This document shows positions 1 through 41,927 of a stretch of 41,927 bases of DNA, piece by piece. The position numbers and the translations under genes are program-made. The DNA is from Bacteroidales bacterium (GTDB lineage: Bacteria > Bacteroidota > Bacteroidia > Bacteroidales > UBA12170), in assembly GCA_021157585.1 (NCBI GenBank), contig JAGGWH010000070.1:1-41927 (forward strand). The letters run 5' to 3'. The notes below the pieces were generated by a model. That model was not told the origin of the DNA, ran no database searches, and saw only the letters and a program-made list of their open reading frames with translations. Positions within the stretch are counted from its first letter, which is position 1; each line of letters starts with the position of its first letter.

Positions 1-51
1 ATTGAAGAAGGAATTGATTTGTATATAAAAATAATGAATGAAATTTTGTAA
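1..51 (+). CDS. C-terminal end of an upstream gene (partial)
   Basis: An open frame enters from the left edge and stops at TAA 49-51, giving a 16-residue tail (IEEGIDLYIKIMNEIL). It ends 11 bases before argH and on the same strand, so the two are probably cotranscribed. The tail resembles the last helix of M20-family deacetylases such as ArgE, which would suit an arginine operon, but so few residues cannot establish identity. Confidence 0.45.
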   Translation: MEEGIDLYIKIMNEIL

Positions 52-62
52 AAATAGATGAT

Positions 63-1343
63 ATGAAACTTTGGGATAAAGGATATTCAACAGATACAAT
101 TATTGAACGTTTTACTGTTGGTAATGATAGAATACTTGATTTAAAACTGGCAAAATACGATGTTCAGGGCAATAGTGCACACGCAAAAATGCTTCATAAA
201 ATAAACCTTCTTACGGATAAAGAACTGAAAGATATTCTTCAAGCTTTGGATGAAATTCAGGAAACAATAGATAATGGTAGTTTTACAATTGAAGATTCTT
301 TTGAAGATGTTCACAGTAAAATAGAGTTTGAACTTACAAAGAAAATAGGAGAAGCAGGGAAAAAGATTCACACGGCACGTTCGCGTAACGATCAGGTTTT
401 AGTGGATTTGCATTTATATGTTAAAGATGAGATTGACGAAATAAAGGTTTTAACTAAAGAATTGTTCGACACACTTATTTCCTTGAGTGATAAGCATAAA
501 GAGGTGCTGATTCCAGGCTATACACATTTCCAGTTGGCAATGCCTTCTTCTTTTGGACTTTGGTTTTCGGCTTATGCTGAGAGTTTGATTGATGATATCA
601 ATTTTCTAAATGTTGCATATAAAATTAGCGATCAAAATCCACTGGGTTCTGCTGCGGGTTATGGAACTTCTTTTCCTATCGATCGGGAAATGACCACCGA
701 ATTACTCGGTTTTGAAACGATGAAGTATAATGTAATTGCGGCTCAAATGAGTCGTGGTAAATTGGAAAAGTCTTTGGCTTTTGCTTTAGCCTCTGTGGCA
801 GGAACGCTCTCCAAAATGTCTTCTGACATTATTTTGTTTATGAATCAGGGTTTTAATTTTTTGGGATTTCCAAAAGAGCTCACGACGGGTTCTAGCATTA
901 TGCCGCATAAACAAAACCCCGATGTTTTTGAGTTGGTGCGAGCAAAATCAAATAAAATTCAAAATTTACCCGTAGAAATAACAATGATCACCAATAATTT
1001 AACGAGTGGTTATCATCGTGATTATCAATTATTAAAAGGAAGTTTAATGGAAGCTATTGAATTAATGAAGGATAATTTGGAAGTCAGTAATTTTATGCTT
1101 CAGCGGGTTGAGATTAAGGAGAATATTATTGATAAAAAGGAGTACGATTATCTTTTTTCTGTTGAAGAAGTAAATAAGCTGGTGATGCAAGGTTTGCCTT
1201 TTAGAGAAGCCTATAAGAAAGTTGGAAAAGCTATTTTGGAAAATGATTTCAATCCAGAGAGAAAAGTGGAGCATAGCCATGCGGGTAGTATTGGGAATTT
1301 ATGTTTGGATGAGATAAAGGCTAAGTTTGAGCGGACTTACTAG
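63..1343 (+). CDS. argH: Argininosuccinate lyase
   Basis: Splits argininosuccinate into arginine and fumarate, the last step of arginine biosynthesis, in the cytoplasm. The 426-residue product carries the fumarase/aspartase superfamily signature GSSIMPHKQNP at about residues 276-286, whose flexible loop holds the catalytic Ser. It also has the argininosuccinate lyase block HTARSRNDQ near residue 101 and the GYTHFQLAMP block with the active-site His. Somewhat shorter than the 450-460 residues of enterobacterial ArgH, as usual in Bacteroidota. It starts 11 bases after a partial upstream gene, so it is probably the distal gene of an arginine operon. No clear T-tract terminator follows, only an inverted repeat. 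Function is secure. Confidence 0.96.
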   Translation: MKLWDKGYSTDTIIERFTVGNDRILDLKLAKYDVQGNSAHAKMLHKINLLTDKELKDILQALDEIQETIDNGSFTIEDSFEDVHSKIEFELTKKIGEAGKKIHTARSRNDQVLVDLHLYVKDEIDEIKVLTKELFDTLISLSDKHKEVLIPGYTHFQLAMPSSFGLWFSAYAESLIDDINFLNVAYKISDQNPLGSAAGYGTSFPIDREMTTELLGFETMKYNVIAAQMSRGKLEKSLAFALASVAGTLSKMSSDIILFMNQGFNFLGFPKELTTGSSIMPHKQNPDVFELVRAKSNKIQNLPVEITMITNNLTSGYHRDYQLLKGSLMEAIELMKDNLEVSNFMLQRVEIKENIIDKKEYDYLFSVEEVNKLVMQGLPFREAYKKVGKAILENDFNPERKVEHSHAGSIGNLCLDEIKAKFERTY

Positions 1344-1485
1344 CTCTCTTTTGTAGTGCTCTCTTCGACTACGCTCAGAGAGCTGTAAATGGAGTTGAGT
1401 GTGGAGAAATGCTGACTTCGGCTTCGCTTGGTTAGCGATATAGGGCGTCGAGCGAAGGTGAAATAGGATGTTGAGCGAAGTCGAA
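1342..1485. repeat. Intergenic inverted repeats with gagcgaag units
   Basis: The gap after argH holds an 8-base perfect inverted repeat, agctctct at 1342-1349 and agagagct at 1376-1383. It also holds a longer-range one, ttcgactacgctca (1364-1377) against tgagcgaagtcgaa (1472-1485), with one mismatch. A further gagcgaag copy lies near 1450. The sequence is more GC-rich than its surroundings and resembles short dispersed intergenic repeats often seen in Bacteroidota; that comparison is from memory. No coding potential. Confidence 0.5.
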
Positions 1486-1488
1486 ACA

Positions 1489-2100
1489 TTATTTCACCTC
1501 AAAATCAAACATTTCTTTATCTCCAATAAATCCTTGTAGGCGGTCGCCGATAGAAACAGGACCAACGCCTGCCGGTGTTCCGGTATAAATTAAATCGCCC
1601 ATCTTCAGACTTACAAACTGGGAGATATAGGCAATGATTTCATCAATGCTAAAAATCATATCTTTTGTATTTCCAATCTGACGAATTTCATTATTAATTT
1701 TCAAATCGAAATCGAAATTTTGAATATCGGTAAAATGCGATTTTGGTAGAAACTTACCTAGTGGAGCAGCATGATCAAAAGCTTTAGCAATTTCCCAAGG
1801 CAAACCTTTAGCTTTGGCTGCAGCTTGCAAATCGCGTGCTGTGAAATCGATACCTAAACCAATTTCCTCATAATAATTATGCGCAAATTTTTCTTGAATA
1901 TATCTGCCTACTTTACCAATTTTTACCACTACTTCCAGTTCATACTGAATATCTTCCGAAAAATCAGGATAGAAAAAAGGCCTGTTTTTAAGCAATAAAG
2001 ATGTTTCCGGCTTCATAAAAAAGACAGGTTTTTTAGGAACGGGATTATTTAATTCTTTGGCGTGGTCTATGTAATTACGACCAATACAGATTATTTTCAT
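1489..2100 (-). CDS. Fumarylacetoacetate hydrolase family protein
   Basis: A 203-residue single-domain FAH-superfamily enzyme, the fold that includes acylpyruvases, oxaloacetate decarboxylases and 2-hydroxyhepta-diene-dioate isomerases. Visible motifs: IGRNYIDHAKE at the N-terminus, the metal-binding YELEVVVKIG segment, GIDFTARDLQ, then GLPWEIAKAFD and IYTGTPAGVGP. The start at 2100 (MKIICIGRNY) is preferred over an in-frame ATG ten codons upstream, because family members begin with this strand and the extra residues come from low-complexity leader sequence. Exact substrate cannot be read from sequence; a short FAHD1-like acylpyruvase or oxaloacetate decarboxylase is most plausible. The exonuclease gene lies upstream on the same strand. 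Confidence 0.88.
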   Translation of the reverse strand: MKIICIGRNYIDHAKELNNPVPKKPVFFMKPETSLLLKNRPFFYPDFSEDIQYELEVVVKIGKVGRYIQEKFAHNYYEEIGLGIDFTARDLQAAAKAKGLPWEIAKAFDHAAPLGKFLPKSHFTDIQNFDFDLKINNEIRQIGNTKDMIFSIDEIIAYISQFVSLKMGDLIYTGTPAGVGPVSIGDRLQGFIGDKEMFDFEVK

Positions 2101-2189
2101 TGGTTTTAAGTTTTTAGTTTGAAGTTTCAAGTTTTGACTTAAGCTTATTTATCAGCTTTAGGCCTTAAACTTTCAACATAGAACATTTT

Positions 2190-3014
2190 TTAGAACAACT
2201 TCATATTGCCCAAATTACTACTTTTTAATTTTAGTCTAGTGATTACTTTTTTGGTTGATAATGGAAAATCGCCTTTCATCATCCAATCGTAATAAGACGA
2301 TTCTTTTTTGAATACTTCGCTTACTAATTTGCCTTTATGCTTACCAAAGTTTATCACTTCCTCGTCTTTATCGTTATACACTATAAATCCTATTAAATCT
2401 ACATTTCTGTTTACTCTGGAGAATTCTGCTAAAGCCTTAACATCGTTTACAACGGGTTGGCTAATATTTCCGGCTTTGTCTTTAAAATCAACTCCTTTGT
2501 ACCTATCGAGTTGAGCCAAAAGAACCTCATAAGTTGCTAAGGTATCAGCTTCGGCGCTATGTGCATTCTCTAAATCTTTACCACAATAATATTTATAAGC
2601 AGCTACTAAAGTGCGTTGTTCCATCTTGTGAAAGATGTTTTGAACATCTACAAGTTGTCTTCCTTCAACATCAAAATCGATATCGGCGCGTAAAAATTCT
2701 TCAACCAAAAGAGGAATATCAAATCTATTGGAATTATATCCGGCTAAATCGCAGTTTTGTAAGAATTGATAAAGTCCTTTTGCCAGTTGTTTAAAAGTAG
2801 GCTCGTCTTTTACATCTTCATCATAAATACCGTGTATAGCCGATGTTTCAGCAGGTATTGGTATCTCAGGATTAATACGTCGGGTTTTAATCTCCTTTTT
2901 ACCATCGGGATGAATTTTTACAATACTAATTTCCACTATACGATCTGTAGCAACTTTTATTCCTGTTGTTTCCAAATCGAAAAAGGCGATAGGTCGTTTT
3001 AATTTTAGCTCCAT
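2190..3014 (-). CDS. DEDDh 3'-5' exonuclease, DnaQ-like
   Basis: A 274-residue cytoplasmic exonuclease of the DNA polymerase III epsilon type. ExoI motif FFDLETTG supplies D13 and E15, ExoII NSNRFDIPLL supplies D99, and ExoIII supplies H152 and D157 (AHSAEAD), so all four acidic metal ligands and the general-base His are intact. After the nuclease domain (about 8-170) a C-terminal segment with FGKHKGKLVSEV and SYYDWMMKGDFP (about 220-260) resembles the small domain often appended to Bacteroidota exonucleases of this kind. It is not fused to a polymerase, so it could be a proofreading subunit, a repair nuclease or an RNase T-like enzyme. Confidence 0.88.
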   Translation of the reverse strand: MELKLKRPIAFFDLETTGIKVATDRIVEISIVKIHPDGKKEIKTRRINPEIPIPAETSAIHGIYDEDVKDEPTFKQLAKGLYQFLQNCDLAGYNSNRFDIPLLVEEFLRADIDFDVEGRQLVDVQNIFHKMEQRTLVAAYKYYCGKDLENAHSAEADTLATYEVLLAQLDRYKGVDFKDKAGNISQPVVNDVKALAEFSRVNRNVDLIGFIVYNDKDEEVINFGKHKGKLVSEVFKKESSYYDWMMKGDFPLSTKKVITRLKLKSSNLGNMKLF

Positions 3015-3068
3015 TATTCTGTTTTTTTGCTCGACAAAGGTAGGTAATTTCCTCTTGTATGTGAATGA

Positions 3069-3104
3069 AAAAGCCGAATAAGATAGCGTTCTTATCCGGC
3101 TTAT
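3069..3104 (-). terminator. Rho-independent terminator after the E2 gene
   Basis: Read on the minus strand, a stem of about 13 base pairs (aagccggataaga against tcttattcggctt, one G-T wobble) closes a six-base loop and is followed by a T run. It lies just past the E2 stop codon and before the exonuclease gene, separating the two units. Confidence 0.85.
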
Positions 3105-3122
3105 TTTTAGTTAATTGTAATA

Positions 3123-4424
3123 TTAAATACTTTGATTAGTATCAAAATTTTCGATGTATTCGCGTAGGCGTTTAAGATATAATCCTCCCAAAGCTCCGTC
3201 AACTACACGATGGTCGTAAGCCAATGATAGCATCATAATGCTTCGGATACCAATTGTATCGCCTTCAGGAGTTTCAATAACTACCGGACGTTTAACAATG
3301 GCTCCCAAACCTAATATCGCCACTTGTGGCTGATTGATAATTGGTGTTCCTGTTAAACTATCGAAACTACCGAAATTAGTAACGGTAAATGTACCTCCGC
3401 TAATTTCATCGGGCATTAATTTATTAGCCCTTGCACGAGTAGCTAAGTCGTTTACCGTTTTAGCCATTCCTATAAGATTTCGCTGATCTGCGTTCTTAAT
3501 CACAGGGACTATCAAATTACCATTTGGCAAAGCTGCTGCCATACCAATATGGATATTTTTCCGATAGATGATATTATTACCATCAACAGAAATATTTAAT
3601 CCGGGATAATCGCGTAATGCTTTTGCGGCAGCATCGATAAAAATAGGTGTGTAAGTAATTTTTTCACCTTCACGTTTTAAGAAACCATCCTTTACCCTAT
3701 TTCTCCAATTTACAATCTTGGTAACATCGGCTTCAATAAAAGAAGTGACGTGAGGAGAAACTTGTTTAGACATAACCATATGATCGGCAATTAGCTTACG
3801 CATACGTCCCATTTCTTCAATACGGTCGCCGGTTCCAACGGCAACTTTCTCGCCCATCGCTTTTACCGGTTTAGTTGGAGGTGTTTTTGTAATGGCTGTT
3901 TTTTCTTTTTCTCTGTTTTCCAGATAATTTAGGACATCCTGTTTGGTTACACGACCTGCTTTTCCACTTCCCGCAATTTTTTCTAATTCTTCAAATGCAA
4001 TGTTTTCTTCTTTGGCAATGCTTTTCACCAATGGAGAATAAAAACGACTAGAAGTTTTGAAGTCAGAAGGTGTTGGCTCTTCCACAATAATTTCTTTCGT
4101 AGCTTCTTCTATTTCCTTATTAATTTGATCGACTTTAAGATCGGTAGTTGCTTTTTCTTCAACAGGAGTTTCAGCATCTTCACCATCCATTTCGATAATA
4201 GCAATTAAAGCTCCTACGTCAACCACATCACCCTCTTCAAAAAAGATTTCGGTTAAAATGCCATCAACTGGAGAAGGAATTTCCGAGTCTACTTTATCGG
4301 TTGCTATTTCTAAAATAGCATCATCTTCTTCAATAGTATCACCAACAGCTTTTAACCATTTGGTAATAGTTGCTTCTATAATGCTTTCGCCCAATTTGGG
4401 CATGACAATTTCAAATTTCGCCAT
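3123..4424 (-). CDS. 2-oxo acid dehydrogenase E2 (dihydrolipoamide acyltransferase)
   Basis: Core acyltransferase of a 2-oxoacid dehydrogenase complex; it moves the acyl group from E1 to CoA through a lipoyl arm. The 433 residues show one lipoyl domain (about 2-78, lipoylated Lys44 in EIATDKVDSE), an acidic linker, a peripheral subunit-binding domain (about 128-168, FYSPLVKSIAKEENI) and the catalytic domain from about 205 with the active-site motif HRVVDG at 405-410. The sequence style fits branched-chain or mixed-substrate E2 rather than classical pyruvate E2, and ilvE immediately upstream supports that (inference). No E1 or E3 gene is adjacent. A TAtaTTTG box at 4488-4495 suggests its own promoter. 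Confidence 0.9.
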   Translation of the reverse strand: MAKFEIVMPKLGESIIEATITKWLKAVGDTIEEDDAILEIATDKVDSEIPSPVDGILTEIFFEEGDVVDVGALIAIIEMDGEDAETPVEEKATTDLKVDQINKEIEEATKEIIVEEPTPSDFKTSSRFYSPLVKSIAKEENIAFEELEKIAGSGKAGRVTKQDVLNYLENREKEKTAITKTPPTKPVKAMGEKVAVGTGDRIEEMGRMRKLIADHMVMSKQVSPHVTSFIEADVTKIVNWRNRVKDGFLKREGEKITYTPIFIDAAAKALRDYPGLNISVDGNNIIYRKNIHIGMAAALPNGNLIVPVIKNADQRNLIGMAKTVNDLATRARANKLMPDEISGGTFTVTNFGSFDSLTGTPIINQPQVAILGLGAIVKRPVVIETPEGDTIGIRSIMMLSLAYDHRVVDGALGGLYLKRLREYIENFDTNQSI

Positions 4425-4487
4425 CGTGTTTCTTTTATATTATTGTCAGTTATTTACTGAAATTATGTTATCATTTTTTTTCGTCTG

Positions 4488-4495
4488 CAAATATA
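4488..4495 (-). promoter_or_regulatory. Bacteroidota -7 box for the E2 gene
   Basis: The minus strand reads TATATTTG, a full match to TAnnTTTG, about 64 bases before the E2 ATG. No convincing TTTG -33 element is seen at the usual spacing. Confidence 0.5.
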
Positions 4496-4540
4496 CAAAA
4501 ATTATATAATGTGGAATAATTCTAAATAAAGATTTGGGAT

Positions 4541-4577
4541 AAAAAAAAGCCACTTGAAGATTTCCAACAAACGGCTT
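4541..4577 (-). terminator. Rho-independent terminator after ilvE
   Basis: On the minus strand aagccgtttg pairs with caagtggctt (10 pairs, two of them G-T wobbles) and is followed by eight T residues. It sits 18 bases past the ilvE stop and separates ilvE from the E2 gene. Confidence 0.8.
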
Positions 4578-4594
4578 GATTTTCTTTATTCTAT

Positions 4595-5614
4595 CTATTC
4601 AACTATGGTGTTCCATCCATGAGTATCTTCCAACTCTCCTAATTGTATACCTAAAAGAGTATCGTATAGTTTTTGAGAGACAGGACCCGCTTTACCGTCT
4701 TTTGCAAATTCATAAGTTTTATTTCTCTCACGATCAACTATTTTTCTGATTGGAGAAATAATAGCTGCAGTTCCACAAGCGCCAGCTTCATCAAAAGTGT
4801 TGAGTTCATCAACAGAAACTCGTCGTAAATCAACATCTAAACCAATATCCTTTGCAATCTGCCGTAAACTCATATTGGTAATCGAAGGAAGGATAGTGTT
4901 ACTTTCGGGAGTAACATAAGTATTTCCTTTTATTCCAAAGAAATTAGCAGGTCCGGCTTCGTCGATATATTTTTTCTCTTTGGCATCTAAGAAAAGAACA
5001 GAAGCAAAGCCTTCCTTGTGAGCACGGTCGGCAGGACGCAAAGAAGCAGCATAATTTCCACCAACTTTAATATGTCCCGTTCCTAAGGGAGCAGCGCGAT
5101 CGTAATCCCTAACTAACTGAATATCTACCGGCTTAAAACCTTCCTTAAAATAAGGTCCAACGGGAGCAACAAAAACCAAGAACATATACTCTTCGGCAGG
5201 TTTAACACCCACTTGTGGTCCGGAACCAAAAAGCAGAGGTCGAAGATATAGGCTGGCTCCTGTTCCATAAGGAGGAACAAAGCGTTCGTTCATCTTGATG
5301 GCAGTTGTAATTGATTTGAAAAAGACATCATCAGGAACTTCTGCCATCATAATTCCTTGTGCAGAACGTCTCATACGTTTCGCGTTTTCTTTCCAACGGA
5401 ATAAACGGATTTTACCGTCTTTTCCACGAAAAGCTTTTAATCCTTCAAAGGCTTCTTGGCCATAATGTAAGGCTGTTGCAGCCATATGAATATTGATAGT
5501 TTCGGAAGAAGAGATTTCCATTTCGCCCCATTTTCCATCACGGAAATAAGTACGAACATTATAATCTGTTTTAAAATATCCAAAGGGTAATTCACCCCAA
5601 GCTATATTTTCCAT
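4595..5614 (-). CDS. ilvE: Branched-chain amino acid aminotransferase
   Basis: PLP-dependent fold-type IV transaminase interconverting Leu, Ile and Val with their 2-oxo acids, using glutamate/2-oxoglutarate, in the cytoplasm. Length 339 fits the longer BCAT type (eukaryote-like, common in Bacteroidota). The PLP lysine is K183 in GHIKVGGNYA. Other family blocks are GQEAFEGLKAFR near 52-63, YLRPLLFGSG near 123-132 and EAGACGTAAIISPI near the C-terminus. It is followed by its own terminator and then by an E2 gene, which suggests a role in branched-chain catabolism as well as synthesis (inference). The upstream region is shared divergently with menC. Confidence 0.95.
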   Translation of the reverse strand: MENIAWGELPFGYFKTDYNVRTYFRDGKWGEMEISSSETINIHMAATALHYGQEAFEGLKAFRGKDGKIRLFRWKENAKRMRRSAQGIMMAEVPDDVFFKSITTAIKMNERFVPPYGTGASLYLRPLLFGSGPQVGVKPAEEYMFLVFVAPVGPYFKEGFKPVDIQLVRDYDRAAPLGTGHIKVGGNYAASLRPADRAHKEGFASVLFLDAKEKKYIDEAGPANFFGIKGNTYVTPESNTILPSITNMSLRQIAKDIGLDVDLRRVSVDELNTFDEAGACGTAAIISPIRKIVDRERNKTYEFAKDGKAGPVSQKLYDTLLGIQLGELEDTHGWNTIVE

Positions 5615-5752
5615 ATCGTTATTTGTTTGATTTGTTTATGTGTGCTAAAATACGAAATATTAATGAATTTTTCTTTTGATTAAATTGCTTAAAAATCATA
5701 ATTTTATGTAAAAACGGACTTAATTTTTCAGGGAATTTTAGGTTTATTCCTA

Positions 5753-5779
5753 CTTTCTGCCAGAAAGGTTATATTTTTG
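5753..5779 (+). promoter_or_regulatory. menC promoter box with adjacent inverted repeat
   Basis: TATTTTTG at 5772-5779 matches the TAnnTTTG -7 consensus 17 bases before the menC ATG. Just upstream lies a 7-base perfect inverted repeat, ctttctg (5753-5759) and cagaaag (5761-5767), about one single-base centre; it could be a regulator site. No good TTTG -33 element is seen. Confidence 0.45.
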
Positions 5780-5796
5780 ATTAAAATATTTGCTTG

Positions 5797-6858
5797 ATGT
5801 TAAAAACAGAATGGTTAAAATATGAGTTAAAATTTAAACTTCCTGCCGGAACATCTCGCGGTATTCTGAAAACCAAGGAAACTTATTTTTTAAAAGTTTG
5901 GGACGATGCCCTTCCTACTGTTTTTGGTTTAGGCGAATGTAATTTATTTAAAGGCTTGAGTTTTGATGATAAGCCTAAATATGAACAGATACTCAACAAA
6001 ATATCTGAACAACCTTATTTTTATATAAAAAATTTGCATAATGCTTTACTCGATTGGCCAAGCATTCGTTTTGGTTTGGAAATGGCATTTATCGATTTTC
6101 TTCAAGGAGGAAAACGAAATCTTTTCTCTTCTGAATTTTCTCAATCTTCAGTAGGAATTCCTATTAATGGTTTAATTTGGATGGGAGAAAAATCGTTTAT
6201 GAAAGAGCAGATTAGAAGCAAGATAAAGCAAGGATTTCGATGCTTGAAATTGAAAATTGGGGCTATTGATTTTGATGATGAAGTAGATCTGCTGAAAGCT
6301 ATTCGTTCTGAGTTTTCCAGTAATGTTTTAGAGCTTCGTGTGGATGCTAATGGTGCATTTAAACCCAAAGAGGCTTTGAAAAAGCTTAATGCTCTATCAA
6401 AATTTCATATTCATTCAATAGAACAACCTATTCGCCAAGGTCAGAGAAAAGAAATGGCAAAACTTTGTGCTAAAACACCTTTACCTATTGCTCTTGATGA
6501 GGAACTAATCGGAATTTTTGAACCTCTAATAAAAGCTCAATTATTAGATGATATTAAACCTCAATATATTATTTTAAAACCGGCTTTATTGGGTGGCTTT
6601 GCTGCTTCTGATGAATGGATAAAGCTTGCCGACAAACGAAATATTTCTTGGTGGATTACTTCAGCTTTGGAAAGTAATATTGGACTGAATGCCATTGCGC
6701 AATGGACTTATTCTAAAAAGAATTCTATGTTTCAGGGTTTGGGAACAGGACAGCTTTTTACAAATAATATTGAGAGTCCTTTACAAATAAAACAAGCCGA
6801 GCTTTGGCTAAATACAGATAAGAATTGGGAACTTAATAATTTACAATTTGATTCGTGA
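5797..6858 (+). CDS. menC: o-Succinylbenzoate synthase
   Basis: Enolase-superfamily enzyme that dehydrates SHCHC to o-succinylbenzoate in menaquinone synthesis. Numbered from ATG 5797 (353 residues), the catalytic K-x-K pair is K151/K153 (CLKLKIG), metal ligands are D183 (RVDANGAF), E209 (SIEQP) and D234 (ALDEEL), and the second catalytic Lys is K261 (IILKPALLGGF); all are present. A TTG codon directly upstream is in frame, but the ATG is the better start. Its stop overlaps the start of menE by four bases, so the two are translationally coupled. Other men genes are not in the window. Confidence 0.94.
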   Translation: MLKTEWLKYELKFKLPAGTSRGILKTKETYFLKVWDDALPTVFGLGECNLFKGLSFDDKPKYEQILNKISEQPYFYIKNLHNALLDWPSIRFGLEMAFIDFLQGGKRNLFSSEFSQSSVGIPINGLIWMGEKSFMKEQIRSKIKQGFRCLKLKIGAIDFDDEVDLLKAIRSEFSSNVLELRVDANGAFKPKEALKKLNALSKFHIHSIEQPIRQGQRKEMAKLCAKTPLPIALDEELIGIFEPLIKAQLLDDIKPQYIILKPALLGGFAASDEWIKLADKRNISWWITSALESNIGLNAIAQWTYSKKNSMFQGLGTGQLFTNNIESPLQIKQAELWLNTDKNWELNNLQFDS

Positions 6859-7949
6859 GTCAGCCTTGGGAAACATATACGACTTTAAGGCTGAATGGGG
6901 AAAATTATTCTCGTCAGGAGTTACTTTTATGCTCTAAAGCTAAACTTAAGAATTCAAAGAATCCCGAATGGGAAAAAGTAATTTTTAGGTTTATTGTAGA
7001 ATGGCTGAATAATAAAAATAATGTTGTTGTAAAAACTTCCGGCTCGACGGGAAATCCAAAGAATATTTTAATTGAAAAGAATAGAATGATTGATAGTGCT
7101 AAAGCGACTAATACTTTTTTTGATTTAGATAAAAGTAAAAAGGCTTTACTCTGTCTTTCGGCTGATTATATTGCAGGAAAGATGATGATAGTTCGGGCAT
7201 TTGTTGGTGGTTTTGATTTACATTATGCTGAAACAAAAAGTGATGTTCTTTTGAAAAATAATGTAAACTTTGATTTTACCGCTGTCGTTCCTTTGCAATT
7301 AGAATCGGTTTTGAAATCGGAAAATGCTTTGCCTATAAATCGGATAAAGAAAATTATTGTTGGTGGTGTTGCTTTACGTAAAGATTTGATTCAAAAATTG
7401 GAGCAAGTGGAAACTGAAGTTTGGGCGACATATGGAATGACCGAAACGATTACTCATATTGCTTTGCAAAGATTAAATGGAAAGCATAAGACAGATTATT
7501 TTCAAGCACTTCCAAATATTGAATTTCAGCTTGATGAAAGGAACTGCTTACGAATAAATGCTCCTTTGGTGAGTTTAAATCCCATCCAGACTAATGACGA
7601 GGTAATCTTGTTAAACTCTCAACAATTTCGTTTTTTAGGTAGAGCTGATTTTATAATAAATTCCGGAGGTATTAAACTGTCTCCTGAAATTCTGGAACAA
7701 AAAATGGCTTTATATATAGAAACTTGTTTTGCTTTTAGCTCCGTAAAAGATGAGGTTTTAGGCGAGAGATTGGTGTTGGTAATAGAAAGTAAGCCTTATT
7801 CAGAAGCGAAATTTAATAAATTAAATGAAATCTTGAAGACCATTTTAAATAGGTTTGAAGAGCCAAAAGAGATTATTTTCTCTGATAATTTCCCAAGAAT
7901 GACTAATGGTAAATTAAATAGGATTAAGCTGAAAGAAGAAATTTCGTAA
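6855..7949 (+). CDS. menE: o-Succinylbenzoate-CoA ligase (AMP-forming)
   Basis: Activates o-succinylbenzoate with ATP and CoA, the step after MenC. The 364-residue protein is short for the ANL superfamily (MenE is often 450 or more) but keeps the key parts: phosphate-binding loop TSGSTGNPK at 61-69, YGMTE at about 193-197, the hinge region FRFLGRADFIINSGG, and the C-terminal catalytic Lys in NGKLNR (about K353). It starts with GTG inside the menC stop (GTGA overlap). The reduction lies mostly in the N-terminal subdomain, typical of Bacteroidota MenE. It converges with the next gene. Confidence 0.92.
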   Translation: MSQPWETYTTLRLNGENYSRQELLLCSKAKLKNSKNPEWEKVIFRFIVEWLNNKNNVVVKTSGSTGNPKNILIEKNRMIDSAKATNTFFDLDKSKKALLCLSADYIAGKMMIVRAFVGGFDLHYAETKSDVLLKNNVNFDFTAVVPLQLESVLKSENALPINRIKKIIVGGVALRKDLIQKLEQVETEVWATYGMTETITHIALQRLNGKHKTDYFQALPNIEFQLDERNCLRINAPLVSLNPIQTNDEVILLNSQQFRFLGRADFIINSGGIKLSPEILEQKMALYIETCFAFSSVKDEVLGERLVLVIESKPYSEAKFNKLNEILKTILNRFEEPKEIIFSDNFPRMTNGKLNRIKLKEEIS

Positions 7950-7981
7950 ATATTTAAGACTGATAGAAATAATATGCCTAA

Positions 7982-10510
7982 TTAAAATTTAAGCGATAGC
8001 TTTAAATTTATTCTTCTGGGCGTTAGATAATTAGGTACTAAATAAACGTAATTAGAATTATCTTTTACCCAAAGATAGGAAACAACATTTTTAATATCCA
8101 GAAGATTAAGAACTTCTAAAGTAATATCTGCGTTGGTAAATTGCTTGGCAATTTTATTGTTCATCCTTTTGCTATTGGGACCGATTAGCTCATAAGCAAA
8201 GCCGATATCGACGCGACGATAAGCCGGTGTGCGTGTTACTACTGTTTGAAAATCTCTATCGGGATAATAAACAGGTAATCCTGTGCCAAACGAGAGATTC
8301 ATATTCATTTTAAAAGTTGGCAACATAGGTAAATAGTCCTGAAAAAATAAAGAAATAGCAACTCTTTGGTCTGTTGGACGCGGAATCCAAATATTTTCAG
8401 CAGGAGTTTCCGAACTATTGAAATAGGAATTATAGAAATTATCGCGTAATATTTCGTTGGTTTGCATAACAGAAATACTTAACCAAGATTCCAGACCTTC
8501 CACAAACTCTCCGTTTATTTTCATATCTATTCCTGTAGCATACCCTCTTGAACTATTTTCGCCACTATAAATTAAGCGTACATTATCAACAATAAAAGGT
8601 ATCAAATTATCAAAATGCTTATAATAAAGTTCAGTAACCATTTTAAATGGTCGGCCCCAAGCATTAAAATTATAATCGCTACCAAGAACAAAATGTATGG
8701 ATGATTGAGCTTGGATATTGGCATTTAAACTGCCATCAGGTCGGCGCAATTCACGATAAAAAGGCGATTGAAAATATAGTCCGCCGGATAGGCGTAAAAG
8801 AATATCTTTTTGCCAATCGGGTTTTACTGCAATAGCAACTCTTGGACTAAAAAGCAATTGTTTATTGTAATCCCAATAATTTACTCGGCTACCAGCTGTA
8901 AGAAAAAGTTCATGTTCTCCGGAGTAAAACTTCCAAGAATTTTGAATAAAGCCGCTTATTCTGTTTGAGTTTAATGTGTTATTTGCAAATAAAGTATCAT
9001 TTAAAACAAAAGGAAAAAAGGTTTGAGCTAAGGGATCGACATATCCTAAAGAGTCTCGTGGATATGGTTTAGAATATCCGGCAGAATCAATCATTACCCA
9101 CTGGTTTAACTCATCTTCAATGGATTCGTACTGTAGCTTTATTCCCCACTGTAATAGGCCTGTTTGATGTTCGTAAACACCTTGATGTTCAATATTCCAG
9201 ACTTTAGCATTTAGTTTATTTCGGGCATGGTTTAAATATGTTCCAACACCTTGCGTTTCTAGTACTTCACCAAAGTCTTCCTGCCCAAGATCTGTTTCTA
9301 ATTGTCCAATCCAATATTGTCCTTGAATATCGTAATTCTCCTCTTCAATAGACTGAAACGCACTACTGATTAGTTTTAGACTTAGGTTTTTATTGGGCGA
9401 ATATGTAGTAGTAAAAGCTCCAAAATAAGTATTAAATCTATCAAATTCCTGACCGTCAAAATATATTTTCAGTTGGTAAGCTTCTTTAATGTGACCAAAT
9501 GCTGTTTCACGATTTTCGGGAATCAGTTTATAACTATTTCGACTGTAATTGCCTAAAAAAGAAAAATTCCATTTTTTATTTGGTTGAAAGCCTATTAAAG
9601 TCTGAATATCGCTAAATGAAGGTTGATATTCGCCTTTGGTATCCAAGCTGCTTAGTAAGTATTGGTTTGTTTTTTGACGAAAACCAATTAAGTACGTAAG
9701 TTTTTTATCCAGTAATGCATCTTCAAGATGTAGAGAAGCTCCGAGTAAGCTTAATTTAATGGAGCCCTTAAATTGTGTCGGACGACGATATTTTATATCG
9801 AGAACAGAAGCCATTTTATCTCCGTATTTTGCTTCAAATCCACCTGCCGAAAAAAGTATAGAAGATACCAAATCGGAATTTATAAAGCTAAGTCCCTCCT
9901 GCTCCCCTGAACGGGTTAAAAGTGGACGATAAATTTCTATGCCATTTACATAAATAAGATTCTCGTCAAAACTACCTCCGCGCACAGAATATTGAGAGCT
10001 TAGCTCATTATTTGATGATACGCCTGGTAGTGTTTTTATTAAAGATTCTACATTGCCGCTAACACCTGATATTACCTGAACTGCTTGAGGATCGATACGA
10101 GTAAGAGTAGTTTTCCTAATTTCTTTATCTTCTACTATTACATCGGCTAATTGCTTAGTAGCCTGAAAAAGAGTTATATTCAGATTGCGTTTTTGTCCTG
10201 CTTTAAGCTGTATCTTTACTTCTTCAGTCTGAAATCCAATAAAAGAAAATTGAATTGTTAGTAATTTATTAGCCGGAATAGTCAGTTGGTAATTTCCATT
10301 TCCATCAGAAACATTACCTCCTTTTTCATTTAGGATTAAAATATTAGTGAGGGGGACAGCCAGCCCATTTTCATCGGTTATATTACCATAAACAAGGGCT
10401 GTTTGAGATTGTTGAGCAAAGGAACTACTAATGACAAAAAGAGCAAAGCCGATTGTAAATAGTGACTTTTTTATATTAGAAAGTGTTTGGTAGAGTAGTT
10501 CTGTTAGCAT
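7982..10510 (-). CDS. TonB-dependent receptor with carboxypeptidase-like N-domain
   Basis: Outer-membrane active transporter of 842 residues. A signal peptide (hydrophobic segment about 15-32 ending SSSFAQ) is followed by a carboxypeptidase-regulatory-like domain (about 37-115, VYGNITDENG), a plug domain (about 120-230, YSVRGGSFDENLIYVNG) and a beta-barrel ending in an aromatic residue (LKLSLKF). The start at 10510 is supported by a TATATTTG box at 10528-10535. No SusD-like partner or degradative enzyme is adjacent, so the substrate cannot be told; the shape is that of the FecA/CirA-like group rather than SusC, which is usually near 1,000 residues. Confidence 0.9.
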   Translation of the reverse strand: MLTELLYQTLSNIKKSLFTIGFALFVISSSFAQQSQTALVYGNITDENGLAVPLTNILILNEKGGNVSDGNGNYQLTIPANKLLTIQFSFIGFQTEEVKIQLKAGQKRNLNITLFQATKQLADVIVEDKEIRKTTLTRIDPQAVQVISGVSGNVESLIKTLPGVSSNNELSSQYSVRGGSFDENLIYVNGIEIYRPLLTRSGEQEGLSFINSDLVSSILFSAGGFEAKYGDKMASVLDIKYRRPTQFKGSIKLSLLGASLHLEDALLDKKLTYLIGFRQKTNQYLLSSLDTKGEYQPSFSDIQTLIGFQPNKKWNFSFLGNYSRNSYKLIPENRETAFGHIKEAYQLKIYFDGQEFDRFNTYFGAFTTTYSPNKNLSLKLISSAFQSIEEENYDIQGQYWIGQLETDLGQEDFGEVLETQGVGTYLNHARNKLNAKVWNIEHQGVYEHQTGLLQWGIKLQYESIEDELNQWVMIDSAGYSKPYPRDSLGYVDPLAQTFFPFVLNDTLFANNTLNSNRISGFIQNSWKFYSGEHELFLTAGSRVNYWDYNKQLLFSPRVAIAVKPDWQKDILLRLSGGLYFQSPFYRELRRPDGSLNANIQAQSSIHFVLGSDYNFNAWGRPFKMVTELYYKHFDNLIPFIVDNVRLIYSGENSSRGYATGIDMKINGEFVEGLESWLSISVMQTNEILRDNFYNSYFNSSETPAENIWIPRPTDQRVAISLFFQDYLPMLPTFKMNMNLSFGTGLPVYYPDRDFQTVVTRTPAYRRVDIGFAYELIGPNSKRMNNKIAKQFTNADITLEVLNLLDIKNVVSYLWVKDNSNYVYLVPNYLTPRRINLKLSLKF

Positions 10511-10527
10511 TTTTCCTGACTGTGAAG

Positions 10528-10535
10528 CAAATATA
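10528..10535 (-). promoter_or_regulatory. -7 box for the TonB-dependent receptor gene
   Basis: The minus strand reads TATATTTG, a full TAnnTTTG match, 17 bases before the ATG. It implies a very short leader. Confidence 0.5.
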
Positions 10536-10601
10536 CTTATTTTTTAAAACGCCATTTACTGATTAATATTCTTTGTAAAAAGAAAAATTTAGGCAAAAAA
10601 A

Positions 10602-10625
10602 ATGCTGTTTGAAATCAAACAGCAT
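10602..10625 (-). terminator. Rho-independent terminator after rpmB
   Basis: A perfect 10-bp stem (atgctgtttg / caaacagcat) with a four-base loop is followed on the minus strand by eight T residues. It lies 21 bases beyond the rpmB stop codon. Confidence 0.92.
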
Positions 10626-10646
10626 CTTTTAAAATATTTTTACAAC

Positions 10647-10889
10647 TTATTTGGCAGTATAAAAGCCAGCTTCTTTTGCATCTTTTAAAGCAATTGAGAT
10701 ACCTTTTTTGCTTATTATACGCATACCTTTAGCAGATACTTTTAAAGTTATAAATCTATCCTCTTCCGGGATAAAAAATTTCTTTGTATGTAGATTAGGA
10801 TAAAACTTTCTTCTAGTTTTAGCGTGAGAGTGAGAAACATTGTTTCCTGATATCACCTTTTTTCCTGTTATTTCGCAAATTCTTGACAT
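10647..10889 (-). CDS. rpmB: 50S ribosomal protein L28
   Basis: An 80-residue basic protein of the large ribosomal subunit. The start MSRICEITGKK, the central block VSHSHAKTRRKFYPNLH and the C-terminal KGMRIISKKGI are diagnostic for L28. Many Bacteroidota place rpmG (L33) directly after rpmB, but here a strong terminator follows at once, so rpmB is monocistronic and rpmG must be elsewhere. The leader has a near-consensus TATTTTG box about 55 bases upstream. Confidence 0.97.
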   Translation of the reverse strand: MSRICEITGKKVISGNNVSHSHAKTRRKFYPNLHTKKFFIPEEDRFITLKVSAKGMRIISKKGISIALKDAKEAGFYTAK

Positions 10890-11055
10890 CTTTCTTTAAT
10901 TTAAATTCTTATTCCTGAAAAACGGACTGCAAAATACGTGATTATTTCTTGAAAAAACAACCCTTTTTTAAAATTATTTATGAAATTATCATGCCCTTAT
11001 AATACATTTTATAATATATAGATACACAGCCCATTACGCTCTTATTATTAGCGAT

Positions 11056-11880
11056 TTATTTTTTAATTCCCGTTGTTACAGCTCCTGTTTCATAATCTAG
11101 TTCTGAACCTCCCGTAGAATGTGGAATCATATATATACTGAGTAAGACAATAAAAGCTATTATTGGCCACAAACGGTTATTTTTGTTTTTGCGTAAAACA
11201 AAGAAAGCAATTAGCCAAAAGATAAAAGCAAAAAGAGTTTTATTATCTGTCCAGTCGCCACCAAAAGGCCAGCCTGTCCACAAATCTCCAAATGCATACA
11301 ACTGAACTATTGGACCTAAAATCATACCACCAATACCAAGAGTAATTAGTGTAATAGTAGTGTATAAGTATGTTCGTTTTCCGTTTACTAATGCTTCAAT
11401 ACCTGTACGAGTAGAATAAAGCATAGCCAAAAACATTAATATTACATGAGGAACAAGAATAAAGCCGGGAACAGCTCCCTTAAATCGAATAACAACAGGC
11501 TCTTCGCTTAGATTATAATGCTTACCTTTATATTCAAGAGAAACAGTATATTCTAACTTTCCTGCCGGTGGTTGGTTAGGTAAAAATGCATTTAAACATT
11601 CTCCATTATATTTCATTTCCAGCATCTTCCAATCTTCTTTACTTCTATAATGGCGATATTTAACCATACCTTTAACATCCGAAGGTAGCTTAAGATTTAT
11701 TGGAGCATCAGATTCCCCACCTTGTGTAGTAAGTAGTTTGAATTTGTAAGTTTCACCATTAAGTTCAACTTCTGCTTTTTTTGGGTAAGTTGGACCGGTT
11801 GCACGCTGATAAACAGCGGCACTTAATGTGAAAATAACAGCAAAAATCCAGAGTAAAGTATACTTTGTTTTTGAAGACAT
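11056..11880 (-). CDS. Membrane protein of unknown function, five TM helices
   Basis: Not assigned to a named family. The 274 residues show one N-terminal TM helix (about 8-24), an extracytoplasmic beta-rich domain (about 30-132; KAEVELNGETYKFKLL and LEYTVSLEYKGKHYNL look like strands), then four TM helices (about 138-154, 172-196, 215-230, 238-253). A conserved-looking aromatic loop GDLWTGWPFGGDWTDNK (199-214) lies between the third and fourth helices. His145 and His254 sit in or at the ends of membrane helices and could be heme or metal ligands (inference). Monocistronic and divergent from the sugar transporter. No transport or enzyme motif is recognised. Confidence 0.75.
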   Translation of the reverse strand: MSSKTKYTLLWIFAVIFTLSAAVYQRATGPTYPKKAEVELNGETYKFKLLTTQGGESDAPINLKLPSDVKGMVKYRHYRSKEDWKMLEMKYNGECLNAFLPNQPPAGKLEYTVSLEYKGKHYNLSEEPVVIRFKGAVPGFILVPHVILMFLAMLYSTRTGIEALVNGKRTYLYTTITLITLGIGGMILGPIVQLYAFGDLWTGWPFGGDWTDNKTLFAFIFWLIAFFVLRKNKNNRLWPIIAFIVLLSIYMIPHSTGGSELDYETGAVTTGIKK

Positions 11881-11896
11881 AATTTTATATTTGCGG

Positions 11897-11904
11897 CAAA
11901 ATTA
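11897..11904 (-). promoter_or_regulatory. -7 box for the unknown membrane protein gene
   Basis: The minus strand reads TAATTTTG, a TAnnTTTG match, 16 bases before the ATG at 11880. It faces away from the transporter promoter. Confidence 0.5.
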
Positions 11905-11953
11905 ATAATTTCCGATAAAAAGCATCGTAAAAAATTTCTTCATCTATTATGTT

Positions 11954-11961
11954 TATTTTTG
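11954..11961 (+). promoter_or_regulatory. -7 box for the sugar transporter gene
   Basis: TATTTTTG, a TAnnTTTG match, ends 26 bases before the transporter ATG. The -33 region is only weakly TTTG-like (TTTC). Confidence 0.45.
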
Positions 11962-11987
11962 TCAGCACAAAAAACTAAAAAGATATA

Positions 11988-13364
11988 ATGACTACTACAA
12001 GTTCAAAAACAAGTCGGTCTTCTCTTATTTTACTGACGTCCCTTTTTTTTATGTGGGGATTTATTACCGTTTTAAACGATATTCTCATTCCTCATCTCAA
12101 AGCTGTTTTTGAACTAAGCTATTTGGAAGCAATGCTTATACAATTTGCATTTTTTGGCGCTTACTTTATAGGCGGTTTTGGATATTTTCTTATTTCAATG
12201 TTTTCGGGAGACCCGATTAGTAAAATAGGTTATAAAAACGGGATTATCATTGGGTTATTGATGTCAGCTTTAGGAACAATATTATTTTATCCGGCAGCAC
12301 ATTTTCAGATATATGGCTTTTTCTTAACGGCTCTATTTATTTTGGGACTTGGTTTTGCCATGTTACAAATTGCAGCGAACCCCTATGTAGCCATATTAGG
12401 TCCGCAGGAGAGTGCATCTTCTCGTTTAAATTTATCACAAGGTTTCAATTCTTTCGGAACAACTATTGGTCCTATTTTAGGTGGTTATTTTATATTCGAA
12501 TATTTTAAGAATGTGGAAAACGGAGCCGATTCAGTTGTAATTCCTTATTTGGTATTAACTGCTATGCTTTTGCTTTTGGCTATAATGATAAAAGGAGCTA
12601 AACTTCCTCGATTTGTAAATACAACAGCTGTGACCAAAGGCGCAGGGGCTCTGAAATTTAGACAGTTGAGGTTTGGCGCTCTCGCAATTTTTCTTTACGT
12701 AGGTGCAGAAGTTGCTATCGGAAGTTTTTTAATTAGTTTTTTGGGATTAGAAAAAATTGCGGGATTAAGTACAGCACAAGCCAGTCCCTTTGTAGCATTT
12801 TATTGGGGCGGAGCAATGATAGGTCGTTTTTTGGGGGCTATTTCTCTTAGTCAGATGAATAAAAAGAATAAGTTAGTCTCTATGCTGATAGTGTCATTTT
12901 TAGCATTTAGCATTGTTTATCTGGCTGTTTACCTTAAAACGAACATTAATTTCGAACAAATAATACCGTATTTTATATTCTTATTTCTTAATTATTTGGC
13001 TTTTATTATTGGTCGTTCATTAGCCGGAAGAACTTTAGCAATTTTTGCTATGATTCCAATTGCACTTCTTCTTATAGGTATTTTCGGAAGTAGCGTATGG
13101 GCAATGTGGGCCATTCTTGGAATAGGAATTTTTAATTCAATAATGTGGTCGAATATTTTCACATTGGCAATTAAAGGACTTGGCGATTATACCAGTCAGG
13201 GTTCTTCTATTTTAGTTATGTTTATTGTTGGTGGTGCTATTATTCCACCTATTCAAGGAGCTGCTGCTGATGTTGTTGGCGTACAATTGTCATTTTTTGT
13301 TCCTATGCTTAGCTATGTTTATTTAGCATATTACGGATGGAAAGGACATTTGGCTAATCAATAA
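11988..13364 (+). CDS. Sugar MFS transporter, FucP/GluP family
   Basis: Inner-membrane proton-sugar symporter of the major facilitator superfamily, 458 residues and about 12 TM helices. The N-terminal block LFFMWGFITVLNDILIPHLK is characteristic of the fucose/glucose-galactose permease family, including the charged Asn-Asp pair in helix 1. LGLGFAMLQIAANPYVAILGP and LNLSQGFNSFGTTIGPILGG are further family blocks. The adjacent convergent GH92 alpha-mannosidase hints at mannose or another hexose as substrate (inference); sequence alone does not separate fucose, glucose, galactose, mannose or GlcNAc. Confidence 0.92.
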   Translation: MTTTSSKTSRSSLILLTSLFFMWGFITVLNDILIPHLKAVFELSYLEAMLIQFAFFGAYFIGGFGYFLISMFSGDPISKIGYKNGIIIGLLMSALGTILFYPAAHFQIYGFFLTALFILGLGFAMLQIAANPYVAILGPQESASSRLNLSQGFNSFGTTIGPILGGYFIFEYFKNVENGADSVVIPYLVLTAMLLLLAIMIKGAKLPRFVNTTAVTKGAGALKFRQLRFGALAIFLYVGAEVAIGSFLISFLGLEKIAGLSTAQASPFVAFYWGGAMIGRFLGAISLSQMNKKNKLVSMLIVSFLAFSIVYLAVYLKTNINFEQIIPYFIFLFLNYLAFIIGRSLAGRTLAIFAMIPIALLLIGIFGSSVWAMWAILGIGIFNSIMWSNIFTLAIKGLGDYTSQGSSILVMFIVGGAIIPPIQGAAADVVGVQLSFFVPMLSYVYLAYYGWKGHLANQ

Positions 13365-13403
13365 AGTTAGAATTGTTCAATTTACAGACTGTTGCGAATT
13401 AGA

Positions 13404-16373
13404 TTATTTTATTGTTATTTCATCGGCAAAAATCCAACTTTTATTTCCTGCTCCTACATGCCAGTCCGGACAGTTTCCTCTATTCTTAGCTAAGACTCTT
13501 ATAAAACGTACTTTTTGATATGGAACTATATTTATTTTGAATTTTTTTATAATACCGCCGTATTGCTTTTCGTCAACATCATTAGGAATTATACCGGCAA
13601 GTTTCCAATCAATACCATTTAAGGATGTGTAAAAACGTACTTCTTGTGGCATAAAAATCCAAGAATAAGCATCTTGAATACAGCCCAATTCAAGCTGTTT
13701 AACGATTTGGATTTCCCCCAAATCAAGAACAGCATCTAAATCAACACCATAAAATCCTTGCCAGACACCTGTCTTAAAATTAGTATTTCCTCTAATATGA
13801 TCGATAAGTGCAAAGTCTCCTCCGGCAGCATATAATTTACTGTATTTATTTACCAATGAGATAGTTGCATTCCCTTCTACTTTGTAAAAATCGGCATCAA
13901 TAATTTTACTAAACCCAAAATTAGGATGAAAAGCAACAATTTTAAAATGGCTTGATTTATTAATTTTAAATGGGCCTGAATATTTAATAGACTCTCTTGT
14001 TGGTGTTGATCCATCGAGCGAATAATATATTTCTGCCTTTGGATATAAATTCCCCATTTCAATAGTCATACTTTTTCTAAAAGTCGATGATGCTGCCAAA
14101 ATATATGGAGCTGGACAAATATTATTTTTCTTAATTTCTTGAAACGGTCTGTTTTCTAAAACCCTTCCCCATTCCAAATTGAGATTATTGCTTATCGAAA
14201 AATCTAATTCGCCACCTTGCATTATATCGCTATGCGAGATATAAGATTTTGGATAATTTACTCCATTGAGTTGAGCCTTTTGAATAAAGAAACTCGTCTT
14301 GGAAGCTCCTTTAGCAGAAATAATAAATTCTTTTCCATTCTCTAAATTGAGTGTAGCTTTTTCGAAAGTTGGAGTTCCAACAACATAGGTGTTAGATGCC
14401 GGAGTGACGGGATAAAAGCCCAACGCACTCATCACATACCAAGCCGACATCTGACCACAATCTTCGTTTCCACTTAATCCATTGGGTTTATTGGAATATA
14501 ACTCTGTTTTAATTTGATGAATGAGCTTTTGTGTTTTACCGGGTTTTCCAATGAAATTATATAAATAAGCCATATGATGACTAGGTTCATTGCCATGTGC
14601 ATATTGTCCTATTAATCCTGTAATATCAGATTGATGTCGGCCTGATAATTCTTCGTTGGTAGTAAATAATTCATCTAGTTTTTTATCAAAGGCATTATCA
14701 CCACCTAACAAATCTATTAAACGATTTATATCTTGAGGAACAAACAAACTGTATTGCCAAGAATTAGCTTCTGTAAAATGAAAGTTAACTTCAGTAGGAG
14801 AAAATGGTTGTTGCCAACCACCATTAATACGAGCACGCATAAAACCTATTGAAGGATCGAATACATTTTGATAGTTTTGAGCTCTTTCTCTAAAATAATT
14901 CTCATTGAGGCTATCATTCAAATATTTGGCAATTTGTGAAATACACCAATCATCATATGCATATTCTAATGTTTTAGAAACGCTTTCGCTTTCTTCATCG
15001 GCTTTAACATATCCTAGCTCCATATAATTTTTCAGTCCGAATAAATCCATTTTTGCACTCTTTAGCATTGCTTCAAAAGCCAACTCTTTATCAAAATCAC
15101 CAATATTCTTTAGAATGGCATCTGCAATCACGGGAACAGCATGATAGCCAATCATACAATTAGTTTCATTAGCTGCCAATTCCCAAACAGGTAACAAGCC
15201 CCCTTGTTCATACATCAAAAGCATACTTTTAATCATATCGTTGGTGCGCTTTTGGTCGATAATACTTAACAGTGGATGTTCTGTTCTAAAAGTATCCCAA
15301 AGCGAAAAGACTGTATAAACATTATGATTGGCTTGATGTATTTTTTGGTCGTGGCCACGATATCTCCCATCTATATCGGAATATATATTTGGTGCTAATA
15401 AGCTGTGATATAATGCAGTGTAAAAAATATGTTTATCCGTTTTATTCTGTCCTTCAACTTTTATCTTAGCTAATTCCTGCTCCCATTTCTCAGCAGCAGC
15501 TTGCTTTATCTCTTCAAAATTCCAATGAGGAATCTCAGCTTCAAGGTTTTTCCGAGCGCCTTCAATATCGACAGCAGAAATTCCTACTTTAACAAAAATT
15601 TCTTCATTTTCTTCAGTTTTAAAATCAACCCAAGCTTTTAAATCCAATGCTTTCGCCGTTTTAAGATTAGGGATTAACTTTCCTGATTTTGTAATTCCAA
15701 AAGATTGGAAAGGTTTTGAAAATTGAGCAACAAAATAAATATATTGATTGGCAGCCCAACCTTGACTCTGCCTTTTTCCGCTAATTGTAGAGTCGTTTTC
15801 AATACTAATTTCTATATCCAAAATTTTCTCTGTTACAACAGCTTCCGTCAGGTCGATAATAATATGAGCCGAATCGCTTTTTGGAAAAATATATTTATGG
15901 AAACCTACTCTTTCAGTACAAGTTAATTCTACATCAATTTTATAATCTTCAAGATTCACTTTATAGAATCCGGGAAAAGCAATTTCAGTAGCATGAGAAA
16001 AAGCAGACCGATAACCCGGCTCTGTTCTTGAGGAATTTCCGGGATAGGTTTGTAGCTTACCAATCGTTGGCATTAGCCTAATATCGCCATAATCACCAAC
16101 ACCGGTGCCACTTAAATGAGTATGACTAAATCCTAAAATAGTAGAATCGGAAAAATGGTAACCAGAACAACCATCCCAGCTGTTAATGCGAGTATCCGGA
16201 CTCAGCTGTACCATCCCAAAAGGTAAAGTGGCTCCAGGATAAGTGTGACCATGGCCACCGGTTCCAATAAATGGATTAACATAAGAGGTAATTTTTTTTG
16301 ATTTTTCTCGTGTGCAAGAAAATATGCTTAGCGCGATAATCAATAATAAAAAAGATTGTAGCGGTTTTAACAT
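13404..16373 (-). CDS. GH92 family alpha-mannosidase, lipoprotein
   Basis: Exo-acting, calcium-dependent alpha-mannosidase family that trims mannose from N-glycans and mannans. The 989-residue product has a lipoprotein signal (LSIFSC, lipidated C20), so it is membrane-anchored outside the cytoplasm. GH92 hallmarks are VNPFIGTGGHGHTYPGA and LPFGMVQLSPDT at the N-terminus, GFSHTHLSGTG, and GNEDCGQMSAWYVMSALGF in the catalytic domain (to about 745). After it come a chitobiase C-terminal-like module (about 755-830, IYYSLDGSTPTRESIKYSG) and a discoidin-like F5/8C domain (about 840-989), probably for glycan binding. No Sus pair is adjacent, so this is not a full polysaccharide utilisation locus. 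Confidence 0.94.
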   Translation of the reverse strand: MLKPLQSFLLLIIALSIFSCTREKSKKITSYVNPFIGTGGHGHTYPGATLPFGMVQLSPDTRINSWDGCSGYHFSDSTILGFSHTHLSGTGVGDYGDIRLMPTIGKLQTYPGNSSRTEPGYRSAFSHATEIAFPGFYKVNLEDYKIDVELTCTERVGFHKYIFPKSDSAHIIIDLTEAVVTEKILDIEISIENDSTISGKRQSQGWAANQYIYFVAQFSKPFQSFGITKSGKLIPNLKTAKALDLKAWVDFKTEENEEIFVKVGISAVDIEGARKNLEAEIPHWNFEEIKQAAAEKWEQELAKIKVEGQNKTDKHIFYTALYHSLLAPNIYSDIDGRYRGHDQKIHQANHNVYTVFSLWDTFRTEHPLLSIIDQKRTNDMIKSMLLMYEQGGLLPVWELAANETNCMIGYHAVPVIADAILKNIGDFDKELAFEAMLKSAKMDLFGLKNYMELGYVKADEESESVSKTLEYAYDDWCISQIAKYLNDSLNENYFRERAQNYQNVFDPSIGFMRARINGGWQQPFSPTEVNFHFTEANSWQYSLFVPQDINRLIDLLGGDNAFDKKLDELFTTNEELSGRHQSDITGLIGQYAHGNEPSHHMAYLYNFIGKPGKTQKLIHQIKTELYSNKPNGLSGNEDCGQMSAWYVMSALGFYPVTPASNTYVVGTPTFEKATLNLENGKEFIISAKGASKTSFFIQKAQLNGVNYPKSYISHSDIMQGGELDFSISNNLNLEWGRVLENRPFQEIKKNNICPAPYILAASSTFRKSMTIEMGNLYPKAEIYYSLDGSTPTRESIKYSGPFKINKSSHFKIVAFHPNFGFSKIIDADFYKVEGNATISLVNKYSKLYAAGGDFALIDHIRGNTNFKTGVWQGFYGVDLDAVLDLGEIQIVKQLELGCIQDAYSWIFMPQEVRFYTSLNGIDWKLAGIIPNDVDEKQYGGIIKKFKINIVPYQKVRFIRVLAKNRGNCPDWHVGAGNKSWIFADEITIK

Positions 16374-16387
16374 GATAATGGTGTTTA

Positions 16388-16404
16388 TACCAACAAAGAT
16401 GGTA
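16388..16404 (-). promoter_or_regulatory. Inverted repeat over the probable GH92 promoter
   Basis: TACCA (16388-16392) and TGGTA (16400-16404) form a perfect 5-base inverted repeat. On the minus strand it overlaps CATCTTTG, one mismatch from the TAnnTTTG -7 box, 20 bases before the GH92 ATG. A repressor or activator could bind here; no regulator gene is nearby. Confidence 0.3.
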
Positions 16405-16579
16405 AAAAAAATGGAGTTTAGTTTAGGCCTTTAATCATTTCTATAGAATACAGTTATTGATAAATTTATTTAAAAGAAATTAGATATATAGCTCCACCCT
16501 ACAAAATGAGCTAGCTTTCAGAATAAAGAAAGTTGCATTTTAGATAAGAGAAAATTGAAAGCCTATTTAACCTGCTTTT

Positions 16580-19500
16580 TTAAACCTTAACAAGCCCTAT
16601 ATTTTCCTGTAAATAAACTAAATAACTTTCAGGTTCAGGATAATTCATCAAGGCTAATAATTCGGCATATTCACGTATTTGCTTTTTGTGTTTTTCGCTT
16701 GCCTTTCCCGTTTTATAATCAATAACGACTGTTTTATTATTTAAGAACACTAGGCGATCAGGACGATACAACTGTCCAAAAGAATCAATAATATCGGCTT
16801 CATTAACCACTTTTAAGTTTTGCTTATAAAATTGGCCTAAAACAGGGTGACTAATAATCTGATTGATATAATCGCCAATCTTTATTTTATCCTCCGGCTT
16901 AATAAGTCCTGCATATAAAGCTCTATTTAAAGCCTTAGGCACATCGGTAATATTCTGAATATCCGCCATAACTTCGTGTACATAAACACCCCAAATCTGA
17001 CTCGAATACTCTTCTTCTAAATCGGTAAATTTTGACGAATTAGATAAATTAAGGTAATTACGCCAAGACGCACCATTAAACTTCTCTAAATAATAAAAAT
17101 CAGAATCTTTAATTAATTCCGATTCGGGGAAATGAAGATTTTCGCCAAAGCGATAAAATCCTTCTTCCAGCATAAATCCATCTTTATCAGACAAATATTC
17201 GTCAAACATAGCAGAAGGCTTAAAACTATTATAAATATTTTCTGCTGCTTTTTTACTTTTCACGGCTTTATGCTTATTAGCCAAAATAAATAGGCGATGC
17301 TTTGCACGAGTTAAAGCCACATATAAAAGGTTAATATTATCGAGTTTCTGATTTGTTTGCTCTTCTTCATAAGCCAACGATAGTGATGTTTCTTTTAAAG
17401 AACTCAAAGAGAAAGGAAACGATTTTAATTTATCTATTTTTTCAACTCCCGGATTTAGCCAACTTCTATCGCCACCGGCCTTTGTTCTGATACTTTTATC
17501 TGTAATAGGAAAAATTACTACCGGATATTGTAAGCCTTTAGCTTTAAAAACGGTTTGAATGGTGACGGCATCTAATCCATTTGGCAGTTCAATAAAAATA
17601 TCTTTTTCATGCTCTGTCCACCACAGCATAAAATCGCTAAGTTGAACATAAGGCGAACGTTTAAAATCGTGTAGAACATCCAAAAAGAATTGCAAATAAG
17701 GATCGGGCATATTAAGCTCAAAAATGCGAATAATATACTCTGCTAACTCATAAACATCTGATCTGTTTAGTTTAGCCGTATCTATACTATAATTATTCTG
17801 ATTGAGTAAGCTGTAAAAAGCTGCCGAGAAGCCTTCTTTGGCAGACATTAATTCAGAAATAAGCCGATGGAAATTATTTAAAGTATTTTCTCCTAACATT
17901 TGCTGTTGAAGCAAATAGCGTATAATTTCTATCTTATATATATTTTCTTCTTCCTGTAAAACAGATTGAAAGAAACTCAATAAAAATTTAACTTTTGCAG
18001 AAGAAGAAACTCTCAATCCAACGGAAGAGATAACCGGAATTTCATTATCTATCAACAAATCGGCATAGGCCGTTGCAATATTATTTTTACGCACTAAAAT
18101 AGTAATATCGCGATAGCTATAACCCTCTTCTAATGCTTTTTCTACAGATTTAAGCAAAGTATCTTCCAATATTTCATCGTCTTTTTCATCTAACAAATGA
18201 ATATCAACAATACCTGCATTTTGTTTACCTTTTGCCACCGTTTGATTTATCTCATCATAAACTTTTTTAGTATCGTCCGACAACCAATTTGAGTTACGTA
18301 TAAAGTGAAATAAATCGTTATTAAAATCTACAATTTGCTCATCAGACCGATAGTTAGTTAACAAATTCCTTTCCTCGTAATTTTCCTTTAACAAACGCTC
18401 TCTTTGCAAACTAAGCTCATCCGATTTATTCAATAAGTTGGGTAGATGTACAAATTGTTTAACATCACTTCCACGCCAACGATAAATCGATTGTTTTCCA
18501 TCGCCAACCAATAAATTCAGATTATTTTCTGATAGGCTGTTCTCAACAAGTGGCAATAAATTATTCCATTGTAAAGCTGAAGTATCCTGAAATTCGTCTA
18601 AGAGAAAATGTCGATACCAATTTCCGATACGCTCATAAATAAATGGAGCAGGTTCGCCCGAGATAGCTTGTGCTATTAACTTATTAAAATCAGAAATATG
18701 TAAAACATTAGATTCTGTTTTAAGCTGAAAAATCAATTTTTCTATCTCGTTTAAAACAACTAAAGGATAAATATTTTTAGATATCTGTTTGAATATCAAA
18801 TAATTATTAACGTGCTCTTCTATATAATCGTTCAAGAGATGAAAATGCTCTTTTAATTCGTTTTTTATGGATTCAATCTTAGCCTTATCTGCCTCATCAG
18901 CCTTTCCTGAACACCATTTATCATCGTCTATTGAGCTCCAAACGTGTGTATTTGGCAATATGTTTTTTTCCGGAAAATTTGATTGTGCAAGATTAAAAAA
19001 CCAATTACAGATATTTCCTTTTCTGTAATAAAAACTCTTACAATCTAACTCTTTACTTTTAATCAATTTCTGTGCTTTGCGGGCTTCTTTATTCACAAAA
19101 CCCTCAAATATTTTCATTTCGGCAAAAACCTGATCTTTTATTTGCAACAGCTCTTCAATAGAAAGTTTTCGTAAATCGACAAGGAATTCTTCTTTGACAT
19201 CATCGAGTAAATTTTTAGCCAAGGCTTTTAAATCGTCATCTACTTTTCTCGACTTATCGTTTCCAATTTTATGTAAAGAAAAATCAAGTAAAACTTCGCT
19301 CAATTTAGGGTTTTCGTCACCTATCCTACTTATCAATTCATTAACAGCCGTTTTCAAAAGATTATCGGCATCAAGCTCCACTTCAAAACTAATAGCAATG
19401 CCCAAATCGTGAGCAAACGATTTAATAACACGATGGGTAAAACTATCTATGGTACTGATAGCAAAATCGGAATAGCTATGTAAAATAAGCTTTAATAAAA

Positions 19501-19816
19501 TGCCTGCTTGCTTTTGTATTTCTTCAATACATCTTTGTTTTCCTTCTTCTGCTTCAATTTTTTGTAATTTTTTCTGATAAGCAATAAGCGGATTAAAAAT
19601 AAAATCGAGCTGATTTCCTTTTTGATATTCTATTATCTGTATTAGGTAATGTAGAATACGCTTTTTCATTTCGTTTGCAGCATCTTTGGTAAATGTGAGA
19701 GCCAAAATATGTTTAAAATTTACAGGCTTTGTCAAACTAAGCTTCAGATATTCAATGGCAAGAGTTGTTGTTTTCCCCGAGCCTGCCGAAGATTTATATA
19801 CTACAAAGTTTTTCAT
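16580..19816 (-). CDS. UvrD/REP helicase with nuclease domain (AddA/RecB-like)
   Basis: ATP-dependent DNA helicase-exonuclease, probably for double-strand-break processing. Of 1,078 residues, motif I is SSAGSGKTTT (9-18), motif II LLDEFQDTSALQW, motif III LLVGDGKQSIYRWRG, and the C-terminal helicase motif LYVALTRAKHR. At the C-terminus are YVHEVMADI and a PD-(D/E)XK-type core VVIDYKTGKASEKHKKQIREY, so it carries a RecB-family nuclease as AddA does. No AddB-type partner is adjacent. The strand matches tamB upstream (88-base gap). The N-terminus MKNFVVYKSSAGSG is right for Bacteroidota members. Confidence 0.92.
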   Translation of the reverse strand: MKNFVVYKSSAGSGKTTTLAIEYLKLSLTKPVNFKHILALTFTKDAANEMKKRILHYLIQIIEYQKGNQLDFIFNPLIAYQKKLQKIEAEEGKQRCIEEIQKQAGILLKLILHSYSDFAISTIDSFTHRVIKSFAHDLGIAISFEVELDADNLLKTAVNELISRIGDENPKLSEVLLDFSLHKIGNDKSRKVDDDLKALAKNLLDDVKEEFLVDLRKLSIEELLQIKDQVFAEMKIFEGFVNKEARKAQKLIKSKELDCKSFYYRKGNICNWFFNLAQSNFPEKNILPNTHVWSSIDDDKWCSGKADEADKAKIESIKNELKEHFHLLNDYIEEHVNNYLIFKQISKNIYPLVVLNEIEKLIFQLKTESNVLHISDFNKLIAQAISGEPAPFIYERIGNWYRHFLLDEFQDTSALQWNNLLPLVENSLSENNLNLLVGDGKQSIYRWRGSDVKQFVHLPNLLNKSDELSLQRERLLKENYEERNLLTNYRSDEQIVDFNNDLFHFIRNSNWLSDDTKKVYDEINQTVAKGKQNAGIVDIHLLDEKDDEILEDTLLKSVEKALEEGYSYRDITILVRKNNIATAYADLLIDNEIPVISSVGLRVSSSAKVKFLLSFFQSVLQEEENIYKIEIIRYLLQQQMLGENTLNNFHRLISELMSAKEGFSAAFYSLLNQNNYSIDTAKLNRSDVYELAEYIIRIFELNMPDPYLQFFLDVLHDFKRSPYVQLSDFMLWWTEHEKDIFIELPNGLDAVTIQTVFKAKGLQYPVVIFPITDKSIRTKAGGDRSWLNPGVEKIDKLKSFPFSLSSLKETSLSLAYEEEQTNQKLDNINLLYVALTRAKHRLFILANKHKAVKSKKAAENIYNSFKPSAMFDEYLSDKDGFMLEEGFYRFGENLHFPESELIKDSDFYYLEKFNGASWRNYLNLSNSSKFTDLEEEYSSQIWGVYVHEVMADIQNITDVPKALNRALYAGLIKPEDKIKIGDYINQIISHPVLGQFYKQNLKVVNEADIIDSFGQLYRPDRLVFLNNKTVVIDYKTGKASEKHKKQIREYAELLALMNYPEPESYLVYLQENIGLVKV

Positions 19817-19904
19817 TTTTTAATAATTATATATTTTAGTCGATAATACTAACTCTTCAAAATACAGATTTACGCATGAAGTCAGTTTCTCAAATAGCAA
19901 TTCT

Positions 19905-22900
19905 TTACAATTTTTGAAAACGGATAAATTCAGGATTGTCTTCCACAACAGCTTCATCTTCACTATCTCGCTGACTAGAAATATCTTCTTCTGTTACCTC
20001 TTCTTCCTTTTGTTTTTTTCTTCTCAAAAACAGATCTTTGAAAAAGTTAAACTCTTTTCGGTAAAAAATACCCACCCCTTGAGTATAAGGTGCAATATTA
20101 TCGTATAAATCTACAGAATTAGTACGATTAAACGCTTTTAAACGGAAACGCCCATCTTTGGTTATTTTCACCTCTACATTTATATCTCCAACAATATTAC
20201 TAGCATTGGAACTGGGTATATTATTTGTGTTCTGATAACCAAAATTGCCATCTATAGTTACACGCTCATCAAATAGTTGGGTAGAAAGAGCAACCTCAAC
20301 TTCCTCATTGGTGATAGCTCCTCCGGGTCGGTAATTAATACCTACATCCAAATCGTTACTGATTTGAGACAACCAACTACCAAGCTGATTAGCAACCAAC
20401 TGCAAGGATGAACCTCCTACGTTAGACGCAAAATCTTCATTTCCGGTAGCAGAAGCAAAGCTAAAACTATTAAGAACTAGAAGAGATAACATTTGTTGTG
20501 CCATCTCAGCCTCATTAGTAGTATCAATCAAACTAAATACCGATTGTCTTACTTCTTCGGATGAATTTGGAAACTCAAAACCAAATTTAACATTTGGATT
20601 TAAAATTTTATCTCTCAATCCTATAACACAATCAACAGGAACTCGTGTTCTAAAATTAGTATCCTGTGTAGCACCCAATGTATTAAGCGAGGTTTTAACA
20701 TGATAAATAGCTTTCATGTTTAGCTCTCCGGCATAGGGATCTCCCGTCCATGAAATTGTTCCTCCATCAACCAAATCGAAACGTTTTTTGTATACATTTT
20801 TTATAGTGAATAGGAAAGTTCCTTTATTTACTCTATAGTCTCCTGCCATTGTGAAATTACCGGCGCGATTTAAATTCATATTCAAATCTCCATATCCTTC
20901 ACCCACAATATTTCCTAAATCCTCAGGCAAAATAATATCTACACGAGCATTAGGATTAAGTGCCAAATCCATATTCAAACTAAAGCTAGAAAGTTCTTTT
21001 ATTTGTTTTTTCTCTTTCTTTTTAGAAAGAGTATCCTCAGAATGATTTACAAATGTAATAAACTCATTGTCAGATATATCAGCAGTTAAATTAATTGGTA
21101 TTACCACTTCACTCCCTTTAGTGGCTTCCAGCTTTATATCTAATTCTACTGCGTTAAAGGGTCCCTTAATATCAACCGTACCATTAACAAAGGCTTTTCC
21201 ATAATATAATGAGTTCATTCCTTCATGTGTGTTTAAACCCATAAATTCTTGAGGCCAAATAGAAATATCGGCTCCAAAATCTTTTAAATGGTTATGGAAT
21301 AATCCACCATATATAGCTGCACTATTATTATTTTGATCTCTGAAATCTACGTCTCTTAAATCGATAAATGAATTATCTATTTCGGCTTTTGCCGTTAATT
21401 TATAATCTGTATTCAAGTATTTAATCCTAAACTTTACATCCTCAAGATAAAGCTCTCCTTTAACATCAGGGATTTTTAAACTTCCTCCTACAAAAACACT
21501 TCCAGAGATATTGCCATCAAAATGATCGACCCATTTATATAAGAACGGACTTAAAACCTGTACCGACAGCTTATCGAGAAACAAAGAAAAATCGAGCGAA
21601 TTATCATAATTATTAGGAAAATAAAACCCTTCGAATACCAAAGGTTTCTGTATCTGATTATTTTCAAGTGTTTTTGCAATTTCCACATTTACAAAAACAG
21701 ATTTATCCTGATTACGTTTTGAACTAATGCTGGCATTGCCAATAAACTCCTTATTTACATTTAGATTGTTAATTTTCAAATCTGCTAAGAAATCAATATT
21801 TTTAAAAATATTAATAAACTGTATATTACCGTCAAGCAAACCATCCAAATCAACGCCTTTATAATTAAGCAGGATATCGAAATTTGAAATATCAAAATTA
21901 TTAAAACTAACTTTTAAAGCCTGTTCGTTTTGCTTATCGAGAGCTCCTGTAAATTCAACCGTTTGACTACCAGAGAAGAAACCTGCTTTTTTAAAAAGAA
22001 GTTGTTTCTCACCAATAACAAATTGATTTTCAGGATAAATAGTCCAATTAGTATCGTTGATAATTAGATCGGCTTTATTAAATTTAATATTAATATTAGG
22101 AGTTTGGCTTAAGCTCACAAAACCGTTGATATTGCCTTTATTTTTAATTGCATCAAAATCATTCTTCCAATTTATCAGAAACTGTATACTATCATCTTTT
22201 GCTAAAGAATGAAAATGTAAATTATCTATACTTAATGCCAAAGTATCATTTTCTTGTTCTTCTTTAAAAATCATTTTACTCAACGATAAATCGGCATTAA
22301 AAGTTTTAGGATTACTATTCATATTGAGTTGCAAATATTTCATCTTAACTCCCGAATACGTTGCATCTTGCAAATTTATTAATGAGTTTATTTTATTTGC
22401 TTTGGCATCAAAGCTACCCGTCCATCTACCATCTTCCGATATCTGTATTTTAGGATAGAATAAAGTTAAAACCTGAGATAAGTCTTTAAACCTAAAATCC
22501 CAGTTCATATATGTTCCCGACTTTTTCAAAGGGTTTTCTTTATCTAAAAACAGATTAGGAAGGTAATTACTCAGAAATAAATTTATTGTATTTCTTATTT
22601 CGCTAGGTTGAAATTCGCCATATACTTCGCCATCAACAAAATCTGATTGTAAATCTATTGTTCTTTTATTACCGATACCGGAAGTTGTATTGATTTTAAA
22701 AGCCTGCATTAAATATTGCTCCTTTTTGTACATAAACAAAGTGCTATCTAATTGTATTACACCTCGAATATTATCAAAAGTATTACCACTAAAATTAAGT
22801 TTAATATCTGAAGTTAAAACTGCCGAAGAATCTATTGGTAACAATCCGAGCAATGCCAGATGTGTTTCAGCAAGCTTAAGATTAAAATCGAATACAGGAA

Positions 22901-24464
22901 CCAAAGTATCAAAATTTATATGCCCTTGGAAATCTGCTTTAATTAATTTATCATTTATAGAAATATCGCCTGTAAACTGCCTTTCCTGAAACAATCCATT
23001 AATGGCAATATCACTCAGTTTTCTTCCTTTATATTGAAATCTGCTAATTCCACCCTCAACATTAGCATTTAGCGTTTCTAAGTCCAAGCCTTCGCCTTTT
23101 ACCTGAACATCAAAGTCGAGATTTCCAAAATATTCTTCTTGTTTTAAAAACCTTCCTAAATCAAATTGACGAGCTTTAAAATCGCCTCGATATTTAATAA
23201 TATTACTATTAGAACTATTACTAAACTGAATATCTGTCGTCAGCTGTCCGATATTTGTACGAAAATTAGCATTAGAAACAAAGTCGTTGTAGAATCCCGT
23301 AAAATTTCCTTTAACATTAATAATTCCAAAACTTCTAACTGTTTTTGGAAGTTGTTTTACAGTACGTCCTCCTGCAAGTTTAAAATGTTGAATATCGTTT
23401 ACCGAGGTAGAGAATTCGCGAACACGCAGACTGATAAATGTTTCGTAAATCTTTGGTAAACCGGTCATCTGAACATTCCCCCTAAACCTTGTTTCATTAC
23501 CTGTTGTTAGTAATAAATTTCGTATCCTTAAATTTCGTACCGGTCCGCTAAAAGTTCCTTTTAACTCAAACGGGTTATCCATACCTTCCATTATAGGTGA
23601 GAAAAAAGCAATATCAGAAGTATTAACTACTCCTGAGAAAAGCTCCCCACTCATCTTGACTTTATCAATAAAATGAGTGTAAGATTCCCAATTGGGATAA
23701 GAAAAATTAAGATTGAATTCTAAATTAGAGTTAGGAGTTTCAAGCAATCCATACTTTAAATCCATTCCTCTACTGTAAATATTAATATCACCTTCAAAAT
23801 GGTTGAGTTGAAATCCCGATTTTTCAAATGCGCTAAGATGTTCAATAAAGCCATTAATACTATCATTAATAATCGATACATTTTTTAAACTGATATCGAT
23901 ATTTTGAACATCCATATCATAATAATCAATCCCAAATTCAAGAGAGCTTACTTTATCTTCTATTTGATAAGCAAATCGGCTATTACGCAAAACAACCTGA
24001 TCAATCTTAAAAGATAAATCCGACTGTACTTTAGAAATGGTGTCCAACTCCTGATTATCTATTTTTTTAAATTTATTTAATACTTCAACAATATTAAATT
24101 CATCTCTTCCTTCATATTTTCTAATAAAAATACTTGCACTATCAACCTCCACTTTATTTAAAACCAAATCCGACTTTATTGCATTGAATATATCTGCTGA
24201 TAAATAAAGATTCTTAAAATAAATCAGGGGCTTATTCTGCAAATCGTTTATTTCAACATCTTCTGCATTGATAGTAAAAAAAGCCGATATACTCAACTTT
24301 TCTATTTTAACCCGAGTATCTAAATACTCTGAAAGGTGTATGGCTGTTATTCTGGCCAAATAAGTCTGAATATGAATATTACGTAACAATCCGGTAAAAA
24401 TGATACCAATTGAAAGTATCACTACCACTATTATACTGATTGTTCGAAATATTTTTTTAACCAC
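19905..24464 (-). CDS. tamB: Translocation/assembly module TamB
   Basis: Very long (about 1,519 residues) AsmA-like/TamB envelope protein, anchored in the inner membrane by an N-terminal helix (about residues 8-28) and spanning the periplasm as repeated beta strands. It is thought to work with a TamA-type Omp85 protein in outer-membrane protein assembly or lipid transport. The C-terminal DUF490/TamB domain is clear (GGTISWTGDPYAGELNMKA, then PVDCVIGLRDKI and PNVKFGFEFPNSSEEV). There is no ATG at the expected N-terminus; GTG at 24464 (MVKKIFRTIS) or TTG at 24467 is the start, and GTG is preferred. It ends with an unusual charged tail rich in Glu and Asp. Divergent from tsaD. Confidence 0.9.
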   Translation of the reverse strand: MVKKIFRTISIIVVVILSIGIIFTGLLRNIHIQTYLARITAIHLSEYLDTRVKIEKLSISAFFTINAEDVEINDLQNKPLIYFKNLYLSADIFNAIKSDLVLNKVEVDSASIFIRKYEGRDEFNIVEVLNKFKKIDNQELDTISKVQSDLSFKIDQVVLRNSRFAYQIEDKVSSLEFGIDYYDMDVQNIDISLKNVSIINDSINGFIEHLSAFEKSGFQLNHFEGDINIYSRGMDLKYGLLETPNSNLEFNLNFSYPNWESYTHFIDKVKMSGELFSGVVNTSDIAFFSPIMEGMDNPFELKGTFSGPVRNLRIRNLLLTTGNETRFRGNVQMTGLPKIYETFISLRVREFSTSVNDIQHFKLAGGRTVKQLPKTVRSFGIINVKGNFTGFYNDFVSNANFRTNIGQLTTDIQFSNSSNSNIIKYRGDFKARQFDLGRFLKQEEYFGNLDFDVQVKGEGLDLETLNANVEGGISRFQYKGRKLSDIAINGLFQERQFTGDISINDKLIKADFQGHINFDTLVPVFDFNLKLAETHLALLGLLPIDSSAVLTSDIKLNFSGNTFDNIRGVIQLDSTLFMYKKEQYLMQAFKINTTSGIGNKRTIDLQSDFVDGEVYGEFQPSEIRNTINLFLSNYLPNLFLDKENPLKKSGTYMNWDFRFKDLSQVLTLFYPKIQISEDGRWTGSFDAKANKINSLINLQDATYSGVKMKYLQLNMNSNPKTFNADLSLSKMIFKEEQENDTLALSIDNLHFHSLAKDDSIQFLINWKNDFDAIKNKGNINGFVSLSQTPNINIKFNKADLIINDTNWTIYPENQFVIGEKQLLFKKAGFFSGSQTVEFTGALDKQNEQALKVSFNNFDISNFDILLNYKGVDLDGLLDGNIQFINIFKNIDFLADLKINNLNVNKEFIGNASISSKRNQDKSVFVNVEIAKTLENNQIQKPLVFEGFYFPNNYDNSLDFSLFLDKLSVQVLSPFLYKWVDHFDGNISGSVFVGGSLKIPDVKGELYLEDVKFRIKYLNTDYKLTAKAEIDNSFIDLRDVDFRDQNNNSAAIYGGLFHNHLKDFGADISIWPQEFMGLNTHEGMNSLYYGKAFVNGTVDIKGPFNAVELDIKLEATKGSEVVIPINLTADISDNEFITFVNHSEDTLSKKKEKKQIKELSSFSLNMDLALNPNARVDIILPEDLGNIVGEGYGDLNMNLNRAGNFTMAGDYRVNKGTFLFTIKNVYKKRFDLVDGGTISWTGDPYAGELNMKAIYHVKTSLNTLGATQDTNFRTRVPVDCVIGLRDKILNPNVKFGFEFPNSSEEVRQSVFSLIDTTNEAEMAQQMLSLLVLNSFSFASATGNEDFASNVGGSSLQLVANQLGSWLSQISNDLDVGINYRPGGAITNEEVEVALSTQLFDERVTIDGNFGYQNTNNIPSSNASNIVGDINVEVKITKDGRFRLKAFNRTNSVDLYDNIAPYTQGVGIFYRKEFNFFKDLFLRRKKQKEEEVTEEDISSQRDSEDEAVVEDNPEFIRFQKL

Positions 24465-24498
24465 CAAAAATAGATTGTTTAAATTTGCGCAAAATTTA
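24465..24498. promoter_or_regulatory. Compact divergent promoter of tsaD and tamB
   Basis: The short gap contains TAAATTTG on + (24480-24487), a TAnnTTTG box ending 15 bases before the tsaD ATG. On - it holds TAAATTTTG (24490-24498), the same box with one extra base; the two face each other around a GCGC centre. A second minus-strand box TATTTTTG (24465-24472) overlaps the TTG codon of tamB and, if used, would place the tamB start further in. Confidence 0.5.
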
Positions 24499-24502
24499 AT
24501 TT

Positions 24503-25525
24503 ATGAGTACGTATATAATAGGTATAGAATCTTCTTGCGACGACACCTCAGCAGCCATTTTACAAGACGATACCATCCTGGCCAATGTTATTGCTAATCA
24601 GGATGTTCACATGAAGTATGGCGGGGTTGTTCCCGAACTCGCTTCTCGATCGCATCAGCAAAATATTGTTCCCGTTATACACCGTGCTCTACAAGAAGCA
24701 AATATAAGCAAAAAACAGCTTAGCGCAATTGCTTTTACAAGAGGTCCGGGATTGATGGGTTCTCTTTTGGTTGGAACTTCTTTTGCAAAAGCTTTTGCAA
24801 TGGGTTTAAATATTCCTCTTATAGAAATTGACCATTTACAAGCTCATATATTGGCACATTTTGTTCAGTCGAAAGGAAAAAGAAAAGCCGTTCCCAAATT
24901 CCCATTCTTATGCTTAACAGTCTCGGGTGGACATTCTCAGATTGTTAGAGTTGAAGATCATTTTAAGATGACCTTATTAGGCGAAACTATAGACGATGCT
25001 GCCGGAGAAGCATTTGATAAAACAGCAAAAATTATGGGCTTAGATTACCCGGGAGGTCCGATAATTGATAAGCTATCAAAAGAAGGAAACCCGAAAGCCT
25101 TTAGCTTTCCTATACCTCAAATTAAAAATTTAGATTATAGTTTTAGCGGCATAAAAACCTCATTTTTATATTTTTTACGCGATAACTTAAAAGTAAACGA
25201 AAACTTTATAGAAGAAAATAAAGCCGATTTAGCCGCTTCTATGCAATATTCTATTGTTGAAATATTAATGAAAAAATTGGTGAAAGCAGCCAAACAAGAA
25301 GGGATAAAAGAAATAGCAATAGCAGGTGGCGTTTCTGCTAATTCAGGATTACGAAATGCTATAAAAAACGGAGAACAGAAATATGGATGGAACACTTATA
25401 TTCCTGATTTTCAGTTTACAACAGATAATGCAGCTATGATAGCTATTAGCGGTTTATTCAAATATCAAAAAGGCAAGTTTACAGACCAAAAAGCTACGCC
25501 ATATACTCGTTCTATCTTTAAATAA
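24503..25525 (+). CDS. tsaD: tRNA N6-adenosine threonylcarbamoyltransferase
   Basis: Transfers threonylcarbamoyl to A37 of ANN-decoding tRNAs, with TsaB and TsaE, in the cytoplasm. The 340-residue protein opens with the family signature GIESSCDDTSAAIL, has metal-binding H111 and H115 (IDHLQAHIL), LTVSGGHSQIV, and DNAAMIAISG at the C-terminus. It is ASKHA-fold and of usual bacterial length. A phosphatase gene follows after 6 bases. The divergent arrangement with tamB is, from memory, common in Bacteroidota. Confidence 0.97.
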   Translation: MSTYIIGIESSCDDTSAAILQDDTILANVIANQDVHMKYGGVVPELASRSHQQNIVPVIHRALQEANISKKQLSAIAFTRGPGLMGSLLVGTSFAKAFAMGLNIPLIEIDHLQAHILAHFVQSKGKRKAVPKFPFLCLTVSGGHSQIVRVEDHFKMTLLGETIDDAAGEAFDKTAKIMGLDYPGGPIIDKLSKEGNPKAFSFPIPQIKNLDYSFSGIKTSFLYFLRDNLKVNENFIEENKADLAASMQYSIVEILMKKLVKAAKQEGIKEIAIAGGVSANSGLRNAIKNGEQKYGWNTYIPDFQFTTDNAAMIAISGLFKYQKGKFTDQKATPYTRSIFK

Positions 25526-25531
25526 ATTAGT

Positions 25532-25987
25532 ATGAAAATTTTAATGGTTTGCTTAGGAAATATTTGTCGCTCTCCAATGGCGGAAGGTGTTATGCGACAA
25601 AAAATTGAAAAATACAACTTGGATGCAGAAGTAAATAGCTGCGGAACGGCAAACTACCATATTGGAGAATCGCCCGACTACAGAGCAATACAAACCGCAC
25701 TTAATTACAATATTGATATTTCGCAACATAAAGGGCAACAATTCTCAGTTTCCGATTTTAATACATACGACTTGATTTTTGCAATGGATAATAGCAATTA
25801 CTCCGATATAATTGCCAAAGCAGTAAATAAAAAAGATATAGCAAAAGTTAAACTTTTGATGGACGAAGTATACCCAAAGCAACAGAAAGTAGTTCCCGAT
25901 CCTTATTACGGCAATTTAGAAGACTATGAAAATGTCTATACTTTAATTGAGGTTGCTTGCGAACATTTAGCAAAACGACTTTCATAA
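25532..25987 (+). CDS. Low-molecular-weight protein tyrosine phosphatase
   Basis: Cysteine-dependent phosphatase of 151 residues. The P-loop CLGNICRS gives nucleophile C7, R13 and S14; the general acid is D123 in VPDPYYG. Both are intact, so an active enzyme is expected. It follows tsaD by 6 bases and a hairpin terminator lies 10 bases after its stop, so the two form an operon. LMW-PTPs often act on capsule-related tyrosine kinases or protein-arginine phosphate, but no such gene is nearby, so the target is unknown. Confidence 0.94.
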   Translation: MKILMVCLGNICRSPMAEGVMRQKIEKYNLDAEVNSCGTANYHIGESPDYRAIQTALNYNIDISQHKGQQFSVSDFNTYDLIFAMDNSNYSDIIAKAVNKKDIAKVKLLMDEVYPKQQKVVPDPYYGNLEDYENVYTLIEVACEHLAKRLS

Positions 25988-25996
25988 TCATATAAT

Positions 25997-26020
25997 AAAG
26001 GTGCACTCTCGTACACCTTT
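25997..26020 (+). terminator. Terminator-like hairpin after the phosphatase gene
   Basis: aaaggtg (25997-26003) and caccttt (26014-26020) form a 7-bp stem with a 10-base loop. The T tract is part of the stem only, so it is a moderate terminator. Confidence 0.6.
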
Positions 26021-26196
26021 ACACACAAACCATTGTATTTTCTTTTTTTGAAAAAGAATAGACTCCAAATTTACTATTTCATTTAAGTGAAATCCAGTTT
26101 TAAACTAATTTATATCAATTCCATTTACATATGATGAATATATTGATAAAAAAGGAAGTATAAGGATTAAATGAATTACAAACGAACTAAAATGTA

Positions 26197-26226
26197 AAAG
26201 GTGTGAGTTTTAAAACTCACACCTTT
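26197..26226. terminator. Perfect 30-bp palindrome, likely bidirectional terminator
   Basis: aaaggtgtgagtttt is followed directly by its exact reverse complement, so RNA from either strand folds into about 13 pairs with a tight TTAA loop and a T run at the 3' side. It shares the aaaggtg/caccttt arms with the hairpin about 180 bases upstream. Confidence 0.6.
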
Positions 26227-26366
26227 ATACGAACCATATTTAACCAAAAAATTTAATATGGCTCAAAAATACGAAAATTTATTTCATTTCCGCAAACGTT
26301 TCCGTAAATAATTATCAGCTCAAATATTTTGATAAATTTTGATGATTTTTCAAAGCGTAAATTCTG

Positions 26367-26374
26367 TATTTTTG
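26367..26374 (+). promoter_or_regulatory. -7 box for xseA-xseB
   Basis: TATTTTTG matches TAnnTTTG. Transcription would start at roughly 26380, only about 10-25 bases before the region where XseA homology begins. Confidence 0.5.
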
Positions 26375-26438
26375 TTAAAAAAATAAAACTATCGAAGAAT
26401 CAATTTACAGACTATCCGACCTACTCGATGAACTCCAA

Positions 26439-27851
26439 ATGGTTATCCGCTCAACTTTTGACAGAAGCTATTGGGTGATTGCCGAAATAGTTTCTATTTC
26501 GGAAGCAAAAAATGGACATCTTTATTTGGAAATTGCAGAGAAGGAAAACGATTTCTTACAAGCAAAAATTAGAGCCAACCTTTGGTCTAATGCAAAACGG
26601 CGCATACTATCGGAATTTGAACACACAACAAATCAGACTTTAAAAAAAGGAATGAAAGTCTTACTCAATGTTACTATCGACTTTCATACTGTTTTTGGGA
26701 TGAGTTTAAATATTCTTGATATCGATCCTAACTTCTCACTCGGCGAAATAGAAAGACAAAAACAAGCCACCTTATTGAAATTAGAAGAAGAAGGACTTAT
26801 AGATTTTAACAAACAACATGTTCTGACACAGGCAATTCAAAAAATAGCTATTATCAGCTCAAAAACCGCTGCCGGATATCAAGATTTTATTAAACAACTA
26901 AGCGAAAATACCCATAATTACACCTTTCAAACCACTCTTTTTCAGGCTACTATGCAAGGAGAAAAAGCATCGCCGTCAATTATACAAGCACTGGAGAAAG
27001 TAGAAGAAAGCTCTATTGACTTTGATATTATTATTCTTATCCGTGGTGGTGGATCGACCTTAGACTTAAGCTGTTTTGACGAATACCAATTGGTTGCCCG
27101 ACTTGCTCAAAGCCTCTACCCTATTTTTACCGGTATAGGCCATGAAAGAGATATCAGCATAGCAGATAAAGTTGCACATACGTATTTAAAAACGCCTACT
27201 GCCGTTGCCGATTTTATTATTACTCATAACAGACATTTTGAAGACACACTAAATTCAATAGCGGAAATTATAAATCAATATGCATTTAATTTAGTAGATA
27301 ACCATAAGGAACAGCTTAGTGACTTAAGCAAAAGCTTGAGCTATTCGGCTCAGCAAAAAATGCATGAAAGTTCTCAAGAATTGATACAAAACGGCTATAA
27401 CTACCAACATGCAGCTAAAACAAGACTTACAAAAGCAAACTTCAGACTGGAGAAAATAACACTTATTCTTAAACACGACCTAAATATAAGACTTCGACAA
27501 ATTGACCAAGATTTAGATCTAACATTTAAAAATATTATAAAAGAGAGTAAAGAGCTTCTGCAGCATAACAAGAATAAAACAAAACAAAACGCAAAATATT
27601 TAACACAGCACAGCCTGAACAGTTTACAAACAAACTCACTAACAGTTGAACAAATTGAACAGTTGATTAATTTAGCCAATCCTAAACAAATTCTAAAAAA
27701 AGGATTTAGTATTACAAGATTAAACGGGAAATTGCTGCGTAGCGTAAAAAATATTGATGACAAATATATTTTAAGTACCGAATTATACGATGGTATTTTA
27801 GAAAGTAAAATAATAAACACAGAAGAAAATGAGCAAGAAACTGACTTATAG
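26439..27851 (+). CDS. xseA: Exodeoxyribonuclease VII large subunit
   Basis: Catalytic subunit of exonuclease VII, which degrades single-stranded DNA from both ends. The 470 residues from ATG 26439 contain the OB-fold (about 1-90), the catalytic domain with IRGGGSTLDL and GIGHERDISIADKVA, and a long C-terminal coiled coil (about 270-440) that holds XseB. Family homology continues upstream: the in-frame codons from 26391 read IEESIYRLSDLLDELQ, which aligns with the start of other XseA proteins, yet contain no ATG, GTG or TTG before the stop at 26376-26378. The true start may thus be a rare ATC or ATT codon, or a one-base indel in the A7 run at 26377-26383 hides it. It overlaps xseB by 23 bases. 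Confidence 0.92.
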   Translation: MVIRSTFDRSYWVIAEIVSISEAKNGHLYLEIAEKENDFLQAKIRANLWSNAKRRILSEFEHTTNQTLKKGMKVLLNVTIDFHTVFGMSLNILDIDPNFSLGEIERQKQATLLKLEEEGLIDFNKQHVLTQAIQKIAIISSKTAAGYQDFIKQLSENTHNYTFQTTLFQATMQGEKASPSIIQALEKVEESSIDFDIIILIRGGGSTLDLSCFDEYQLVARLAQSLYPIFTGIGHERDISIADKVAHTYLKTPTAVADFIITHNRHFEDTLNSIAEIINQYAFNLVDNHKEQLSDLSKSLSYSAQQKMHESSQELIQNGYNYQHAAKTRLTKANFRLEKITLILKHDLNIRLRQIDQDLDLTFKNIIKESKELLQHNKNKTKQNAKYLTQHSLNSLQTNSLTVEQIEQLINLANPKQILKKGFSITRLNGKLLRSVKNIDDKYILSTELYDGILESKIINTEENEQETDL

Positions 27852-28023
27852 CATTGCCTTAGAAGAGCTTGAAAACATTATTCAAGAAATTGAGAATGAG
27901 GAAATTAGTATAGACGACTTATCAATAAAAGTTAAACGTGCTTCCACTTTGCTAAAATTTTGCAAAGAAAAATTACGCTCTACCGAAGATGACATCAACA
28001 CCATATTAGGAGAAATAGAATAA
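27829..28023 (+). CDS. xseB: Exodeoxyribonuclease VII small subunit
   Basis: A 64-residue helical protein; several copies bind the coiled coil of XseA and are needed for activity. The start KKLTYSIALEELENIIQEIENEEISIDDL is the family pattern. It begins inside xseA (23-base overlap in another frame), so translation is coupled. The yidD gene follows after 48 bases with its own promoter box. Confidence 0.93.
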   Translation: MSKKLTYSIALEELENIIQEIENEEISIDDLSIKVKRASTLLKFCKEKLRSTEDDINTILGEIE

Positions 28024-28048
28024 ATTTATCTTACAAAAGCTATTTTTA

Positions 28049-28056
28049 TACATTTG
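28049..28056 (+). promoter_or_regulatory. Promoter of the yidD-SOR-methyltransferase unit
   Basis: TACATTTG fits TAnnTTTG, and TTTA at 28025-28028 lies 20 bases upstream in the -33 position. It is 15 bases before the GTG start of yidD. Confidence 0.55.
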
Positions 28057-28071
28057 TAAAAAGGAAAAAAG

Positions 28072-28365
28072 GTGAAAAAACAAAAAAGCCCGATAATAAT
28101 CCAGATAGCAAGTCTACCCATTCACTTCTATCGATATGTTATTTCGCCTATAACACCGGCTTCGTGCAGACACTACCCAACCTGCTCAGAGTACAGTTTA
28201 CAAGCTTTAAAACAATTTGGACTTATTAAAGGAGGAGCATTAGCTGCCAATCGTATCAGCCGATGCCATCCTTGGGGAACAAGCGGTTACGATCCTGTTC
28301 CTAAAATAATTGTTCATGTATTCTTAAAATCAAAACTTAAAGAAAATATCAACCAATATGAATAG
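28072..28365 (+). CDS. yidD: Membrane protein insertion efficiency factor YidD
   Basis: Small membrane-associated protein that assists YidC-dependent insertion at the inner membrane. The 97 residues include the invariant core [19 protein letters not shown] with its three-cysteine family pattern, [13 protein letters not shown], and [16 protein letters not shown]. The start is GTG at 28072, preceded by an A-rich aaggaaaaaag leader. Its end overlaps the next gene by 8 bases. Elsewhere yidD usually sits with rnpA/yidC, so the location beside xseB and a superoxide reductase-like gene differs from that arrangement. Confidence 0.95.
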
Positions 28366-28816
28366 AAGAGACGCATTTAAAAAAATTGGTTTTGCAAGCC
28401 TGGCACTAACTACTACCGGCATTTTAATTCCATCAGTAGCAAATAGTCAAGAACAGACTACCGACAGGCTAATCATTAATAGAAAAAGGATGAGCTTTGC
28501 CAATCCTGAACATCCAACCGATTTTGAATTAAAACATACGCCGGATATTAGTTTTTTAGAAACTGATAATAAAGGTTTTACAAAAGTAAAAATCCATATT
28601 GGATCCAAAGGAATTATCCATCCAACAGAAAAAAATCATTGGATAGACTATATGAAAATATACAATAACGATAAACTTGTTGCATTTACAAAATTTGAAA
28701 ATGGTTCAATTAGAGGCTATGCCGAACATTTTATTAAGTTGGTCAAAAACGACGTAATAAAAGTTGAAGTTGGCTGTAATATACACGGAATTTGGAATAA
28801 TACTGCAACATATTAA
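28358..28816 (+). CDS. Exported superoxide reductase-like (desulfoferrodoxin family) protein
   Basis: A 152-residue protein with the SOR iron site. Predicted Fe ligands are H60 (ELKHTP), H88 and H94 ([10 protein letters not shown]), C140 and H143 (GCNIHGIW): the four-His one-Cys centre that reduces superoxide to peroxide. Lys59, matching the catalytic Lys of the EKH motif, is kept, but the Glu before it is Leu58. There is no CxxC desulforedoxin domain, so it is neelaredoxin-like. The N-terminus has twin arginines followed by a hydrophobic stretch ([19 protein letters not shown]), a Tat-like signal ending near SVANSQ, so it is probably periplasmic. It starts within yidD and is followed 8 bases later by a methyltransferase gene. 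Confidence 0.87.
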
Positions 28817-28824
28817 CGACTGCT

Positions 28825-29895
28825 ATGCGAAATTTTGGCTCAGACAAACTATCAGCTTTGGATGCAAAATTTGAAGCACAAAAAATTTCTTTCGGACCTA
28901 TTGCTTTTCAAGCCGTCAGAGTAATGCGCAATTTGGGCATTCTTAAAATGGTTGAAGAATCGAGAAAAAACGGTATTGAAGTAACAGCGATTGCCAAGAA
29001 TTTAAAGCTTTCAACCTATGGCGTTCAAGTTTTACTTGATGCCGGAATTAGCATAGGTGTTGTTAAGCAACAAAACGATAAATTTTTACTAACGAAGACA
29101 GGCTATTTTATTTTAAATGATCCTCTTACAGAAGCTAATATGGATTTTGTACAGGATGTAAACTATTTGGGATTTTATCATTTAGAGGAGTCCATAAAAA
29201 GTGGTAAACCCGAAGGGCTAAAAGTGTTTGGAGAATGGAAAACAGTTTACGAAAGTTTATCGTCTTTACCGGAAAAAGTACAAGAGAGTTGGTTTAAATT
29301 CGACCATTATTATTCCGATTTAGTTTTCCCATTGGCTTTACCTATTATTTTTAAAGATAATCCCAAACACATTTTGGATGTAGGAGGAAATACAGGAAAA
29401 TTCTCTATAAAATGTGCGGAGTTTAATAAAGATGTAAAAGTTACCATACTCGATTTAGCCGGTCAGTTAAATGTTGCTTATCAAAATATTGGGAAGCACG
29501 GTTTTGCCGACCGTATTGATGGCTTTGCTATTGATTTATTAGATGCAGAAAAAGCCTTCCCAAAAGGCGCAGACACCATTTGGATGAGTCAGTTTTTAGA
29601 TTGTTTTTCCGAAGAAGAAATTGCACATCTGTTAAATCGTTCTTTTGAAGCATTAGATGCCGATGGAGCTTTGTATATTAATGAAACTTATTGGGATAAT
29701 CAGAAATACGAAGCATCAAGCTATAGCTTAAATATGACTTCCTTATATTTTACTTGTATTGCTAACGGTAACAGCAGAATGTATCATTCGGAAGATATGA
29801 TAAGATTAATAGAAGAAGCCGGATTTTATATTGACGAAACATTTAATGACCTTGGTGTTAGTCACACTATTTTAAAGTGCAAGAAAAAAGTATAA
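28825..29895 (+). CDS. SAM-dependent methyltransferase, O-methyltransferase-like
   Basis: A 356-residue cytoplasmic protein with an N-terminal winged-helix-like dimerisation domain (about 15-95, IAKNLKLSTYGVQVLLDAG) and a Rossmann methyltransferase domain. Motif I is LDVGGNTGKFS (about 185-195), followed by VTILDLAGQL, IWMSQFLDCF and the late motif GALYINETYWDN. The layout matches the plant/bacterial hydroxyindole/caffeate O-methyltransferase family. Similar genes occur in aryl-polyene or flexirubin clusters, but no such genes are present here, so the substrate is unknown. It ends the unit begun by yidD; a GC-rich hairpin follows. Confidence 0.86.
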   Translation: MRNFGSDKLSALDAKFEAQKISFGPIAFQAVRVMRNLGILKMVEESRKNGIEVTAIAKNLKLSTYGVQVLLDAGISIGVVKQQNDKFLLTKTGYFILNDPLTEANMDFVQDVNYLGFYHLEESIKSGKPEGLKVFGEWKTVYESLSSLPEKVQESWFKFDHYYSDLVFPLALPIIFKDNPKHILDVGGNTGKFSIKCAEFNKDVKVTILDLAGQLNVAYQNIGKHGFADRIDGFAIDLLDAEKAFPKGADTIWMSQFLDCFSEEEIAHLLNRSFEALDADGALYINETYWDNQKYEASSYSLNMTSLYFTCIANGNSRMYHSEDMIRLIEEAGFYIDETFNDLGVSHTILKCKKKV

Positions 29896-29928
29896 TTTGA
29901 AAGTTTTTTTTCGTTTCCCGGAGCAATT

Positions 29929-29955
29929 CGGAGTGCGACTCTAAGTCGCACTCCG
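29929..29955. terminator. Perfect GC-rich hairpin between convergent genes
   Basis: cggagtgcgact and agtcgcactccg form a perfect 12-bp stem with a three-base loop, with ATTTT after it on + and AATT/AAT on the other side. It lies between the convergent methyltransferase and DUF4249 genes, so it probably terminates the former and perhaps both. A second, weaker inverted repeat, cgagggttt / aaaagccctcg, lies at about 29993-30021. The first stem is much more GC-rich than its surroundings and may be a dispersed palindromic repeat. Confidence 0.65.
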
Positions 29956-30033
29956 ATTTTCTCGCTTGGCTTAATTATCCCGTCTGATATACCGAGGGTT
30001 TCGCTCCAAGAAAAGCCCTCGCCATCTAATAAA

Positions 30034-30840
30034 CTACTGTTCAGGAATAATAATAATATATTTGCGCTCTTGCGCATAAGCCCCAAAATATCCAATAGCT
30101 TCTCCTTGAATATTAGAAACCGGATTACCGGGAGCGATATTAAATGGCGAATTACTCTGACTCAGAACAAGAAAATAACTGTAATTAGCCTCATCGATAC
30201 TCGAAAGCTGTACACAAATAGTATCTAACGGCTGCATTTCCAAACCCATCAGAAATTGATAAGTCGAAATTCCATTGAAAAACAAATCGTTACTGATAAA
30301 AAAACCATCGTAAAGCGAATCATTCTTAAAAACATCAAAACGATAATAATTTGTCTGCTCTGCCGGATCGGTAAAATGTATTTTTAAAGAATATGTAATC
30401 TCATCATTACCCATAAATCCTTCCTCTGTAACCACTAATTCAATAGAATCAATAGCTACGGCTTGTGGCATTCTTGAATTTGCACTTATATTTATTTCGT
30501 CCCAATCAATTTCCAGCTTATAATCTAATCCTTCAACACCAACAAAATCATCATTCTTATATAAGCCTGCTTCAACTTCTGAAAACGAAAAGATATCATT
30601 TTCGGAACTCGTAACAATAACATTGGCATTACTAACATTTTGATACTCTTGATCTGAAAACAAAGAATTAGATTTTGACAAACGAACAAAAGACTGATTG
30701 GTTTGATTACTTACCAAAGCATCTACCACAAGCTGTTCTTCTGTTTCATTAAGGTCTATGTCTATAACTTTTTCGCAAGAAGCAAACACAAACAGCAATA
30801 AAATAATTAGCCCAATTTTATATGTAATAAATCGCCTCAT
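30034..30840 (-). CDS. DUF4249 domain lipoprotein
   Basis: A 268-residue lipoprotein (signal ending VFASC, lipidated C22) with the DUF4249 pattern: CEKVIDIDLNETEEQLVVDALVSN after the anchor, then strand-rich sequence and GNPVSNIQGEAIGYFGAYA near the end. DUF4249 proteins sit directly after TonB-dependent receptors in many Bacteroidota and are thought to be their surface or periplasmic partners, analogous to SusD; the biochemical role is not established. Its ATG overlaps the receptor stop by one base (TGATG), so the two are translationally coupled. Confidence 0.9.
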   Translation of the reverse strand: MRRFITYKIGLIILLLFVFASCEKVIDIDLNETEEQLVVDALVSNQTNQSFVRLSKSNSLFSDQEYQNVSNANVIVTSSENDIFSFSEVEAGLYKNDDFVGVEGLDYKLEIDWDEINISANSRMPQAVAIDSIELVVTEEGFMGNDEITYSLKIHFTDPAEQTNYYRFDVFKNDSLYDGFFISNDLFFNGISTYQFLMGLEMQPLDTICVQLSSIDEANYSYFLVLSQSNSPFNIAPGNPVSNIQGEAIGYFGAYAQERKYIIIIPEQ

Positions 30841-33209
30841 CAGAAATTAAAATTATATGTAACAGACGGGATTATCTTAAACAACGAAAGCTGTATAGCT
30901 TCCATAACATCGGGATTATATTCGTTAGGTTCAAAGGAAATAGAATAAGCATTTTCACGATTATAAACATTATAAATAGAAAAGTTCCAGCTAGAGCGAA
31001 ATCGTTTTTTTTGCTGAATAAAATTACCGGTCTCCTGATCAAGAACTGTTTTATACTCTTTATTTTTCAAGCTTAAACCAATATCTAAACGATGATAATC
31101 CGGCATACGATAGGCATTCCTATCAGAATACAGCAAAACATCCTGTCCGCTAATTGTATATTTTCCTTCGGGATAAGTCACAGCATTTCCGGTATAATAA
31201 ACCCAATTTGCTGAAAATTGAATACGTGGATTTAACTGATACATTACAATAACAGCAAAATCGTGAGTACGATCTTGCTTAGATGGATACCAGTTATTAT
31301 TATTTATTTCTTCAAACCTACGTTCGGTACGCGATAAAGTATATCCTATCCATCCTGTTAATTTCCCTTTCCGTTTTTTTAAAAAAAGCTCAAGACCGTA
31401 AGCGCGACCTTCTCCAAAAACCAAATCACCTTCTACCAAAGGATTCAGAGTTACCTGAGCATCAATCTTATAATCAATCAAATCCTGCATATCCTTATAG
31501 TAAGTCTCAATTGAAAATTCGTAGGTATTTTGTTTGAAATTACGATAATAGCCCATTCCAAACTGACCGGAAGTAGATGGTTTTATATTATTACTACTCG
31601 GCAACCATATATCTGTAGGAGATTCGCTTGAAGAATTACTGAGCAAATGCATATACTGGTTAGTGTAGGAATAAAAGGCTTTAAATGATGATTCAGAATT
31701 AATTAACCAAGTTCCATTAATGCGAGGTTCAAAACCATTGTAATTTACTACTCGCTCCCACTTATCGTAAACATCGGTTTGAACAATATCTCCATAATTA
31801 TTAAACGTATAGATATTTCCGGGACCCAATTGCATAAAGTTGGAAAATCTCAAACCGTAATTTAAACTCAAGGAAGGAGATATTTTCCTTTCATTAGCCA
31901 AATAAATAGAAGTTTCTAAAGCATAACGCTTCTCCACTTCGAGCGAATTAAAAATTTCATTCGATTCTGAGTTTAGGTCACCAGGATTCATTGTATGGTG
32001 AATAAAGTTTAAACCAAACTTCCATATACTGTGATTGTTATGGTAGAACTGATAATCGTGTTTCAGATTATAGTCGATAATATGCGAACCTATTTCAACT
32101 CTTCTATCCGATGGTCCGGCAAGAATCTGATAACTGTATTTACTGTAAATTACAGAGGTATTTGAAAATAGCTTAGGATTAAAAATATGATTCCACCGGC
32201 TTGTTGCAGTAATATTTCCCCAATTGAACCCAAAATGTTCATCAAAACCAAACTTATCTCTACCAAAATAGCCCGAAACGAATAATCTGTCTTTCTCTCC
32301 TATTCTTATATTTGCTTTTGCATTAAAATCGTAGAAATACAATTGTGCATCTTTAATAGCTTCTTCGCTTGCAAATATTGTAAATATATCGGCATAAGTT
32401 CTTCGAGCCGAAACGATAAAAGAACCTCTGTCTTTAACAATTGGAGATTCTAAAGTTAATCTTGAGGAGATTAGTCCAATACCACCATTTACACTAAGAT
32501 TCTTAGCGTTTCCCTCTTTCATTTTAATATCTAAAACAGAAGAAAGACGTCCACCGTACTCTGCTCCCATTCCACCTTTATATAATTTGATATCGCGTAA
32601 AGCATCAGAATTAAAAATAGAAAAGAATCCCATCATATGCGATGCATTATAAACAGGAGCTTCATCCAGTAAAATTAGATTCTGATCTGTAGAACCACCT
32701 CTAACATAAAATCCCGAACTTCCTTCACCGGCGGGTTTTACACCGGGCATAAGCTGAAGGGTTTTAAAAACATCTCTCTCTCCAAACAAAACCGGAATAC
32801 TCTCAATTTCTTTAATGCTCAGGGAAGCCACTGTCATTTCGTTGGCACGAATATTTTTATCTTCTCTTTCGGCTATCACTTCCAGTTCGGCAAGTTGTTC
32901 TGCCAAAGGCTCTAACTCAATATTTATTACAATATTCGTATTTAGATTTAACGGAATACTTTGCGTTTTAAAACCTACATAGGAATAAAGCAAATCATAA
33001 GTTCCGGCTTCTATCTCCAACGAATAAAATCCATAAGAATTTGTTACAGTTCCAACTCCACCTTTACTCTTAAGTCTTAGTGTTGCACCGGGTAAATCCT
33101 CTCCTGTTTGTACATCTCTAACGGTACCACTAATAATATATTTTTTTTGCTGTGCAAAAAGTACAGAGAAACTAAAAAACCATATAAAAGCAATAAGAAA
33201 ATACCTCAT
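30840..33209 (-). CDS. TonB-dependent receptor with carboxypeptidase-like N-domain
   Basis: Outer-membrane transporter of 789 residues. A signal peptide (about 1-19, ending SVLFAQ) precedes a carboxypeptidase-regulatory-like domain (about 23-110, ISGTVRDVQTGEDLPGA), a plug (about 120-230, FYVRGGSTDQNLILLDEAPVY) and a barrel ending VTYNFNF. It forms an operon with the lipoprotein gene upstream (18-base gap) and the DUF4249 gene downstream (1-base overlap). The substrate is unknown; there is no glycan enzyme or metal-related gene beside it. Confidence 0.92.
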   Translation of the reverse strand: MRYFLIAFIWFFSFSVLFAQQKKYIISGTVRDVQTGEDLPGATLRLKSKGGVGTVTNSYGFYSLEIEAGTYDLLYSYVGFKTQSIPLNLNTNIVINIELEPLAEQLAELEVIAEREDKNIRANEMTVASLSIKEIESIPVLFGERDVFKTLQLMPGVKPAGEGSSGFYVRGGSTDQNLILLDEAPVYNASHMMGFFSIFNSDALRDIKLYKGGMGAEYGGRLSSVLDIKMKEGNAKNLSVNGGIGLISSRLTLESPIVKDRGSFIVSARRTYADIFTIFASEEAIKDAQLYFYDFNAKANIRIGEKDRLFVSGYFGRDKFGFDEHFGFNWGNITATSRWNHIFNPKLFSNTSVIYSKYSYQILAGPSDRRVEIGSHIIDYNLKHDYQFYHNNHSIWKFGLNFIHHTMNPGDLNSESNEIFNSLEVEKRYALETSIYLANERKISPSLSLNYGLRFSNFMQLGPGNIYTFNNYGDIVQTDVYDKWERVVNYNGFEPRINGTWLINSESSFKAFYSYTNQYMHLLSNSSSESPTDIWLPSSNNIKPSTSGQFGMGYYRNFKQNTYEFSIETYYKDMQDLIDYKIDAQVTLNPLVEGDLVFGEGRAYGLELFLKKRKGKLTGWIGYTLSRTERRFEEINNNNWYPSKQDRTHDFAVIVMYQLNPRIQFSANWVYYTGNAVTYPEGKYTISGQDVLLYSDRNAYRMPDYHRLDIGLSLKNKEYKTVLDQETGNFIQQKKRFRSSWNFSIYNVYNRENAYSISFEPNEYNPDVMEAIQLSLFKIIPSVTYNFNF

Positions 33210-33227
33210 AGGCTAAGGGTATATATT

Positions 33228-34016
33228 CTAATCTTTATAAAGCTGCACATTAATCCAAAAATTAATAGGCTGACTCATCAAATACATTTCACGCATTTTT
33301 TTCGGATCAATATTACTTTGAGCTTGTGGCACTCGGTTCATACCGGCATATCTATTTGATCTACCACCGCCTCTACCACCACTTCCGGCAATATTTGGTT
33401 TTTTAAATGCTCCTGAGATAATACCAATGCTTAGATTATCCAAAGCATCAAATCCGCCTTTTTTAATTTTGTCTAATCTGATAGCAGCATAATAAGCTAA
33501 ACTCCCATACTCACCGGATTCCAAATGAAAAGCAAATCCCTTTTCCAAATCACTAACAAGCTCTTCTTCGGTTTCATTGACGCCAAATATGGCTGCCTTC
33601 CCAACATCCTTAATTTGCGATTCCAATTCAATCTTTCCTACTTCCGCTGCATTTTCTTTTACAGTTTTACGAAAAAGTTTAGCACTAAATACCTGATCTG
33701 TATGACCTAATGGGAAATTAAGCCAAATATTTTTTTCTCTTTTCCCTAAGGTATCTATGTAAATATAAAAGCCTGATTGTATAATTTTTAAAACCGAGGG
33801 ACGACTCAAAGCCTCAAGGCGAACATACAAAAACTCCTTATCGTTGGAAATTGCGTAGCGTATAGCACTTTGATTATCAAATCCTATGTATTGGATTTCC
33901 TTTTGCATTTTGTCTTCTGCTACCGATTTATATATAGGACCTTTATTACAAGAAGTAAATACAACTACAAAAAGCGATACTATGACACTAAGCTTGAGAA
34001 GAGAAATAGATTTCAT
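33228..34016 (-). CDS. Lipoprotein of unknown function
   Basis: Not recognised as a named family. The 262 residues begin with a lipoprotein signal (VVVFTSC, lipidated C23). The mature N-terminal part (about 40-110) has the pattern IRYAISNDKEFLYVRLEA and SGFYIYIDTLGKREKNIW, recalling the beta-sandwich CBM9/DOMON-like proteins of Bacteroidota (inference). Near the C-terminus is a Gly/Arg-rich linker (GSGGRGGGRSNR, about 213-224) followed by a conserved-looking tail. First gene of the receptor-DUF4249 operon, with a TATCTTTG box at 34055-34062, so it probably helps the receptor bind or retain its ligand. Confidence 0.75.
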   Translation of the reverse strand: MKSISLLKLSVIVSLFVVVFTSCNKGPIYKSVAEDKMQKEIQYIGFDNQSAIRYAISNDKEFLYVRLEALSRPSVLKIIQSGFYIYIDTLGKREKNIWLNFPLGHTDQVFSAKLFRKTVKENAAEVGKIELESQIKDVGKAAIFGVNETEEELVSDLEKGFAFHLESGEYGSLAYYAAIRLDKIKKGGFDALDNLSIGIISGAFKKPNIAGSGGRGGGRSNRYAGMNRVPQAQSNIDPKKMREMYLMSQPINFWINVQLYKD

Positions 34017-34054
34017 AATTTTTATTTATTGAGTTTACATTTTTTAATAAATAA

Positions 34055-34062
34055 CAAAGATA
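34055..34062 (-). promoter_or_regulatory. -7 box for the lipoprotein-receptor-DUF4249 operon
   Basis: The minus strand reads TATCTTTG, a TAnnTTTG match, 38 bases before the lipoprotein ATG. No clear -33 element. Confidence 0.5.
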
Positions 34063-34106
34063 CAGGCAATTTGCTTTATATTATATAAATGGATCTTAAA
34101 ATTATA

Positions 34107-34133
34107 TATAAAAAAACCGGCAGTAGCCGGTTT
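34107..34133 (-). terminator. Terminator of the serine operon
   Basis: A perfect 8-bp GC-containing stem (aaaccggc / gccggttt) with a four-base loop is followed on - by a T run. It lies 22 bases past the DUF1015 stop. Confidence 0.92.
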
Positions 34134-34154
34134 AATTTCTCATAGTACAATCTT

Positions 34155-35405
34155 CTATATCAACTCGTGAATTACAAGACCACTTCTCAACTTTGGTTCA
34201 AACCAAGTTGTTTTAGGAGGCATAATATTTCCCGAATCGGCAATATCAATAAGTTGTTGCATAGAAACAGCATATAAAGCAAAAGCAACACGCATTTCGC
34301 CACTATCAACACGCTCTTTTAAAGCGCCCAAACCACGGATACCACCAACAAAATCAATTCTTTTTGACGTTCTTAAATCTCTGATATCAAGATATTTCTT
34401 CAAAACCCTATTTGAAAGAATTGTAACATCTAAAACATCAATAGGGTCGTTATCGTTATAAGTACCTTCTTTAGCTGTTAAACAGAACCATTTTCCACCA
34501 AGATACATCGAGAATTCATGAAGCTTAGTTGGTTTAAATATTTCTGTACCTTTATCTACAACTGTAAAATCGACATTTAAATTCTCAAGAAATTCCTCAT
34601 CTGTTAATCCATTCAAGTCTTTAACTACGCGATTATAATCGATAATTTTCAACTGATTATCAGGAAAATGAACAGCTAAGAAATAGTTAAATTCTTCTTC
34701 GCCGGTATAGTTGGGATTTGCCTTACGCTTTTCTACTCCAACTAAGGCAGCAGCAGCAGTTCTATGATGTCCATCGGCAACATAAGTAAAAGGTACTTTA
34801 TCTTTAAAAAGCTGTTCTAAACGTTCATTAATATCAGCCTCATTAATTACCCAAAAATGATGGCCAAAGCCATCTTCCGAAACAAAATCGTAGGTCGCAG
34901 TTTGATTATTTACAATATCTGCTACAATTTCATCTATTTCAGCTACTGCCGGATAAGTAAAAAATACGGGTTCTATATTTGCATTATTAATACGTACGTG
35001 TATCATCCTGTCTTCTTCCTTATCAGGACGAGTAAGTTCATGTTTTTTGATTATACCATTAAGGTAGTCATCAACAGAAGCAGCAGCAACAATACCATAT
35101 TGTGTCCTACCGTCCATTGTTTGAGCGTAAATATAAAATTTAGGTGTCTCGTCTTGTAATAGCCATCCTTTTTCTTTAAATAAAGTATAATTTTCGACGG
35201 CTTTATCGTATACTTCTTGTGAGTGCACATCAATACCAGCCTGACAGTCTATTTCTGATCGTGTAATATGCAAAAGAGAATATTGATTATTTTCTGCCAT
35301 TGCAGCAGCCTCTTCAACATTCATAACATCATAAGGCAAAGCCGCCAATTTCTCTACTATATCTACTTTTGGGCGAAAGCCTTTAAATGGTTTTAAAATT
35401 GCCAT
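34155..35405 (-). CDS. DUF1015 family protein in the serine operon
   Basis: A 416-residue cytoplasmic protein of the DUF1015 family (start ILKPFKGFRPK; LPYDVMNVEEA; NPYSLLHITR-like block NQYSLLHITRSEID). The central motif VADGHHRTAAA (209-219; D211, H213, H214, R215) resembles the GxHR-type catalytic signature of ParB/sulfiredoxin-fold proteins, a superfamily that includes free-serine kinases such as SerK and SbnI (family knowledge; the link to DUF1015 is my inference). It is the last gene of the serC-serA unit, and association with serA/serC recurs in Bacteroidota, which suggests a role in serine metabolism. No serB is seen in the window. Confidence 0.88.
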   Translation of the reverse strand: MAILKPFKGFRPKVDIVEKLAALPYDVMNVEEAAAMAENNQYSLLHITRSEIDCQAGIDVHSQEVYDKAVENYTLFKEKGWLLQDETPKFYIYAQTMDGRTQYGIVAAASVDDYLNGIIKKHELTRPDKEEDRMIHVRINNANIEPVFFTYPAVAEIDEIVADIVNNQTATYDFVSEDGFGHHFWVINEADINERLEQLFKDKVPFTYVADGHHRTAAAALVGVEKRKANPNYTGEEEFNYFLAVHFPDNQLKIIDYNRVVKDLNGLTDEEFLENLNVDFTVVDKGTEIFKPTKLHEFSMYLGGKWFCLTAKEGTYNDNDPIDVLDVTILSNRVLKKYLDIRDLRTSKRIDFVGGIRGLGALKERVDSGEMRVAFALYAVSMQQLIDIADSGNIMPPKTTWFEPKLRSGLVIHELI

Positions 35406-35433
35406 AGTTTATTTTAGATTTTGATTTATGTTA

Positions 35434-35889
35434 TTAATATGTATTGTGAGCGTCTATATCATCATCTGCATCCACCCTGTTACCTCCTGATGAAGGATGA
35501 GGTGCATTATGGTCGCGCTGAATAGAACCTATAAGGGCTCCAAGCATTTTGGTTAACTCCATTAAATAATTTCTACTGGTTTCTTCTTGCTCATCGCCAA
35601 AATAATTCAACTTCACAGATGCCGAAGTAAACATAACACTCTGTCGAATGGCAGTTTTAGCTTCTTTCAGATGAAAAATAAACTGAGTTTTATTCTTAGA
35701 TGATCCCTCAGCAATCTTTCCGGGGATATTCATAGCTACATCAACAAAAGAATGAGCCAAAGGATTAGCAGCAGCATTTGGAAACATTTCGGTATTAACT
35801 TGTACCCAGACATAATAATCGAGTGCTTTTTGATATACACGAAGATCCTCAAAACGAAAAAATGAAGGAGAATAATTAGAGTTGTTCAT
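35434..35889 (-). CDS. Four-helix-bundle protein (S23/IVP family)
   Basis: A 151-residue helical protein of the family first found as open frames in 23S rRNA intervening sequences. Diagnostic blocks are FFRFEDLRVYQKALDYYVWV at the start, VDVAMNIPGKIAEGSSKNKTQF, and FIFHLKEAKTAIRQS. The family pattern I-P-x-x-I-A-E-G is present. The biochemical role is not known; stand-alone copies are common in Bacteroidota. It sits between serA and DUF1015 in an otherwise metabolic operon, 28 bases from DUF1015 and 57 from serA, with an unusual Asp-rich tail (RVDADDDIDAHN). Confidence 0.87.
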   Translation of the reverse strand: MNNSNYSPSFFRFEDLRVYQKALDYYVWVQVNTEMFPNAAANPLAHSFVDVAMNIPGKIAEGSSKNKTQFIFHLKEAKTAIRQSVMFTSASVKLNYFGDEQEETSRNYLMELTKMLGALIGSIQRDHNAPHPSSGGNRVDADDDIDAHNTY

Positions 35890-35946
35890 AGTTTTAGACT
35901 ATTAGATGGTTATGATAAATAAGCTTTGTTTGCGTTATGTTTTTGC

Positions 35947-36867
35947 TTAGTTAACTTTGTAGCGCAGGTTTCCATCCTTAATAAACCCCACAATTTGCTG
36001 CGCTGCCGCCACTCCAGCATTTATATTAGCCTCTGCCGTTTGAGCTCCCGATTTCTTTGGAGTAAAGAAAAAGCGACCTTCATAGTTCCTTACTATCTCG
36101 TCTTTGCAGTCTGGTGCTATATCGCTAAGATACATAAAATCAATACGATCTGCAAATAATTTTAATAAATCTTCTTCGTTTATCACTTCTTTACGTGCTG
36201 TATTCACTAAAGTAGCACCTTGTGGCATACTGCTAAGCAGTTTATAATTAATTGATTTTTTTGTTTTATCGGTAGCCGGTATATGCAAGCTTATATATTG
36301 ACAATTGCTATATAATTCTTCTGCCGAATGTAATACTTTTACGCCTTCAGACTCTATATCTTCATCTTTAACATAAGGGTCGAAAGCATAAACATCCATA
36401 CCAAACCCTTTCGCCATTGTTGCAACATAACGCCCAACATTACCATAAGCGTGAATACCTATTTTTTTTCCACGCAACTCTGTTCCGGCTTTACCATTAA
36501 ACTGATTTCTCGCTTGATAAATCATCATTCCTAAAGCTAATTCGGCTACAGCATTAGAATTTTGACCGGGAGTATTCATAGCCACTACATTATTTGCTGT
36601 TGCAGCTTCCAAATCAATATTATCGTAACCGGCTCCAGCACGAACAATTATCTTCAAGTTTGATGCGGCTTCTATTACTTCTTTTGTTACTTTATCGCTT
36701 CTGATTATTAATGCATCTACATCTTTAACAGCCGATAATAATTCAGCTTTATCGGTATATTTCTCAAGAGTAGCAAAATCAAATCCTGCATCTTCTACAA
36801 TTTGCTTAATCTGAGCAACCGCTGCAGGAGCAAAAGGTTTTTCTGTTGCAACTAATACTTTTGTCAT
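35947..36867 (-). CDS. serA: D-3-phosphoglycerate dehydrogenase, short ACT-less type
   Basis: Oxidises 3-phosphoglycerate to 3-phosphohydroxypyruvate with NAD, the first step of serine synthesis. At 306 residues it has only the catalytic and nucleotide-binding domains and lacks the ACT regulatory domain, so classical serine feedback is not expected. Seen: VVRAGAGYDNIDLEAA-type block, NAD-binding IGIHAYGNVGRYVA, and NTARKEVINEEDLL with the active-site Arg and Glu. The usual TPHxGAST histidine region reads FTPKKSGAQ (K271/K272), as in Bacteroides SerA and, by family knowledge, the Entamoeba enzyme. Follows serC by 33 bases. Confidence 0.94.
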   Translation of the reverse strand: MTKVLVATEKPFAPAAVAQIKQIVEDAGFDFATLEKYTDKAELLSAVKDVDALIIRSDKVTKEVIEAASNLKIIVRAGAGYDNIDLEAATANNVVAMNTPGQNSNAVAELALGMMIYQARNQFNGKAGTELRGKKIGIHAYGNVGRYVATMAKGFGMDVYAFDPYVKDEDIESEGVKVLHSAEELYSNCQYISLHIPATDKTKKSINYKLLSSMPQGATLVNTARKEVINEEDLLKLFADRIDFMYLSDIAPDCKDEIVRNYEGRFFFTPKKSGAQTAEANINAGVAAAQQIVGFIKDGNLRYKVN

Positions 36868-36900
36868 AACTTAATTATTTATTTATTAATAAATTAAGAT

Positions 36901-37971
36901 TTAATGTTTAGCCTCAAAATCTTGCATTAAAGCAACTAATGCTTCTACACTTTCTTTTGGAAGAGCATTGTATACCGAAGCACGGAATCCACCAACGCTG
37001 CGATGTCCTTTCAATCCCACCATATCGTTAGCAGCAGTTAAATCAAGGAACTCTTTTTCAAGAGATTCATAGCCTTCATTCATTACAAAGCACACATTCA
37101 TTCTTGAGCGATCGTCAACATTTTTTATAGTTGCTTTGAAACATTTGTTACGATCAATCTCATCGTATAAAAGACCGGACTTTTCGATATTCTTTTTCTC
37201 CATAAGCTCAACTCCACCTTGAGCTTTCAACCAACGTAATGTTTGTAAGGCAGAAAATATAGGTAATACGGGAGGTGTATTAAACATAGATTCTTTATCG
37301 ATATGCGTTTGATAATTCATCATTGTTGGAATAGCACGATCTACTTTTCCTAAAATATCATTACGAATAATAACAAAAGTAAGTCCTGCAGGAGCTAAAT
37401 TTTTCTGAGCACCACCGTATATCACTGCATATTTTGAAATATCTATAGGACGACTAAAAATATCGGAAGACATATCAGCAACTAAAGGAATAGTGCAATC
37501 AAAATCATCACGAATTTCTGTTCCATAGATGGTATTATTTGAAGTGATATGAAAATAGTCAGCGTCTTTTGGAACAGTGTAACCTTTAGGAATATAATTA
37601 AAAGTAGCATCTTTTGAAGAAGCTACTTCAACAACTTCACCAAAATATTTTGCCTCTTTTATTGCTTTTGTTGCCCAAGCACCTGTATTGAGATAAGCTG
37701 CTTTTTTATTCAAAAGGTTAAAGGGAAGCATCAAAAACTGAGTACTTGCACCTCCGCCTAAAAATAAAACACTATAATTATCGGGAATATTAAGCAATTC
37801 TTTAAACAGACTTTGAGCTTCATCAACAACAGCAACAAATTCTTTACTTCTGTGAGAAATTTCTAAAACAGACAATCCTGTTCCTTCAAAATTCTGTATA
37901 CCTTTTATTGTTTCATCAATTGTAAACTCAGGCAAAATAGATGGGCCTGCAAAAAAATTATGTTTCTCCAT
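36901..37971 (-). CDS. serC: Phosphoserine aminotransferase
   Basis: PLP enzyme converting 3-phosphohydroxypyruvate and glutamate to phosphoserine, the second step of serine synthesis; homologues also serve pyridoxal phosphate synthesis. Length 356 is normal. The PLP Lys is K190 in [13 protein letters not shown]; other family blocks are [11 protein letters not shown] at the start, [21 protein letters not shown] and [15 protein letters not shown] at the end. First gene of the serC-serA-four-helix-DUF1015 unit. A TAATTTTG box lies about 117 bases upstream, implying a leader of roughly 105-115 bases. Confidence 0.96.
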
Positions 37972-38064
37972 TTGTTTATATTTTTTGTATTTATTTATCG
38001 CTTAGTTAAATATGAACAGAAGCAAGCTGATTAAAAGCAAATACTAAAGCAAATTTTACTAAAC

Positions 38065-38108
38065 TAATATTCGTTCTTATTGATAGACAAAATTAAGTAA
38101 TATTCGTT
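38065..38108 (-). promoter_or_regulatory. serC promoter box between 11-base direct repeats
   Basis: taatattcgtt occurs at 38065-38075 and again at 38098-38108, start-to-start 33 bases (about three helical turns). The minus-strand TAATTTTG (-7 match) lies between them at 38088-38095. The repeats may be binding sites of a regulator of serine synthesis, or remnants of a promoter duplication. Confidence 0.4.
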
Positions 38109-38286
38109 TATTAAATAACAGTTTATTAGAATATTTGTATATATTTTCTATACTTGCTTAAATAAGCTTTTCGTTAACCGTAAGAAATAATGTCTTGAAA
38201 CTGCAATTTTGTAATTTTTTTCATAAATCAACCGGAATTTAATATAGATAGATTCTAAATTATTTTTTTAAGTCGCTGCAATTGTT

Positions 38287-38294
38287 TATTTTTG
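38287..38294 (+). promoter_or_regulatory. -7 box for the unknown gene at 38322
   Basis: TATTTTTG matches TAnnTTTG, 27 bases before the ATG, with a T-rich stretch about 17 bases upstream in the -33 position. Confidence 0.5.
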
Positions 38295-38321
38295 GTAAAT
38301 ATTAATTAAAAAATTATTAAA

Positions 38322-39020
38322 ATGTGCTTATCAATTGAAGTTTCAGGAACCATCATTAAAAAAGAATCGTTAACAACAATAAACTCTGATATTAATAATA
38401 ATATCTTAATACTTGAAACAGCTCATGCTTTCCCGGGATATCACGGTATTATTCCTGAAGAAAAATTACCCGGCTCATTATTTCTAATTACTAAAAAGAA
38501 ATATTCTAAAGAATTTATTCTTCGATCGGCTAAAGCTTTGAAGAAATCGCTAAAAATGAAATTAGATTTAGCCTCTTCGCGTATTACCCTCAGAAACAAT
38601 GATGTATTTGCCATAAGAATTAAATGCCTAAATAATTATTCTATTCTGCCTCAGTTAATACAGGCATTATCTGATGAAGGATATCGCTTTGAAAAGTACA
38701 GAAACTCAAAAGAATTTTCGAGTATTATTCAAGTTAAAAAGGAATTTCTGTTAGAAGAAATAGAGGCAGGATTCTATCGAGATAAAAGCAATACCGAAAC
38801 ACATTATTTTGAAATAAAAAACGAGCTAAAATGGTACGCTTTTGAAAAAGCCGTTACAGATATTAAATACAACACTAAAGATAATAATTTTGATGCTGCT
38901 TTAGCTACTTTTTATAGAGTGAAGGGCGTAATTGATTTGGTTCGTATTTATAAAAAAGACCTCAGTCTTAATGAGCTAAAACAAATAAAAGAAAAGCTGT
39001 GTAATTATATTCACGAATAA
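38322..39020 (+). CDS. Hypothetical protein, 232 residues
   Basis: I do not recognise this gene. The product has no signal peptide or membrane helix and is rich in Lys, Glu and Ile. Segments YSKEFILRSAKALKKSLKMKL (about 61-81) and the C-terminal LSLNELKQIKEKLCNYI are probably helical; the middle (about 100-150) alternates strands and helices. It has its own promoter box and a strong terminator, so it is transcribed alone. Codon use looks like the neighbours. It may be a lineage-specific cytoplasmic protein; no function can be assigned. Confidence 0.75.
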   Translation: MCLSIEVSGTIIKKESLTTINSDINNNILILETAHAFPGYHGIIPEEKLPGSLFLITKKKYSKEFILRSAKALKKSLKMKLDLASSRITLRNNDVFAIRIKCLNNYSILPQLIQALSDEGYRFEKYRNSKEFSSIIQVKKEFLLEEIEAGFYRDKSNTETHYFEIKNELKWYAFEKAVTDIKYNTKDNNFDAALATFYRVKGVIDLVRIYKKDLSLNELKQIKEKLCNYIHE

Positions 39021-39039
39021 TTCAAGCAGTTTATAATTT

Positions 39040-39066
39040 AAGGCTTCAATAGAAGTCTTTTTTTAT
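39040..39066 (+). terminator. Terminator after the unknown gene
   Basis: aaggcttc and gaagtctt pair over 8 positions (one G-T) around a four-base loop and are followed by a run of T residues. It lies 20 bases after the stop. Confidence 0.85.
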
Positions 39067-39075
39067 GAAAATTGA

Positions 39076-39083
39076 TAGCTTTG
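39076..39083 (+). promoter_or_regulatory. -7 box for the MscS-family gene
   Basis: TAGCTTTG matches TAnnTTTG and lies 15 bases before the ATG. The T tract of the preceding terminator falls at the -33 position. Confidence 0.5.
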
Positions 39084-39098
39084 TACAAAATATAAAAA

Positions 39099-40364
39099 AT
39101 GAATTTTTTAAATATTTTCAATACGGCTAGTAAGTATCTAACGGACATGCTTACAAAACTAAATATAGGAGAAAAAAATGCCGATTTAATTGCAAATTAC
39201 AGTTTGCTACTACTTGGAATTCTCATTTCAGTCTTTTTATTTTACATTACACGGTGGATATTAAGGAAATATATTGCTAAACATATACGTAATTCCAAAA
39301 CTCATTGGGATGATTATTTATTAGAACAACGAATTTTTCACAAAGCTTCCTATTTAATCCCTGCTTTTTTTATCGGATGGACTATCAACAACATTTTTGT
39401 TGACTTAGAAACAAGCAAAAATGTACTCTTACTTTTGGTAACAATTTATAAAATTATAATTATCACCAATATTATAAATGCTATACTCGACACCGTAGTT
39501 CATGTTTACGACAAGCAATCCAAAAACAAAGAAATACCCGTTAAAGGCTTTGTTCAGGTTATTAAAATATTATTCTGGCTTATAGCTACAATTTTGATTG
39601 TAAGCTCAATACTAAATAAAAACCCAACAACCATACTTACCGGATTGGGTGCTATTTCAGCCGTTTTATTATTAGTTTTTAAAGATCCTATTTTAGGTTT
39701 TGTTGGTGGAATTCAACTCGCAGCTTTCGATATGGTAAAAGAAGGCGATTGGATTAGTTTACCTAAATATAATGCTGACGGAACGGTAATAGACATTTCT
39801 ATTTCTACAGTTAAAGTAAGAAATTGGGATAATACCATTAGCACACTCCCAACCTATTCGCTTATTTCCGACTCAGTTAAAAACTGGCGTGGAATGGAAG
39901 AATCTGAAGGAAGGCGCATCAAAAGAGCCGTCCTTATAGATACACACAGCATAAAATTTTGCACCCCGGAAATGCTCGAACGTTTTTCGAAATTTGAATT
40001 TCTTGATAATTATATTTCTCAGACGGAAAAACTTATTCAAAAATCGAACGAAAAAATAAATACCAAACTTTTGGTTAAAGGAAGAAGACAAACCAATATT
40101 GGCGTTTTTAGAGCCTACCTTGTTAATTATCTGGAAAACCATCCCTCTATAAATACTTCTCTTACAACTATGGTCAGGCAGTTAGAACCAACGGAGAAAG
40201 GTATTCCAATGGAAATATATGCCTTTAGCAAAATAAAAAGTTGGGTAGAATATGAAAGTATACAGTCAGATATTTTCGACCATATTTTAGCTATTATTCC
40301 CGAGTTTGAGCTTTCTGTTTTTCAAGAGCCCAGCGGTGCCGATTTTAGAAAAATATTGAAATAA
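39099..40364 (+). CDS. Mechanosensitive ion channel, MscS family (YbdG-like)
   Basis: Inner-membrane channel that opens on osmotic downshock. The 421 residues have about five TM helices (about 30-52, 84-101, 107-135, 152-172, 178-205). The last is the pore helix TGLGAISAVLLLVFKDPILGFVGG, followed by the cytoplasmic beta domain (VKEGDWISLPKYNADGTVIDIS, TVKVRNWDNTISTLPTYSLI, KNWRGMEESEGRRIKR). The KNWRGMEESEGRRI block and five-helix layout match the miniconductance YbdG type rather than the three-helix MscS. It has its own promoter. The TetR gene follows on the same strand, with its own regulated promoter. Confidence 0.92.
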   Translation: MNFLNIFNTASKYLTDMLTKLNIGEKNADLIANYSLLLLGILISVFLFYITRWILRKYIAKHIRNSKTHWDDYLLEQRIFHKASYLIPAFFIGWTINNIFVDLETSKNVLLLLVTIYKIIIITNIINAILDTVVHVYDKQSKNKEIPVKGFVQVIKILFWLIATILIVSSILNKNPTTILTGLGAISAVLLLVFKDPILGFVGGIQLAAFDMVKEGDWISLPKYNADGTVIDISISTVKVRNWDNTISTLPTYSLISDSVKNWRGMEESEGRRIKRAVLIDTHSIKFCTPEMLERFSKFEFLDNYISQTEKLIQKSNEKINTKLLVKGRRQTNIGVFRAYLVNYLENHPSINTSLTTMVRQLEPTEKGIPMEIYAFSKIKSWVEYESIQSDIFDHILAIIPEFELSVFQEPSGADFRKILK

Positions 40365-40384
40365 TTTCTAAGTTTTCTCAAAAT

Positions 40385-40440
40385 ACTTGACAATACAGAA
40401 TGGCCAATGTATCTTTGACCGAACGTTTAGTCAAAAAAAT
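40385..40440 (+). promoter_or_regulatory. tetR promoter with overlapping operator palindrome
   Basis: CTTG (40386-40389) and TATCTTTG (40410-40417) form a -33/-7 pair 20 bases apart. The -7 box overlaps TTGACCGAACGTTTAGTCAA (40415-40434), a 20-base palindrome matching in 16 positions (TTGAC..AACGTT..GTCAA). It lies just ahead of the regulator's ATG at 40441. TetR proteins bind such palindromes, so autorepression is expected. Confidence 0.75.
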
Positions 40441-41019
40441 ATGTGTCCCAAGACAAGTGATCAATTTAAAGATATACGCAAAGAAAAAAGACAATTAATT
40501 CTTGATTCTGCTCTTATTGTCTTTGCCCAAAAAGGTTATCATGGAGCCTCCATAGCCCATATCGCCAAAGAAGCAGGAATATCTAAAGGTCTTATTTACA
40601 ACTACTTTAACAGCAAGGAAGATATTATAAAAGAGACTCTTTCCTCCGGCTTAGAATTTATGTTTGAACAATACCTTATTGACCCGAATGATTTTACAAC
40701 TGAGAAATTTGCTCATCTTATTGAAATGACCTTCGATTTACTTGAAAAAGACTTTTCCTACTGGAAAATTTATTTCTCTGTTTTAATGCAAACAGAAGTA
40801 ATGGAATTAGTGCAAGATAAGCTTATGAAAATTTTGATTCCGATAATTGAAACTTTCTCAAAATTTATGGCAAAACTTGGCTTTGAGAACCCACTTGAAG
40901 AGGCTCGTTTTTTAGGAGCAACACTAGACGGACTCAGCTTAAATTACATTCTTGATCCTGAAAATTTCCCAAAAGAATATTGTATAAAACGTTTAAAATC
41001 AATCTATAACTTACCATAA
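40441..41019 (+). CDS. TetR/AcrR family transcriptional regulator
   Basis: A 192-residue DNA-binding repressor. The N-terminal TetR domain reads RKEKRQLILDSALIVFAQKG, with helix-turn-helix at about 37-57 (IAHIAKEAGISKGLIYNYF). The C-terminal ligand domain is diverged, as usual. ATG 40441 is chosen over the longer in-frame TTG at 40387, because the 54 bases between them hold the promoter and operator. A LolA-like gene starts 4 bases after its stop and an ABC permease follows, so it very likely controls this export operon along with itself. Confidence 0.93.
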   Translation: MCPKTSDQFKDIRKEKRQLILDSALIVFAQKGYHGASIAHIAKEAGISKGLIYNYFNSKEDIIKETLSSGLEFMFEQYLIDPNDFTTEKFAHLIEMTFDLLEKDFSYWKIYFSVLMQTEVMELVQDKLMKILIPIIETFSKFMAKLGFENPLEEARFLGATLDGLSLNYILDPENFPKEYCIKRLKSIYNLP

Positions 41020-41023
41020 TATA

Positions 41024-41794
41024 ATGAAGTATAAAATTTATATAGCACTTACAGCTTTTCTAATTTTTCAGTTGGGAGCATTTTCTCAAACCGATGAAAG
41101 AGCCAAAGAAATCGTGCGAAAAGCACAAAGCATTATGCTAGGGAAAAACAGCAGTTCCACCATGACCATGAACATTATCCGGCCCGAATGGAGCCGGTCG
41201 GTTAGCATGCAAACTTGGTCGATGGGAACAGATTATTACATTATTTATGTTACTGCCCCTGCTCGCGACAAAGGACAAGTTTTTCTTAAACGTGAAAAAA
41301 ATATGTGGAACTGGATGCCACGCATTGGGCGTATGATCAAAATTCCGCCCAGCATGATGATGAGTTCTTGGATGGGTTCCGATTTTAATAACGATGAACT
41401 GATGAAAGAAAATTCACTGGTAGTGGATTATACCCACAAAATTGTAGGCGAAGAAACAATTGATGGCTATGCATGTTATAAAATTGAACTCCTTCCACTA
41501 CCTCAAGCACCCGTAGTTTGGAGCAAAGTATTTCTATGGATATCTAAAGAACACGATTTTGCACTTCGCTCCGAACTTTATGGCAAAAACGATGAGTTGG
41601 TTAACCTTCAACTGTCTTCAGAAATAAAAATGATGGATGGACGCCTTTTGCCCTCAAAAATGGTCATGAAACCTGTTCAAAAGCCTGGACATCAAACCGT
41701 ACTTCTCATTGAAAAAATAAATTTTGATGATCCAAAAATAAGCGCAAAAATGTTTTCTCAACAGATGATGAAGCAAATTCGCCCTAACCAATAG
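41024..41794 (+). CDS. LolA-like outer membrane lipoprotein-sorting protein
   Basis: A 256-residue exported protein (signal peptide about 1-21, ending LGAFSQ) of the LolA/LolB-like fold. Family features: RAKEIVRKAQSIMLGKNSSSTMTMNI, SMGTDYYIIYVTAPARDKGQVFLKR, MWNWMPRIGRMIKIPPSMMMSSWMGSDF, and DGYACYKIELLP. Such proteins sit beside FtsX-like ABC permeases and TetR genes in many bacteria and are thought to carry lipids or lipoproteins across the periplasm. It is 4 bases after tetR and 13 before the permease, clearly one operon. A role with its own ABC transporter, rather than general Lol sorting, is more likely (inference). Confidence 0.88.
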   Translation: MKYKIYIALTAFLIFQLGAFSQTDERAKEIVRKAQSIMLGKNSSSTMTMNIIRPEWSRSVSMQTWSMGTDYYIIYVTAPARDKGQVFLKREKNMWNWMPRIGRMIKIPPSMMMSSWMGSDFNNDELMKENSLVVDYTHKIVGEETIDGYACYKIELLPLPQAPVVWSKVFLWISKEHDFALRSELYGKNDELVNLQLSSEIKMMDGRLLPSKMVMKPVQKPGHQTVLLIEKINFDDPKISAKMFSQQMMKQIRPNQ

Positions 41795-41807
41795 CAATAA
41801 CCAGATT

Positions 41808-41927
41808 ATGAAAACACTTTTCAAAATAGCCTGGCGAAATTTATGGCGCAATAAAAAGCGATCGCTCATTACTATGGTTTCCATTTTTATGGCGGTCTTA
41901 CTTTCCATTTTTATGCGCTCTTTGCAA
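41808..41927 (+). CDS. ABC transporter permease, FtsX/LolE-like (partial)
   Basis: The first 40 codons of a gene cut by the right edge: an N-terminal amphipathic start KTLFKIAWRNLWRNKKRSLI followed by the first TM helix TMVSIFMAVLLSIFM. The WRNLWRNKKRS pattern is typical of FtsX-family permeases (LolC/E, MacB). It lies 13 bases after the LolA-like gene; a second permease and an ATPase probably follow outside the window. Substrate unknown, lipid or lipoprotein extrusion plausible. Confidence 0.85.
   Translation, partial: MKTLFKIAWRNLWRNKKRSLITMVSIFMAVLLSIFMRSLQ

Follow-up and report, generated by a model that had tools for sequence, protein, structure and literature searches.

The window analyzed here, a 41,927-nucleotide stretch of a Bacteroidales genome (lineage UBA12170; contig JAGGWH010000070.1), closes with a tetR gene followed by a gene for a LolA_like protein and by 120 bases of a first FtsX-type permease gene, at which point the contig ends (Table 1). 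Between an upstream MscS-like gene and tetR lies the 20-mer TTGACCGAACGTTTAGTCAA, a near-palindrome (8 of 10 pairs are complementary) whose 3′ end is 6 bp from the tetR ATG. It had been proposed, from the sequence alone, as a TetR operator on the regulator's own promoter, and its sequence and coordinates proved to be exact.

Table 1. Features at the tetR end of the window (positions are those of the window).
Feature	Position	Strand	Basis
-33 element (TTG), tetR promoter	40387..40389	+	sequence; TTG at similar spacing in relatives
-7 box TATCTTTG	40410..40417	+	Bacteroidota consensus TAnnTTTG (PMC7366714, PMC9723704, available text)
Predicted operator of TetR-family regulator, TTGACCGAACGTTTAGTCAA	40415..40434	+	sequence, conservation, co-occurrence with regulator
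Predicted transcription start, A; 19-nt leader 40422-40440	40422..40422	+	F. psychrophilum box register (PMC9723704, available text)
tetR, 192 aa, TetR_N PF00440	40441..41019	+	E 6.6e-18
LolA_like protein (PF17131), 256 aa, 4 bp after tetR	41024..41794	+	E 1.5e-52
First FtsX-type permease gene, 5′ part, 40 codons, cut by contig end	41808..41927	+	90% identity to L032 FtsX1 over that part

According to the available text of two studies, promoters of B. fragilis carry TAnnTTTG at -7 and TTTG near -33 (PMC7366714), and in F. psychrophilum the box spans -12 to -5 (PMC9723704). The box in the window, TATCTTTG, is a perfect match to the Bacteroidota -7 box; the -33 element reads TTG (in the context CTTGAC), which is the consensus TTTG minus its first T, and the spacer from this TTG to the box is 20 nt. 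As originally predicted, the 20-mer overlaps both the end of the -7 box (by three bases) and the probable start site: if the F. psychrophilum register applies, transcription would begin at an A inside TTGACCGAACGTTTAGTCAA. The ATG that had been proposed as the tetR start is better than the start in the open reading frame list, since the latter, a TTG, is itself the -33 element; moreover, the ATG is found at the same position in the three nearest relatives (L003/L032, L004, and L005). The stretch from the MscS-like gene to tetR showed no plus-strand terminator, so that read-through from the MscS-like gene could also feed the operon.

The tetR product belongs to the TetR family (64.7 bits against a cut-off of 24 for TetR_N), and no NCBIfam equivalog model reaches its cut-off for this protein, FadR and BetI both being far below. 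The best NCBIfam match, FadR (NF053878), covers only the N-terminal half, at 69.3 bits against a cut-off of 200; the best matches among solved structures are TetR-family chains, with 6azh first and the FadR entries 3whb and 3whc next. The likeness to Bacillus-type FadR consists in the best NCBIfam match and in the best-scoring solved chains after 6azh, whereas the protein studied here scores far below the FadR cut-off and is linked to an exporter gene set.

We collected relatives of this TetR from 60 genomes and from a contig scan (the best 80 of 118 confirmed stretches). Above 95 bits there were 38 non-duplicate loci, the window included, 37 of them with enough upstream DNA; L001, L003, and L012 were left out as duplicates of L002, L032, and L038, and L035 because its upstream DNA was too short. 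The closest named relative, L032 (74% TetR identity), has the operon complete, in the order tetR, LolA_like, FtsX, FtsX with MacB_PCD, ABC ATPase, and an outer-membrane-like protein without a Pfam match. A LolA_like match is present in 33 of the 37 other loci, in two of which (the Melioribacteraceae loci L040 and L041) it is divergent from tetR; FtsX matches are found in 29 of these 33, and the remaining four loci end early. L018 has FtsX without LolA_like, and L047, L050, and L061 have neither, the L050 locus ending soon after tetR. The recurrence of this gene order in relatives, together with the complete version in L032, bears out the idea that a single operon probably stands behind the site, and the LolA-like/FtsX/ABC gene set makes "export operon" a fair reading of what it may encode. 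Two loci, L033 and L037, have three FtsX-type permease matches in the operon instead of two.

By itself the near-palindrome would not carry the operator claim: palindromic 20-mers with 8 of 10 pairs number 42 in the window, where 20 dinucleotide shuffles gave 41.4 ± 6.8, which is chance level, and we therefore rejected palindrome strength as evidence. Likewise, the promoter pattern TTG-18..21-TAnnTTTG occurs 7 times on both strands of the window, against 5.8 ± 2.1 in 50 shuffles. Neither feature rises above background, so the operator claim needed evidence of another kind.

That evidence comes from the DNA in front of the relatives' tetR genes. Of 36 relatives (from the set that includes the best 80 of the 118 stretches), 30 have, within 250 bp upstream of tetR, a site that differs from the window 20-mer at no more than 5 positions, and the count is 33 of 36 at up to 6 mismatches and 26 of 36 at up to 4; these relatives are not independent, L034/L036 and L046/L048, for example, being close pairs. 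In 740 dinucleotide-shuffled regions, matches with at most 5 mismatches were found in 0.8%, with at most 6 in 3.8%, and with at most 4 in none; chance is not negligible for the relatives at 5 mismatches (L008, L014, L017, and L048) and at 6 (L010, L046, and L061). No site was found within 250 bp upstream in L034, L044, and L047; L044 has one farther away, at 1.24 kb from tetR and about 0.2 kb ahead of the outer-membrane-protein match that precedes tetR there. Among 35 sites (the ten retrieved by DNA pattern not being counted), 28 have TAnnTTTG joined to them at an identical offset, with the window included and with the L044 site having been fetched by a box-containing pattern; in 25 of the 35 upstream sites a TTG precedes the box position by 19-21 nt, and 33 of 35 have A at position 8 of the site, the predicted +1.

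Several relatives depart from the single-site arrangement or from perfect symmetry. An asymmetry of the site recurs, with C at position 6 in 22 of 35 sites and A at the partner position 15 in 33 of 35. In the two Melioribacteraceae loci (L040:5858-5988 and L041:5861-5986), two sites lie between the divergent tetR and exporter genes, as if there were one per promoter; L038 has two operator copies upstream of tetR; and in L006, L007, and L039 the main copy is preceded, at a distance of 39-40 bp, by another and weaker one (4-6 mismatches) that overlies the -33 region.

The protein side of the presumed contact is similarly conserved. In an alignment of 37 of the 38 loci (the window's included, L048 left out), 30 of the 37 proteins match SKGL(I/L/M)YNYF exactly in the recognition-helix segment. 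L061 and L047 have SLGL or SQGL at this place; L061 has a TGAATG-type site at 6 mismatches and L047 no matching site. This joint variation of helix and site fits a change of specificity in these two cases, the only two of the kind; L046 has the usual helix, yet a variant site.

We also scanned 395 genomes of the class with the DNA pattern TANNTTTGACYRAMCGTTYARTCA, which was derived from the relatives' sites and used no protein input. It matched 11 places, one per genome and the window's included, and the reversed pattern gave zero matches in the same 395 genomes. Each of the 11 places is followed, 1-30 bp after its end, by the aligned first codon of a tetR relative; 10 are new with respect to the earlier loci, and 10 have LolA_like next. 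At the eleventh (L128:41-1524), the site and a tetR relative are followed by a different ABC ATPase (PF00005), not by LolA-like/FtsX genes; because the cargo differs, the site there accompanies the regulator rather than the LolA-like genes. The signal above chance is thus the conserved placement before tetR relatives and the fused pattern that is found only there.

Conservation and co-occurrence with tetR both support the operator that was originally predicted. We put at about 0.9 the probability that TTGACCGAACGTTTAGTCAA is the dedicated operator of the adjacent TetR, giving negative autoregulation of tetR and of the exporter operon. A TetR dimer would bind the near-palindrome of 16-20 bp, in which the TTG of the -7 box makes up the left arm and the predicted start falls in the middle, and the bound dimer would prevent open-complex formation by sigma-A RNA polymerase at the promoter. 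With tetR heading the operon, repression would amount to autoregulation of tetR together with control of the LolA-like, FtsX, FtsX, ATPase, and outer-membrane genes, which are probably co-transcribed with it. An effector, probably an exporter-linked substrate or an envelope signal, would then release TetR.

Among other readings, the one with most left to it, though at only a small fraction of the probability, is that the regulator does bind the site but activates transcription, or alternates between repression and activation. Co-occurrence does not give the sign of regulation, and would be the same in either case; the site, however, takes in the last bases of the -7 box as well as the predicted start, a position suited to blocking polymerase, whereas activators usually bind upstream of the -33 region.

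It is still less probable that the site is read by another TetR paralogue or by some other DNA-binding protein. The genome does have six further weak TetR-family matches that could supply such a reader, but the distribution of the site follows the adjacent regulator: of the 11 genomes in the genus, the 7 that carry the site are also those with a tetR match (E 2.7e-42 or better), while none of the four genomes without the regulator has it, two of these four being only about 75% complete (the pattern used for the genus had been relaxed once the sites there were known, and its reversed form gave 3 matches across the 11 genomes). A search for other copies of the palindrome, which had been suggested as a way to define the regulon, returned one site in the window's own genome (2.93 Mb, 183 contigs, 95.5% complete): TTGACCGAACGTTTAGTCAA is the sole match with at most 3 mismatches, in the window as in the genome as a whole, the reversed control also giving 1 in the genome, and no second perfect copy was found there, which likewise argues against another reader.

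Two wider uses of the motif were tried and rejected. A regulon beyond the operon was sought with a relaxed pattern (at most 3 mismatches), which gave 10 rows against 10 for the reversed control and is thus background; two of the rows are TTGACCGAACGTTTAGTCAA on both strands, and the 8 others, at 2-3 mismatches, are at loci with no match to the operon proteins. The motif is not a generic TetR motif either, since, of 68 regions taken from upstream of weaker TetR matches (L088 being dropped for too little upstream DNA), only 3 reach 6 mismatches, and one of these 3 (L054) belongs to an apparently truncated relative of the TetR studied here.

That the conserved stretch is only a promoter plus neutral sequence retained by common descent, with the palindrome arising by chance, is very improbable. 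The chance frequencies of palindrome and promoter pattern in the window would agree with it; on the other hand, the spacer between the -33 and -7 elements has diverged among relatives, while the right arm GTTCAGTCA, which is not part of the promoter elements, persists in distant relatives whose upstream genes differ, and the fused pattern stands only before relatives of tetR. Least probable of all is an RNA hairpin in the leader, as an inverted repeat near the expected 5′ end might suggest, since the predicted start lies inside the palindrome, so that the transcript would hold its right part only, and a mismatch at positions 6/15 is common in relatives.

A dedicated operator with negative autoregulation is an ordinary kind of regulation, a common type of switch that is well supported here. 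AcrR and MtrR are TetR/AcrR-family autorepressors of exporter operons, a family to which the protein shows weak matches, and the system described here resembles them in its TetR_N helix-turn-helix, in the near-palindromic predicted operator over the regulator's own promoter, and in the linked exporter genes; it differs in that the operator is fused to the Bacteroidota -7 box, and in that tetR is co-directional with the exporter genes and comes first in the operon. The gene set itself is similar to LolCDE-LolA and MacB-type ABC systems, with two FtsX-type permeases, one ABC ATPase, and a LolA-like periplasmic protein, whereas the operon here has an extra outer-membrane-protein-like gene (no Pfam match) and predicted TetR control.

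Operons of related content have been described in other Bacteroidota. The available text of PMC10434189 reports TetR-MMPL-LolA-like-ABC operons of P. gingivalis and Prevotella intermedia that are strongly raised on iron limitation, with PG1175-PG1181 of P. gingivalis 13.4- to 136.2-fold up on iron depletion, and that of PMC10470040 places the P. gingivalis operon genes among the most under-expressed in excess hemin. These operons share with the one studied here a TetR/AcrR gene that, in the text available, is co-regulated with a gene for an "outer membrane lipoprotein-sorting protein" and with ABC ATPases; they have an MMPL transporter where the present operon has FtsX permeases, and the comparison is one of gene content, not of TetR homology.

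A broader picture, which we offer as tentative, is that the box and operator TAnnTTTGACYRAMCGTTYARTCA and the regulator may form one inherited cassette through Bacteroidota, with related sites in Melioribacteraceae; it might be a single-operon switch that senses an envelope lipid, a lipoprotein, or an iron/heme-linked signal and turns on a Lol-like exporter. No described operator for this TetR regulator or operon was found among the literature matches listed. The site gives a well-defined predicted operator for a widespread TetR-family regulator of Bacteroidota, one that is tied to a LolA-like/FtsX exporter, and with one site per genome it could serve as a simple reporter for finding the effector.

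Elsewhere in the window, at 35434-35889 on the minus strand, a gene for a 23S_rRNA_IVP protein (PF05635, E 1.7e-8) has a larger gene of the same direction on either side, and the gene order around it is the same in L032.
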